From: Halichondria panicea
Taxonomy: Eukaryota > Porifera > Demospongiae > Suberitida > Halichondriidae
Assembly: GCF_963675165.1 (NCBI RefSeq)
Contig: NC_087383.1
Location: 2,138,979-2,202,978 of the forward strand
Direction: 5' to 3'
DNA: 64,000 bases
The notes below the pieces were generated by a model. The model was not told where the DNA came from. It did not search any database and was given only the letters and a program-made list of their open reading frames with translations. How positions within the stretch are numbered: position 1 is the first letter of the stretch; each line of letters starts with the position of its first letter. Both the position numbers and the translations under genes were made by a program. Below are positions 1 through 64,000 of this stretch, piece after piece.

Positions 1-228
1 TGGGACTGATGGTGAGACTGATGAGGGGCCGGCTGTGGGGCTGTGTTGTTGGACTGCTGCCTGAATCCGCTGGTCCATTGCGGTGATGATCGTTGGTAAC
101 ACCGCGCCGAGGGCTGCCTGGACAGAATTGGCAATCATGGTGTTGAGAGTTGTCGGAGTTGTCGTCGGGTTGGTGGAACTGATCGGCGGTGTTCCAGTTG
201 AGGATGTGCTCGAGGAGGTAGTGGTCAT
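1..228 (-). pseudogene. Gag-like retroelement ORF, 5' part (window edge)
   Basis: The ATG is at 228-226 and the frame runs leftward out of the window. The visible protein starts MTTTSSSTSS and is Ser/Thr/Pro-rich, with a conserved stretch around NSVQAALGAV. It is nearly identical to the 5' parts of the copies that begin at 21716, 47471 and 62729. The 21-kb copy ends in a CX2CX4HX4C zinc knuckle, so a Gag-like retroelement protein is the likely identity. It is transcribed divergently from NLR1 and sits in its upstream region. The rest is off-window, so I cannot say whether this copy is intact. Confidence 0.6.
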
Positions 229-428
229 CTTCTTATAGAGAATTACAGGATAGATCAGCAAGGGAAATCTTGAGAATTATAGGGAAGAGAAGTTTTCTAA
301 TTTGTTTGTTCTTTCACTGACTGCCTGACCACGTGTTCCTTGCGCATGCCAGTACCTAGTCTCATGAATCAGCCGCCGTTCTTTTGGAGGTTTTGTCTCA
401 AATGTCTTTGGTGGGTGTGGTATTAAAT

Positions 429-485
429 GCAAAAAAGTGGGTGTATCTCAGTCTTAGATATCTGAGATACACCCACTTTTTTTGC
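429..485. repeat. Hairpin repeat upstream of NLR1
   Basis: A near-perfect inverted repeat: arm 429-451 (GTGGGTGTATCTCAG core) and arm 462-485, with a 10-base loop. The arms differ by one T. It lies about 77 bases before the NLR1 start codon. The same hairpin precedes NLR2, NLR3, NLR4 and NLR6 but is missing before NLR5. It may be the core of a small MITE, since GGGTGTG motifs flank it in inverted order. Confidence 0.85.
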
Positions 486-561
486 AAGTCATGCAAAAAC
501 AACAACACGCCCAATATATTTCAGAGAGAGCTAGCTGCAAGGCACAGATTTATTTGCTGGA

Positions 562-3512
562 ATGGCCACTAAAGAGCAGAACCAAGGTATAAAGACTGTC
601 ATGTTTCCTATAAAGGATAAACCCAATGATTGCTAAAGCATAAAACCCTCATTGGTGATTGCTAACCTTGTGTGCTTGCTATCTATTTCAGAGCTCACAA
701 TTGACGATCTGAAGACAGAAATGAAACTGACTGATGAGCAGCTCAATACAGCAATAAAGGAACCAGATCTACCCGAGTTAGCAGCATGTTTCGACAATGT
801 TCACAAAGGCTATCTTGAAAAATTGGAGCTCTCACCTGGAGAGCAAACTGACGTGAGGACTAGAGCATATGTAGATGGCACTCTGGCAGGAATGTTGCTG
901 GCTTTGAAATTCTGGATTCTGACCAACGGACAAGACGCCACTTTCCAAGCTCTGCTACTCATCATACTCTCCCTGCTCAAAGAAGACGTTGCTGTTCGAG
1001 TGTGCAAGTACTTGTCTGACAAATGTGAGTCTGTCATGTGAGAGTGCATGTGGTCATTGTGGTACCATACGTTGTGGGAGTGATTGCAACCAAATAAGGG
1101 ACTTTCAACTTAATTGCTATTGTTACACATACAATTCTCTATTAACTATCACCAGGAATGGTACTCACCTATTGTTTTGTTTCCCCAGACTCCACCACCT
1201 CGTGTCCCCCCTCCCGAGAGAGGGTCCTGCTGAACCACAAGCTGTCCTCGTACAGGGACTACCTACAAAGTCGCTACAGAGCACGAGTATCCACATCAGC
1301 CACACAATGGCCTCCTGTTCCAACAAACAAAGTCTTCAAACTGGCAATGATTCAGAAGGAGAAAATACAGAGAGGAAGAATCGATGATGAATTTGTTAGG
1401 CTATCAATCACAGGAAAAATCGACGATATTTTACTTCAAAAAACTCCGGTTAACTTGACTAACATTTTCTCTGAGATTGGAAATAGACGAAACTTTGTGT
1501 TGATTGAAGGAGCTCCCGGCTCTGGCAAGAGCACCCTTGCTCTACACATCTGTCAGGAGTGGGCAGAGGGAAAACTGTTCCAAGAGTTCGATATTGCAAT
1601 CCTCGTGAGACTGAGAGATCCACTTGTTAGAGAAGCCAAGAAAATAGAAGACCTTCTCCCTTGTAGGAAATCAACACACGCAAGCCAGATTGGAGATGAA
1701 ATTTTAGAAACTGATGGCAAAGGTGTACTGTGGGTGCTGGACGGGTGGGACGAGCTTCCTTCTGACCTCCATGGAGACTCGATCATCACCAAACTAGTTG
1801 AACCAGGCTTTGCACAAGAAAGTCCGCTACATAAATCCGCCGTCATTGTAACATCTCGCCCGTCGTCTTCAGCTAAGCTCCACCCACGTGTATCGTCCAG
1901 GGTGGAAGTGTTGGGGTTCACTCCACATCAACTAGAACAGTATTTTACCGAGTGTCTGAATGGTGACTCACAAGCTGTGCAGACTCTACTGGAGAGAATT
2001 CGAGAGAACCCAGTGGTAGAAGGTAGCTGCTACCTCCCCCTCAATGCTTCCATTGTCGTTAATTGCTTTCTTTCTGATAACCACTCACTCCCCACATCCA
2101 ACCACGGGATATTCATATCAGTTGTCCAAAGCTCTCTCAAGAGATACCTCCAGGATAGGTTGGGGAAGACCACTCCAGTGGGAGACATCACATCCCCAGA
2201 CTCACTGCCCTCGGAAATCAGAACAGAGACCGTACAAATGTGTCAACTTGCATATCATGGGATCGAAAAAAACAAAGCAACATTTACTGACAATGATTTG
2301 GCCGCTCTTCGCATTACGAAGGAAATTTCATACGTTGGACTATTACAAACTGTTCCCAGTATCATTAGCGATGGTCATCTGGTTTACTACTGTTTTCTCC
2401 ACCTGTCTATTCAAGAGCTACTAGCAGCAATCCACATCTCTCTCATGTCTCCCAAGCAACAAATTTCTGTATTCCAGAAGCTGTTTGGTAGTCCTCGATT
2501 CAGTGCAGTCTTCCAGTTTTATGCTGGTATCACCAAACTGAGTACTAGTAGACCAATCCTCAGTTTGCTACCTCGATTCTTGTGTCCAGTTCCAGCCACT
2601 GTTTTTGATCTGGTCAGAAAGGTTGTCAAAAAGGAGAAAGAGAAAGAGTATGGTGAGCCGAAGCCCCTTTTGTTGTCCCTCATCAATTGTTTGTACGAAG
2701 CTGAAGACTCGTCACTGTGTGTGTTTGTGGCTAATCTTCTTAATCACAATCTAGATCTTGGTTGCACTACAATGAATCCTATTGACTGCCTCTCTGTTGG
2801 ATATTTCGCATCAGCTTGTTCCAACACCAGTAATGGATTCACACTGCGCCTCAACGATTGCTCTATTGATGACCAAGGCTGCAAATTTCTTGCCCGAGGA
2901 CTCTCCAAGTGTCCCAACTCTAATAATGATATTCCTACAGGAGGGATACACATCGCTGAGATTATCGAGAACACTAGTTCAATATCTGAATTGGATTTGT
3001 CTAATAATGCCATTGGTAACAGTGGGCTTAGCACACTCTGTGAGGCCTTGTCAACTAACACATCATTAAAGATCCTGTACCTGGGCAATTGCTCACTAAC
3101 AATATCAGACGACAATGGAGCTGCCCTCTATCAACTTCTGAATACAAACAATTCCCTCGAATTTCTTAATTTGTCTGGTAACACAGTGACTAGCTGTCGT
3201 CACATTGCTGCTGGACTTGCAGTCAATAAGACTCTGAGAACATTGAGATTGATTTCCTGTGCACTGACTGATCAGAGTATCGAGGAGCTATCAACTGGAC
3301 TGATCAACAAGATTGAAGAACTGTACATTTATGGTAATGACTCAATAACAGAAGATGGAATGAAGACGCTTGCCAGACATCTAACCACCCACTGCTCTGA
3401 ACTGACACTATTGTACATACCCAACCACCTAAGATCCTGTATCGAGACAGTATTCAGGGACGCTAACAAAGAGAGGAAGAGAAATGGACTACCCGAGATT
3501 AATTATGTTTAG
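562..3512 (+). CDS. DEATH-NACHT-LRR receptor (NLR1)
   Basis: Three exons: 562-586, 692-1024 and 1189-3512. They join in phase (G+AG gives Glu; T+AC gives Tyr) to a protein of 893 residues. Exon 1 gives MATKEQNQ. Exon 2 (residues about 9-119) is an all-helical DEATH-like domain ending in the W..TNGQDATFQALL signature. Exon 3 carries NACHT, with Walker A GAPGSGKST (227-235), Walker B LWVLDGWDEL (300-309), a VTSRP motif near 340 and a helical NACHT-associated region. Ribonuclease-inhibitor-type LRRs follow (about 670-880). Family knowledge: such proteins are cytosolic pattern receptors that oligomerise through NACHT and signal through DEATH. Ligand and partner are unknown. Start chosen because only this ATG gives phase-correct splicing; the same structure recurs in every copy. 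No frame break was seen. Confidence 0.9.
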
Positions 3513-3660
3513 TAAATTAGATTGATTATTAATTGTGTATTCATTAGATTATTAATTTATAATTAATTGATTATTATTAATAATTAATGTTTAGTTATAA
3601 TTATATTATGATTATTGTTGTTAATTAATTAATTAATAAATGTTAATTAATTTGTTGTGT
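3513..3660 (+). terminator. AT-rich 3' flank with poly(A) signal of NLR1
   Basis: Immediately after the stop codon is a very AT-rich tract of TTAATTAA-type repeats, with AATAAA at 3635-3640. It is shared almost base for base with the NLR3 3' flank. This is the likely mRNA end; no cleavage site can be proved. Confidence 0.55.
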
Positions 3661-3822
3661 TATGCATCTAATCTCTATCATTGGTCAATATAATTATAGC
3701 ACATGTACAGATGGTGACGAGTGAATTCAATGCTTCCTACTGACACGGAGAGCATGTCATGCACTAGCTGTATGTATGTAACTGAATACACTATTGTAAT
3801 AATGCTATAATCTCCACCTAGC

Positions 3823-3877
3823 TAGCCTCCTTCACAGGCTTTCAAGAGAAGTGCGGCCTGGGCCGGGATCGAGGCTA
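3823..3877. repeat. 55-bp TAGCCTC…GAGGCTA mini-element
   Basis: Starts TAGCCTCC and ends GATCGAGGCTA. It looks like an internally deleted relative of the 743-bp and 560-bp elements at 16489 and 59365. It is present in the NLR1, NLR3 and NLR4 3' flanks, so it predates their duplication. Confidence 0.65.
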
Positions 3878-4129
3878 ATCTCGACATGATCTACTTTTGA
3901 CAATAATTATATTACTAGGACAATTTACAAAACAGTTAGTGTACAGAAGACTAGAAGTATGTCGGCACATTACATAACAATTACCTAAAAACAAATCAGT
4001 TGGAATTGGTCAATATAGCACAGTAATAATGATGGTTTAAATTCAATGCTCCCTACAGTGTCACAGAGAGCACATGCACAGTACGTATAAAACTGTCAAT
4101 GGAAATCCAATTTAACGCTCTGCCGATTT

Positions 4130-4461
4130 TTGTAGGAAGATGAGCAGATTAATGTTTACTTTGGCCCTTTCAAACATCTTCATGATTGCAACTGAAGGAG
4201 GTCCTGTGTGGGGAGAAGAGAGGGCAGTGAAACACTTCAACTAGTATAAGACAAAGAATGCTTGTATTTGTAAGACAAATGAATACATGTACTTACATAC
4301 ACCGTACAAGCATACCAACACTACCTGACACAAGGCAGTAAACTTCTTGAACACTTTACGTACCTACCATCTACCTGTACACACACCCTCACCTGGAGGA
4401 CCAGCTCCACCTTCTCTATCTGCCTGATGTGATCTCAAACACAACATTTCCGAACCTGAAC
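4130..4461 (-). pseudogene. IQGAP-like 3'-end remnant, block 1
   Basis: Two decayed exons. At 4130-4203 the minus strand encodes a version of the IQGAP C-terminus (DLLQLQ…AKVNINLLIFL) with a 15-base deletion removing the YEGLA part. At 4395-4461 a shortened penultimate exon retains IEKVELVLQ but has lost its middle, compared with the complete form at 10144-10249. It faces the NLR1 3' end convergently. Not functional as it stands. Confidence 0.6.
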
Positions 4462-4999
4462 CTGGACGAGTAAGAAATAATGTTCACATAATTAAACGTT
4501 GCACATAAGATCAAGGCCGTAGCAAGCGATCAGGCTGGTCAGGTTTTAGCCTAACCACTTTTTGCAGCTGGGTAGGTAATGGTCGTAAATATTGTAAGTG
4601 ATAATGCGCATGCTGTTTTGGTGAGGAAAAGTGATGACCTTTTTCCTAGGTAAAAAATTCACCACTGTATGCAATAGTAGAAAAACAGTTGACCTTTAAT
4701 TGTAAGTTGGCCTGACCACTTTAAAGTTGCTTGCTACGCCCCTGCATGAAGATTGGGGCATAAAAATAAGTCAATAGCCTCACACTGGAGGAATTGTTAA
4801 ATTCTAGATTAGTAGTAGAGTCTGAGCTTCAGTCAAACAGTGGACAAAATACGTACCAGAGCAATTAAAGGCACATGTGATGATTATCATGTTGTTTAAT
4901 AGAAGTATGCTAGTATAACGGCTACTCAAGTACATGGAGACTAATTATAGCTATTCGAGGGTGCTCTGTCAAGTCAGCCATAAAGATTTAATACATGTA

Positions 5000-5223
5000 C
5001 AAACCATTTTGTGAGCAAACACAGCTGTAGGATTACATTGTAATAGAGAGGAAATGATTCATTATCTTTATTTATTATCCTCGAGACAAAACCGCAAAAT
5101 TAGTCATTAATATTCGAGGTAGGTTGATTTTAAGCCGCGGCTATTTTCTGAAATGCAAACTACCGCGCTCTTCTGGCCAAGTTGCACTGTCCCAAGGGTG
5201 GCCGGATTAACGAGAGTCTACTG
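5000..5223 (-). mobile_element. TA-inserting MITE family 1, truncated copy
   Basis: Keeps one terminal inverted repeat, ending CGAGAGTCTACTG followed by TA. The other end is cut near 5000. The internal sequence matches the full copies at 28293, 33093 and 41655. Confidence 0.7.
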
Positions 5224-6411
5224 TACATGTATTAATTATACAGTATTCACCGAGTGTATACATGTACATGCTAAACTCACATCTGCCTTGCTGTTGGCCA
5301 GTTCCAATTCTCTCACCAGCTCAGCCAGGACACCTGGGTCCATGATTTGAGACCTCTCGAGCAGCTTCTCCTCCAACTCCCTCAGCAGGTCATCCTCTAG
5401 ACCTCGAATGGTCTCACTCAGGGGAATATCAATAAGTTGCTGCCAGGTGGAGAATACTCGACATACAATAGTGACGTGCATGTACACTCAACTACTGAAT
5501 CTGGCAATGAAATTTAACGGTATTCTCCCACTTTGAGATAAAGGTCAGCTTAAAGTTGGACTGTAGGTTAGGTATTAAATAGGCATCTGCTATCAGGGTT
5601 GTTGCAATAACTATTATAAAGAGATAGTACGTACGTGTAATCACACAGTACACCATCAGATCGGCTATTCAGAGCATAGATCATACAGTATATACATGAT
5701 CAATTGCTAAATGCTCTGAAATGCAGCTCACTAGCAAAAAAGTAATACCTAGCAAATACGGTAGTAGATCTATTTAAGGCCACTAAACACTGCACATGTG
5801 TATCTCTCACCCCTGTGGGTATAGGAACGAGGGAGGCCCTCTGATACTGTCTAGAGGACTGGATTTCTTCTCACTGCCAATCTAGGAGGTATGAAAACAA
5901 AATATGCATTTGGTAAAATCTACTCTCAAACAACATTGCACATTGACCATTCCTCCTCTCACCTCCTGCTCATTCAGGAACATCATGAACCTTTGAAGGA
6001 CTCGTCACATGATCTTGGAGCAAAAAGATACGGACTTGGTTGAGGATTTGAGTGAGGATAAAGTGAGAGAGGAGGTTGTGGGGGGAGGGGCCTCAGATCA
6101 GGACTGGTGGGACGTAGTGTCACGTGAAAGGAGACTCGGACACATGGTCCTCCGTCTGGACAGCTGCTGTGTGGAGAATGAGAATTTTAAGGCACTGGAA
6201 TTGAACTGTGCACAAGCACGAAATACATGCACTATTTTATTCGTACCACATAACTAACTAAAAATGCTCACCAATAAAACACCACACACCACTTGGTGTA
6301 CAACATTTTAACGAATCTAAAAGTATACAAATGAACATCTGCTCCTCTGCTCCTCTAGATAACCTGCCCAACCCTCCACATACACACTGGCTGGATCATG
6401 CATAAAGAAAA

Positions 6412-6672
6412 TGGCATCTATTTTCACAGCGTTTGACCATCAAACGTATCAGAGAATAATCTCACGCCCATATTGCTGATTTGCTTGAAATGCCCACCAC
6501 CATCTTAGCAATGTACCAGCAAGGGGCTTTTGTTGTGAGCATCAATGGTAGGCCATGGCATTCAGTTGCTATTGATGAGTCACATGAAATGCAGGTACTC
6601 TCTGATAAGAAGATCTTAATTGGACTGTTTGTGTCTGAAATGGGAGGCTTACTACAACTTCATATCAGCTAA
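6412..6672 (+). pseudogene. Fragment of an uncharacterised mobile-element-type protein
   Basis: The plus strand reads FTAFDHQTYQRIISRP, then, after a frame change, LLEMPTTILAMYQQGAFVVS and GRPWHSVAIDESHEMQ. I recall similar wording in uncharacterised, mobile-element-associated proteins of sponges and corals, but cannot name the family. It is repeated at 34562-34836 and 43137-43408, always inside the kinesin-like block, so it was inserted before the blocks multiplied. Frameshifted and without a start. Confidence 0.4.
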
Positions 6673-7013
6673 AGCCTACAAGGTGTTAGGGCCTTCTGAA
6701 AATATGATTTCTTCTACCAACTCGATCAAAACTATCTAAGAAACAATTTTACTTTTCCCTAGTGAGATCTCAGCTCTCTCAACTCTGGCGACCAATTACT
6801 GCTCAAATACATTTATTCTTAAAGTGATTGAGCTCACCTTTGGTAGCGCTGACTTATCACAGCTGTTGGTCCAATTCTCCAGAACTCTGAGCTTCCCCTC
6901 GAGGTGCAACTGCAAGTGACAGAAGATTTAAGTTGAGGTTGAGAAAAGAGTTTCATGCAATAAAGTTAGAAGACACTGAATAAGCAGATTACCAGATAAA
7001 GTACAGCATAATT

Positions 7014-7373
7014 ATGTTCTGGACAGGAAATTGTCCGGGTATAATTGGAACAGATTTTTATAGCGCATGCGAAGTGTCTGGGAATAATTAGCATGCAGCT
7101 GCATACGAGTGAGCTAAGTTTAATAGAACAGGGTACGACTGAATAGTTGCACTATTATAGCTATCTAAAACTAGATACTCAAAGCTATCTAACTGCAGCA
7201 CTCTAAGTATTACTGGCTGGTTATGACTGTAACTCAACTTTTCAAGGTATTGTCCGGACAAATGTAATATTAAAGCACAAGAGTGTCCGTTGTATTAGAA
7301 CAACGAAAATTGGCAGGCAAGAGTGTCAGGGATAATTAGAAGTTTCTGAGGCGATAAATTAGAAGATATACGG
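7014..7373 (-). mobile_element. MITE family 3 (CCGTATATCTTC ends), 5'-truncated copy
   Basis: The right end reads AGAAGATATACGG followed by TA. The left end is shortened. It matches, in opposite orientation, the complete copy at 61370-61754. Confidence 0.7.
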
Positions 7374-8420
7374 TACCTCAGAAACAGACATGCAAGTTCG
7401 TTGTCTAAGGACATAATTATTGCAGTGCTTATAACTATGGCTAATACAAGGGTGCTCAGTTAAAGTCGACCATACATACTTGATCCATATTATACATGTA
7501 CCCTGGGAGCAGTACAATAAGTCAAGAGCTCATAGTAAAAAAGAGAGAGTATCGAACGCATCGCTATCTTGCATCAGATATATTCGGAAAGTAACGTGAC
7601 ACCCTGTCTGAAACACGTCATCAATTAAATTGATCAGTTACAAAGCAGGAAGTTACGCTACTTTCCAAATACATCTTATGTTACGTTGGATACTCTCTCT
7701 CTCTTATTATGGGACTCTTGTTATTAGCGGCCTCTCAAAAAATTGGCTAAGAATAATTACATGTACACAGCTGTAGGTACACACTTGCCCAACCCACTCA
7801 CCAGAGAGGACACCTTCGAGGTTAGGTAAATTTATGACCTCTAAAAGTAGCGACAGCTGCGTTGACAATTAATTTTTAATGCCGCGTCCTAAATGGAGGT
7901 AAATGTAGGCACACCCTAGTAAAGTAGTAAAGATTCTAACTCACTGGAAAATACGTTTTTAAGTGGCTATAGAAATCGAGGCAAGTAGACTGAGTAGAGT
8001 TACATGTACCTCCAATTAGATGAGACCCTCTAAATAATGGACACCAGCTCTTCAACATGATTTTCAACCTCCAAAAGAAGCTATCTCTGGCTTCAATAAG
8101 TTTTAAAAAGTGTTGCTTTAATTAAAGGTCTTACGGTAATCACATTTCTTACTTGAATACGTCGGGTTCATTACTGACAGGCAGCATTCTCAGCCTCAAA
8201 CTGTGCAAAGGAACAGAAAACATGATCCACGACGTACCTTACAAGGTAACATAAACCAAGAGATGAACCAGACAATCATCTATGGCTAATAAATTGACTC
8301 ACCATCTTTCCATTAGGAGAATGCTGTAATACTTTAGCAATGGAGCCAGGTTTTGTCTCTAGCTCTAGCTAGCTCTGTGGGTGAAAACAATATGTCTTTG
8401 GTGGGTGTGGTGGTGAATGT
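7374..8420. other. No gene recognised
   Basis: Apart from the short exon stubs listed with block 1, this stretch holds no reading frame I can support. The end nearest NLR2 would contain its promoter. Confidence 0.5.
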
Positions 8421-8474
8421 AAAAAGTGGGTGTATCTCAATCTTAGATATCTGAGATACACCCACTTTTTTTGC
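8421..8474. repeat. Hairpin repeat upstream of NLR2
   Basis: Same inverted repeat as at 429-485, with one mismatch in the left arm (CTCAA for CTCAG). Confidence 0.8.
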
Positions 8475-8561
8475 AAGTCATGCAAAAACAACAACACTCA
8501 ATAATATATTTCAGAGAAATCTAGAGCTAGCTAGCTGCAAGGCACAGATTTATTTACTGGA

Positions 8562-9517
8562 ATGGCCACTAAAGAGCAGAACCAAGGTATAAAGACTGTC
8601 ATGTTTCCTATAAAGGATAAACCCAATGATTGCTAAAGCATAAAACCCTCATTGGTGATTGCTAACCTTGTGTGCTTGCTATCTATTTCAGAGCTCACAT
8701 GCACAATTGACGATCTGAAGACAGAAATGAAACTGACTGATGAGCAGCTCAATACAGTAATAAAGGAACCAGATCTACCCGAGTTAGCAGCATGTTTCGA
8801 CAATGTTCACAAAGGCTATCTTGAAAAATTGGAGCTCTCACCTGGAGAGCAAACTGACGTGAGGACTAGAGCATATGTAGATGGCACTCTGGCAGGAATG
8901 TTGCTGTCTACTTAATTGCTATTGTTACACATACAATTCTCTATTAACTATCACCAGGAATGGTACTCACCTATTGTTTTGTTTCCCCAGACTCCACCAC
9001 CTCGTGTCCTCCCTCCCGAGAGAGGGTCCTGCTGAACCACAAGCTGTCCTTGTACAGGGACTACCTACAAAGTCGCTACAGAATGCAAGTATCCACATCA
9101 GCCACACAATGGCCTCCCGTCCCAACAAAGACAATTTTCAAACTAGCCATGATTCAGAAGGAGGAAATACAGAGAGGAAGAATCGACGATGAATTTGTTA
9201 GGCTAACAATTACGGGGAAAATTGACGATATTTTACTTCAAAAAACTCCGGTTAACTTAACTAATATTTTCCCTGAGATTGAGGATACACGAAACTTTGT
9301 GTTGATTGAAGGAGCTCCCGGCTCTGGCAAGAGCACCCTTGCTCTACACATCTGTCAGGAGTGGGCAAAGGGGAAACTGTTCCAACAGTTCGATATTGCA
9401 ATCCTGGTGAGACTGAGAGATCCCCTCGTTAGAGAAGCAAAAACAATAGAAGATCTTCTCCCTTGTAGGAATTCAACACTGGCATGCCAAATAGGGGCAA
9501 CAATTATAATTAATTGA
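8562..9517 (+). pseudogene. Truncated NLR2 (DEATH part + NACHT P-loop only)
   Basis: Exon 1 is 8562-8586. Exon 2 starts at 8692 with a 6-base insertion (ELTCTIDD) and then loses its 3' end: after GTLAGMLL it runs into former intron sequence and stops. Exon 3 (8991-9517) keeps the linker and Walker A GAPGSGKST but ends soon after CRNSTLACQIG, before Walker B, in unrelated AT-rich DNA. The DEATH exon has lost its donor, so normal splicing is impossible. Its NACHT block resembles NLR1 rather than NLR3. Confidence 0.85.
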
Positions 9518-9931
9518 TTGATTATTAATTGAGATTGATTGTTATTCATACAGTTTTGACAATTGATTTTAATTCTGCCATAATGCATTCAATGACAATT
9601 TAAATGCATAGAGAAAAGTAGTGAAGTATTATATACTAGTACATATAATTATGTTAGACACTATAAAAACAAATGTTGTTAATTAATTACAACTTGTTAA
9701 TAGTACAGCAATAACAAAGGCTTCTCCTTGGTAACAATAACAGACACACAGACACACGCACACGCACACAGTCAGCTTTACCGTAGCCCTCGTGCGGCTA
9801 CGCCTCGAGGCATAACAAGGGCTTCTCCTGGTAATAATGATAAATGCTCACATGCACAGTAAATTGTCAATGAACACAAAGCAATTTGCTAGTGAAAATC
9901 CAATTTAACGCTCTGATGCCTTTTGTTCATA
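9518..9931. other. No gene; AT-rich and repeat sequence
   Basis: AT-rich sequence follows the NLR2 truncation. A short GC-rich palindromic piece (CCTCGTGCGGCTACGCCTCG, about 9788-9812) recurs near 13828 and, in variant form, at 18607. It looks like the end of a dispersed repeat. Confidence 0.5.
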
Positions 9932-10742
9932 TCATATAATTATGAGGAAGATGAGCAAATTAACGTTCACTTTAGCCCTCCTAAACATCTTCATGATTGC
10001 CAGGCCCTCGTATTGCAGCTGAAGGAGGTCCTGTGTGGGGAGAAGAGAGGGCAGTGAAACACTTCAACTGGTATAAGACAAAGAATGCATGTATTCTACA
10101 TAACACAAAATCATATTAGTACTCCCTTTATTGCTCCCCTCACCTGGAAGATCAGCTCCACCTTCTCTATCTGCCTGCCCAGGAAACGACCAGACACCTC
10201 AAACTTGCTCACATCCACTGACGTCATCTTAAACACAACATTTCTGAACCTGGGGGAGTGTTAACATAGCGCTCAACGTTACACATAGAGGCATAAAATA
10301 AGTCAATAGCCTCACACTGAAATAGATTAGTAGTAGAATCTGGACAAAGTACGTACAAGAGCAATAATATTAAGAGCAGATGTCGATGATTATCATGTTG
10401 TTTGATCATAGTAGAGGGATTCCCAGAATAGTACATCAATGACAAGAGACATACGAAGCTCTTAACATCAATACCGTGACACACCAATGTACGCAGGAAT
10501 TGAAAGCATAATTATATTCTATTTAGTATATAGACAGCCCGTATTAAAGATCTAAGCACACAACACAAGTATGTTAGTATCTGCTATGCACTCTCCAGTA
10601 CGTAGGTGGAGACTTACAGAATGGGTGGGGCATATCTCCATGGACACTGATGCAGATGATTTGTTTGATCACGTCAGAGTACGCGTCAATACCCAGCTAT
10701 CTCTCCGGGGAGTCCACTGTCGATGCCCACAGGAAGAACCCT
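9932..10742 (-). pseudogene. IQGAP-like 3' end, block 2 (best-preserved penultimate exon)
   Basis: Three exons in order on the minus strand. 10618-10742 resembles the part of IQGAP just after the GAP-related domain (ASTVDSPER, then a TAG stop, LGIDAYSDVIKQIICISV). 10144-10249 is a complete, phase-correct penultimate exon (NVVFKMTSVDVSKFEVSGRF … IEKVELIFQ), matching the IQGAP RGCT segment. 9932-10030 is the terminal exon (DLLQLQYEGLAIMKMF … VNLLIFL). Family knowledge: IQGAPs are cytoskeletal scaffolds binding Cdc42/Rac and actin. Only the far C-terminus is present, and the upstream exon has a stop, so this is a remnant. Confidence 0.7.
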
Positions 10743-13700
10743 CTGGGGGGGGAACAGTGAGAGTCATATTATGATTCAGTTCCGGGAATAAATGTCATAG
10801 AAAGTCACTAATTGACTCACATTTTTTCCAGCCGAGGCAAATGGAGCACAGCTATAGGTTACGTCTCTGTGGGACATGGAAAAATTGATTTACTGAAATT
10901 GTGTATCAGGTTTTAAGCAACTAATAAGGATTATCACTTATTGAGCGCACAATTCCCCGCCCACACACACCTGGTCAGTAGACAGCTGATTGCCTATCCA
11001 CAACATTGAAGGATTTTATCGCAGCTATGTACTTCATTGTACAGCTGCAAGGGGAGTGACGTGTGATACAGTGTGATTCAATGAAAGTCAGTACAACACA
11101 GTTAGTGTATGTTCACCAAAGAGGTACATGAGATTGTTCTGACAAATCATTCTTGTACTCTCTAATATACTAACAGGGTTTCATCTAGGATAACAAGTTG
11201 GGGGGGGGAGATTTGGGAGTGCGTAAGCGCGTCACAAAATGTTTGGCTATATGCCCACTTTTGTTTAAATGATTACATCATGCTTAACTTAATGCTAATG
11301 TGATGACATGTAGTACTAATGTGATGATGTCATTAGTTATTAGATTCGCTAAATAATAACTTAGGTACTTTACTGGATACCCAATTGAAACAAAATTAAA
11401 ATTCCTCACAATTCACCACAACCACAGACAAGTACTATCTATGAATTAGATTATTTTTACACCACAACTGTCAAAGATAAAAATCACAAATGTACACAGT
11501 CATTTTGAAACATACCTTGTAACTCCCCCCCCCCTGTACGAGTTATATGTTTGTGTTAAGCACACTTAACAGTGTACTCTAAAAGCTACATTTTGATAGT
11601 AAAAACTTGGGTATGATGTAAACACTACTGACGTTTTGGCAGGATTAGTGGAACATATATTTATGGTCCATTCCCCCCTTAAGCCGTGGCTATTTTAAAC
11701 CACCTCGCTATTCTGGCCAAGCTTCACTGTGCCGGATTAACAAGAGTCTACTGTACGTGTATTAACGAGTGCTGCAAGCTGCGCTGTGCTAATGCCTCTC
11801 GTCATGTTTCGCTTTCTCTCAAACTATGAGAGTGTTAGAGAGGTGAAGAGGTAATTACATAATGTATTACTGTTGACAGAATTGAATTACAAATAGAATA
11901 GGAGAGGAGCTGAATGTAAACAGAAGCCTATCTGATGGCTTGATGAATAATCAATCTTCAAAGATAGAGCATGTTATTTATATAACCTGTAGCCAAACAG
12001 CGGGAGCAAACCTTTGTCAAAGGCACAATCTGTACAGAATAGTAATAGAGAATTTGGATCATGAGGCTTATATTTAAATACAATTACCGTAGTATTTGCA
12101 AAAAGTAGAAAAGACTGGTGTTACATGCATCTATTGTTACCAGACTTGTGTACTCTATTGTTATCTATTCTATAATCATTGTTGTGCTTGTGGCTTCTTA
12201 CCAGAATCCCAAGAAAAAGTAGATCAGGATCTGGATTATCTCACATGTGGGGATGAGCACGCATGCGCATTAAATCTACATGTACAAGAATAATGGGTGT
12301 CTGCAAAGAAAACAAATGGCTACTATAGTCTATATAGCTAATAAAACCTCTTTTCTGGCTCTTAGCTAACAAAAAGCTCGCGCTTTAGTGCAAGGCTAAC
12401 TTATAAGTTGAATAGAAATTTTGTACGAACAGATGATTCTACGAAAGATTCTGAAGAGACTGCAACAGCCTTCAATGTGGGTCAAACTAGTCATAACTCA
12501 AGAAAGAAGCCTTAGTTTGCTAATCCACGAAACAAAGTCCAAGAAAACGTGGCTAGAAGCCTATAGAAGCTGTTAGTTTTTGTCGCATTGCAACCGTTGA
12601 GCAGTTACAGCTGGAATACACACACACACACACACACAGTCTGTTGAGCCCTTTCTCGGTATAGACAAATAGTTAGCTAAGTGATACTAGACAGGCTAGA
12701 AACAGGTTCTATTCCGCTATATGCAATTGAAATACTGTAGCTAAACTATAGCAAGCATTCATGCACATTGACTTCACTATTGCTGTGCCAACAATTCTTA
12801 GATAGAGAGCAAAGTGAGTACAAAATGGCTGCAGGAGCACAACATACAGTGATGGAGGCCCTGGGTGGGGCTCACATGAACAAAGAGAGGAAATGTTAAC
12901 AATAGTGAGGCTAAATGCTAGAGTCCAAAAGTACAACTTGACAGCAGCAAATTATGGTTTAAATTGTAGTAAATATTACGTAAGTTATAGTTATAACACG
13001 GGCACGAGGGATGTATGGAATATATTGCACTGAAGCACGAGGGCGCCAGCCCCGAGGGCTGAGTGCAATATATGCCATGCAGCCCGAGTTCACGCGTTAT
13101 AACTAGTTTATATCCCGAGGGCATAGCAACATAACACTGTCCTAGTAACACAATATAAACAGCACAAAAAAAGACAGAGACAACTCTAGACACAGCTCCA
13201 TCTCTTCTCTCTTCTAGACGCCAGTATCTGCAGCGTATAAGATTGGCATGACCGACGAATGGCTTGACACAAAATTGTTGGAGTTTCAACTGAAATCTGC
13301 AAAACAGCCCCACCCCACTACTCAGTGAATACATGGTATTAGCTGCTGGTCTACGCTCGGCCTCATAACCAAGCCAAGAAAGCTCGCTTCTACACTGCTG
13401 CAAAACAGCTCATGCCCCCAGCAAAAAGAGCCACTTCTAGTGCTACGGTGAAGCAGAATTGACATGCATCACGATGTCGAGGACTAGGTCGATCTAGGAA
13501 CACAGAATCTTCAACAAAATGAATCTTGGACAACTTTAAAACCTGCATGGTTGCAAGAAGAAACTCCAGCAGTGCTGAACATTCATTCCTGCATGGCTGG
13601 ACATACTTTAAAACTTGTTATTTCTCATGCGTATTAATTTAATTTTAATTTAATTGTCTGTCTAATTGCCAGAGGGGCGTTTTGCGGTCAGTGCAATATG

Positions 13701-13785
13701 ACTTTGCGGTCAGTGCAATATGACTTTCAGCAGTGCAATATGCTTCATATTGCACTTGGCAACAACGTAGCAACGGGATATAATA
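10743..13785. other. Unit-1-specific stretch without a recognised gene
   Basis: No supported coding region. It contains a MITE family 1 remnant (about 11680-11753, ending AGAGTCTACTG), an inverted-repeat segment at about 12979-13110 (ATATTGCACT … AGTGCAATAT around CGAGGGC motifs), and three copies of CAGTGCAATATG near 13690-13745. The open frame at 12918-13403 is part of this repeat and is not supported as a gene. Confidence 0.5.
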
Positions 13786-13903
13786 AGGTATAACATGTAT
13801 GCACCAACACAGTCAGCTTTAGCGTATCCCTCGTGCGGCTACGCCTCAAGGCATAATTATACAGTATTCACCGAGTGCAAACATGTACATGCAAAAAACT
13901 CAC

Positions 13904-14850
13904 ATCTGAGTTGCTGTCCAATTCTCAGCCATGACACCCGGGTCCATGATTTGAGACCTCTCGAGCAGCTTCTCCTCCAGCTCCCTCAGCAGGTCATCCT
14001 CTAGACATTGAATGGTCTCACTCTTCTCCTCAACCTGACAAGGGAACATCAATAAGTTGCTGCCAGGTGGAGAATACTCGACATACAATAGTGACGTGCA
14101 TGTACAGTCAACTACTGAAAATCTGGCAATGAAATTTAACGGTATTCTCCCACTTTGATATAAAGGTCAGCTTAAAGTTGGACTGTAGGTTAGGTATTAA
14201 ATAGGCATCTGCTATCAGGGTTGTTGCAATAACTATTATAAAGAGATAGTACGTACGTGTAATCACACAGTACACCATCAGATCGGCTATTCAGAGCATA
14301 GATCATACAGTATATACTGTACAAACTGTGCAAAGGAACAGGAAAACATGATAAACCGGCATTACGGTAACTTAAACCAACAGATGATAAATGGACTAAA
14401 ATCATGAAAACTCACTAATAATAACGAGTGTTGCAAACTGCGATGTGCTAATGCATGCCTCTCACTTATAGTTTCGATTAGGGGGGGAGGGGCTAAATGA
14501 GGCTCTTTATACTGCTAATCACAGGGGCCCCTCTTTCCGTATTCCCCCAAAACGTAATCGCAGTCTCGTGACCCCTAACCTCTAGCGTGAGAGATATGAA
14601 TGGGCACGTACATTTAACATCTGCTTAACCGGTACCTCGCGGATATGACACAACAAATCTACTGCAACCTGTAAGATTAGTCTGATATACATGTACCACA
14701 GAAACAGTGTGCTTGCTTGCATACATGCTAATTTAAAACTACTCACATCTGCATAGTTCCAATTTTCACTCCAGCTCAGCCATGACACCCGGGTCCATGA
14801 TTTGATATCTCTTGATCATGAGCAGCTTCTCCTCCATGTCTAGATGACTG
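13904..14850 (-). pseudogene. Kinesin-7-like coiled-coil exon remnants, block 2
   Basis: 13904-14034 is the coiled-coil exon (EEKSETIQCLEDDLLRELEE) with a deletion after MDPGVMAE that breaks the frame. About 14743-14850 is a second, more decayed piece of the same exon. No adjoining motor sequence remains. Confidence 0.55.
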
Positions 14851-14986
14851 CACTTCTAGAAGGTAAAAGGAAAACAAAATAATGCATTTGGTAAAGATCT
14901 ACTCTCATGCAAACAACATTGTAATTAGTATTGAGAGCAAATACATGTGATGATCATTACCAAATTTACTGGTAAAGGGTCAAACT

Positions 14987-15027
14987 GTTAGCAAGAGAGT
15001 TCATAATAGACGAACTCTTGCTGTTAG
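14987..15027. repeat. Short hairpin (GCAAGAG…CTCTTGC)
   Basis: Inverted repeat around 'TTAGCAAGAG … CTCTTGCTGTTAG'. The equivalent in unit 3 is at about 52620-52673. Confidence 0.5.
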
Positions 15028-15733
15028 TATGTAAAATTGCCAGCTATGGACCCCAACTAGTACCTACATGCAAATTTTAGGGGGGGGGGAATTGGAGCTA
15101 GGGGGGGATATCCCCCTTCCCCCCTGTATGACACCCTGCTCACCCTTTAGAAGACTGCCCCCCCCATACACACACACTCACCCCTCTAGAAAAATGTCCC
15201 ACCATAGCCTTCGGAGCTGTCTCCCTCCTCTTAGCAATCACTCCATCAATGTGCGTCGTCTTGAGTACCTCATTTCGACTGATCTTGGACGCTAGATGCA
15301 GCACACCCGCCACTGTAGCACCACTCTGTGATGTGCCTTAAGGCCTTTCTCCTTCACAGCAAGCTCTTGCAGCTGGTGTAGGAAGACCAGTATATCCGAG
15401 AGCCCTTGATAAGAGAATTCCAGTGTCAGGAGAAATACAAGTTGGTAGAAAGCGAGTGTGTTAGCAGGGCTAGTGCAGATAGCTTTGGCCAGTTCCAGGA
15501 GATTGGTGAAGAGAGAGTTGACTGTTTTAGAGAGGAACCTTTTCAAAACCACACCCAGTGAGAGCCCTACAGCCTCCAGACTCACCCAATCACTGCACAA
15601 GGGGAGGGTATAAATACACGTACATGTAGCTGTAAGCACTGCACATGATTGTATACATACATGTAGTGAAAGCTAAGACAAAATGGACCTGTATAACTGA
15701 CAAATAAAATCTAGTACGCCCACTGAACATAGC

Positions 15734-15972
<239 letters not shown>

Positions 15973-16488
15973 TTGAGAGGAATCTTGTCCTTGTTGGCAT
16001 GGTGATCTACGAGACGATGCCAGAGTAGGGCCACATCCAGCTGTGTGCTGGGCTCTCGAATGAGGAGCAATTGGACGAGGGAGGCAAACAGTTGCCCTGG
16101 GAACGCCGTCTCCAGCACTAATGAGTGACAAGTGTCAGCCACCGCCCTCAAACACTTGACCAGGGAGGTAGTCAACATGGGGCTGGAATACAATTATGGA
16201 AGCATAAACACTTAGTAATGCACACAGTCTATTGTGCATGGTCACATAATTACAAGCAGGTCATCCTCTATAATATATTCCCCACTTGGGGTCTGTATCA
16301 TAGCAACTGGCTGGGGTTTAACTACCATAAACCCCAGCCCTAGCCTGGAGCACATTCCTCATAAACTCCCTTGCCTTGAGGGCGCACTGATTTTATACTA
16401 GATCTACACAGCCAAAAAGAAGCTAGACACTTGTTGACAAAGGCAGGACAGATGGGTGGGGCTCACTAAACACCAGGAAGGCTGGAGG

Positions 16489-17231
16489 TAGCCTCTACAC
16501 AGGCTCTCCTTTTTCTGTTCTTTATCACAATCGTTCAATAAGATAAAATACGGTATTAATTGGAGGAATAAAGAAAGAAATAGACGTAGAGTTAGGAAAA
16601 AGGAGAGCCTGTATCGGGAAGTCGTGTGAGGGTAGAAGGGTGAAAATGAGCGTGGGCATGCTGAGCTAGAGATGTTGGACTGCCCACGTAGAGATCTATG
16701 ACTAATAAAACTTTGCCTGCAGCAAGCTGGACATGGACTTGGAACTGGAAGTTTGCAAGCACTATAGCTAGCTAAACCTTAGGCTTAGCTAGATGATCTA
16801 CTAGTTATATGTTCAGATTCTATCAGACTATCACCTTTTCTTGTGTCTTTCTATAGTCTACTGCTTTCTACATGCTAGTATAGATCAAGAATAGCTTAGT
16901 CATCATTATCATATAGCAGGTAGCTACTGCCACCAGAGCTGGCCACGCTGGTTCTCTGATCTGACTTGCGGCACAGCTTGGTGGTTGTCTCAATTCTTAT
17001 TAATTAATTAACTCTGAATGCGTGGGAGAATATCTTACGTCACGATTGTGGGCTACATATCGCCCACGTTCATAAAAATCCTTGTGGATCACGCGATTTC
17101 CCGAACCAGGCCTTACTTTTTCTTAACTGTACGCCCATTTCTTTCTTTGCTGCCTCACTATGTCTTTCTTATGATTTATCGATGAACAGTGACAACAGCA
17201 AGAAAAAGTGTAAGGCCTGGGATCGAGGCTA
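16489..17231. mobile_element. 743-bp element, TAGCCTC ends, 9-bp target duplication
   Basis: Ends TAGCCTC and GAGGCTA. It is flanked by a perfect direct repeat GGCTGGAGG (16480-16488 and 17232-17240). Unit 3 has the empty site with a single GGCTGGAGG near 54339. A 9-bp duplication fits Mutator-like elements. No transposase frame, so non-autonomous. Confidence 0.88.
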
Positions 17232-17412
17232 GGCTGGAGGATGGGTGAGGCTCACTGCTTGGACATTGACAAGTTAGTGCGTAGAGCTAGAAGCTTAGCA
17301 CTGGCTAAAAGCTATACGCACAACCTTTTTGCCTCAATAGTTTTTGAGACTGTTAGCTAGTTGTATCCAAGGTAAGGTAGCTTAGGTAACAAGTACTTTT
17401 CATTCAAGTGGG

Positions 17413-17543
17413 TATATAACACTTACTGTCCACTATATTTGAATTTATGGCAAACGTAAACCATCCTTGGCCTCGGAGCTTCACCCTCGTCCTCGGAGGT
17501 TTACTGCCATAAATTCTGATGTACGGACAATAAGTATAACATA
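17413..17543. mobile_element. Foldback MITE (unit 1 copy)
   Basis: Left end TATAACACTTACTGTCC and right end GGACAATAAGTATAA are imperfect inverted repeats extending inward past AATTTATGGC…GCCATAAATT. The same element is at 54533-54655, so it predates that duplication. Confidence 0.65.
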
Positions 17544-18062
17544 ATATCATAGTCTACTCAAAGGTTACTGCTATAAACAGGATTCACGAAGGCACCAGAA
17601 TCAGAGAACACGTACATGTACAAACAGTGTTTATGACAGGAAACTAACACATACATGTACACAAACAGCTAAATGAAGCAAAAGCTGTATAATATCATTC
17701 TCACCTGTTTTGAGTGTCCTGAGATGCCAGAGGATGTACAGACAGTCCAGTGGTGGCTCCGCTATTAAGACCCCTTGAGGCCACGGGTACATAAGAGTTG
17801 ATGAGCTCCAGTATATCTGGCTTATGATAGTCGGGAAGGACTCCTGCAAACTCCCCCACAGTGATAGTGATGGATTGCTGAAAGGTTAGAGAGGACGTGA
17901 GGTCAGAGGGGCCTTCTGAAACGGTTTCTATGGAGATACGGAGGTGGCGGAACCAGTGTAGGGAATATATCCAGTACAGACGGACCTGCATGAGTGGACA
18001 CAAGCTAAGTAATGTAAATACATGTATGCAGATTTAAAGCGTGGAATTAAACCACACTACGT

Positions 18063-18635
18063 ATAATGAAAGCACCACGGGTGCTGATGCCTCGGTAGAG
18101 GTGCCAAAGCTACATAACATAAAGCTAGCTTTTATACACACATTGATCATGATGAACATTTTTAATTTTGCTGCATGCAGAATCCAGAATCACAGGGAAA
18201 CTCGAAGAGTGGGTAATGATCGCCCATGATTGTTTTTAAAAGCGATCGATGCCAAAAGTTCAAGTCAAAAATGAATGGCTGCAAGTCAGCAGAGCTTTGC
18301 AGCTCTCTTCTCACTCTTGCAGCTATAACTAGCATTCTAGTGCAGAGCTAACTACTAAGTACAGTAGCAACACTCGGTGAACAAGTTTTGGTACAGACTC
18401 TTCTGAAAAGGCTGCAATGGCATTTCAAGTAAGCAAAACTAGGCATAACACGAAAACTAAGCATTATTTTGCAAATCCACGAATTGAAATCCAAGAAAAC
18501 ATGACTAGAAGCCTATAAAAACTCTTACTTGCACTTGATTCATCCTTGAGCAGCTGTAGCAGCCTACACACACACAGACACAGACACACAAACACACTAC
18601 CGTATACCTCGCTTGCGCATGCGCACCGAGGCATA
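18063..18635. mobile_element. Insertion in EFR3 intron 7, unit 1 only
   Basis: Unit 3 joins ACGTATAATTATA directly to AGATTAAGCCAG. Unit 1 has about 570 extra bases there, starting near ATGAAAGCACCACGGG and ending CACCGAGGCAT. The first 110 bases recur at 27346, 40711 and 50498. Ends are not defined well enough to name a class. Confidence 0.5.
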
Positions 18636-18954
18636 ATTATAGAGATTAAGGATTAAGCCAGTGTCAAAACATACATGTACAGTCATGCAGAAACTTAATA
18701 ACAGCTATGAAAGCATCGAAGTACATGTACGAAGAATAAATGCATATAGCCTTGTTTAGAAAATGGCCCAAAAATAGTATGTGCAACCATCCAAGTACTT
18801 TACCATGGAGACTCACCTAGAGAGCTGTCTGCTGCCACGGCAACACACTTAGAGTGTGCCGAGGATCCCTTGTTTGGTCTCCCAGGACTCCTTCACCTTG
18901 GCATCCACGTGGTCCACCAGCAACTGGACGGCCTTGTACCGATCCTGTCTCTGT

Positions 18955-19215
18955 GGGGGTACATGTACAGTGGATAATGTACACTGGGGGGCTGTAGGGG
19001 TACGTGTAAGTGGATAATGTTCATTGGGGGCTGTGGGGGGCACATGATAGATACGCACACTGGGGGGGGGCATGTGCATTGGATAATGTACACTGGGGGG
19101 CTGTGGGGGTACATGTACAGTGGATAATGTACCCTGGGGGGCTGTAGGGGTACAAGTACAGTGGATAATGTACCCTGGGGGGCTGTGGGTGGGGGGGGGG
19201 GTACATGATAGATAC
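18955..19215. repeat. Degenerate 39-41-bp minisatellite, unit 1
   Basis: About seven diverged units built on GTGGATAATGTACACTGGGG, beside EFR3 exon 7. Ancestral short state of the array at 55700-56990. Confidence 0.8.
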
Positions 19216-20706
19216 TGTACACTGAGGGGGTACATGTGAGTGGAAAGTACAATACACATGTAGGTACTGTCTTCGTGGGGATACATGTCTACACTGGAGG
19301 GAACAATTGATCAAGAATAAACAAGGAGTATGTTGGACCTGAAAGCTATCAATGTTACACAACAGAATAAAGCAGAGAGTAACGAAATACTGTTGACAGT
19401 CTGTTATGGACAGTCAAGTCAGAATTCCACAAGAATTTTTATCAAGCGTGATGCACTATACACTATGGTGAGAACACTTGGCCACCAGTACATGTATATA
19501 CGTGTACCTGCATGGCTTCCACAACGATGGCGTACACACCAGCTGTGAATTCCTTGTCCGATATCTATAGTTTGTTTAGGTCATAGTGTCTACAAGGGGA
19601 GCAATGGAGTGTTACTATATACACAGGAAATGAGACAATGGTTGTCATGGTACTAGACCTGCTGAGACAACATTGCACAATAGGTCATAGCACTTTACTA
19701 ACATCAGGAGTTCATTAAGAATCCTAATGAACTCCTGCTGAATGCAGTTCCATTTAAGTTACACCTATTAGGGAAACCACCTTGCCTACAAGTAGCACCG
19801 ACGCACACAAGGCATTGACTGACTTACTGTAGTATTGGCTTGAGGACACTATCGATGGGAGAGAGTCCGGCAAAAGCGATAAGCTCCTGCAGTGAGACTA
19901 TCCTGAGAGTACCCCCCCAGACTGTCCCCCTCCTCCACAACAGGCTGGATCTCACCAGACTCTCTGTCAGAGTGGGAGGGAGGTTACTATTGGCACACAC
20001 TGTATAATTATCTAAGGCCATCAATAGGTACGTTTGATACAGACTGAGGCTATCAACATTTACTCATTGAAGTATGTGTATGCTCCAGGAGTAGAACTGA
20101 AGCAAATTGTAGTGACTTTCCTAGACAGTATACCTTGACTGGGCGACACTGTGACTGTGCATATTGAAGAGGAAGGGCGGCACTATCTTGTTCATGTGAT
20201 CTTTATCACTCCCCTCAGTCCTTGCAACCCAGCCATCCGCGTCCTGTGTGAGGTGTAGTGGGGAGGGGTGGAGTTGGTGATGAAACCAATGTGATCACAA
20301 GTTATGCGTGTGACAGAGCACCCTAAGGGCAGTACAGTTAAAATATGACACCTAACACTTCGACCTGTGGCCACTCAAACTCATTTCATGTACACATACT
20401 CGTGATATTTATCGGTGTCGTCAACATTCTTGGTGAGGCTAAGAGAGGCAAAGCGGTGGATGAGGAAGTCGTACTGTCTGTGGTAGGGGGTGTTCCCTTC
20501 CTCTCGCTCGGCAAACTTCACAAACTGCGTGTGTGCGGAGGAAGGGTCAATGTGTTGTATAAACAAGTTCACTTCACACACTCACTCCTGGCCAATGGCA
20601 TACCCCCTCCACACACCCACACATATACATGCATGTTCACTTTTCACACTCACTACTCACACCCACACACGTTCACTCTCGGCACTATCACAGACACACA
20701 CTCTAC

Positions 20707-21716
20707 TCACACAAGACACAGGACAGTTTGGGAGGTGTGGGCATGTGCCAAAGTTCCAATTGCGGCTGCCGAGTTGACAGCCGCAATAGGTCGTTTGTGG
20801 TAGTTAGTAGGTGCTTTGGGAGGTTCGTAGTCATCGCATTCCGTCGTTGCGTGGTCTAGGCTAAAGCATAATGAACAATGCTCTTTGGTTTTTGCATTTA
20901 CAAAAGCCATAGCATAAAATGTTTGATAGATCTCGCCCCACTTCATGGCTGGGTTAGCTGCAGCTGCTTTTCTAAAGTTTCTATCATACTGTATCCACCC
21001 GTCTCCAGCGTATTTCCGGGCCGTGTGGACGATTAGTGAGGAATACGCTAAAAGGTCATGCACGCGTGTGGGGTCACGTTGCGTGACAAATGAGACGTAT
21101 GCGTTAAAGCATTCAACCCACTGTAATATGTTGGCAACGCTGCGCTTTTTTCTGGGTTTCTCACCCGTATCGTTGAGGTACCCCCGAACGAGTCGGGTAA
21201 GAACTCCGCTAGTTCGATAAATTCCCCTTTTTCCGATTTTTTAGATAGTTTGTCGGGAATGGGGATGGCATTCTGGCCTACATTGACCGTATATGGAATA
21301 ATGCTTGGTATCGTCGGTAATGTGGGGAGGCTCATGCGGGTTTGAGTACGGAGGGCACTAGTGGATACGAGGGGAACATGTGCTAGTGAGGTACTTGACA
21401 TACCTGCCGTTCCGGTGCTGACAACAGGGCCTGAGGTGGGACTCCGTGGGGTACCCGAGCCGGAAGCAGAGATGGTTGGGATTGAGGGTGGGACTGATGG
21501 TGAGACTGATGAGGGGACGGCTGTGGGGTGGTGTTGTTGGACTGCTGCCTGAATCCGCTGGTCCATTGCGGTGATGATCGTTGGTAACACCGCGCCGAGG
21601 GCTGCCTGGACAGAATTGGCAATCATGGTGTTGAGAGTTGTCGGAGTTGTCGTCGGGTTGGTGGAACTGATCGGCGGTGTTCCAGTTGAGGATGTGCTCG
21701 AGGAGGTAGTGGTCAT
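20707..21716 (-). pseudogene. Gag-like retroelement ORF (longest copy, frameshifted)
   Basis: Starts at ATG 21716-21714. A Ser/Thr/Pro-rich N-terminus is followed by IPIPDKLSKKSEKGEFIELA and LPDSFGG. One base is missing near 21174 compared with the copy at 62.1 kb, shifting the frame. In the shifted frame the protein continues through ARKYAGDGWIQYDRNFRKAA and a CX2CX4HX4C knuckle (CSLCFSLDHATTEC), ending at 20707 in foreign sequence. The layout matches Gag-like proteins of invertebrate retrotransposons. No reverse transcriptase is present. It replaces EFR3 exons 1-2 in this unit. Confidence 0.75.
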
Positions 21717-21863
21717 CTTCGTATAGAGAATTACAGGATAGATCAGCAAGAGAACTGACTGCCTGACCACGTGTTCCTTGCGCATGCCAGTACCTAGTCT
21801 CATGAATCAGCCGCCGTTCTTTTGGAGGTTTTGTCTCAAATGTCTTTGGGTGTGGTATTAAAT

Positions 21864-21920
21864 GCAAAAAAGTGGGTGTATCTCAGTCTTAGATATCTGA
21901 GATACACCCACTTTTTTTGC
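21864..21920. repeat. Hairpin repeat upstream of NLR3
   Basis: Same inverted repeat as at 429-485, same spacing to the start codon. Confidence 0.85.
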
Positions 21921-21996
21921 AAGTCATGCAAAAACAACAACACACCCAATATATTTCAGAGAGAGCTAGCTGCAAGGCACAGATTTATTTGCTGGA

Positions 21997-24979
21997 ATGG
22001 CCACTAAAGAGCAGAACCAAGGTATAAAGACTGTCATGTTTCCTATAAAGGATAAACCCAATGATTGCTAAAGCATAAAACCCTCATTGGTGATTGCTAT
22101 AACCTTGTGTGCTTGCTATCTATTTCAGAGCTCACAATTGACGATCTGAAGACAGAAATGAAACTGACTGATGAGCAGCTCAATACAGCAATAAAGGAAC
22201 CAGATCTACCCGAGTTAGCAGCATGTTTCGACAATGTTCACAAAGGCTATCTTGAAAAATTGGAGCTCTCACCTGGAGAGCAAACTGACGTGAGGACTAG
22301 AGCATATGTAGATGGCACTCTGGCAGGAATGTTGCTGGCTTTGAAATTCTGGATTCTGACCAACGGACAAGACGCCACTTTCCAAGCTCTGCTACTCATC
22401 ATACTCTCCCTGCTCAAAGAAGACGTTGCTGTTCGAGTGTGCAAGTACTTGTCTGACAAATGTGAGTCTGTCATGTGAGAGTGCATGTGGTCATTGTGGT
22501 ACCATACGTTGTGGGAGTGATTGCAACCAAATAAGGGACTTTCAACTTAATTGCTATTGTTACACATACAATTCTCTATTAACTATCACCAGGAATGGTA
22601 CTCACCTATTGTTTTGTTTCCCCAGACTCCACCACCTCGTGTCCCCCCTCCCGAGAGAGGGTCCTGCTGAACCACAAGCTGTCCTCGTACAGGGACTACC
22701 TACAAAGTCGCTACAGAGCACGAGTATCCACATCAGCCACACAATGGCCTCCTGTTCCAACAAACAAAGTCTTCAAACTGGCCATGATTCAGAAGGAGAA
22801 AATACAGAGAGGAATCGACGATGAATTTGTTAGGCTATCAATCACAGGAAAAATTGACGATATTTTACTTCAAAAAACTCCAGTTAACTTGACTAACATT
22901 TTCTCTGAGATTGGAAATAGACGAAACTTTGTGTTGATTGAAGGAGCTCCCGGCTCTGGCAAGAGCACCCTTGCTCTACACATCTGTCAGGAGTGGGCAG
23001 AGGGAAAACTGTTCCAAGAATTCGATATTGCAATCCTCGTGAAACTGAGAGATCCCCTCGTTAGAAAAGCTATTACAATTTCTGACTTACTTCCCTGCAC
23101 AAACAAAGCGATGGCTAATGAAACAGAAACTGCAATTATGTCACTGTACGGCAAAGGTGTACTGTGGGTGCTGGACGGATGGGACGAACTTCCTTCTGAC
23201 CTCCCTAGAGACTCAATCATCAACAAACTAATTCGACCAGACATGTCACGAGAAAGTCCGCTACACGAATCAGCTGTAATTGTAACATCTCGCCCGTCGT
23301 CTTCAGCTAAGCTCCACCCACGTGTATCGTCCAGGGTGGAGGTGTTGGGGTTCACTCCACATGAACTAGAACAGTATTTCAAGGAGTGTCTGAAAGGTGA
23401 CTCACAAGCTGTGCAGACTCTACTGGAGAGAATTCGAGAGAACCCAGTGGTAGAAGGTAGCTGCTACCTCCCCCTCAATGCTTCCATTGTCGTTAATTGC
23501 TTTCTTTCTGATAACCACTCACTCCCCACATCCAACCACGGGATATTCATATCAGTTGTCCAAAGCTCTCTCAAGAGATACCTCCAGGAGAAGTTGGGGA
23601 AGACCACTCCAGTGGGAGACATCACATCCCCAGACTCACTGCCCTCGGAAATCAGAACAGAGACCGTACAAATGTGTCAACTTGCATATCATGGGATCGA
23701 AAAAAACAAAGCAACATTTACTGACAATGATTTGGCCGCTCTTCGCATTACGAAGGAAATTTCAAACGTTGGACTATTACAAACTGTTCCCAGTATCATT
23801 AGCGATGGTCATCTGGTTTACTACTGCTTTCTCCACCTGTCTATTCAAGAGCTACTAGCAGCAATCCACATCTCTCTCATGTCTCCCAAACAACAAATCT
23901 CTGTATTCCAGAAGCTCTTTGGGAATCCTCGATTCAGTGCAGTCTTCCAGTTTTATGCTGGTATCACCAAACTGAGTACAAGTAGACCAATCCTCAGCAA
24001 GCTACCTCGATTCTTGTGTCCAGTTCCAGCCACTGTTTTTGATCTGGTCAGAAAGGTTGTCAAAACTGAGAAAGAGAAGAAGTATTTTGAGCCGAAGATC
24101 CTGTTGTTGTCCCTCATCAATTGTTTGTACGAAGCTGAAGACTCGCGACTGTGTGTGTTTGTGGCCAATCTTCTTAATCACAATCTAGATCTTGATCGCA
24201 CTACAATGAATCCTATTGACTGCCTCTCTGTTGGATATTTTGCATCAGTTTGTTCCAATAGCAGTAATGGATTCACACTTAGCCTCAGCAATTGCTCTAT
24301 TGGTGACCAAGGCTGCAAATTTCTGGTCCGAGGACTCTCCAAGTGTCCCAACTCTAATAATGATATTCCTACAGAAGGGATACACATCGCTGAGATTATC
24401 GAGAACACTAGTTCAATATCTAAATTGGATTTGTCTAATAATGTCATTTGCAACAGTGGACTTAGCACACTCTGTGAGGCCTTGTCCACTAACATATCAT
24501 TAAAGAGCCTGAACCTGGCCAAATGCTCACTAACAATATCAGACGACAATGGAGCTGCCCTCTATCAACTTCTGGACACAAACAATTCCCTCAAATATCT
24601 TGATTTGTCTGATAACACAGTGACTAGCTGTCGTCACATTGCTGCTGGACTTGCAGTCAATAAGACTCTGAGAAGATTGGACTTGAATAACTGTAAACTG
24701 ACTGATCAGAGTATCGAGGAACTATCAACTGGACTGATCAACAAGATTCAAGCACTGTACATTAGGCGTAATGCCTCAATAACAGAAGATGGAATGAAGA
24801 CGCTTGCCAGACATCTAACCACCCACTGCTCTGAACTGACACGATTGTCGATACCCCTCCGCCTAAGATCCTGTATCGAGACAGTATTCAGGGACGCTAA
24901 CGAAGAGAGGAAGAGAAATGGACTACCCGAGATTTATGTGCGTATTAATGTGTTTGATGAATGGACTATGAATGACTAA
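21997..24979 (+). CDS. DEATH-NACHT-LRR receptor (NLR3)
   Basis: Exons 21997-22021, 22129-22461 and 22626-24979 splice in phase to 903 residues. The DEATH exon is identical in protein to NLR1. NACHT has Walker A GAPGSGKST (about 226-234) and Walker B VLWVLDGWDEL. Compared with NLR1, one Arg is missing before IDDEF, the block after DPLVRKA is replaced (ITISDLLPCTNKAMANETET), and the LRR strands carry many substitutions (for example LNLAKCSL for LYLGNCSL). The C-terminus is longer, ending VFDEWTMND. It probably serves as an intracellular immune-type receptor with specificity different from NLR1. No lesions were seen; expression cannot be judged. Confidence 0.9.
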
Positions 24980-25180
24980 TGACCCGAGATATCGATTGAT
25001 GTGTGGTAATTGTTGTTTACCCAAGATTAATTATGTTTATTAATTGATTGATTATTAATTGTGTATCCATTAGATTATTAATTTATAATTAATTGATTAT
25101 TATTAATAATTAATGTTTAGTTATAATTATATTATGATTATTGTTGTTATTAATTAATTAATAAATGTTAATTAATTTGT
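24980..25180 (+). terminator. 3' flank and poly(A) signal of NLR3
   Basis: The same AT-rich tract as after NLR1, with AATAAA at 25160-25165, offset by about 60 extra bases after the stop. Confidence 0.5.
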
Positions 25181-25347
25181 TGTGTTATGCATCTAATCTC
25201 TATCATTGGTCAATATAATTATAGCACATGTACAGATGGTGACGAGTGAATTCAATGCTTCCTACTGACACGGAGAGCATGTCATGCACTAGCTGTATGT
25301 ATGTAACTGAATACACTATTGTAATAATGCTATAATCTCCACCTAGC

Positions 25348-25402
25348 TAGCCTCCTTCACAGGCTTTCAAGAGAAGTGCGGCCTGGGCCGGGATCGAGGC
25401 TA
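25348..25402. repeat. 55-bp TAGCCTC…GAGGCTA mini-element
   Basis: Duplicate of the element at 3823-3877. Confidence 0.65.
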
Positions 25403-25620
25403 ATCTCGACATGATTTACTTTTGACAATAATTATATTACTAGGACAATTTACAAAACAGTTAGTGTACAGAAGACTAGAAGTATGTCGGCACATTACAT
25501 AACAATTACCTACAAACAAATCAGTTGGAATTGGTCAATATAGCACAGTAATAATGATGGTTTAAATTCAATGCTCCCTACAGTGTCACAGAGAACACAT
25601 GCACTGTACGTATAAAACTG

Positions 25621-26646
25621 TCAATGAATGTAGTGGAAATCCAATTTAACGCTCTGTCGATTTTTGTTTATGAGGAAGATGAGCAGATTAATGTTCACTT
25701 TGGCCCTTTCAAACATCTTCATGATTGCCAGGCCCTCGTATTGCAGCTGAAGGAGGTCCTGTGTGGGGAGAAGAGAGGGCAGTGAAACACTTCAACTGGT
25801 GTAAGACAAAGAATGCATGTATTTGCAAGACAAATGAATACATGTACTTACATACACCGTACAAGCATACCAACACTATACCTGACACAAGGCAGTAAAC
25901 TTCTTAAACACTTTACGTACCTACCAAATTAATTCTACCTGTACACACACCCTCACCTGGAGGACCCAGCTCCACCTTCTCTATCTGCTTGACGTGATCT
26001 CAAACACAATACTTTCGAACCTGAACCTGGGCGAGTAAGAAATAATGTTCACATAATTATAGCATAACGTTGCACATAAGATCAAGGTCGTAGCAAGCGG
26101 TCAGGCTGGTCAGGTTTTGGCCTAACCACTTTAGCAGCTGGGTAGGTAATGGTCGTAAATATTGTAAGTGATAATGCGCATGCTGTTTTGGTGAGGAAAA
26201 GTGATGACCTCTTTCTTAGGTAAAAAATTCACCACTGTATGCAAAAGTTCCAATAGTAGAAAAGCAGCTGACCTTTAATCAAGTTGGCCTGACCACTTTA
26301 AAGTTGCTTGCTACGCCCCTGCATGAAGATTGGGGCATAAAAATAAGTTAATAGCCTCACACTGGAGGAATTGTTAAAGTCTAGATTAGTAGTAGAGTCT
26401 GAGCTTCAGTGAAACAGTGGACAAAGTACGTACCAGAGCAATTAATGGCACATGTGATGATTATCATGTTGTTTAATAGAAGTATGCTAGTATAACGGCT
26501 ACTCAAGTATACGGAGACTCACAGAGTGGGTGGAGCATATCTCCATGAACGCTGATGTATGGATGATTGGCTTGGTCACGTCAGAGTACTTGTCGCTACC
26601 CAGCCTTCTGTCCAGGGGGTCCACTGTCGATGCTCGCAAGAACTCT
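25621..26646 (-). pseudogene. IQGAP-like 3'-end remnant, block 3
   Basis: The terminal exon 25621-25758 is open (DLLQLQYEGLAIMKMFERAK, then LLIFLIN and a new tail). The penultimate exon (about 25955-26030) has lost about 40 bases of its middle and is frameshifted. Exon 26523-26646 reads EFLRASTVDPLDRRLGSDKY then SDVTKPIIHT, resembling the IQGAP segment after the GAP domain. The middle lesion makes the set non-functional. Confidence 0.65.
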
Positions 26647-27345
26647 CTGTGGGGGGTACAATGAGTGTATGTATATTCATACCCTCTGCATGGCAACAAA
26701 AATAGCTAATGTGCAATTTAGATCATACGATACTTTAGTAGAAGGTAGAAACACACATGGCATCATCACATGACCATCATTCGTACATACACACTTTCAA
26801 CTATTTGACTACAAATTCAGTTTTGGTTATCACATTTCTTATACCTAAACTTCTTGAAGGCGTCAGAGTGTACGGGTTCATTACTGACAGGGCAGCACTC
26901 TCAGCCTCAAACTGTGCAAAGGAACAGGAAAAACACGATAAACTCTTAAACCAACAGATATAACCAGACAATAATCATGGAAAGTTAATAATTTTCTGCT
27001 GATTTGGCGTTTTTTACCAACAAATAATTATCTAGTCCAGTACTAGTTTAATGTACATAGATGCAGTGCATAATGTAGGCCATAATCTGTACAGGTATAC
27101 TGTACCACTTTTATCACCTGTTGTTCGTAGCACTCAAATATCTACCCCATCGGCACACTGCTCTGCTCCAACTCCTCACAGCGATCCAGTGCCTTCTTGA
27201 GCTCTTCCTTCATCACAAGTCTCTCTTGCACAGCAGACTGGGTAATAGATTGCATGGTGGTCATGTACACACACAGGTATACAGATACAACCATCACAAC
27301 ATCGTGGTAGTGGTACAGTAGTTATATAATTGCAGGTACATGTAT

Positions 27346-27457
27346 TAATGAAAGCACCGCGGGTGCTGATGCCTCGGTGAAGGTGCAAAGCTACATAACA
27401 TAAAGCTACACACATTATCATGATGAATATTTTTGCATTTTTGCTGCATGCAAACTC
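27346..27457. repeat. Dispersed repeat (GCACCGCGGGTGC start)
   Basis: Shared with about 18063-18175, 40711-40835 and 50498-50612. Includes the small palindrome GCACCGCGGGTGC. Confidence 0.6.
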
Positions 27458-28292
27458 GAATTGCATGGTGGTCGATCATGTACACACACACACACAGGTA
27501 ATACAACCACCATGTGGTAGTGGTACAGCTGTTTGCTCACTGCATTACCACAAAACAACAAAATACCATACAATGTTGCTATGCAAACAACATGTGGTCC
27601 TAAGCAATGATGGCTTCTAGCACTTGTAGGTACTTTTTGAGAGTTACAAAAATGGCTAATCTGCGAGACCCTCAAAAATTACCCACTATAAGGTGGCATC
27701 AATATTAACTGATACAGTACCAGAAATGCAACTTTTATATGGGGAAAAAAAAAGGACAATAGTCTCTAGACACAATCGGCATCATGTATTGTGTATTTTT
27801 CCTAAGCCTTAATCTGTATAGCAGGTCATTTTCGTGGGATAAAAAATCCGAGACAAAAACGTAGGCGTGGTGCAGCAGTGATTTTGTGTGTAAAAATTCC
27901 CTTTGCTTCACTGCATTGCATGCGTTCCGGTCAACCATGCCTACGTTTTCGTGAGTGATAAATATTCGTCAAGGTTTAGCTTGCCCACGGAAACTCTACC
28001 CAGGACGCTATACGTACGGTACGGTATACTGTACCACTGTATCACCTGTTTCAAGTATACTCTTCCTTCTCACGTTACTTTGTAGCACTCGAATAATTAT
28101 GTCCACCCCGTCCACTGCTCTGCTCCAACTCCTTACAGCGATCTAGTGCCTTCTTGAGCTCTTCCTCCATCACAAGTCTCTCTTGAACAGCAGACTGGGT
28201 AATAGATTGCATGGTGGTCAACTACACACACAGGTATACAGATACAACCATCACAACATCGTGGTAGTGGTACAGTAGTTATAATAAAGGTA

Positions 28293-28727
28293 CAGTAGAC
28301 TCTCGCTATTCCGACTCTCTGAAGTACGGCCTGAAATGTGGCCAACTCGCTATTCTGTATACCTGCTGCCCCAAACTAGTAATTTTATACATAATTATAC
28401 ATTTTGGGTGTGGTTTAGCAGAAAAACTGTGTGTGGGGGGAGTGGTTGGGGTGTACAATGAGAGGTAGGAAGCGGGATGCTCATGAACACTACAATGAAA
28501 GTTATAAAAAGGTAAACCGTTTTGTGAGCAAACACAGCTGTGGGATTACATTGTAATAGAGAGGAAATGATTCATTTATTATCCTCGAGACAAAACCGCA
28601 AAATCAGTCATTAATATTCGAGGTAGGTTGATTTTAAGCCGCGGCTATTTTCTGAAATGCAAACTACCGCGCTCTTCTGGCCAAGTTGCACTGTCCCAAG
28701 GGTGGCCGGATTAACGAGAGTCTACTG
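28293..28727. mobile_element. MITE family 1, complete copy (435 bp)
   Basis: Ends CAGTAGACTCTCG and CGAGAGTCTACTG, flanked by TA (28291-28292, 28728-28729). The paralogous site at about 27331 reads GGTACATGTATTAAT without the element, so TA was duplicated. Ends and TA target suggest a Tc1/mariner-pogo-type non-autonomous element. No transposase. Confidence 0.9.
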
Positions 28728-29301
28728 TACATGTATTAATTATACAGTATTCACCGAGTGTATACATGTACATGCTAAACTCACATCTGCCTTGCTGTTG
28801 GCCAGTTCCAATTCTCTCACCAGCTCAGCCATGACACCTGGGTCCATGATTTGAGACCTCTCGAGCAGCTTCTCCTCCAACTCCCTCAGCAGGTTATCCT
28901 CTAGACATTGAATGGTCTCACTCTTCTCCTCAACCTGACAAGGGAACATCAATAAGTTGCTGCCAGGTGGAGAATACTCGACATACAATAGTGACGTGCA
29001 TGTACAGTCAACTACTGAAAATCTGGCAATGAAATTTAACGGTATTCTCCCACTTTGATATAAAGGTCAGCTTAAAGTTGGACTGTAGGTTAGGTATTAA
29101 ATAGGCATCTGCTATCAGGGTTGTTGCAATAACTATTATAAAGAGATAGTAGCGTACGTGTAATCACACAGTACACCATCAGATCGGCTATTCAGAGCAT
29201 AGATCATACAGTATATACATGATCAATTGCTAAATGCTCTGAAATGCAGCTCACTAGCAAAAAAGTAATACCTAGCAAATAGTACATCTATATCCCCCCC
29301 T

Positions 29302-29816
29302 CCACTGATAGCATTCACTAGTCTGTTGACAGGAGGTGGGGTTATTCACAGCATTGCAATGTTATTATGGGGCGAAATAAGACATCACTAACGTTTATTC
29401 ATCCATTCAGAGCATGAACAAAGTAAGGTTGTTCCACCCCCCCCCTCCACTGATAGCATTCACTAGTCTGTTGACAGGAGGTGGGGTTATTCATAGCATT
29501 GCAATGATATTATGGGGCGAAATAAGACATCAATAACGTTTATTCATCCATTCAGAGCATGAACAAAGTAAGGTTGTTCCACCCCCCCCCTCCACTGATA
29601 GCATTCACTAGTCTGTTGACAGGAGGTGGGGTTATTCACAGCATTGCAATGATATTATGGGGCGAAATAAGACATCAATAACGTTTATTCATCCATTCAG
29701 AGCATGAACAAAGTAAGGTTGTCCACCCCCCCTCCACTGATAGCATTCACTAGTCTGTTGACAGGAGGTGGGGTTATTCACAGCATTGCTTATAATTATT
29801 ATGGGGCGAAATAAGA
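29302..29816. repeat. Tandem repeat, about 145-bp unit, four copies
   Basis: CCACTGATAGCATTCACTAG recurs at 29302, 29447, 29592 and 29735. Units are nearly identical. A partial unit (TTATTCATCCATTCATAGCA) lies near 30058. Not found in the other units. Confidence 0.95.
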
Positions 29817-30957
29817 AAAGCCTTTGCTGTGATCCATGACAAATGCCGAGTGCATAATGTGCCAAAAGCAAAGAATTGTAGCTACAGAAAGAGTCATATA
29901 ACACAGATAGGACCAAGAGGAAGAGTACGCTACTCCAATAGACTGTACACAGGAGGCAAACTCACTATTGCATGTAACCACAGCCACTTGAGATACAACA
30001 ATAACAATAACAATGCTGATAAGAAAAAGCAATTAGTGGTAATTATCACTAACGTTTTTATTCATCCATTCATAGCATGAACAAAGTAAGGTTGTTCCAC
30101 CCCCCTCTCCCCCTCTCCCAAAAAAAAACAAGCGCATGCAGCTGCATGCGAGCTAGATAAGTTTAATAGAACAGTGTGCAATTATTCAGTTGCACTAGCT
30201 ATCTAAAACTAGCTACTCAAAGCTATCTAACTAATCTAATCATCACTAACGGTTATTCATCCATTCATGTTTATTCATCCATTCATCGCAGATTAATTTT
30301 AACAGTTTATACAACAGCTATGTGGTTGTGATGTAGGTTAGACAGAATGCTTACTACGGTTAGTGGGAGTTGCATACTCTTCCTAATGAACTTCTCATTA
30401 TAGTCGTTTTTACGCACAATTTAGTTTGCTAGACTATAATAATGCAAATGAGTTCTTGTTGTGCTATTATAGAGCAGCATCAATATTCGGGCCCATCAAC
30501 TATCTCGTATAGAGAGCAGATAGAGAAGTTGTCCTCCACCGACAATACTCGTTGTAAGGGCTAAACAACAAAGCTTAATACGAAAGTTTAATTAAACTGC
30601 GTTGTCCTATATAATTATATCGATAGATCGGTTAGAGTAATAAAACAGTAATCTTGTACAGCTAAGGTTCTAGACTTCATCACATAATTGTTCAATGGTT
30701 TAGGTATCCTGACCATCCCTTTACATATGTTCACAGTGGCTATAATTCATGATTTACTGGTTTTTAGGTACACTTTTGGTTAGGGGAGGGTATAAATACA
30801 CGTACATGTACATGTAGCTGTAAGCACTGCACATGATTGTACACATAGTGAAAGCTAAGACAAAAGCTCATATGGACCTGTGTAACTGACAAATAAAATC
30901 TAGTACGCCTCAAATGCACACAGAACATAGCAAGGTGCACACACACACATCCACGCA
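29817..30957. other. No gene recognised
   Basis: Contains the stray 145-bp repeat piece, a MITE family 3 remnant (about 30133-30230) and otherwise AT-rich DNA. Confidence 0.5.
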
Positions 30958-30958
30958 C

Positions 30959-31171
30959 GTGTTGAGAGGAATCTTGTCTTTGTTGGCATGGTGATCTACG
31001 AGACGATGCCAGAGTAAGGCCACATCCAGCTGTGTGCTGGGCTCTCGTATGAGGAGCAATTGAACGAGGGAGGCAAACAGTTGCCCTGGGAACGTCGTCT
31101 CCAGCACTGATGCGTGACAGGTGTCAGCCACCGCCCTCAAATACTTGACCAGGGAGGTAGTCAACATGGGG
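30959..31171 (-). pseudogene. Isolated EFR3 exon 9
   Basis: 213 bases matching exon 9 of units 1 and 3 (LFASLVQLLLIREPSTQLDV). The acceptor CAG of the sister copies is changed to a sequence without AG (GCCG before CCCCATG), and no neighbouring EFR3 exon is present. It shows that a fuller EFR3 once lay here. Confidence 0.75.
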
Positions 31172-31439
31172 CGGCATAATAAAGGGGAAGTATATGGAAG
31201 CTTAAACACTAGTAATGCAGTGAAACCATGCAGTCTATTGTGGTCAGGCACATCATAGTCTATAATACAGCCACTATTAGTCTACTCACAGACTACAATA
31301 ATTAAGTTTTACAAAGGCGACAGAGTCACTAAGCACTTTTGCATAGAACACGTACATGTACAAACAGTGTTTATGACAGGAAACTAAACACATACATGTA
31401 CACAAAAGCTAAATAAAGCAACAGCTAAACATTCCCTCT

Positions 31440-31850
31440 CACCTCCTGATCATGCAGGAACTTCATAAACCTGGTGTACTTAGGACTTGTCACATGATCT
31501 TAGAGCAACAAATACGGACATGGTCGAAGATTTGAGTGGGGCTAAAGTGAGAGAGGAGGTTGTGGGGGGAGGAGCCTCAGACCAGGGCTGGTGGGACGCA
31601 GTGTCACGTGAGAGCAGACTCGGACACATGGTCCTCCGTCTGGACAGCTGCTGTGAGGAGAATGAGAATTGTAAATCACTGGATTTGAAACGTACTCTTT
31701 TGTACCACATAACTAATTGACCTCACAAACACACCACTTGGTGTGCAACCATTAATTGTACTCTTAAAGTGAGTGAGCTCACCTTTGGTAGCGCTGACTT
31801 ATCACAGCTGTTTGTCTAATTCTCCAGAATTCTGAGCTTCCCCTAGAGGT
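31440..31850 (-). pseudogene. Kinesin-7-like linker exon remnants
   Basis: Includes the KFLHDQE-type exon end near 31455, the RRRTMCPSLLSRD linker (about 31500-31665) and a decayed copy of the 24-residue LHLEGKL exon (about 31790-31850). Same order as at 34.1-35.1 kb. Confidence 0.45.
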
Positions 31851-32934
31851 ACGTGACAGAATATCTAATTAAGACTTTAAGTTGTGAGGTTGAGAAAAGA
31901 GCTCCAATATACATTAATTAGTAGACACTGAATAAGCAGATGACCAGATACTAATTCAGAAACAGACATACATGTTGGTAGTCCTAGGACATATTGCAGT
32001 GCTTACAATTATAGCTATTCGAGGGTGCTCTGTCAAAGTCAGCCATAAAGTTATTGTTAATTTAATACATGTACATGTACCCGGGTATATAGGGAGCGAG
32101 TGCAGACAACTACACGTGTACATATATTATCGAGGGTGCAAAGAACCCGGTATCTGGCACTCTTATATGCACGTGATCAGTCTACTTGCTACTAGCGGCC
32201 TCTCAAAATTGCATGGCTTAGAAACTTGCAGCAATATACTGAAACCATTTTAAAGGAGCATGTTAATGCGTACTGCTATAGGTGGACCTTTTGGGTGGGC
32301 ACTTTGTATGAGTTACTTCTTGGAGAAAGGTCACAATCATGGTACATGCATGTATTTCTTATGTACACTTATACTATAGCGTGATGGCGTTGTTAATTGG
32401 ACATGTTGTTAATACTAGTATGCTTGTAATGTAAGCCCACAGGCATAAATTTTAGGCACGTATTATCGGTATATTCATTTATAAGAGTGAAACTTCTTAC
32501 TACACTGTACACAGTCTCATACATACAGTAGACACTCACTTCTAGGGAATGATTACTCACGAAACAGACTCCATTGTGTATTTTGCCTAAGCCATAATCA
32601 GTACATACTGTATAGCAGGTCATTTTTGTGGGATAAAAAATCCGAGACAAAATCGTAGGCGTGGTGCAGCAGTGATTTCGTGTGTAAAATTCCCTTTGCT
32701 TCACTGCATTGCACGCGTTCCGGTCAACCATGCCTACGTTTTCGTGAGTGATAAATATTCGTCAAGGTTTAGCTTGCCCACGGAAACTATACCCAGGACG
32801 CTATACGTACGGTACGGTATACTGTACCACTTTATCACCTGTTTCAAGTACTCTTCCTTCTCCCGTTACTTTGTAGCACTCGAATATGTCCACCCCGTCC
32901 ACTGCAGGCACACTGCTCTGCTTCAACTACTTAC
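31851..32934. other. No gene recognised
   Basis: Intronic or intergenic-type sequence. Near 32620-32765 is a small imperfect inverted repeat (ACGTAGGCGTGGT-type / ACCATGCCTACG) also seen at about 27830-27960 and 41195-41325. Confidence 0.45.
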
Positions 32935-33092
32935 AGCGATCCAGTGCCTTCTTGAGCTCTTCCTCCATCACAAGTCTCTCTTGAACAGCAGACTGGGTAA
33001 TAGATTGCATGGTGGTCATGTACACACACACAGGTATACAGATACAACCATCACAACATCGTGGTAGTGGTACAGTAGTTATAATAAAGGTA

Positions 33093-33527
33093 CAGTAGAC
33101 TCTCGCTATTCCGACTCTCTGAAGTACGACCTGAAATGTGGCCAACTCGCTATTCTGTATACCTGCTGCCCCAAACTAGTACACGTATACATTTTGGGTG
33201 TGGTTTAGCAGAACAACTGTGTGTGGGGGGAGTGGTTGGGGTGTACAATGAGAGGTAGGAAGCGGGATGCTCATGAACACTACAATGAAAGTTATAAAAA
33301 AGGTAAACCGTTTTGTGAGCAAACACAGCTGTGGGATTACATTGTAATAGAGAGGAAATGATTCATTATCTTTATTTATTATCCTCGAGACAAAACCGCA
33401 AAATTAGTCATTAATATTCGAGGTAGGTTGATTTTAAGCCGCGGCTATTTTCTGAAATGCAAACTACCGCGTTCTTCTGGCCAAGTTGCACTGTCCCAAG
33501 GGTGGCCGGATTAACGAGAGTCTACTG
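33093..33527. mobile_element. MITE family 1, complete copy
   Basis: Same ends and TA flanks as 28293-28727 and same relative position, so it was carried along by duplication. Confidence 0.88.
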
Positions 33528-34561
33528 TACATGTATTAATTATACAGTATTCACCGAGTGTATACATGTACATGCTAAACTCACATCTGCCTTGCTGTTG
33601 GCCAGTTCTAATTCTCTCACCAGCTCAGCCATGACACCCGGGTCCATGATTTGAGACCTATTGAGCAGCTTCTCCTCCAGCTCCCTCAGCAGGTCATCCT
33701 CTAGACATTGAATGGTCTCACTCTTTTCCTCAACCTGACAGGGGAACATCAATAAGTTGCTGCCAGGTGGAGAATACTCGACATACAATAGTGACGTGCA
33801 TGTACAGTCAACTACTGAAAATCTGGCAATGAAATTTAACGGTATTCTCCCATTTTGAAATAAAGGTCAGCTTAAAGTTGGACTGTAGTTAGCAAATAGT
33901 AGATCGATTTTGATTAAAGGCCAGTGAACATTCTAACCACTGCACATGTGTATCTCTCACCTCTGTAGGTGGTATAGGAACGAGGGAGGCCCTCTGATAC
34001 TGTCTAGAGGACTGGACTTCTTCTCACTGCCAAGGTATAAAAACAAAATATGCATTTGGTAAAATCTACTCTCAAACAACATCGCACATGTACAGGTAAA
34101 GGGTTATTAAAGTAAGATATGAAGTTTGACCAAACATTCCTCCTCTCACCTTCAGGAGCTTCATGAACCTTTGAAGGACTCGTCACATGATCTTGAAAGA
34201 TACGGACTTGGTTGAGGATTTGAGTGGGGCTAAAGTGAGAGAGGAGGTTGTGGGGGGAGGGGCCTCAGACCAGGGCTGGTGGGACGTAGTGTCACGTGAG
34301 AGAAGACTCGGACACATGGTCCTCCGTCTGGACAGCTGCTGTGAGGAGAATGAGAATTGTAAGGCACTGGAATTGAACTGTGCACAAGCACGAAATACAT
34401 GTACTATTTTATTCGTGCTACATAACTAACTAAAAATGCTCACCAATAAAACACCACACACCACTTGGTGTACAACATTTTAACGAATCTAAAAGTATAC
34501 AAATGAACTTCAGTTCCTCTAGACAACCTGCCCAACCCTCCACATACACACTGGCTGGATC

Positions 34562-34836
34562 AGGCATAAAGAAAATGGCATCTATTTTCACAGCGTTTGA
34601 CCATCAAACGTATCAGAGAGAATAATCTCACGCCCATAATTATTGCTGATTTGCTTGAAATGCCCACCACCATCTTAGCAATGTACCAGCAAGGGGCTTT
34701 TGTTGTGAGCATCAATGGTAGGCCATGGCATTCAGTTGCTATTGATGAAATGCAGGTACTCTCTGATAAGAACATTTTGTGCAATCAGATCTTAATTAGA
34801 AATGGAGGCTCACTATCAAAGCCTATAAGGTGTTAG
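34562..34836 (+). pseudogene. Fragment of uncharacterised mobile-element-type protein
   Basis: Second copy of the 6412-6672 fragment (RENNLTPIIIADLLEMPTTI … GRPWHSVAIDE). Four amino acids (SHEM region) are altered by a deletion. No complete frame. Confidence 0.4.
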
Positions 34837-36130
34837 GTATTCTGAAAATAATTTTCTTCTACCAACTAGATCAAAACTATAAAGGAAACAATTTTACTTT
34901 TCCCTATAGTGAGATCTCAGCTCTCTCAACTCTGGCGAGCAATACTGCTCAGAGACATTTATTCTTAAGTGATTGAGCTCACCTTTGGTAGCGCTGACTT
35001 ATCACAGCTGTTGGTCCAATTCTCCAGAACTCTGAGCTTCCCCTCGAGGTGCAACTGCAAGTGACAGAAGACAAAATAGCTTCAATATACATCATTAGAC
35101 ACTGAAAGATCAGATTACCAGGGACATAATTATTGCAGTGCTTATAATTATAGCTGCTCAAAGTGGTCATAAAGCTTCAACAGAACAACCAACCTGTATA
35201 TTAAAATAGATGCATGTACCCTGGGAGCAATGCAGACGTCAATCAGTCAAGAATTTATTCACAGCTGTAGGCACACACTTGCCCAACCCACTCACCAGAG
35301 AGGACACCCTGATAGTGCCATCACTGTGTTCCTCATCTCTAACCCTGCTTTCAATGGTCAGCTTGTAAATCGAGGTATGGGAAAAACGCTCCAATGTAAA
35401 CACTGAAAGAGTAGTACTTCAGAAACAGACATGCAGGTTGGTTGTCCTATATTGCAGTGCTTGTAATTATAGCTAATACAAGGGTGTTCAGTCATGCAAA
35501 GTAGACTACCTTACCATAACAACCAATCGTGATCCATTAATCTAAACATCTTCATACATACAAAATTCAGTCCATAATAAAAGAGAGAGAGTATCGAGCG
35601 TATATCGTTACCTTGCATCAGATGTATTCGGAGTGTAACATTACACCCTTTCTGAACAACTTGTGGCATAAAATGTTTCTGCCTCGAGGTAAGTAGCGGC
35701 TTCGGGTACTCGGATTGTTTGGTTAAAAAGCAGGAAGTTACGTTACTTTCCGAATACATTTGACGCAAGGTAATGCTACATTGGATACTCCCTCTCTTTT
35801 ATTATGGACTCTTGCTATTAGCGGCCTCTCAAAACTGGTAAGAAACTTAAGCAACTGTAATGACATGACGTACGTACATGTACCGACACCATTTTATGAA
35901 GGAGAGAGTATAATTATACAAAGCAGTACATTCAGCATGGGATTAATATAAGGACTGCACATTTCCATGCAGTGCATACTGTACAATGTAACTATAGTAA
36001 CTCACACGGTTCACTCTGATAACTTAATTTGATATGATCTTCATCAAAAAAGCAACGGGAAGTTTTACTTGATTGGCTACTGTATCAGCTTGTCCCAAGA
36101 CTGCTCACCCGTGGCACCTGTTGCACTTAC

Positions 36131-36758
36131 ACGCTCAGACCCAGCCAGGTCAACCAGGCTCTGAACACAGAGAAGGAGGTAAAATCATTATAATAACAAT
36201 AACTTATATGTACATTTACACATACATAGTCTGTACGTGTAGATCAAATTAAAGCAAAATAGTCGACCTAGTGTATGTTCACAGCTGTAGGCACACACTT
36301 GCCCCACCCACTCACCAGAGAGGACACCCTGATAGTAGTGCCATCACTGAGTTCCTCATCTCTAACCCTGCTTTCAATGGTCAGTTTGAATATTGTGTGT
36401 GATCTGGAGTTGTGCTCGGTAGATCCAAATGTCCGGTTCTCTGAGCAGAAGAGATTATACACATTACCAGCACATCAGGTGCACAGGCAGCATGCATGTA
36501 CATGTACACACAAGGCTAAGTCTGAGAGGTCACACTAAGGCAGACCAACAGTGGCTGTAATAAAGAGGTGACATGCTAACACAGGTTGCATGAAGCCAAC
36601 CCTATGGAGACTGGGCCATTAACCTGGCTACAGGGTGATCACATTAGACAGACAGGTTCACAAAGGTGCACAAGTGATAGTGACTTACTCTCCCCGATCT
36701 CAATGAGACTAGTAAATATCTTGGGGAGGGAAATCGGCTCCTCAGACAACCCAACCAA
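36131..36758 (-). CDS. Kinesin-7 (CENP-E-like) motor exons, partial gene
   Basis: Three exons join in phase: 36689-36758 (LVGLSEEPISLPKIFTSLIE…), 36316-36440 (FGSTEHNSRSHTIFKLTIES, then the ELSDGTTIRVSSL segment) and 36131-36160 (SLVDLAGSER). These are the kinesin switch I (NxxSRSH, with Asn for the usual Ser) and switch II (DLAGSE) motifs. The GEKNRTFGST lead-in matches kinesin-7 best. Family knowledge: kinesin-7 motors walk on microtubules and link kinetochores. The P-loop half of the motor is not visible in the window, so this is a gene fragment, though these exons carry no lesion. Confidence 0.75.
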
Positions 36759-36769
36759 CTTATGAGTTA

Positions 36770-37560
36770 GCCTAGCTTGCACTAATTTAAAGCCCTATTG
36801 ATTTATTAGTCATAAAAGTGCAACAAAAGCTGTGCTGCCTAGCAGCAGCCATTGTGAACTTTGACCGCTTTGGAGATACATAATTATGGCAGGAAATGCA
36901 ACTTCTGTTTCCTATAATTATTGGACCAAAGCTAATTCTCCAGAGGTGCACTTAATACACGGCAATTGGAGAGTGCCAAAACTCAACTCTGCAGTTCTGG
37001 TACTGTAAGACCTCTAATTAAGGTGACCCTCCAAATATGTGACACTCTAGAGCTTAGGTAATTTTCTGACTTCTACGACAGCTATATTGTGTTTTAATGT
37101 CGCGTCCTAAATGATGTAAATATAGCCACACCCTAGCATCGTTTTTAGAAAACACGTTCTAGAAATCGAGGCAAGTATAGACTGAGTAGAGCTATCCATA
37201 ATCAGATGCGATACCAGGTCTTCAACATAATGTTCAACCTCCAAAAGAAGCGACCTCTGGCTTAAAAAGTGTCGCTTTAATTAAAGGTATTTACGGTAAT
37301 CACATTTCTTACTTGAATACGTCGGGTTCATTACTGACAGGGCCTAGGGCAGCATTCTCAGCCTTAAACTGTGCAAATTAAAAAACAGAAAACATGATCC
37401 ACGACCTTACAAACCAATTGATGAACCAGACAATAATCTATGGCTAATAAATTGACTCACCCTCTTTCCATTAGGAGAATGCTGTAATACTTTAGCAATC
37501 AGCCAGGTTTCAAAAAATCATAACCCCATGCACAACATGCACAGTCTAATTGGTGGGTGT
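36770..37560. other. No complete gene; one short exon-like stub
   Basis: About 37310-37375 on the minus strand reads KAENAALGPVSNEPDVFK between splice-like sites, a relative of the exon at 26845-26911. No P-loop motor exon was found. Confidence 0.4.
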
Positions 37561-37567
37561 GGTAAAT

Positions 37568-37626
37568 GCAAAGAAAAGTGGGTGTATATCAGTATTTGGC
37601 ATCTGAGATACACCCACTTTTTTTGC
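37568..37626. repeat. Hairpin repeat upstream of NLR4 (diverged)
   Basis: Same inverted repeat as at 429-485 but with several mismatches in the left arm (GTATATCAG) and loop. Confidence 0.7.
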
Positions 37627-37714
37627 AAAAACAAAACAATATATTTCAGAGTCTGAGATAGAGAGCTAACTCTTCAATCTATGCTGCAAGGCACACATTT
37701 ATATATTTACTGGA

Positions 37715-38497
37715 ATGGCTACTAAAGAGCAGAACCAAGGTATAAAGAGTGTCATGTTTCCTATAAAGAATAAACCCAATGGAACTCACCTATTGTTTTG
37801 TTTCCCCAGACTCCACCACCTCGTGTCCTCCCTCCCGAGAGAGGGTCCTGCTGAACCACAAGCTGTCCTCGTACAGGGACTACCTACAAAGTCGCTACAG
37901 AGAACCAGACTCCACATCAGTCACACAATGGCCTCCCGTCTCAACAAAAACAATTTTCAAACTGGCCATGATTCAGAAGGAGAAAATACAGAGAGGCAGA
38001 ATTGACGATGAATTTTTTAGACCATCAATCACAGCAAAAATTGACGATATTTTACTTCAAAAAACTCCGGTTGACTTGATAAACATTTTCTCTGAGATTA
38101 GAGATAGACGAAACTTTGTGTTGATTGAAGGAGCTCCCGGCTCTGGCAAGAGCACCCTTGCTCTACACATCTGTCAGGAGTGGGCAAAGGGGAAACTGTT
38201 CCAAGAGCTCGATATTGCAATCCTCGTGAAACTAAGAGATCCCCTCGTTAGAGAAGCCATTACAATTGCTGACATACTTCCCTGCATTGATACGGCCGAA
38301 TAACAGAAGATGGAATGAAGACGCTTGCCAGACATCTAACCACCCACTGCTCCGAACTGACACGATTGTACATACCCAGACACCTAAGATCCTGTATCGA
38401 GACAGTATTCAGGGACGCTAACAAAGAAAGGAAGAGAAATGGACTACCTGAGATTAATGTGTATGCATTTAATCTCGACCATTGCATGTACTTTTGA
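37715..38497 (+). pseudogene. NLR4, DEATH exon lost and NACHT-LRR deleted
   Basis: Exon 1 is 37715-37739 (MATKEQNQ). The DEATH exon and both intron halves are gone, leaving a short intron before exon 3 at 37810. Splicing exon 1 to exon 3 stays in frame (G+AC). Walker A GAPGSGKST is kept. After ADILPCIDTAE a stop appears where a deletion joins the NACHT N-part to the last LRR (MKTLARHLTTHCSELTRLYI, 38315 on), out of frame. If translated, the product would be about 172 residues: linker plus P-loop only. Its block after DPLVREA resembles NLR3. Confidence 0.85.
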
Positions 38498-38771
38498 CAA
38501 CTATTATATTTTATTCTACAATAATATTATCCAATATTGCTTCGAGAAAAGAAAAAAGTAGCGTACAGACATAATTATTACACGTAAAACAAAGGTCGAC
38601 GTTGTTATTTATGCATCTAATCTCTATCATTGGTCAATATAATTATAGCACATGTACAGATGGTGAAGAGTGAATTCAATGCTTCCTACTGACACGGAGA
38701 GCATGTCATGCACTAGCTGTATGTATGTAACTGAATACACTATTGTAATAATGCTATAATCTCCACCTAGC

Positions 38772-38827
38772 TAGCCTCCTTCACAGGCTTTCAAGAGAAG
38801 TGTGGCCTGGGCCGGGATCCGAGGCTA
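38772..38827. repeat. 55-bp TAGCCTC…GAGGCTA mini-element
   Basis: Third copy of the element at 3823-3877, one base longer. Confidence 0.6.
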
Positions 38828-38981
38828 ATCATTAATTTTATTCTAGAACAATTATTTGCTTCAGTGCACAGAAGACTAGAAGGATGTCAGCACATTACAT
38901 AACTAAAAAACAAATCAGTTGGAATTGGTCAATATAGCACAGTAATAATGATGGTTTAAATTCAATTCTCCCTACAGTGTG

Positions 38982-40032
38982 TCACAGAGAGCACATGCAC
39001 TGTACGTATAAAACTGTCAATGAACACAATTTGCTAATGGGAATCCAATTTAACGCTCTGTCGATTTTGTTAATGAGGAAGATAAGCAGATTAACGTTCA
39101 CTTTGGCCCTCCCAAACATCTTCATGATTGCCAGGCCCTCGTATTGCAGCTGAAGGAGGTCCTGTGTGGGGAGAAGAGAGAGCAGTGAAACACTTCAACT
39201 GGCGTAAGACAAAGAATGCATGTATTTGTAAGACAAATGAATACATGTACTTACATACACAGTACAAGCATACCAACACTATACCTGACACAAGGCTGTA
39301 AACTTCTTGAACACTTTACGTACCTACCATCTACCTGTACACACACCCTCACCTGGAGGACCAGCTCCACCTTCTCTATCTGCTTGACGTGATCTCAAAC
39401 ACAATCCTGAACCTGGGCGAGTAAGAAATAATGTTCACATAATTATAGCATAACGTTGCACATAAGATCAAGGTCGTAGCAAGCGGTCAGGCTGGTCAGG
39501 TTTTGGCCTAACCACTTTAGCAGCTGGGTAGGTAATGGTCGTAAATATTGTAAGTGATAATGCGCATGCTGTTTTGGTGAGGAAAAGTGATGACCTTTTT
39601 CTTAAGTAAAAAATTCACCACTGTATGCAAAAGTTCCAATAGTAGAAAAGCAGCTGACCTTTAATCAAGTTGGCCTGACCACTTTAAAGTTGCTTGCTAC
39701 GCCCCTGCATGAACATTGGGGCATAAAAATAAGTTAATAGCCTCACACTGGAGGAATTGTTAAAGTCTAGATTAGTAGTAGAGTCTGAGCTTCAGTCAAA
39801 CAGTGGACAAAGTACGTACCAGAGCAATTAATGGCACATGTGATGATTATCATGTTGTTTAATAGAAGTATGCTAGTATAACGGCTACTCAAGTATACGG
39901 AGACTCACAGAGTGGGTGGAGCATATCTCCATGGACGCTGATGTATGGATGATTGGCTTGGTCACGTCAGAGTACTTGTCCATACCCAGCCTTCTGTCCG
40001 GGGGGTCCACTGTCGATGCTCGCAAGAACTCT
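38982..40032 (-). pseudogene. IQGAP-like 3'-end remnant, block 4
   Basis: Terminal exon 38982-39161 is open (DLLQLQYEGLAIMKMFGRAK … LLIFLIN, then an unrelated tail). The penultimate exon (about 39354-39417) has the same central deletion as block 3. Exon 39909-40032 reads EFLRASTVDPPDRRLGMDKY. The shared lesion shows blocks 3 and 4 descend from one broken ancestor. Confidence 0.65.
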
Positions 40033-40214
40033 CTGTGGGGGGTACAATGAGTGTATGTATATTCATACCCTCTGCATGGCAACGAAAATAGCTAATGTGC
40101 AATTTAGATCATACGATACTTTAGTAGAACACACATGGCATCATCACATGACCATCATTCGTACATACACACTTTCAACTACAAATTCAGTTTTGGTTAT
40201 CACATTTCTTATAC

Positions 40215-42306
40215 CTAAACTTCTTGAAGGTGTCCGAGTGTACGGGTTCATTACTGACAGGGCAGCACTCTCAGCCTCAAACTGTGCAAAGGAACAGGAA
40301 AAACACGATAAACTCTTAAACCAACAGATATAACCAGACAATAATCATGGAAAGTTAACGATGCTGATTTGGCGTTTTTCACCAACAAATAATATCTAGT
40401 CCAGTACTAATTTAATGTACATAGATGCAGTGCATAATGTAGGCCATAATCTGTACAGGTATACTGTACCACTTTTATCACCTGTTGTTTGTAGCACTCA
40501 AATATCTACCCCATCGGCACACTGCTCTGATCCAACTCCTCACAGCGATCCAGTGCCTTCTTGAGCTCTTCCTCCATCACAAGTCTCTCTTGCACAGCAG
40601 ACTGGGTAATAAATTGCATGGTGGTCATGTACACACACACAGGTATACAGATACAACCATCACAACATCGTGGTAGTGGTACAGTAGTTATATAATTGCA
40701 GGTACATGTATTAATGAAAGCACCGCGGGTGCTGATGCCTCGTTGGAGGTGCAAAGCTACATAACATAAAGCTACACACATTATCATGATGAATATTTTT
40801 GCATTTTTGCTGCATGCAAACTCAAATTGCATGGTGGTCGATCATGTACACACACACACACAGGTAATACAACCACCATGTGGTAGTGGTACAGCTGTTT
40901 GCTCACTGCATTACCACAAAACAACAAAATACCATACAATGTTGCTATGCAAACAACATGTGGTCCTAAGCAATGATGGCTTCTAGCACTTGTAGGTACT
41001 TTTTGAGAGTTACAAAAATGGCTAATCTGCGAGACCCTCAAAAATTACCCACTATAAGGTGGCATCAATATTAACTGATACAGTACCCGAAATGCAACTT
41101 TTATATGGGGAAAAAAAAAGGACAATAGTCTCTAGACACAATCGGCATCATGTATTGTGTATTTTGCCTAAGCCTTAATCTGTATAGCAGGTCATTTTCG
41201 TGGGATAAAAAATCCGAGACAAAAACGTAGGCGTGGTGCAGCAGTGATTTTGTGTGTAAAAATTCCCTTTGCTTCACTGCATTGCATGCGTTCCGGTCAA
41301 CCATGCCTACGTTTTTGTGAGTGATAAATATTCGTCAAGGTTTAGCTTGCCCACGGAAACTCTACCCAGGACGCTATACGTACGGTACGGTATACTGTAC
41401 CACTGTATCACCTGTTTCAAGTACTCTTCCTTCTCACGTTACTTTGTAGCACTCGAATATGTCCACCCCGTCCACTGCTCTGCTCCAACTCCTTACAGCG
41501 ATCTAGTGCCTTCTTGAGCTCTTCCTCCATCACAAGTCTCTCTTGCACAGCAGACTGGGTAATAGATTGCATGGTGGTCATGTACACACACACAGGTATA
41601 CAGATACAACCATCACAACATCGTGGTAGTGGTACAGTAGTTATAATAAAGGTACAGTAGACTCTCGCTATTCCGACTCTCTGAAGTACGGCCTGAAATG
41701 TGGCCAACTCGCTATTCTGTATACCTGCTGCCCCAAACTAGTAATTTTATACGTATACATTTTGGGTGTGGTTTAGCAGAAAAAACTGTGTGTGGGGGGA
41801 GTGGTTGGGGTGTACAATGAGAGGTAGGAAGCGGGATGCTCATGAACACTACAATGAAAGTTATAAAAAAGGTAAACCGTTTTGTGAGCAAACACAGCAG
41901 TGGGATTACATTGTAATAGAGAGGAAATATGATTCATTATCTTTATTTGTTATCCTCGAGACAAAACCGCAAAATTAGTCATTAATATTCGAGGTAGGTT
42001 GATTTTAAGCCGCGGCTATTTTCTGAAATGCAAACTACCGCGCTCTTCTGGCCAAGTTGCACTGTCCCAAGGGTGGCCGGATTAACGAGAGTCTACTGTA
42101 CATGTATTAATTATACAGTATTTACCGAGTGCAAACATGTACATGCTAAACTCACATCTGCCCTTGCTGTTGGCCAGTTCCAATTCTCTCACCAGCTCAG
42201 CCATGACACCCGGGTCCATGATTTGAGACCTCTCGGGCAGTATCTCCTCCAACTCCCTCAGCAGGTCATCCTCTAGACATTGAATGGTCTCACTCTTCTC
42301 CTCAAC
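40215..42306 (-). pseudogene. Kinesin-7-like coiled-coil exons, block 4
   Basis: Same set as block 3: 42156-42306 (one extra C, so frameshifted), 58-base exons at 41497-41554 and 40544-40601, and 40215-40281 (EAESAALSVMNPYT). Near-identical in sequence to 26845-28934. Confidence 0.5.
41655..42098. mobile_element. MITE family 1, complete copy
   Basis: CAGTAGACTCTCG … CGAGAGTCTACTG with TA on both sides, at the same relative site as 28293 and 33093. Confidence 0.88.
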
Positions 42307-42529
42307 CTGACAGGGGAACATCAATAAGTTGCTGCCAGGTGGAGAATACTCGACATACAATAGTGACATGCATGTACACTCAACTACTGAATCTGGCAAT
42401 GAAATTTAACGGTATTCTCCCACTTTGAAATAAAGGCCAGCTTAAAGTTGGACTGTAGTTAGCAAATAGTAGATCGATTTTGATTAAAGGCCAGTGAATA
42501 TTCTAACCACTGCACATGTGTATCTCTCA

Positions 42530-43000
42530 CCTCTGTGGGTGGTATAGGAACGAGGGAGGCCCTCTGATACTGTCTAGAGGACTGGACTTCTTCTCACTGC
42601 CAAGGTATAAAAACAAAATATGCATTTGGTAAAATCTACTCTCAAACAACATTGCACATTGACAGGTAAAGGGTTATTAAAGTAAAATATGAAGTTTGAC
42701 CAAGCATTCCTCCTCTCACCTCCTGCTCATTCAGGAACTTCATGAACCTTTGAAGGACTCGTCACATGATCTTGAAAGATACGGACTTGGTTGAGGATTT
42801 GAGTGGGGCTAAAGTGAGAGAGGAGGTTGTGGGAGAGGGGCCTCAGACCAGGGCTGGTGGGACGCAGTGTCACGTGAGAGAAGACTCGGACACATGATCC
42901 TCTGTCTGCGGACAGTTGCTGTGAGGAGAATGAGAATTTTAAGGCACTGGAATTGAACTGTGCACAAGCACGAAATACATGCACTATTTTATTCGTACCA
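42530..43000 (-). pseudogene. Kinesin-7-like linker exons, block 4
   Basis: Ser/Pro exon near 42530-42600 and the linker near 42718-42915, here disrupted by a base gain near 42909. Upstream exons are absent because the block ends at the 43545 breakpoint. Confidence 0.4.
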
Positions 43001-43136
43001 CATAACTAACTAAAAATGCTCACCAATAAAACACCACACACCACTTGGTGTACAACATTTTAACGAATCTACAAATGAACTGCTGCTCCTCTAGACAACC
43101 TGCCCAACCCTCCACATACACACTGGCTGGATCATG

Positions 43137-43408
43137 CATAAAGAAAATGGCATCTATTTTCACAGCGTTTGACCATCAAACGTATCAGAGAATAATCTCA
43201 CGCCCATATTGCTGATTTGCTTGAAATGCCCACCACCTTCTTAGCAATGTACCAGCAAGGGGCTTTTGTTGTGAGCATCAATGGTAGGCCATGGCATTCA
43301 GTTGCTATTGATGAGTCACATGAAATGCAGGTACTCTCTGATAAGAAGATCTTAATTGGACTGTTTGTGTCTGAAATGGGAGGCTTACTACAACTTCATA
43401 TCAGCTAA
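43137..43408 (+). pseudogene. Fragment of uncharacterised mobile-element-type protein
   Basis: Third copy of the 6412-6672 fragment, nearly identical to it, including the same frame break. Confidence 0.4.
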
Positions 43409-43544
43409 AGCCTACAAGGTGTTAGGGCCTTCTGAAAATATGATTTCCTCTACCAACTCGATCAAAACTATATAAGAAACAATTTTACTTTTCCCTAGTG
43501 AGATCTCAGCTCTCTCAACTCTGGCGACCAATTACTGCTCAAAT

Positions 43545-43785
43545 GTAAGTGGATAATGTACACTGGGAGGCTGTGGGGGCACATGTAAGTGGATAATGTA
43601 CACTGGGGGCTGTGGGGGTACATGTAAGTGGATAATGTACACTGGGAGGCTGTGGGGGGTACATGTAAGTGGATAATGTACACTGGGGGCTGTGGGGGCA
43701 CATGTAAGTGGATAATGTACACTGGGGGCTGTGGGGGCACATGTAAGTGGATAATGTACACTGGGAGGCTGTGGGGGGCTACGTA
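43545..43785. repeat. 39-41-bp minisatellite, unit 2
   Basis: Six units of the GTGGATAATGTACACTGGG repeat. The left edge joins kinesin-block DNA directly (GCTCAAAT then GTAAGTGG), marking a recombination junction. Confidence 0.9.
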
Positions 43786-43896
43786 TAATTATATCAAGAT
43801 ATAATTTTTGGTTACGAAATACTGAATGTAGGGCATAATAGGTTCTTTCCACAAGCATAATAGGCTGAATTTGGGGCAGTGCTCAAAAGCATAATA

Positions 43897-46804
43897 GGCA
43901 TCCAGGTGGTCCACCAGCGACTGGACGGCCTTGTACCGATCCTGTCTCTATGGGGGTACGTGTACAGTGGATAATGTACACTAGAGGGCTGTGGAGGGAT
44001 AAGATAATGTACACTGGGGGGTAATGTCTACACTGTAAGTAGACACTGGAGGGAACAATTGAAATGCTTGAATAAACAATCTTGTTCAGAAAGTGACGGA
44101 GTATGTTGGACCTGAAAGCTATCAATGTTACGTTGTGGACAGTCAAGTCAGAATTTACAGTCGACCGTACACGACCATAAGTATCAAGCATGATCAAGGG
44201 CGTATACAGAGAAGAGGGCATGCAACTCACTATGTATCCTACGTACTCATCCGACTTCGTATCAGAGACCGGATATGCTAAAAATAGAATTCAGTATACG
44301 GACGTGAACAAGTGGGCGGTGCTGTTTACGGAGTTATAATTATGGGCGTGTACATCAGAGCTGTCTTTGCTAGCTAGCTAGCTAGCTAACATAACATGAA
44401 CAGTGCAGTATTATTTTAGAGAAGTGTCATGACCAGTCCTAGTCCAGCCAGGTCCAATACAACCCCTTCGAGCAGGAAGTTAAGTGCTGGGCGCATTGTT
44501 AAGAAGTACCAGAGACTCAGGAAGACAGGTTTATTGTACCTAGGTTTCATCTTCTTGGAGTTGCAACTGTTGGATGGTTTGCCTCTTTGCCTTTGACACT
44601 GCTAGTACGAGCCATACTGCTGCTGAGAACTAGTTTTACTATGCTGCAATCAAGCTAGCTAGCTAGTACAGATATAAAAAATACTTTGATTTACCTTGTG
44701 CGGTCAAAGGTTACGCGTGGGCGTTTTTGTGGGCAGTTCTAAAAATAGCTCAATACAAAGTCGGATGATCTGAGAATAGGGCGAGAGTTGCATGCCCTCT
44801 TCTCTGTATACGCCCTTGGCATGATGCACTAATAATAATACACTATGGTGAGAACCGTTTCCAAGTTGGCCACCAGTATATACGTGTACCTGCATGGCTT
44901 CCACGACGATGATGTACACACCAGCTGTGAATTCCTTGTCCGATATCCATAGTTTGTTTAGGTCAAAGTGTCTACAAGGGAAGCAATGGAGTGTTACTAT
45001 ATATATACACAGGAAATGAGACAATGGTTGTCATGGTACTAGACCTGCTGAGACAACATTGCACAATAGGTCAGAGCACTTAATTTACTAACATCAGGAG
45101 TTCAATAAGAATCCTAATGCACTCCTGCTGAACATGCAGTTCGATTTAAGTTAGGGAAACCACCTTGCCTACAAGTACAGTGTTGTAATACCTACGCATG
45201 TACACTGTATACATATACATTAGGGAAACCACCTTGCCTACAAATAGCACCTATGCACACGAGGCATTGACTGACTTACTGCAGTATTGGCTTGAGGACA
45301 CTGTCGATGTGAGAGAGTCCGGCAAAAGTGATGAGCTCAGTGAGACTATCCTGAGAGTACCCTCCCAGACTGTCCCACTCCTCCACAACAGGCTGGATCT
45401 CACCAGACTCTCTGTCAGAGTGGGAGGGGGGTTACTATGGGCACACACTGCATATACTCATACACATTGCCTAAGGCCACCAATGGGTAATGGTGCGTGT
45501 ACGTCGCTCATTGAAGCTACAGTATGTATGATTGTGTATTAGCCAGTGCTCCAGGAGCAGCAACTTGTAGATACTATTAATGTTATTACACAATTATAGT
45601 ATACCTTGACTGGGCGACACTGTGACTGTGCATATTGAAGAGGAAGGGCGGCACTATCTTGTTCATGTGATCAAGGTCCCAAATGTTCATCTGGAGGTTG
45701 TCTTGCCTACCAATCTTCTTTATCACTCCCCTCTGCCGTTGCAACCCAGCCATCTGCGTCCTGTGTGAGGTGTAGTGGGGAGGGGTGGAGTTGGTGATAT
45801 AAGCAATGTGATCACAAGTAATGATGTGGCAGAGCACCCTAAGCGCGGTACAGTTAAAATATGACACCTAACAATTCGAACTGTGGCCACTCAAACTCAT
45901 TTCATTTCAAAACAGTGAATGTGCTCATACTCGTGATATTTGTCGGCGTCGTCGACATTCTTGGTGAGGCTAAGAGAGGCAAAGCGGTGGATGAGGAAGT
46001 CGTACTGTCTGTGGTAGGGGGTGTTCCCTTCCTCTCGCTCGGCAAACTTCACAAACTGTGTGTGTGGAGGAAAGGTCGTCAATGTGTTGTATACACAATA
46101 CACTATTAACAAAATGAAAAGTATATGTACATGCAATCTAATCGTGAAGATACACGTTCACTCTCTGCACTCACCCACCCACCCACTCTACTCACACACC
46201 CACTCCCACACCCACACACATCACACTCCCCCCTACTCACCGAATTGGTGGCCAGTTCTGTGTTGCTAGTTTCCAGCATATTATGCAGTATATCCAGGTA
46301 GCTATCCACAATCAACTGGAGCTTTCGTGAGTCACAGGCTGACAGCAGCTTCTCCGTCACTTGCAGAGCCACACTCACATGCCTGGGGGGAGGGAGAGGC
46401 ATGAAAATGGTATTTTGTACCACGTTTGTGAGAAAGCCATTGGTTGTATCATAGATATAACATTTAAAGTTCCCAGCCACATAAGATACATCATTTTCTG
46501 TTCCGGAGGTACGGGGATGGTCGATAAATTTCCCTAGCTATACATGACATGTCGACATTATATACTGTACAGGTACGTTTCTGAAATAGTCGTCTAACCC
46601 GTTTCTCTCTCTTTGCAGGCTCCGACGCAGTCTCAGAGCGAGGTACTCTCCAATATTGTCCAGATGGTCAGGGGAGGTTTGAGCAAAAAAGAGCAGCTTG
46701 TCTATATTAGCAGACACAGGTGTGGGTGTTTGAGGGTCCTCTGGGAAGAGCCCATCAACCAGCCGTTTGTAGCGAGGTTTGGGGCAGCAGAAGCACGTCG
46801 CCAT
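43897..46804 (-). CDS. EFR3-like protein, 5' half with intact frame (unit 2)
   Basis: Exons 46599-46804, 46241-46382, 45931-46055, 45605-45760, 45280-45411 and 44890-44971 join in phase to 281 codons. A truncated exon 7 (about 43897-43947) follows. The start MATCFCCPKPRYKRLVDGLF gives the Cys-rich N-terminus palmitoylated in EFR3, followed by HEAT-like helical repeats (LLSACDSRKLQLIVDSYLDI; FVKFAEREEGNTPYHRQYDF; IWDLDHMNKIVPPFLFNM). Family knowledge: EFR3 anchors PI4KIIIalpha at the plasma membrane. Exon 2 is 9 bases shorter than in unit 3 (loss of HIM). The gene lacks exons 8-10 here, so a full protein is impossible; a truncated membrane-anchored product could be made. Confidence 0.75.
44195..44818. 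mobile_element. 624-bp TIR element in EFR3 intron 6 (unit 2)
   Basis: Ends CAAGGGCGTATACAGAGAAG and its inverted complement. Flanked by GCATGAT on both sides (44188-44194, 44819-44825). Unit 1 has a single GCGTGAT at this place. Inside is a plus-strand frame starting MTSPSPARS … KLSAGRIVKKYQRLRKTG, not recognised. Confidence 0.85.
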
Positions 46805-46869
46805 AGTTAGTCTGTGTCTTGATTGATTGCAGACCTAGCATTTATTTGTAAAACGTAGAGCAGAGGTTT

Positions 46870-47471
46870 TTATGTAATATGTTGGCAACCCTGCGTTTTC
46901 TTCTGGGTTTCTCACCCGTATCGTTTAAGGTACCCCCGAACGAGTCGGGTAAGAACTCAGCTAGTTCGATAAATTCCCCTTTTTCCGATTTTTTAGATAG
47001 TTTGTTGGGAATGGGGATGGCATTCTGGCCTACATTGACCGTATATGAGACTTCTGGTCAAAGTAACGGAATAATGCTTGGTATGGTCGGTAATGTGGGG
47101 AGGCTCATGCGGGTTTTGAGTACGGGGGGGGCACTATTGGATACGAGGGGAACATGTGCTAGTGAGGTACTTGACATACCTGCCGTTCCGGTGCGACAAC
47201 AGGGCCTGAGGTGGGACGTACCCGAACCGGAAGCAGAGATGGTTGGGATCGAGGGTGGGACTGATGGTGAGACTGATGAGGGGCCGGCTGTGGGACGGTG
47301 TTGTTGGACTGCTGCCTGAATCCGCTGGTCCATTGCGGTGGTAACACCGTGCCGAGGGCTGCCTGGACAGAATTGGCAATCATGGTGTTGAGAGTTGTCG
47401 GAGTTGTCGTCGGGTTGGTGGAACTGATTGGCGGTTCCAGTTGAGGATGTGCTCGAGGAGGTAGTGGTCAT
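46870..47471 (-). pseudogene. Gag-like retroelement ORF, unit 2 copy
   Basis: From ATG 47471-47469. Several small deletions and an insertion (for example near 47342 and 47050) break the frame relative to the 62.1-kb copy. It ends at the same point next to EFR3 exon 1 as in unit 3. Confidence 0.7.
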
Positions 47472-47713
47472 CTTCGTATAGAGAATTACAGGATAGATCA
47501 GCAAGGGAAATCTTGAGGATAGACCCAGAAGAGAAGTTTTCTTGTTCTTTCACTGACTGCCTGACCACGTGTTCCTTGCGCATGCCAGTAGATCTACCGT
47601 GTTGGTTGCAATTGGTATCTGTACGTCACCTGTTAACCACATTTAATCCTTCTGATTAAATTCCATTATATTTCTGAGAGAGCTAGCTGCAAGGCACAGA
47701 TTTATTTGCTGGA

Positions 47714-48215
47714 ATGGCCACTAAAGAGCAGAACCAAGGTATAAAGACTGTCATGTTTCCTATAAAGGATAAACCCAATGATTGCTAAAGCATAAAACCC
47801 TCATTGGTGATTGCTAACCTTGTGTGCTTGCTATCTATTTCAGAGCTCACAATTGACTATCTGAAGACAGAAATGAAACTGACTGATGAGCAGCTCAATA
47901 CAGCAATACAAGAACCAGATCTACCCGAGTTAGCAGCATGTTTCGATAACACTGATGATTATCTTGAAAAGCTGGAGCTGTCAATGGAGCTGCCCTCTAT
48001 CAACTTCTGAATACAAACAATTCCCTTGAATGTCTTAATTTGTCTGGTAACACATTGACTAACTGTCGTCACATTGCTGCTGGACTTGCAGCCAATAAGA
48101 CTCTGAGAAGATTGGACTTGTAAACTGACTGATCAGAGTATCGAGGAGCTATCAACTGGACTGATCAACAAGATTAAAGAACTGTGCATTAGTGGTAATT
48201 ATATCACATTATAAT
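47714..48215 (+). pseudogene. NLR5 remnant (DEATH start joined to LRR)
   Basis: Exon 1 47714-47738; exon 2 from 47844 reads ELTIDYLKTEMKLTDEQLNT up to LEKLELS. It then fuses to the LRR region (NGAALYQLLNTNNSLECLNL) out of frame; the entire NACHT is deleted. LRR coding ends near 48210 in AT-rich DNA. The upstream hairpin is also absent in this copy. Confidence 0.85.
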
Positions 48216-48329
48216 AAATGACAATTTGAGAAAAGTAGCAAAGTACTATAATATATAGTATATTATGTTGGAACATTAGGTCGTTAATAACGTGTCAATA
48301 GTACATGCAGATGATATAAATAATTCATG

Positions 48330-49398
48330 CACTGCTGTGAATAGTCAATGAATACATGCAATTTGCTAATGGAAAATCCAATTTAACGCTCTGTCGATTA
48401 TTGTTCATGAGGAAGATGAGCAGATTAACATGTACATTCACTTTGGTCCTTCCAAACATCTTCATGATTGCCAGGCCCTCGTATTGCAGCTGAAGGAGGT
48501 CCTGTGTGGGGAGAAGAGAGGGCAGTGAAACACTTCAACTAGTATAAGACAAAGAATGCATGTATTTGTAAGACAAATGAATACATGTACTTACATACAC
48601 CGTACAAGCATACCAACACTATACCTGACACAAGGCAGTAAACTTCTTGAACACTTTACGTACCTACCAAATTAATTCTACCTGCACACACACCCTCACC
48701 TGGAGGACCAGCTCCACCTTCTCTATCTGCCTGACGTGATCTCAAACACAACATGTCCGAACCTGAACCTGGGCGAGTAAGAATAACGTTCACATAATTA
48801 TAGCATAACGTTGCACATAAGATCAAGGCCGTAGCAAGCTGTCAGGCTGGTCAGGTTTTGGCCTAACCACTTTTTGTAGCTGGGTAGGTAATGGTCGTAA
48901 ATATTGTAAGTGATAATGCGCATGCTGTTTTGGTGAGGAAAAGTGATGACCTTTTCTGAGGTAAAAAATTCACCACTGTATGCAAAAGTTCCAATAGTAG
49001 AAAAACAGTTGACCTTTAATTGTAAGTTGGCCTGACCACTTTAAAGTTGCTTGCTACGCCCCTGCATGAAGATTGGGGCATACAAATAAGTTAATAGCCT
49101 CACACTGGAGGAATTGTTAAAGTCTAGATTAGTAGTATAGTCTGAGCTTCAGTCAAACAGTGGACAAAGTACGTACCAGAGCAATTAATGGCACATGTGA
49201 TGATGATCATGTTGTTTAATAGAAGTATGCTAGTATAACGGCTACTCTCACTCAAGTATACGGAGACTCACAGAGTGGGTGGAGCATATCTCCATGGACA
49301 CTGATGTATGGATGATTGGCTTGGTCACGTCAGAGTATGCGTCGATACCCAGCTATCTGTCCGGGGGGTCCACTGTCGATGCTTGCAGGAAGAACCCT
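48330..49398 (-). pseudogene. IQGAP-like 3'-end remnant, block 5
   Basis: Terminal exon to 48501 with a small in-frame insertion (KVNVHVNLLIFL). Penultimate exon about 48709-48775 with the central deletion. Exon 49272-49398 keeps ASTVDPPDR, then a stop, then LGIDAYSDVTKPIIH, the same stop position as in block 2. Confidence 0.6.
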
Positions 49399-49589
49399 CT
49401 GTGGGGGGTACAATGAGTGTATGTATATTCATACCCTCTGCATGGCAACGAAAATAGCTAATGTGCAATTTAGATTATACGATACTTTAGTAGAAACACA
49501 CATGGCATAATCACATGACCATCATTCGTACATACACACTTTCAACTATTTGACTACAAATTCAGTTTTGGTTATCACATTTCTTATAC

Positions 49590-50390
49590 CTAAACTTCTT
49601 GAAGGTGTCCGAGTGTACGGGTTCATTACTGACAGGGCAGCACTCTCAGCCTCAAACTGTGCAAAGGAACAGGAAAAACACGAAACCAACAGATATACAG
49701 TAGACTCTCGTTAATCCGGCCACCCTTGGGACCATGCAGCTTGGCCGGAATAGCGAGGTGGCCGTACTTTAGATAATGCCGCGGCTTAAAAACGACCTTA
49801 CCTCGAATCTAATCACTGATTTGCAGTTCTTTTCTTGAGGATAATGAAAGATAATAATCATTCTGCTCTCTATTTAAGTGTAATCCAATTTTATTTACTA
49901 AACCACACCCAAAACATCATATCCGGCCGTAATACACATATAAAATTACATTGAAAACGTTATTTGGGACAGCCAGCACTGGCCGGTAAACGGAATAGCG
50001 AGTGGCCGTACTTCAGGGTGAGTTTTGTGCAGTAAACATAGAGGTAGCATTCCGTGCCAAACCAAATGGCCGGTATATCGAGGTGGCCGTACTTCAGAGA
50101 GCCGGAATAGCGAGAGTCTACTGTAACCATGGAAAGTTAATATAATTTTCTGCTGATTTGGCGTTTTTTACCAACAAATAATATCTAGTCCAGTACTAAT
50201 TTAATGTACATAGATGCAGTGCATAATGTAGGCCATAATCTGTACAGGTATACTGTACCACTTTTATCACCTGTTGTTTGTAGCACTCGAATATCTATCC
50301 CATCGGCACACTGCTCTGCTCCAACTCCTCACAGCGATCCAGTGCCTTCTTGAGCTCTTCCTCCATCACAAGTCTCTCTTGCACAGCAGA
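49590..50390 (-). pseudogene. Kinesin-7-like coiled-coil exons, block 5
   Basis: Exons 50333-50390 (SAVQERLVMEEELKKALDR) and 49590-49656 (EAESAALSVMNPYT) remain, separated by a MITE. Upstream exons were replaced by the 28-bp minisatellite region. Confidence 0.5.
49698..50123. mobile_element. MITE family 1, recent insertion (426 bp)
   Basis: CAGTAGACTCTCG … CGAGAGTCTACTG with TA at 49696-49697 and 50124-50125. Blocks 3 and 4 have the empty site (CAGATATAACCAGAC), so it entered unit 3 after duplication. Both ends are intact. Confidence 0.93.
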
Positions 50391-51079
50391 CTGGGTAATA
50401 GATTGCATGGTGGTCATGTACACACACAGGTATACAGATACAACCATCACAACATCGTGGTAGTGGTACAGTAGTTATATAATTGCAGGTACATGTATTA
50501 ATGAAAGCACCGCGGGTGCTGATGCCTCGGTGGAGGTGCAAAGCTACATAACATAAAGCTACACACATTATCATGATGAATATTTTTGCATTTTTGCTGC
50601 ATGCAAACTCAAATTGCATGGTGGTCGATCATGTACACACACACACACAGGTAATACAACCACCATGTGGTAGTGGTACAGCTGTTTGCTCACTGCATTA
50701 CCGCAAAACAACAAAATACCATACAATGTTGCTATGCAAACAACATGTGGTCCTAAGCAATGATGGCTTCTAGCACTTGTATGTTAAATGGGTACTTTTT
50801 GAGGGTTACAAAAATGGCTAATCTGCGAGACCCTCAAAAATTACCCGCTATAAGGTGGTATTAATATTATAGTAAATGCTCTCACGATCTACTCTTGGTG
50901 GTATATATGGAAACTCACATACAAATTATGGTGAGGATCTGAAATGGAGAATGGGCGGGGACTAGCTTGCATATACCAGCAGATATGATATACATGTAGC
51001 TACTAACCGTTCACTGAATGTATGGAAAGCAGTGTGAAGGCTGAAGAAACTGTTAGTACGAAGTACTGCAAAGGACATC
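50391..51079. other. No gene; dispersed repeat at 50498-50612
   Basis: Sequence shared with 27240-27700 in block 3, including the GCACCGCGGGTGC repeat. No coding support. Confidence 0.5.
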
Positions 51080-52075
51080 AAACAGTGCATGTACATAGTG
51101 GGACCATAAGCAGTGCGTGTACATAGTGGGACCATAAGCAGTGCATGTACATAGTGGGACCATAGGCAGTGCACGTACATAGTGGGACCATAGGCAGTGC
51201 ACGTACATAGTGGAACCATAGGCAGTGCACGTACATAGTGGGGCCATAAGCAGTGCACGTACATAGTGGGACCATAGGCAGTGCACGTACATAGTGGGAC
51301 CATAGGCAGTGCACGTACATAGTGGGACCATAAGCAATGCATGTACATAGTGGGACCATAGGCAGTGCATGTACATAGTGGGGGCATAGGCAGTGCATGT
51401 ACATAGTGGGACCATAAGCAGTGCATGTACATGTACATAGTGGGACCATAGGCAGTGCATGTACATAGTGGGACCATAAGCAGTGCATGTATATAATGGG
51501 ACCATAAGCAGTGCATGTACATAGTGGGACCATAAGCAGTGCATGTACATAGTGGGACCATAGGCAGTGCATGTACATAGTGGGACCATAAGCAGTGCAT
51601 GTACATAGTGGGACCATAAGCAGTGCATGTACATAGTGGGACCATAAGCAGTGCATGTACATAGTGGGACCATAGGCAGTGCGTGTACATAGTGGGACCA
51701 TAGGCAGTACATGTACATAGTGGGACCATATATAGGCAGTGCACGTACATAGTGGGACCATAAGCAGTGCACGTACATAGTGGGACCATAGGCAGTGCAT
51801 GTACATAGTGGGACCATAGGCAGTGCATGTACATAGTGGGACCATAAGCAGTGCATGTACATAGTGGGACCATAGGCAGTGCGTGTACATAGTGGGACCA
51901 TAAGCAGTGCATGTACATAGTGGGACCATAAGCAGTGCATGTACATAGTGGGACCATAAGCAGTGCATGTACATAGTGGGACCATAGGCAGTGCGTGTAC
52001 ATAGTGGGACCATAGGCAGTACATGTACATAGTGGGACCATATATAGGCAGTGCACGTACATAGTGGGACCATAC
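51080..52075. repeat. 28-bp minisatellite, about 35 copies
   Basis: Unit ACATAGTGGGACCATAAGCA plus GTGCATGT. A higher-order duplication of about 312 bp is visible: the variant TATATAGGCAGTGCACG occurs at 51729 and 52041. Because 28 is not a multiple of 3 and the minus strand has no stops in the unit, all three minus frames stay open for about 1 kb. This is a by-product, not evidence of a gene. Confidence 0.97.
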
Positions 52076-52752
52076 AGTAGGTTGAATCATTCAAAGTTGA
52101 ATGTTGAAGTGAGTACTCACACCACTAAACCACAAAACAAAGCTGATCATGATTATGATATACCCACAAGCTTCATAATTATGTACAAATGTATGTGTAT
52201 CTTTGCTTGAACTTCTCCTAAGTAAGTGCCTAGATTTTCAAAGAGTATCTGTAGCACTGTTTTACGGATTCAGCATAGGATGAGGACCATGCCTTTGCTA
52301 TTTTGGCTCGACATCTCCACTTCTCCCGAACAAATGCTCTATTCTTTTACAATACTTTTGCTGACGTACATTAATTCTCTTACTTGGTTTGCTTAAGTAG
52401 TGTAGCAACACTCTGCACCTCAAGTCATTTGAATATGTATCTAGATGAACACCCACACATGTAGTCAGTGCTGTGTATTATCATGCATGGGCATCATCAC
52501 TACCGTCCCCCACACATGTGCAAGACTGCCCCATACTCACCAGGGTGTCATATAGGATTTTGAAATAGAGAGAGTAATAAGAAAAGTGACTAAAAAATTT
52601 TGCTAAAAAAAAAGGTCAACTGTTAGCAAGAGAGTTCATAATAGACCTTTATCATGAACTCTTGCTGTTAGTATGTAAAATTTCCAGCTATGAACTCCGA
52701 CTAGTACCTAAATGTAAATTTTAGGGGGAGGATTGGAGCTAGAGGGGGATAT
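52076..52752. other. No gene recognised
   Basis: Unique-looking sequence, then the hairpin near 52620-52673 shared with 14987-15027. Confidence 0.5.
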
Positions 52753-53157
52753 CGTATTATTTTAGAGAAGTGTCATGACCAGTCCTAGTCCAGCCAGGTC
52801 CAAGACAACCCCTACGAGCGGGAAGTTAAGTGCTGGGCGCATTGTTAAGAAGTACCAGAGACTCAGGAAGACAGGTTTATTGTACCTAGGTTTCATCTTC
52901 TTGGAGTTGCAACTGTTGGATGGTTTGCCTTTGCCTTTGACACTGCTAGTACGAGCCATACTGCTGCTGAGAACTAGTTTTACTATGCTGCAATCGAGCT
53001 AGCTTATACAGATATAAAAAAGACTTTGATTTACCTTGTGCGGTCAAAGGTTACGCGTGGGCGTTTTTGTGGGCAGTTCTAAAAATAGCTCAATACGAAG
53101 TCGGATGATTCTGAGAATAGGGCGAGTTGCATGCCCTCTTCTCTGTATACGCCCTTG
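52753..53157. mobile_element. 624-bp element family, 5'-truncated copy
   Basis: The right two-thirds of the element at 44195, ending TATACGCCCTTG, joined on the left to GGGGGATATC. The internal MTSPSPARS frame is present. Confidence 0.8.
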
Positions 53158-54532
53158 ATGACACCCTGCTCACCCTGCTCACCCTTTAGAAGACTGCCCC
53201 CCCCATACACACACACTCACCCCTCTAGAAGAATGTCCCACTATAGCCTTTGGAGCTGTCTCCCTTCTCTTAGCAATCACTCCATCGATGTGTGTCGTCT
53301 TGAGTACCTCGTTTCGACTAATCTTGGACGCTAGATGCAGCACACCCGCCACTGTAGCATGTAGCACCACTCTGTGATGTGCCTCAAGGCCTTTCTCCTT
53401 CACAGCAAACTCTTGCAGCTGGTGTAGGAAGACCAGTATATCTGAGAGCCCCTTGATAAGAGAATTCCAGTGTCAGGAGAAATACGAGTTGGTAGAAAGC
53501 GAGTGTGTTAGCAGGGCTAGTGCAGAGAGCTTTGGCCAGTTCCAGGAGATTGGTGAAGAGAGAGTTGACTGTTTTAGAGAGGAATCTTTTCAAAACCAAA
53601 CCCAGTGAGAGCCCTACAGCCTCCAGACTCACCCAATCACTGCACAAGAGGAGGGTATAAATACACATACATGTAGCTGTATGCACTGCACATGATTGTA
53701 TAAATACATGTAGTGAAAGCTAAGACAAAAGCTCATATGGACCTGTATAACTGACAAACAAAGTCTAGTATGCCTCAAATGCACACTGAACATAGCAAGG
53801 TACGCACGCACGCACACATACGCACGTGTTGAGAGGAATCTTGTCCTTGTTGGCATGGTGATCTACGAGACGATGCCAGAGTAGGGCCACATCCAACTGT
53901 GTGCTGGGTTCTCGTATGAGGAGCAATTGGACGAGGGAGGCAAACAGTTGCCCTGGGAACGCGGTCTCCAGCACTGATGCGTGACAGGTGTCAGCCACTG
54001 CCCTCAAACACTTGACCAGGGAGGTAGTCAACATGGGGCTGGAATACAATTATGGAAGCATAAACACTTAGTAATGCACGCAGTCTATTGTGCATGGTCA
54101 CATAATTACAAGCAGATCATCCTCTATAATATATTCCCCACTTGGGGTCTGTATCATAGCAACTGGCTGGGGTTTAACTACCATAAACCCCAGCCCTAGC
54201 CTGGAGCACATTCCTCATAAACTCCCTTGCCTTGAGGGCGCACTGATTTTATACTAGATCTACACAGCCAAAAAGAAGCTAGACACTTGTTGACAAAGGC
54301 AGGACAGATGGGTGGGGCTCACTAAACACCAGGAAGGCTGGAGGATGGCCGGGTGGGGCTCACTGCTTGGACATTGACAAGTTAGTGCGTAGAGCTAGAA
54401 GCTTAGCACTGGCTAAAAGCTATACGCACAACCTTTTTGCCTCAATAGTTTTTGAGACAGTTAGCTATTGTTGTATCCAAGGTAAGGTAGCTTAGGTAAC
54501 AAGTACTTTTCATTAAAGTGGGTATATAACAC

Positions 54533-54655
54533 TTACTGTCCACTACATTTGAATTTATGGCAAACGTAAACCATCCTTGGCCTCGGAGCTTCACCCTTGT
54601 CCTCGGAGGTTTACTGCCATAAATTCTGATGTATGGACAATAAGTATAACATAAT
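54533..54655. mobile_element. Foldback MITE (unit 3 copy)
   Basis: Same element as 17413-17543 at the paralogous position. Confidence 0.65.
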
Positions 54656-55170
54656 ATCATAGTCTACTCAAAGGTTACTGCTATAAACAGGATTCACGAA
54701 GGCACCAGAATCATAGAACACGTACATGTACAAACAGTGTTTATGACAGGAAACTAAACACATACATGTACACAAATAGCTAAATGAAGCAATAGCTTTA
54801 TAATTACAATTCTCACCTGTTTTGAGTGTCCTGAGGTGCCAGAGGATGTACAGACAGTCCAGTGGTGGCTCCGCTATCAAGACCCCCTGAGGCCACGGGT
54901 ACATAAGAGTTGATGAGCCCCAGTATATCTGGCTTATGATAGTCGGGAAGGACTCCTGCAAACTCCCCCACAGTGATAGTGATGGATTGCTGAAAGGTCA
55001 GAGAGGACCTGAGGTCGGAGGGGCCTTCTGAAACAGTTTCTATGGAGATACGGAGGTGGCGGACCAGTGTACGGAATATATCCAGTACAGACGGACCTGC
55101 ATGAGTGGACACAAGCTAAGTAATGTAAATACATGTATGCCGATTTAAAGCGTGGAATTAAACCATACTA

Positions 55171-55386
55171 CCGTATTACTAGAATGTTTTGCGAGCATCA
55201 AACATTTGCGAATCGTGCGAGGGTTGATCAATTCGCAACAATAATATCTGCAAAACCTAAATTATTACTAGTAAATACACACGATCCTTGCCAGAACGCA
55301 ATAGTTAGATCGCAAAGGGTCACATTTTCTGCTGATTTGGCTCATTCGAAAAGGTTTTTCACCAGAAAAATATTCTAGTAATACGG
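55171..55386. mobile_element. 216-bp MITE, TA target, EFR3 intron 7
   Basis: Ends CCGTATTACTAGAAT and ATTCTAGTAATACGG; TA at 55169-55170 and 55387-55388. Unit 1 reads CACACTACGTATAATG at this place, the exact empty site. Confidence 0.92.
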
Positions 55387-55699
55387 TACGTATAATTATA
55401 AAGATTAAGCCAGTGTCAAAACATACAATGTCATGTACAAACTTTAATAACAGCTATGAAAGCATCTGCGTATGAAGAATAAATGCGTATAGCCTTCTTT
55501 AGAAAATGGCCCCAAAATAGTGTTGAAACCATACAAGTACTCTACCATGGAGACTCACCTAGAGAGCTGTCTGCTGCCACGGCAACACACTTAGAGAGTG
55601 TGCCGAGGATCCCCTGTTTGGTCTCCCAGGACTCCTTCACCCTGGCATCCAGGTGGTCCACCAGCGACTGGACGGCCTTGTACCGATCCTGTCTCTGTG

Positions 55700-56990
55700 G
55701 GGGTACATGTACAGTGGATAATGTACACTGGGGGGCTGTGGGGGTACGTGTATTATAGTGGATAATGTACACAGGGGGGCTGTGGGGGAGGTACATTTAA
55801 GTTAATGTACCCTGGGGGACTCGGGCTGTGGGGGGCACATGTAAGTGGATAATGTACACTGGGGGCTGTGGGGGTACATGTAAGTGGATAATGTACACTG
55901 GGGGCTGTGGGGGTACATGTAAGTGGATAATGTACACTGGGGGCTGTGGGGGTACATGTAAGTGGATAATGTACACTGGGGGCTGTGGGGGCACACGTAA
56001 GTGGATAATGTACACTGGGAGGCTGTGGGGGCACATGTAAGTGGATAATGTACACTGGGAGGCTGTGGGGGCACATGTAAGTGGATAATGTACACTGGGG
56101 GCTGTGGGGGCACATGTAAGTGGATAATGTACACTGGGAGGCTGTGGGGGCACATGTAAGTGGATAATGTACACTGGGGGCTGTGGGGGCACATGTAAGT
56201 GGATAATGTACATTGGGGGCTGTGGGGGTACATGTAAGTGGATAATGTACACTGGGGGCTGTGGGGGTACATGTAAGTGGATAATGTACACTGGGGGCTG
56301 TGGGGGCACATGTAAGTGGATAATGTACACTGGGAGGCTGTGGGGGGTACATGTAAGTGGATAATGTACACTGGGAGGCTGTGGGGGGTACATGTAAGTG
56401 GATAATGTACACTGGGAGGCTGTGGGGGCACATGTAAGTGGATAATGTACACTGGGGGCTGTGGGGGTACATGTAAGTGGATAATGTACACTGGGAGGCT
56501 GTGGGGGGTACATGTAAGTGGATAATGTACACTGGGGGGCTGTGGGGGGTACATGTAAGTGGATAATGTACACTGGGGGCTGTGGGGGCACATGTAAGTG
56601 GATAATGTACACTGGGGGCTGTGGGGGCACATGTAAGTGGATAATGTACACTGGGGGCTGTGGGGGTACATGTAAGTGGATAATGTACACTGGGGGCTGT
56701 GGGGGCACATGTAAGTGGATAATGTACACTGGGAGGCTGTGGGGGGTACATGTAAGTGGATAATGTACACTGGGAGGCTGTGGGGGTACATGTAAGTGGA
56801 TAATGTACACTGGGGGCTGTGGGGGTACATGTAAGTGGATAATGTACACTGGGAGGCTGTGGGGGGTACATGTAAGTGGATAATGTACACTGGGAGGCTG
56901 TGGGGGGTACATGTAAGTGGATAATGTACACTGGGGGCTGTGGGGGCACATGTAAGTGGATAATGTACACTGGGAGGCTGTGGGGGGCTA
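55700..56990. repeat. 39-41-bp minisatellite, about 32 copies, EFR3 intron 6
   Basis: Repeats of GTGGATAATGTACACTGGGG followed by CTGTGGGGG(T/C)ACATGTAA. Length varies by one or two G. The common 39-base unit is 13 codons, so long proline- and tyrosine-rich frames appear on the minus strand (SVHYPLTCTPTAP) but switch frame at each longer unit. It lies between exon 7 and a partial duplicate of exon 7. Confidence 0.97.
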
Positions 56991-57106
56991 CGTATAATTA
57001 TATCAAGATATAATTTTTGGTTACGAAATACTGAATGTAGGGCATAATAGGTTCTTTCCACAAGCATAATAGGCTGAATTTGGGGCAGTGCTCAAAAGCA
57101 TAATAG

Positions 57107-57156
57107 GCATCCAGGTGGTCCACCAGCGACTGGACGGCCTTGTACCGATCCTGTCT
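57107..57156 (-). pseudogene. Partial duplicate of EFR3 exon 7
   Basis: First 50 bases of exon 7 (RQDRYKAVQSLVDHLDA region) with its acceptor, on the far side of the minisatellite from the complete exon. Unit 2 has only this partial form. Confidence 0.75.
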
Positions 57157-57351
57157 CTATGGGGGTACGTGTACAGTGGATAATGTACACTAGAGGGCTG
57201 TGGAGGGATAAGATAATGTACACTGGGGGGTACATGTCTACACTGTAAGTAGACACTGGAGGGAACAATTGAAATGCTTGAATAAACAATCTTGTTCAGA
57301 AAGTGACGGAGTATGTTGGACCTGAAAGCTATCAATGTTACGTTGTGGACA

Positions 57352-58054
57352 CTCTGCGCACTTAAGGCCCGGGTCCAGATTTCAACACCAAAAATTTACA
57401 CTATGTTCATACTGCTGTATTATTTGCAATATACAGTGTATGCTGCATCAAAATGATCCAAAATGAAGCTCAATGTTTTCTTTTTCCAAAAAACTAATTA
57501 GCTTAATTCAATTATGCTAATTAGTCCCATAAATGGTGATGACGTCATGCCACTTTCAGAAAGAGAAGTGCAAATACGGCGTTGAAGATGCCAAGATCAA
57601 GCTTCAAAAACAAGGCTAGATGAACATCTCATAGCTAGGTACTAGTATCCTTGATGGGAAAAGTAGCAGTTATTGTATTCTTGAGATACACAAAATAGCC
57701 TACCTCTAGAGTGGCTGTCAGAGCTAAAGAAGCTAGCATAGCTAAGAAAGTTTTGGACATTTTTACTTCCCATCAAGGAAACATAATCATAACAACATAC
57801 TCTATCTTTTGAGGGCCTAAACAGCTACTCTTACCTTGTTTAAGTCCGCCGTATTTGTTGCCAAAGATAATCTATAATAGTTCTAGCAGCTAGCTAAGCA
57901 AATACATTGACCTTATGACGTCAATGCAATGAATAACATTAATAAACATTATGAATCTCATTAACACTACATGATCTACATGATCTACATAAAATGTTGG
58001 CAATGAATAAAATTAATCTTATCAGTGCCTGACCCAGGCCTTAACTGCGCAGAG
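57352..58054. mobile_element. 703-bp TIR element in EFR3 intron 6 (unit 3 only)
   Basis: Ends CTCTGCGCACTTAAGGCC and the inverted GGCCTTAACTGCGCAGAG. Unit 2 has the uninterrupted site GTGGACAGTCAAG (44137 on), implying a CA target duplication. No recognisable transposase. Confidence 0.88.
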
Positions 58055-58109
58055 CAGTCAAGTCAGAATTTACAGTCGACCGTACACGACCATAAGTATC
58101 AAGCATGAT

Positions 58110-58733
58110 CAAGGGCGTATACAGAGAAGAGGGCATGCAACTCACTATGTATCCTACGTACTCATCCGACTTCGTATCAGAGACCGGATATGCTAAAAAT
58201 AGAATTCAGTATACGGACGTGAACAAGTGGGCGGTGCTGTTTACGGAGTTATAATTATGGGCGTGTACATCAGAGCTGCCTTTGCTAGCTAGCTAGCTAG
58301 CTAACATAACATGAACAGTGCAGTATTATTTTAGAGAAGTGTCATGACCAGTCCTAGTCCAGCCAGGTCCAATACAACCCCTTCGAGCAGGAAGTTAAGA
58401 GCTGGGCGCATTGTTAAGAAGTACCAGAGACTCAGGAAGACAGGTTTATTGTACCTAGGTTTCATCTTCTTGGAGTTGCAACTGTTGGATGGTTTGCCTC
58501 TTTGCCTTTGACACTGCTAGTACGAGCCATACTGCTGCTGAGAACTAGTTTTACTATGCTGCAATCAAGCTAGCTAGCTAGCACAGATATAAAAAATACT
58601 TTGATTTACCTTGTGCGGTCAAAGGTTACTCGTGGGCGTTTTTGTGGGCAGTTCTAAAAATAGCTCAATACAAAGTCGGATGATCTGAGAATAGGGCGAG
58701 AGTTGCATGCCCTCTTCTCTGTATACGCCCTTG
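58110..58733. mobile_element. 624-bp TIR element in EFR3 intron 6 (unit 3)
   Basis: Nearly identical to 44195-44818, with GCATGAT on both sides. Present in units 2 and 3, absent in unit 1. Confidence 0.85.
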
Positions 58734-58914
58734 GCATGATGCACTAATAATAATACACTATGGTGAGAACCGTTTCCAAGTTGGCCACCAGTATATACGT
58801 GTACCTGCATGGCTTCCACGACGATGATGTACACACCAGCTGTGAATTCCTTGTCTGATATCCATAGTTTGTTTAGGTCAAAGTGTCTATAAGGGGAGCA
58901 ATGGAGTGCTACTA

Positions 58915-59245
58915 CCGTATAGCGGGTATATTTCGAGGGTATAAATTTTCGCGGATGGACCATTACAAAGGATTTCGCGGATTTTATTTTCGTGGTCTGA
59001 GTTCCAGCCTTTTGGCGCATGCGCACATCAACATGCAGCTGTTACCACCACACCGTTAGCCTCGAATCCAGGCCTAGCCTATAACGGTGAGGCACCTCTT
59101 ATTGTCGATAGGTGTGGTCAATAATACTGAACACGCCTACTATTCAATAAAGATATAAATTTTCGTGGGTAAAAATTTTCGCGGTAGAGGCTCAATCCGC
59201 GAAAACCGCGAACATTTATACCCTCGAAATATACCCGCTATACGG
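58915..59245. mobile_element. 331-bp MITE, TA target, EFR3 intron 5
   Basis: Ends CCGTATAGCGGGTATATTTC and its inverted complement; TA at 58913-58914 and 59246-59247. Units 1 and 2 have the empty site (GTGTTACTATATACACAGG in unit 1). Confidence 0.93.
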
Positions 59246-59364
59246 TATATACACAGGATATGAGACAATGGTTGTCATGGTACTAGACCTGCTGAGACAA
59301 CATTGCACAATAGGTCATAGCACTTTACTAACATCAGGAGTTAATTAAGAATCCTAATGAACTC

Positions 59365-59924
59365 TAGCCTCGATCCCAGGCCGCACTTCCCACTAGGGAA
59401 GTAGGCCTGGTATCGACTGCTTGCGCATGCCCTAATATCCCCCCGATATCTGGGGGCTTTGGATAACATCGTTTATGCTCAGTAAAACTATGACATCACA
59501 ACGAAAGGAAGTGGATTGAAAGAAGTAGATAGAAAGTTCGATTGAAGGTTTCTAGCCCATCGGATAGCATTCTCTGATAGCTACCCTTAGCCTGCTATGT
59601 TAACAAAAGACTCACAGCCTGCAACAGTGTGGATGACGATCGTCTGAAAGGAGTGACGGCTGATAAAAGCCTATATGGACAGGCCACGCCCATTTAACAC
59701 TAACTTGGTGAAAGTCTACTATACTACTGCTACTGATTCTATCAGAAGAAAATAGCAGTACAACAAACCTACACAGCTCTGTCTCTAGCTAGCTAGCTAT
59801 ATAGCTCTGTGTATGACTTTTAGGATATTTTCTCTGATGTATCCAGTATTATAGGAATATTTATTTGGCGCATGCGCAAGCAGTCGATAGCAGGCCTTCT
59901 TTCAAAGGCCGGTGAAGGAGGCTA
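59365..59924. mobile_element. 560-bp element, TAGCCTC ends, 9-bp target duplication
   Basis: Begins TAGCCTCGATCCC and ends GGAGGCTA. Flanked by AATGAACTC (59356-59364) and AATGAATTC (59925-59933). Units 1 and 2 are empty. Related to 16489-17231. Confidence 0.87.
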
Positions 59925-61369
59925 AATGAATTCCTGCTGAATGCAGTTCCATTTAAGTTACACCTATTAGGGAAACCACCTTGCCTACAAGTACAGTGTT
60001 GTAACACCTACGTACGTACACTGTATACATGCACATTAGGGAAACCACCTTGCCTACAAGTAGCACCTACGCACACGAGGCATTGAATGACTTACTGCAG
60101 TATTGGCTTGAGGACACTGTCGATGTGAGAGAGTCCGGCAAAAGTTATGAGCTCAGTGAGACTATCCTGAGAGTACCCTCCCAGACTGTCCCCCTCCTCC
60201 ACAACAGGCTGGATCTCTCTGTCAGAGTGGGAGGGGGGTTACTATGGGCACACACTGCATATAATTATCTAAGGCCATCAATAGGTAAGTTTGATACAGA
60301 CTGAGGCTATCAATGTTTCTGGTACATGTATGTAGCTCATTGAAGTATGTGTATTAGCCAGTGCTTCAGGAGTAGAACTGAAGCAAATTGTAGTGACTAT
60401 CCTAGACAGTATACCTTGACTGGGCGACACTGTGACTGTGCATATTGAAGAGGAAGGGCGGCACTATCTTGTTCATGTGATCAAGGTCCCAAATGTTCAT
60501 CTGGAGGTTGTCTTGCCGACCAATCTTCTTTATCACTCCCCTCAGCCCTTGCAACCCAGCCATCCGCGTCCTGTGTGAGGTGTAGTGGGGAGGGGTGGAG
60601 TTGGTGATGAAAGCAATGTGATCACAAGTTATGCATGTGGCAGAGCACCCTAAGGGCGGTACAGTTAAAATATGACACCTAACACTTCGACCTGTGGCCA
60701 CTCAAACTCATTTCATGTACACATACTCGTGATATTTATCGGCGTCGTCGACATTCTTGGTGAGGCTAAGAGAGGCAAAGCGGTGGATGAGGACGTCGTA
60801 CTGTCTGTGGTAGGGGGTGTTCCCTTCCTCTCGCTCGGCAAACTTCACAAACTGTGTGTGTGCGGAGGAAGGGTCAATGTGTTGTATAAACAAGTTCACT
60901 TCACACACTCACTCCTGGCTAATGGCATACCCCCTCCACACCCACTACACACACCCACACATATACATGCATGGTCACTTTCCGCACTCTCACACTTACA
61001 CTCGCTACTCACACCCACACACATACACGCACGTTCACTCTCGGCACTATCACAGACACACACTCTACTCACACCCACACACACCACACCCACTCCCTAC
61101 TCACCGAATTGGTGGCCATGATATGCAGTTCTGTGTTGCTAGTTTCCAGCATATTATGCAGTATATCCAGGTAGCTATCCACAATCAACTGGAGCTTTCG
61201 TGAGTCACAGGCTGACAGCAGCTTCTCCGTCACTTGCAGAGCCACACTCACATGCCTGGGGGGAGGGAGAGGCATGAAAATGGTATTTTGTACCACGTTT
61301 GTGAGAAAGCCATTGGATACTATAGTTGTATCATAGATATAACATTTAAAGTTCCCAGCCACATATATA

Positions 61370-61754
61370 CCGTATATCTTCTAATTTATCGGACACTTCT
61401 AATTACCCAGACACTCTTTTGGGCAATTTTCGTTGTTCTAATACAACGGACACTCCAGTACTTTAATATTACATTTGTTCTAAATATCCGGACAATACCG
61501 AGTTATCATTCACAGACGGCAAGTAAGACTTAGAGCGCTGCAGTTAGATAGCTTTGAGTAGCTAGTTTTAGATAGCTTGTGCAACTATTCAGTCGTACCC
61601 TGTTCTATTAAACTTAGCTAGCTCGCATGCAGCTGCTTGCTTGTTCTAATTATTCCGGACACTTCGCATGCTCTATAAAAATCTGTTCCAATTATACCCG
61701 GACAATTTCCAAAATAATTATTTTTTCCTGTCCGATAAATTAGAAGATATACGG
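61370..61754. mobile_element. MITE family 3, complete copy (385 bp)
   Basis: Ends CCGTATATCTTCTAATTTAT and its inverted complement; TA on both sides. It lies in EFR3 intron 1; the unit 2 intron lacks it. Sub-terminal GGACA/TGTCC motifs recur inside. Confidence 0.9.
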
Positions 61755-62102
61755 TACACCATTTTGGATGGTCGATAAATTTCCCTAGCTATACATGACA
61801 TGTCGACATTGTACTGTACAGGTACATCTCTGAAATAGTCGTCTAACCCGTTTCTCTCTCTTTTGCAGGCTCTGACACAGTCTCAGAGCGAGGTACTCTC
61901 CAATATTGTCCAGATGGTCAGGGGAGGTTTGAACAAAGAAGAGCAGCTTGTCTATATTAGCAGACACAGGTACGTGTGGGTGTTTGAGGGTACTCTGGGA
62001 AGAGCCCATCAACCAGCCGTTTGTAGCGAGGTTTGGGGCAGCAGAAGCACGTCGCCATAGCTAGATCTAGTTCTGTGTCTTGATTGATTGTAGACCTAGC
62101 AT

Positions 62103-62729
62103 TTATTTGTAAAACGTAGAGCAGAGGTTTTTATGTAATATGTTGGCAACCCTGCGCTTTCTTCTGGGTTTCTCACCCGTATCGTTTGAGGTACCCCCGA
62201 ACGAGTCGGGTAAGAACTCAGCTAGTTCGATAAATTCCCCTTTTTCCGATTTTTTAGATAGTTTGTCGGGAATGGGGATGGCATTCTGGCCTACATTGAC
62301 CGTATATGGAATAATGCTTGGTATCGTCGGTAATGTGGGGAGGCTCATGCGGATTTGAGTACGGGGGGCACTAGTGGATACGAGGGGAACATGTGCTAGT
62401 GAGGTACTTGACATACCTGCCGTTCCGGTGCTGACAACAGGGCCTGAGGTGGGACTCCGTGGGGTACCCGAGCCGGAAGCAGAGATGGTTGGGATCGAGG
62501 GTGGGACTGATGGTGAGACTGATGAGGGGCCGGCTGTGGGGCTGTGTTGTTGGACTGCTGCCTGAATCCGCTGGTCCATTGCGGTGATGATCGTTGGTAA
62601 CACCGCGCCGAGGGCTGCCTGGACAGAATTGGCAATCATGGTGTTGAGAGTTGTCGGAGTTGTCGTCGGGTTGGTGGAACTGATCGGCGGTGTTCCAGTT
62701 GAGGATGTGCTCGAGGAGGTAGTGGTCAT
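62103..62729 (-). pseudogene. Gag-like retroelement ORF, truncated (unit 3)
   Basis: ATG 62729-62727. 208 codons: Ser/Thr/Pro-rich start, IPIPDKLSKKSEKGEFIELA, LPDSFGGTSNDTGEKPRRKR, VANIL, then host sequence to a chance stop. The frame is intact where the 21-kb copy is shifted, but the WIQYDR region and zinc knuckle are missing. It begins just upstream of EFR3 exon 1 and is divergent from NLR6. Confidence 0.7.
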
Positions 62730-62929
62730 CTTCTTATAGAGAATTACAGGATAGATCAGCAAGGGAAATCTTGAGAATTATAGGGAAGAGAAGTTTTCTA
62801 ATTTGTTTGTTCTTTCACTGACTGCCTGACCACGTGTTCCTTGCGCATGCCAGTACCTAGTCTCATGAATCATCCGCCGTTCTTTTGGAGGTTTTGTCTC
62901 AAATGTCTTTGGTGGGTGTGGTATTAAAT

Positions 62930-62984
62930 GCAAAAGTGGGTGTATCTCAGTCTTAGATATCTGAGATACACCCACTTTTTTTGC
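62930..62984. repeat. Hairpin repeat upstream of NLR6
   Basis: Same hairpin as at 429-485, with two fewer A in the left arm. Confidence 0.85.
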
Positions 62985-63060
62985 AAGTCATGCAAAAACA
63001 ACAACACACCCAATATATTTCAGAGAGAGCTAGCTGCAAGGCACAGATTTATTTGCTGGA

Positions 63061-64000
63061 ATGGCCACTAAAGAGCAGAACCAAGGTATAAAGACTGTCA
63101 TGTTTCCTATAAAGGATAAACCCAATGATTGCTAAAGCATAAAACCCTCATTGGTGATTGCTAACCTTGTGTGCTTGCTATCTATTTCAGAGCTCACAAT
63201 TGACGATCTGAAGACAGAAATGAAACTGACTGATGAGCAGCTCAATACAGCAATAAAGGAACCAGATCTACCCGAGTTAGCAGCATGTTTCGACAATGTT
63301 CACAAAGGCTATCTTGAAAAATTGGAGCTCTCACCTGGAGAGCAAACTGACGTGAGGACTAGAGCATATGTAGATGGCACTCTGGCAGGAATGTTGCTGG
63401 CTTTGAAATTCTGGATTCTGACCAACGGACAAGACGCCACTTTCCAAGCTCTGCTACTCATCATACTCTCCCTGCTCAAAGAAGACGTTGCTGTTCGAGT
63501 GTGCAAGTACTTGTCTGACAAATGTGAGTCTGTCATGTGAGAGTGCATGTGGTCATTGTGGTACCATACGTTGTGGGAGTGATTGCAACCAAATAAGGGA
63601 CTTTCAACTTAATTGCTATTGTTACACATACAATTCTCTATTAACTATCACCAGGAATGGTACTCACCTATTGTTTTGTTTCCCCAGACTCCACCACCTC
63701 GTGTCCCCCCTCCCGAGAGAGGGTCCTGCTGAACCACAAGCTGTCCTCGTACAGGGACTACCTACAAAGTCGCTACAGAGCACGAGTATCCACATCAGCC
63801 ATACAATGGCCTCCTGTTCCAACAAACAAAGTCTTCAAACTGGCAATGATTCAGAAGGAGAAAATACAGAGAGGAAGAATCGACGATGAATTTGTTAGGC
63901 TATCAATCACAGGAAAAATCGACGATATTTTACTTCAAAAAACTCCGGTTAACTTGACTAACATTTTCTCTGAGATTGGAAATAGACGAAACTTTGTGTT
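63061..64000 (+). CDS. DEATH-NACHT-LRR receptor NLR6 (cut by window end)
   Basis: Exons 63061-63085, 63191-63523 and 63688 onward, with the same phases as NLR1. The DEATH exon is identical in protein to NLR1 and NLR3. Exon 3 is open to the window edge, just before Walker A. Over 940 bases it differs from NLR1 at only a few positions (for example ATACAATGG for ACACAATGG). The LRR half, where the variation between copies lies, is not visible. Confidence 0.88.

Follow-up and report, generated by a model that had tools for sequence, protein, structure and literature searches.

Amino acid change concentrates at predicted exposed strand positions of the leucine-rich repeats in a NACHT-LRR gene array of the sponge Halichondria panicea

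NACHT-LRR genes and remnants in the window

The window, by which we mean the whole 64,000-nt stretch of Halichondria panicea DNA analyzed here (C7:2138979-2202978 in a 131-Mb, 39-contig assembly), contains two intact NACHT-LRR open reading frames, NLR1 and NLR3, as well as several partial copies (Table 1). For both NLR1 and NLR3, the match to the Pfam NACHT domain is above the cut-off of 26.7 (71.2 bits, E 1.2e-19 and 78 bits, E 9.5e-22, respectively) and leucine-rich repeats (LRRs) are found at the C-terminus, with LRR_6 exceeding its Pfam cut-off in each, which places both among the NACHT-LRR proteins. NOD2_WH was barely above its cut-off of 23.1 (23.5 and 23.6), while NLRC4_HD2 scored under its own. 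A search of PDB sequences with NLR1 returned NLRP proteins, and the LRR part matched ribonuclease inhibitors and NLRP LRRs. Given this homology to the ribonuclease-inhibitor LRRs, the repeat register could be fixed as L1 x2 x3 L4 x5 L6 x7 x8 N9 x10 L11. The x residues of ribonuclease-inhibitor-like LRR strands face the concave surface, and the x positions in NLR1 and NLR3 are predicted to be exposed by homology to these solved LRR proteins. An ORF upstream of NLR1 (637-1041), conserved before NLR3 (22065-22478), may be an exon for an N-terminal effector domain; searches of 637-1041 against Pfam at E 1 and of 670-1041 against PDB at E 10 gave no match.

Table 1. Features of the NACHT-LRR copies in the window (positions from the first base of the window)
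Feature	Position in NLR1 or window	Position in NLR3	Strand	Basis
NLR1 (L001), intact NACHT-LRR ORF, 784 aa	1158..3512		+	ORF and Pfam
NACHT segment aa 150-240, diverged mosaic tract	1605..1877		+	silent divergence
Extra strand-like motif L x L x x, aa 532-536, upstream of strand A	2751..2765		+	47 copies
Strand A (x2-x8)	2838..2858	24272-24292	+	register and replacements
Strand R1	2985..3005	24419-24439	+	register and replacements
Strand R2	3069..3089	24503-24523	+	register; x7 entropy 3.18 bits, 47 copies
Strand R3	3159..3179	24593-24613	+	register and family entropy
Strand R4	3237..3257	24671-24691	+	register, family entropy and codon-position heterozygosity
Strand R5	3315..3335	24749-24769	+	register and family entropy
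Strand R6	3405..3425	24839-24859	+	register and family entropy
Unit 2, remnant of an NLR gene, cut short within NACHT	8388..9517		+	
NLR3 (L019), intact NACHT-LRR ORF, 794 aa		22595..24979	+	ORF and Pfam
Unit 4, NLR remnant, NACHT start adjoining last LRR, middle absent	37550..38461		+	
Unit 5, NLR remnant; its LRR fragment (47982-48199) has an 8-base gap when compared to NLR1	47256..48199		+	
Unit 6, 5´ portion of an additional NLR copy (L003), extending beyond the window end	62413..64000		+	

The sequences flanking NLR1 and NLR3 are nearly the same, with 1 of 839 bases different on the 5´ side and 20 of 975 on the 3´ side. Within the genes, the NACHT segment following Walker A is diverged (dS 0.62 and dN 0.27 for amino acids 151-230), compared to a dS of 0.06 for the LRR. 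At 1606-1690, unit 2 is nearer to NLR1 and unit 4 nearer to NLR3. This tract looks like an imported or a retained old block, silent changes included, and represents a regime unlike that of the LRR strands. The LRR fragment of unit 5 is likewise mixed in its resemblance, R3 being mostly NLR1-like, R4 NLR3-like and R5 mixed.

Several other features of the window were noted. The sequence at 62502-64000 repeats 1-1501 at 99.6%, reflecting either a recent duplication or an uncollapsed haplotype. Parts of 20707-21882 (minus strand) are found again where the window begins and around 62.5 kb. The ORFs in this region look gag-like, and two of them (20707-21240 and 21048-21806) gave no Pfam matches at E 0.1. 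Two minisatellites, at 50945-52094 and 55745-57015 with periods of 28 bases and 39/41 bases, respectively, stay open as long ORFs.

Replacements between the NLR1 and NLR3 LRRs

For the comparison of the NLR1 and NLR3 LRRs we used amino acids 558-760, a total of 203 codons made up of 35 exposed codons (x2, x3, x5, x7 and x8 in seven LRRs) and 168 others. The initial annotation had counted about 34 replacements and about 5 silent changes at 2838..3430, and the codon alignment gives nearly the same numbers, 33 and 5 (amino acids 561-758). The replacements were also said to cluster at strand x positions, and this was borne out: 23 of the 35 exposed codons are replaced and none has a silent change only, compared to 10 replaced and 5 silent among the 168 other LRR codons (hypergeometric P = 3e-14 for the enrichment of replacements). 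With the register shifted by 1-13 codons in either direction, 0-15 codons of 35 were replaced. The 28 codons for L4, L6, N9 and L11 show one replacement and one silent change, with L4, L6 and L11 replaced in none of the seven repeats. The further claim that the intervening helices and silent sites are identical proved nearly but not strictly true, as roughly 4 nonsynonymous and 5 synonymous differences fall in the 119 helix and loop codons.

Substitution rates reflect the same division. By NG86, dN is 0.463 and dS 0.056 for the exposed codons, while the values for the rest of the LRR are 0.029 and 0.059 (Fisher p = 2e-8 for exposed nonsynonymous versus LRR synonymous changes). For the LRR as a whole, dN/dS is 1.55 by NG86 and 1.8 by maximum likelihood (p = 0.12), not significantly above 1, and the significance of the pairwise result thus depends on the exposed class. 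A pairwise maximum likelihood fit with two fixed codon classes and a common branch length gave an omega of 10.9 for the exposed codons and 0.65 for the other LRR codons, with 2dlnL of 36.0 when the exposed omega was fixed at 1. In a parametric bootstrap under the neutral null, none of 150 simulations reached this value (maximum 9.1), and the exposed omega was 0.5-2.0 (5-95% range). The result was retained when each single repeat was dropped in turn or R1-R5 were used alone (2dlnL 26.6-41.7). The 35 exposed residues carry a net charge of -2 in NLR1 and +5 in NLR3. The exposed positions were first named from the NLR1 and NLR3 pair itself, and therefore the alignment of the wider family constitutes an independent test.

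Variation and selection across the array

A search of the genome of the sponge with NLR1 revealed at least 57 homologous members. The 57 that were scored, among 331 candidates, all map to C7 between 1.80 and 4.19 Mb, such that the array size is a lower bound; their main matches are 83-100% identical, and one has an internal stop. Across the genome, there are at least 102 Pfam NACHT matches (102 scored among 265 candidates). No relatives were found in genome_contigs and viral_contigs. We aligned 47 members, 46 with a unique LRR coding sequence. Besides NLR1 (L001) and NLR3 (L019), the alignment has 45 rows, including L002, which encodes the same protein as NLR1; the diversity described here is that of paralogues with open frames in one assembly, not of alleles. 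Ten members (L048-L057), each with two extra LRRs, were left out of the alignment. Repeat number therefore varies in the family, the additional LRRs of these members lying mid-domain. A distance of 200 kb separates the genes for the identical proteins of L001 and L002, and one of 300 kb separates L011 from L012, which have equal scores and identical LRR protein sequences; given these identities, some of the array members may stem from very recent duplication or be uncollapsed haplotypes. For the 900 bases upstream, the median difference is 14% (435 pairs from 30 members, some pairs aligning poorly). A general homogenization of flanks was rejected, as it holds for NLR1 and NLR3 and not for the family.

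The pattern recurs across the family. Among the 47 copies, the 35 exposed codons have a mean entropy of 1.59 bits, compared to 0.17 bits for the other LRR codons, and as many as 12 amino acids occur at an exposed codon. By class, entropy is highest for x5 and x8 (both 2.15), followed by x7 (1.79) and x3 (1.61), and is low for x2 (0.25), L6 (0.10) and L4 (0.02). When the 40 positions that vary most in the protein are taken, only 18 belong to the exposed set, and several others lie in the silently diverse NACHT tract. For 1034 of the 1035 pairs of the 46 unique LRRs, exposed pN is greater than LRR pS. The segment at amino acids 532-536, in which both Leu are kept in 47 of 47 copies and all three x positions vary, shows that a motif outside the chosen test set obeys the exposed-strand rule too. 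As a contrast set we used a second NLR family, found in tandem on C14 (six copies: L058, L059 and L062-L065). For this family, pN/pS is 0.57 at amino acids 541-700 and 0.46 at 701-840, both taken as LRR, and 0.21-0.28 before; no similar strand pattern was seen by eye at amino acids 700-835.

Selection at single sites was tested with our own script using a FUBAR-like grid with alpha and beta free per site and weights by EM. The values for single sites are approximate, given uncertain trees for short segments, a fixed kappa and a coarse grid. Since a separate tree was used for each repeat, exchange between repeats is allowed for. With these trees, 46 of 232 sites have P(beta>alpha) > 0.95, with 28 in the 35-codon set, 3 at x10 and the remaining 15 at other positions; a single LRR tree likewise gives 46 selected sites, with 26 in the set and 3 at x10. 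Thus, not every selected site is on the concave face, the 15 being neither in the set nor x10. In the remaining protein tested (amino acids 80-540), 15 of 461 sites pass, and 9 of these are at amino acids 492-536. Fits by class with the per-repeat trees gave alpha 0.5 and beta 4.5 for exposed codons compared to 0.5 and 0.5 for the others, and leaving exposed beta free was favored over beta<=alpha by 2dlnL of 171 (per-repeat trees) and 258 (one tree). Overall, the family class fits put amino acid change at exposed codons at approximately 6-9 times the silent rate. The proposal that diversifying selection acts on the exposed strand residues is thus upheld for the pair as well as for the family, and dN/dS stays above 1 when recombination is allowed for by separate repeat trees, as tested with our own script.

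We considered local hypermutation at strand codons, by a targeted mutator, a deaminase or template-based diversification, with selection playing a minor part. This would fit the very high nucleotide heterozygosity restricted to short codon stretches, and silent change at exposed codons is somewhat raised with one tree (exposed alpha 0.75 versus 0.5, 2dlnL 5.07 for separate versus shared alpha) and by NG86 (pS 0.10 versus 0.05 elsewhere). The per-repeat trees, however, give equal silent rates (2dlnL 0.00), such that silent change at exposed codons is not raised, or only somewhat. Codon positions 1 and 2 also vary far more than position 3 (heterozygosity 0.39, 0.40 and 0.17, respectively, at exposed x3, x5, x7 and x8). 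For R4, the third base is T in 46 of 47 copies at x7 and C in 46 of 47 at x8, with 11 codons at each; the third base varies as well at R2 x8, among others. Only three bases away from variable codons, the Leu codons of R2-R4 barely vary, with a single codon in 47 of 47 copies for L4 in R2-R4 and for L6 in R2 and R3. With so little variation at position 3 and at these Leu codons, the change respects the reading frame, which is expected of selection on protein and not of mutation alone. Silent variation is nonetheless present at strand codons (CTG in 11 and CTT in 36 copies at amino acid 563; ATT in 24 and ATA in 23 at amino acid 724). Silent heterozygosity is similar for strand L4, L6 and L11 codons (0.071) and helix L, I and V codons (0.064), and is 0.057 at four-fold sites in the remaining LRR. 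In addition, all six kinds of base difference are present among the 54 between NLR1 and NLR3 at amino acids 536-772, which also argues against hypermutation, and we judge this account very unlikely. Adenine-directed (DGR-like) change was rejected, as all kinds of base difference occur and variation follows the frame; an A is involved in 33 of the 54, as a raw count.

The strands also appear to be reassorted. There are 45 distinct seven-strand combinations among the 46 unique LRRs, and association between neighboring codons fades with distance. In the LRR, LD is 0.115 for sites 1-6 bases apart, within-codon pairs included, and drops to ~0.03 past 40 bases. Between different codons, r2 decreases from 0.068 for those up to 8 codons apart to 0.026 for those more than 25 apart, a difference matched in none of 2000 codon permutations. 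A Sawyer-type fragment statistic was greater than in all 1000 of 1000 permutations. The simplest cause of the distance-dependent association is an exchange of blocks ~1-2 repeats long, and the low LD is due in part to saturated sites that have changed repeatedly. Since repeated change at one site also produces four gametes, their count (3476 of 4095 LRR site pairs) was rejected as proof of recombination, for which we rely on the distance-dependent permutation tests.

Such exchange raises the question of an artefact, in which blocks imported from diverged paralogues mimic selection. The genes are indeed mosaic, the diverged NACHT tract lying beside a near-identical 5´ flank, and neighboring strand codons are associated across copies. 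Imported blocks, however, carry silent changes, as the NACHT tract does, and the dS of the LRR is 0.06, compared to 0.62 for the tract. Moreover, with exposed and other codons interleaved at intervals of a few bases, both classes have a common history; the pairwise test uses no tree, and the per-repeat trees permit histories to differ. We regard this explanation as even less likely than hypermutation. The least probable account is relaxed constraint, under which exposed residues tolerate change and evolve at the neutral rate, with the fold conserved: exposed residues are generally under less constraint and the structural codons are clearly constrained here (1 of 28 replaced in the pair), but the predicted exposed omega of ~1 is far from the 10.9 of the pair, outside the range of the neutral simulations, and from the family beta/alpha of 6-9.

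A probable germline repertoire and its counterparts in known systems

We therefore consider it highly probable that the array is a germline NLR repertoire with diversifying selection on the concave LRR face and recombination reassorting the strands. Selection for diversity would swap those residues that point outward from the parallel beta strands lining this face, while the fold-forming leucines, the interstrand helices and the bulk of the NACHT core are conserved. Recombination or gene conversion among array members would shuffle strand-sized blocks, such that every gene may carry its own set of contact residues. A matching ligand, once bound, might then release the NACHT domain, leading to oligomerization and signaling. 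The data establish the selection pattern and the mosaic structure, and the ligand binding, immune role and signaling in this scheme are inferred.

Large NLR families are known in invertebrates. In the family described here, the probable contact residues can be read from the sequences, being the same four or five positions of a repeat in one gene after another, and direct LRR binding by these receptors becomes a testable question with named residues. In lampreys, the LRR diversity of variable lymphocyte receptors arises via a conversion-like process in somatic assembly. The sponge family would be similar in having LRR diversity by a conversion-like process, although only genomic paralogues were seen here. 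It is also conceivable, if unlikely, that the array works combinatorially, with frequent short-tract conversion that starts in the near-invariant helix segments and copies single strand modules from one gene to another in the germline, perhaps also in the soma, so that LRR specificities are renewed in an animal without lymphocytes in parallel to lamprey VLR assembly.

Related patterns have been reported for other NLR families. Selection limited to the x residues of xxLxLxx is documented as classic for plant NLRs. In the coffee SH3-CNL genes, Ka/Ks is > 1 only at the solvent-exposed x of xxLxLxx and is diluted over larger regions (PMC3113787). The sponge and coffee genes share selection at exposed x as well as gene conversion among clustered paralogues, but the coffee genes are plant CC-NBS-LRRs, while the sponge genes combine NACHT with a ribonuclease-inhibitor-like LRR (PMC3113787). 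In the highly variable Arabidopsis NLRs, positions of >= 1.5 bits concentrate on the LxxLxLxx surface, exposed aromatics included (PMC8226289). The same is seen here, with recurrent LRR positions of >= 1.5 bits on the LxxLxLxx face and positive selection at these positions. The Arabidopsis values are Shannon entropy among 62 ecotypes, whereas ours are for paralogues of one assembly (PMC8226289). The NLR repeats of Podospora similarly combine concerted evolution with positive selection at the interaction face of the repeat, though these are fungal WD, ANK and TPR repeats with no LRR (PMC4986451).

Among sponges, NLR expansions of dozens to >100 NACHT and LRR genes per genome, comparable to that described here, are reported for Dysidea avara (PMC12909245) and Amphimedon, with 95 NLR candidates tabulated for Amphimedon (PMC5041008). 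In contrast to the present analysis, the available text of the Dysidea avara paper never mentions selection, positive selection or tandem (PMC12909245). No such pattern was reported for sponge or other invertebrate NLRs in the titles and abstract openings of the literature surveyed, and Yuen et al., 2014 (Amphimedon) may describe one. The zebrafish NLR-B30.2 genes are also a large family mostly on one chromosome arm, with domain-specific gene conversion and selection on the presumed recognition part (PMC4852459). The zebrafish LRRs, however, are described by the authors as not particularly variable, and they find selection in the B30.2 domain (PMC4852459). The sponge array, in which the LRR is selected, would thus be an animal counterpart to the plant xxLxLxx rule, different from the B30.2 selection in zebrafish.
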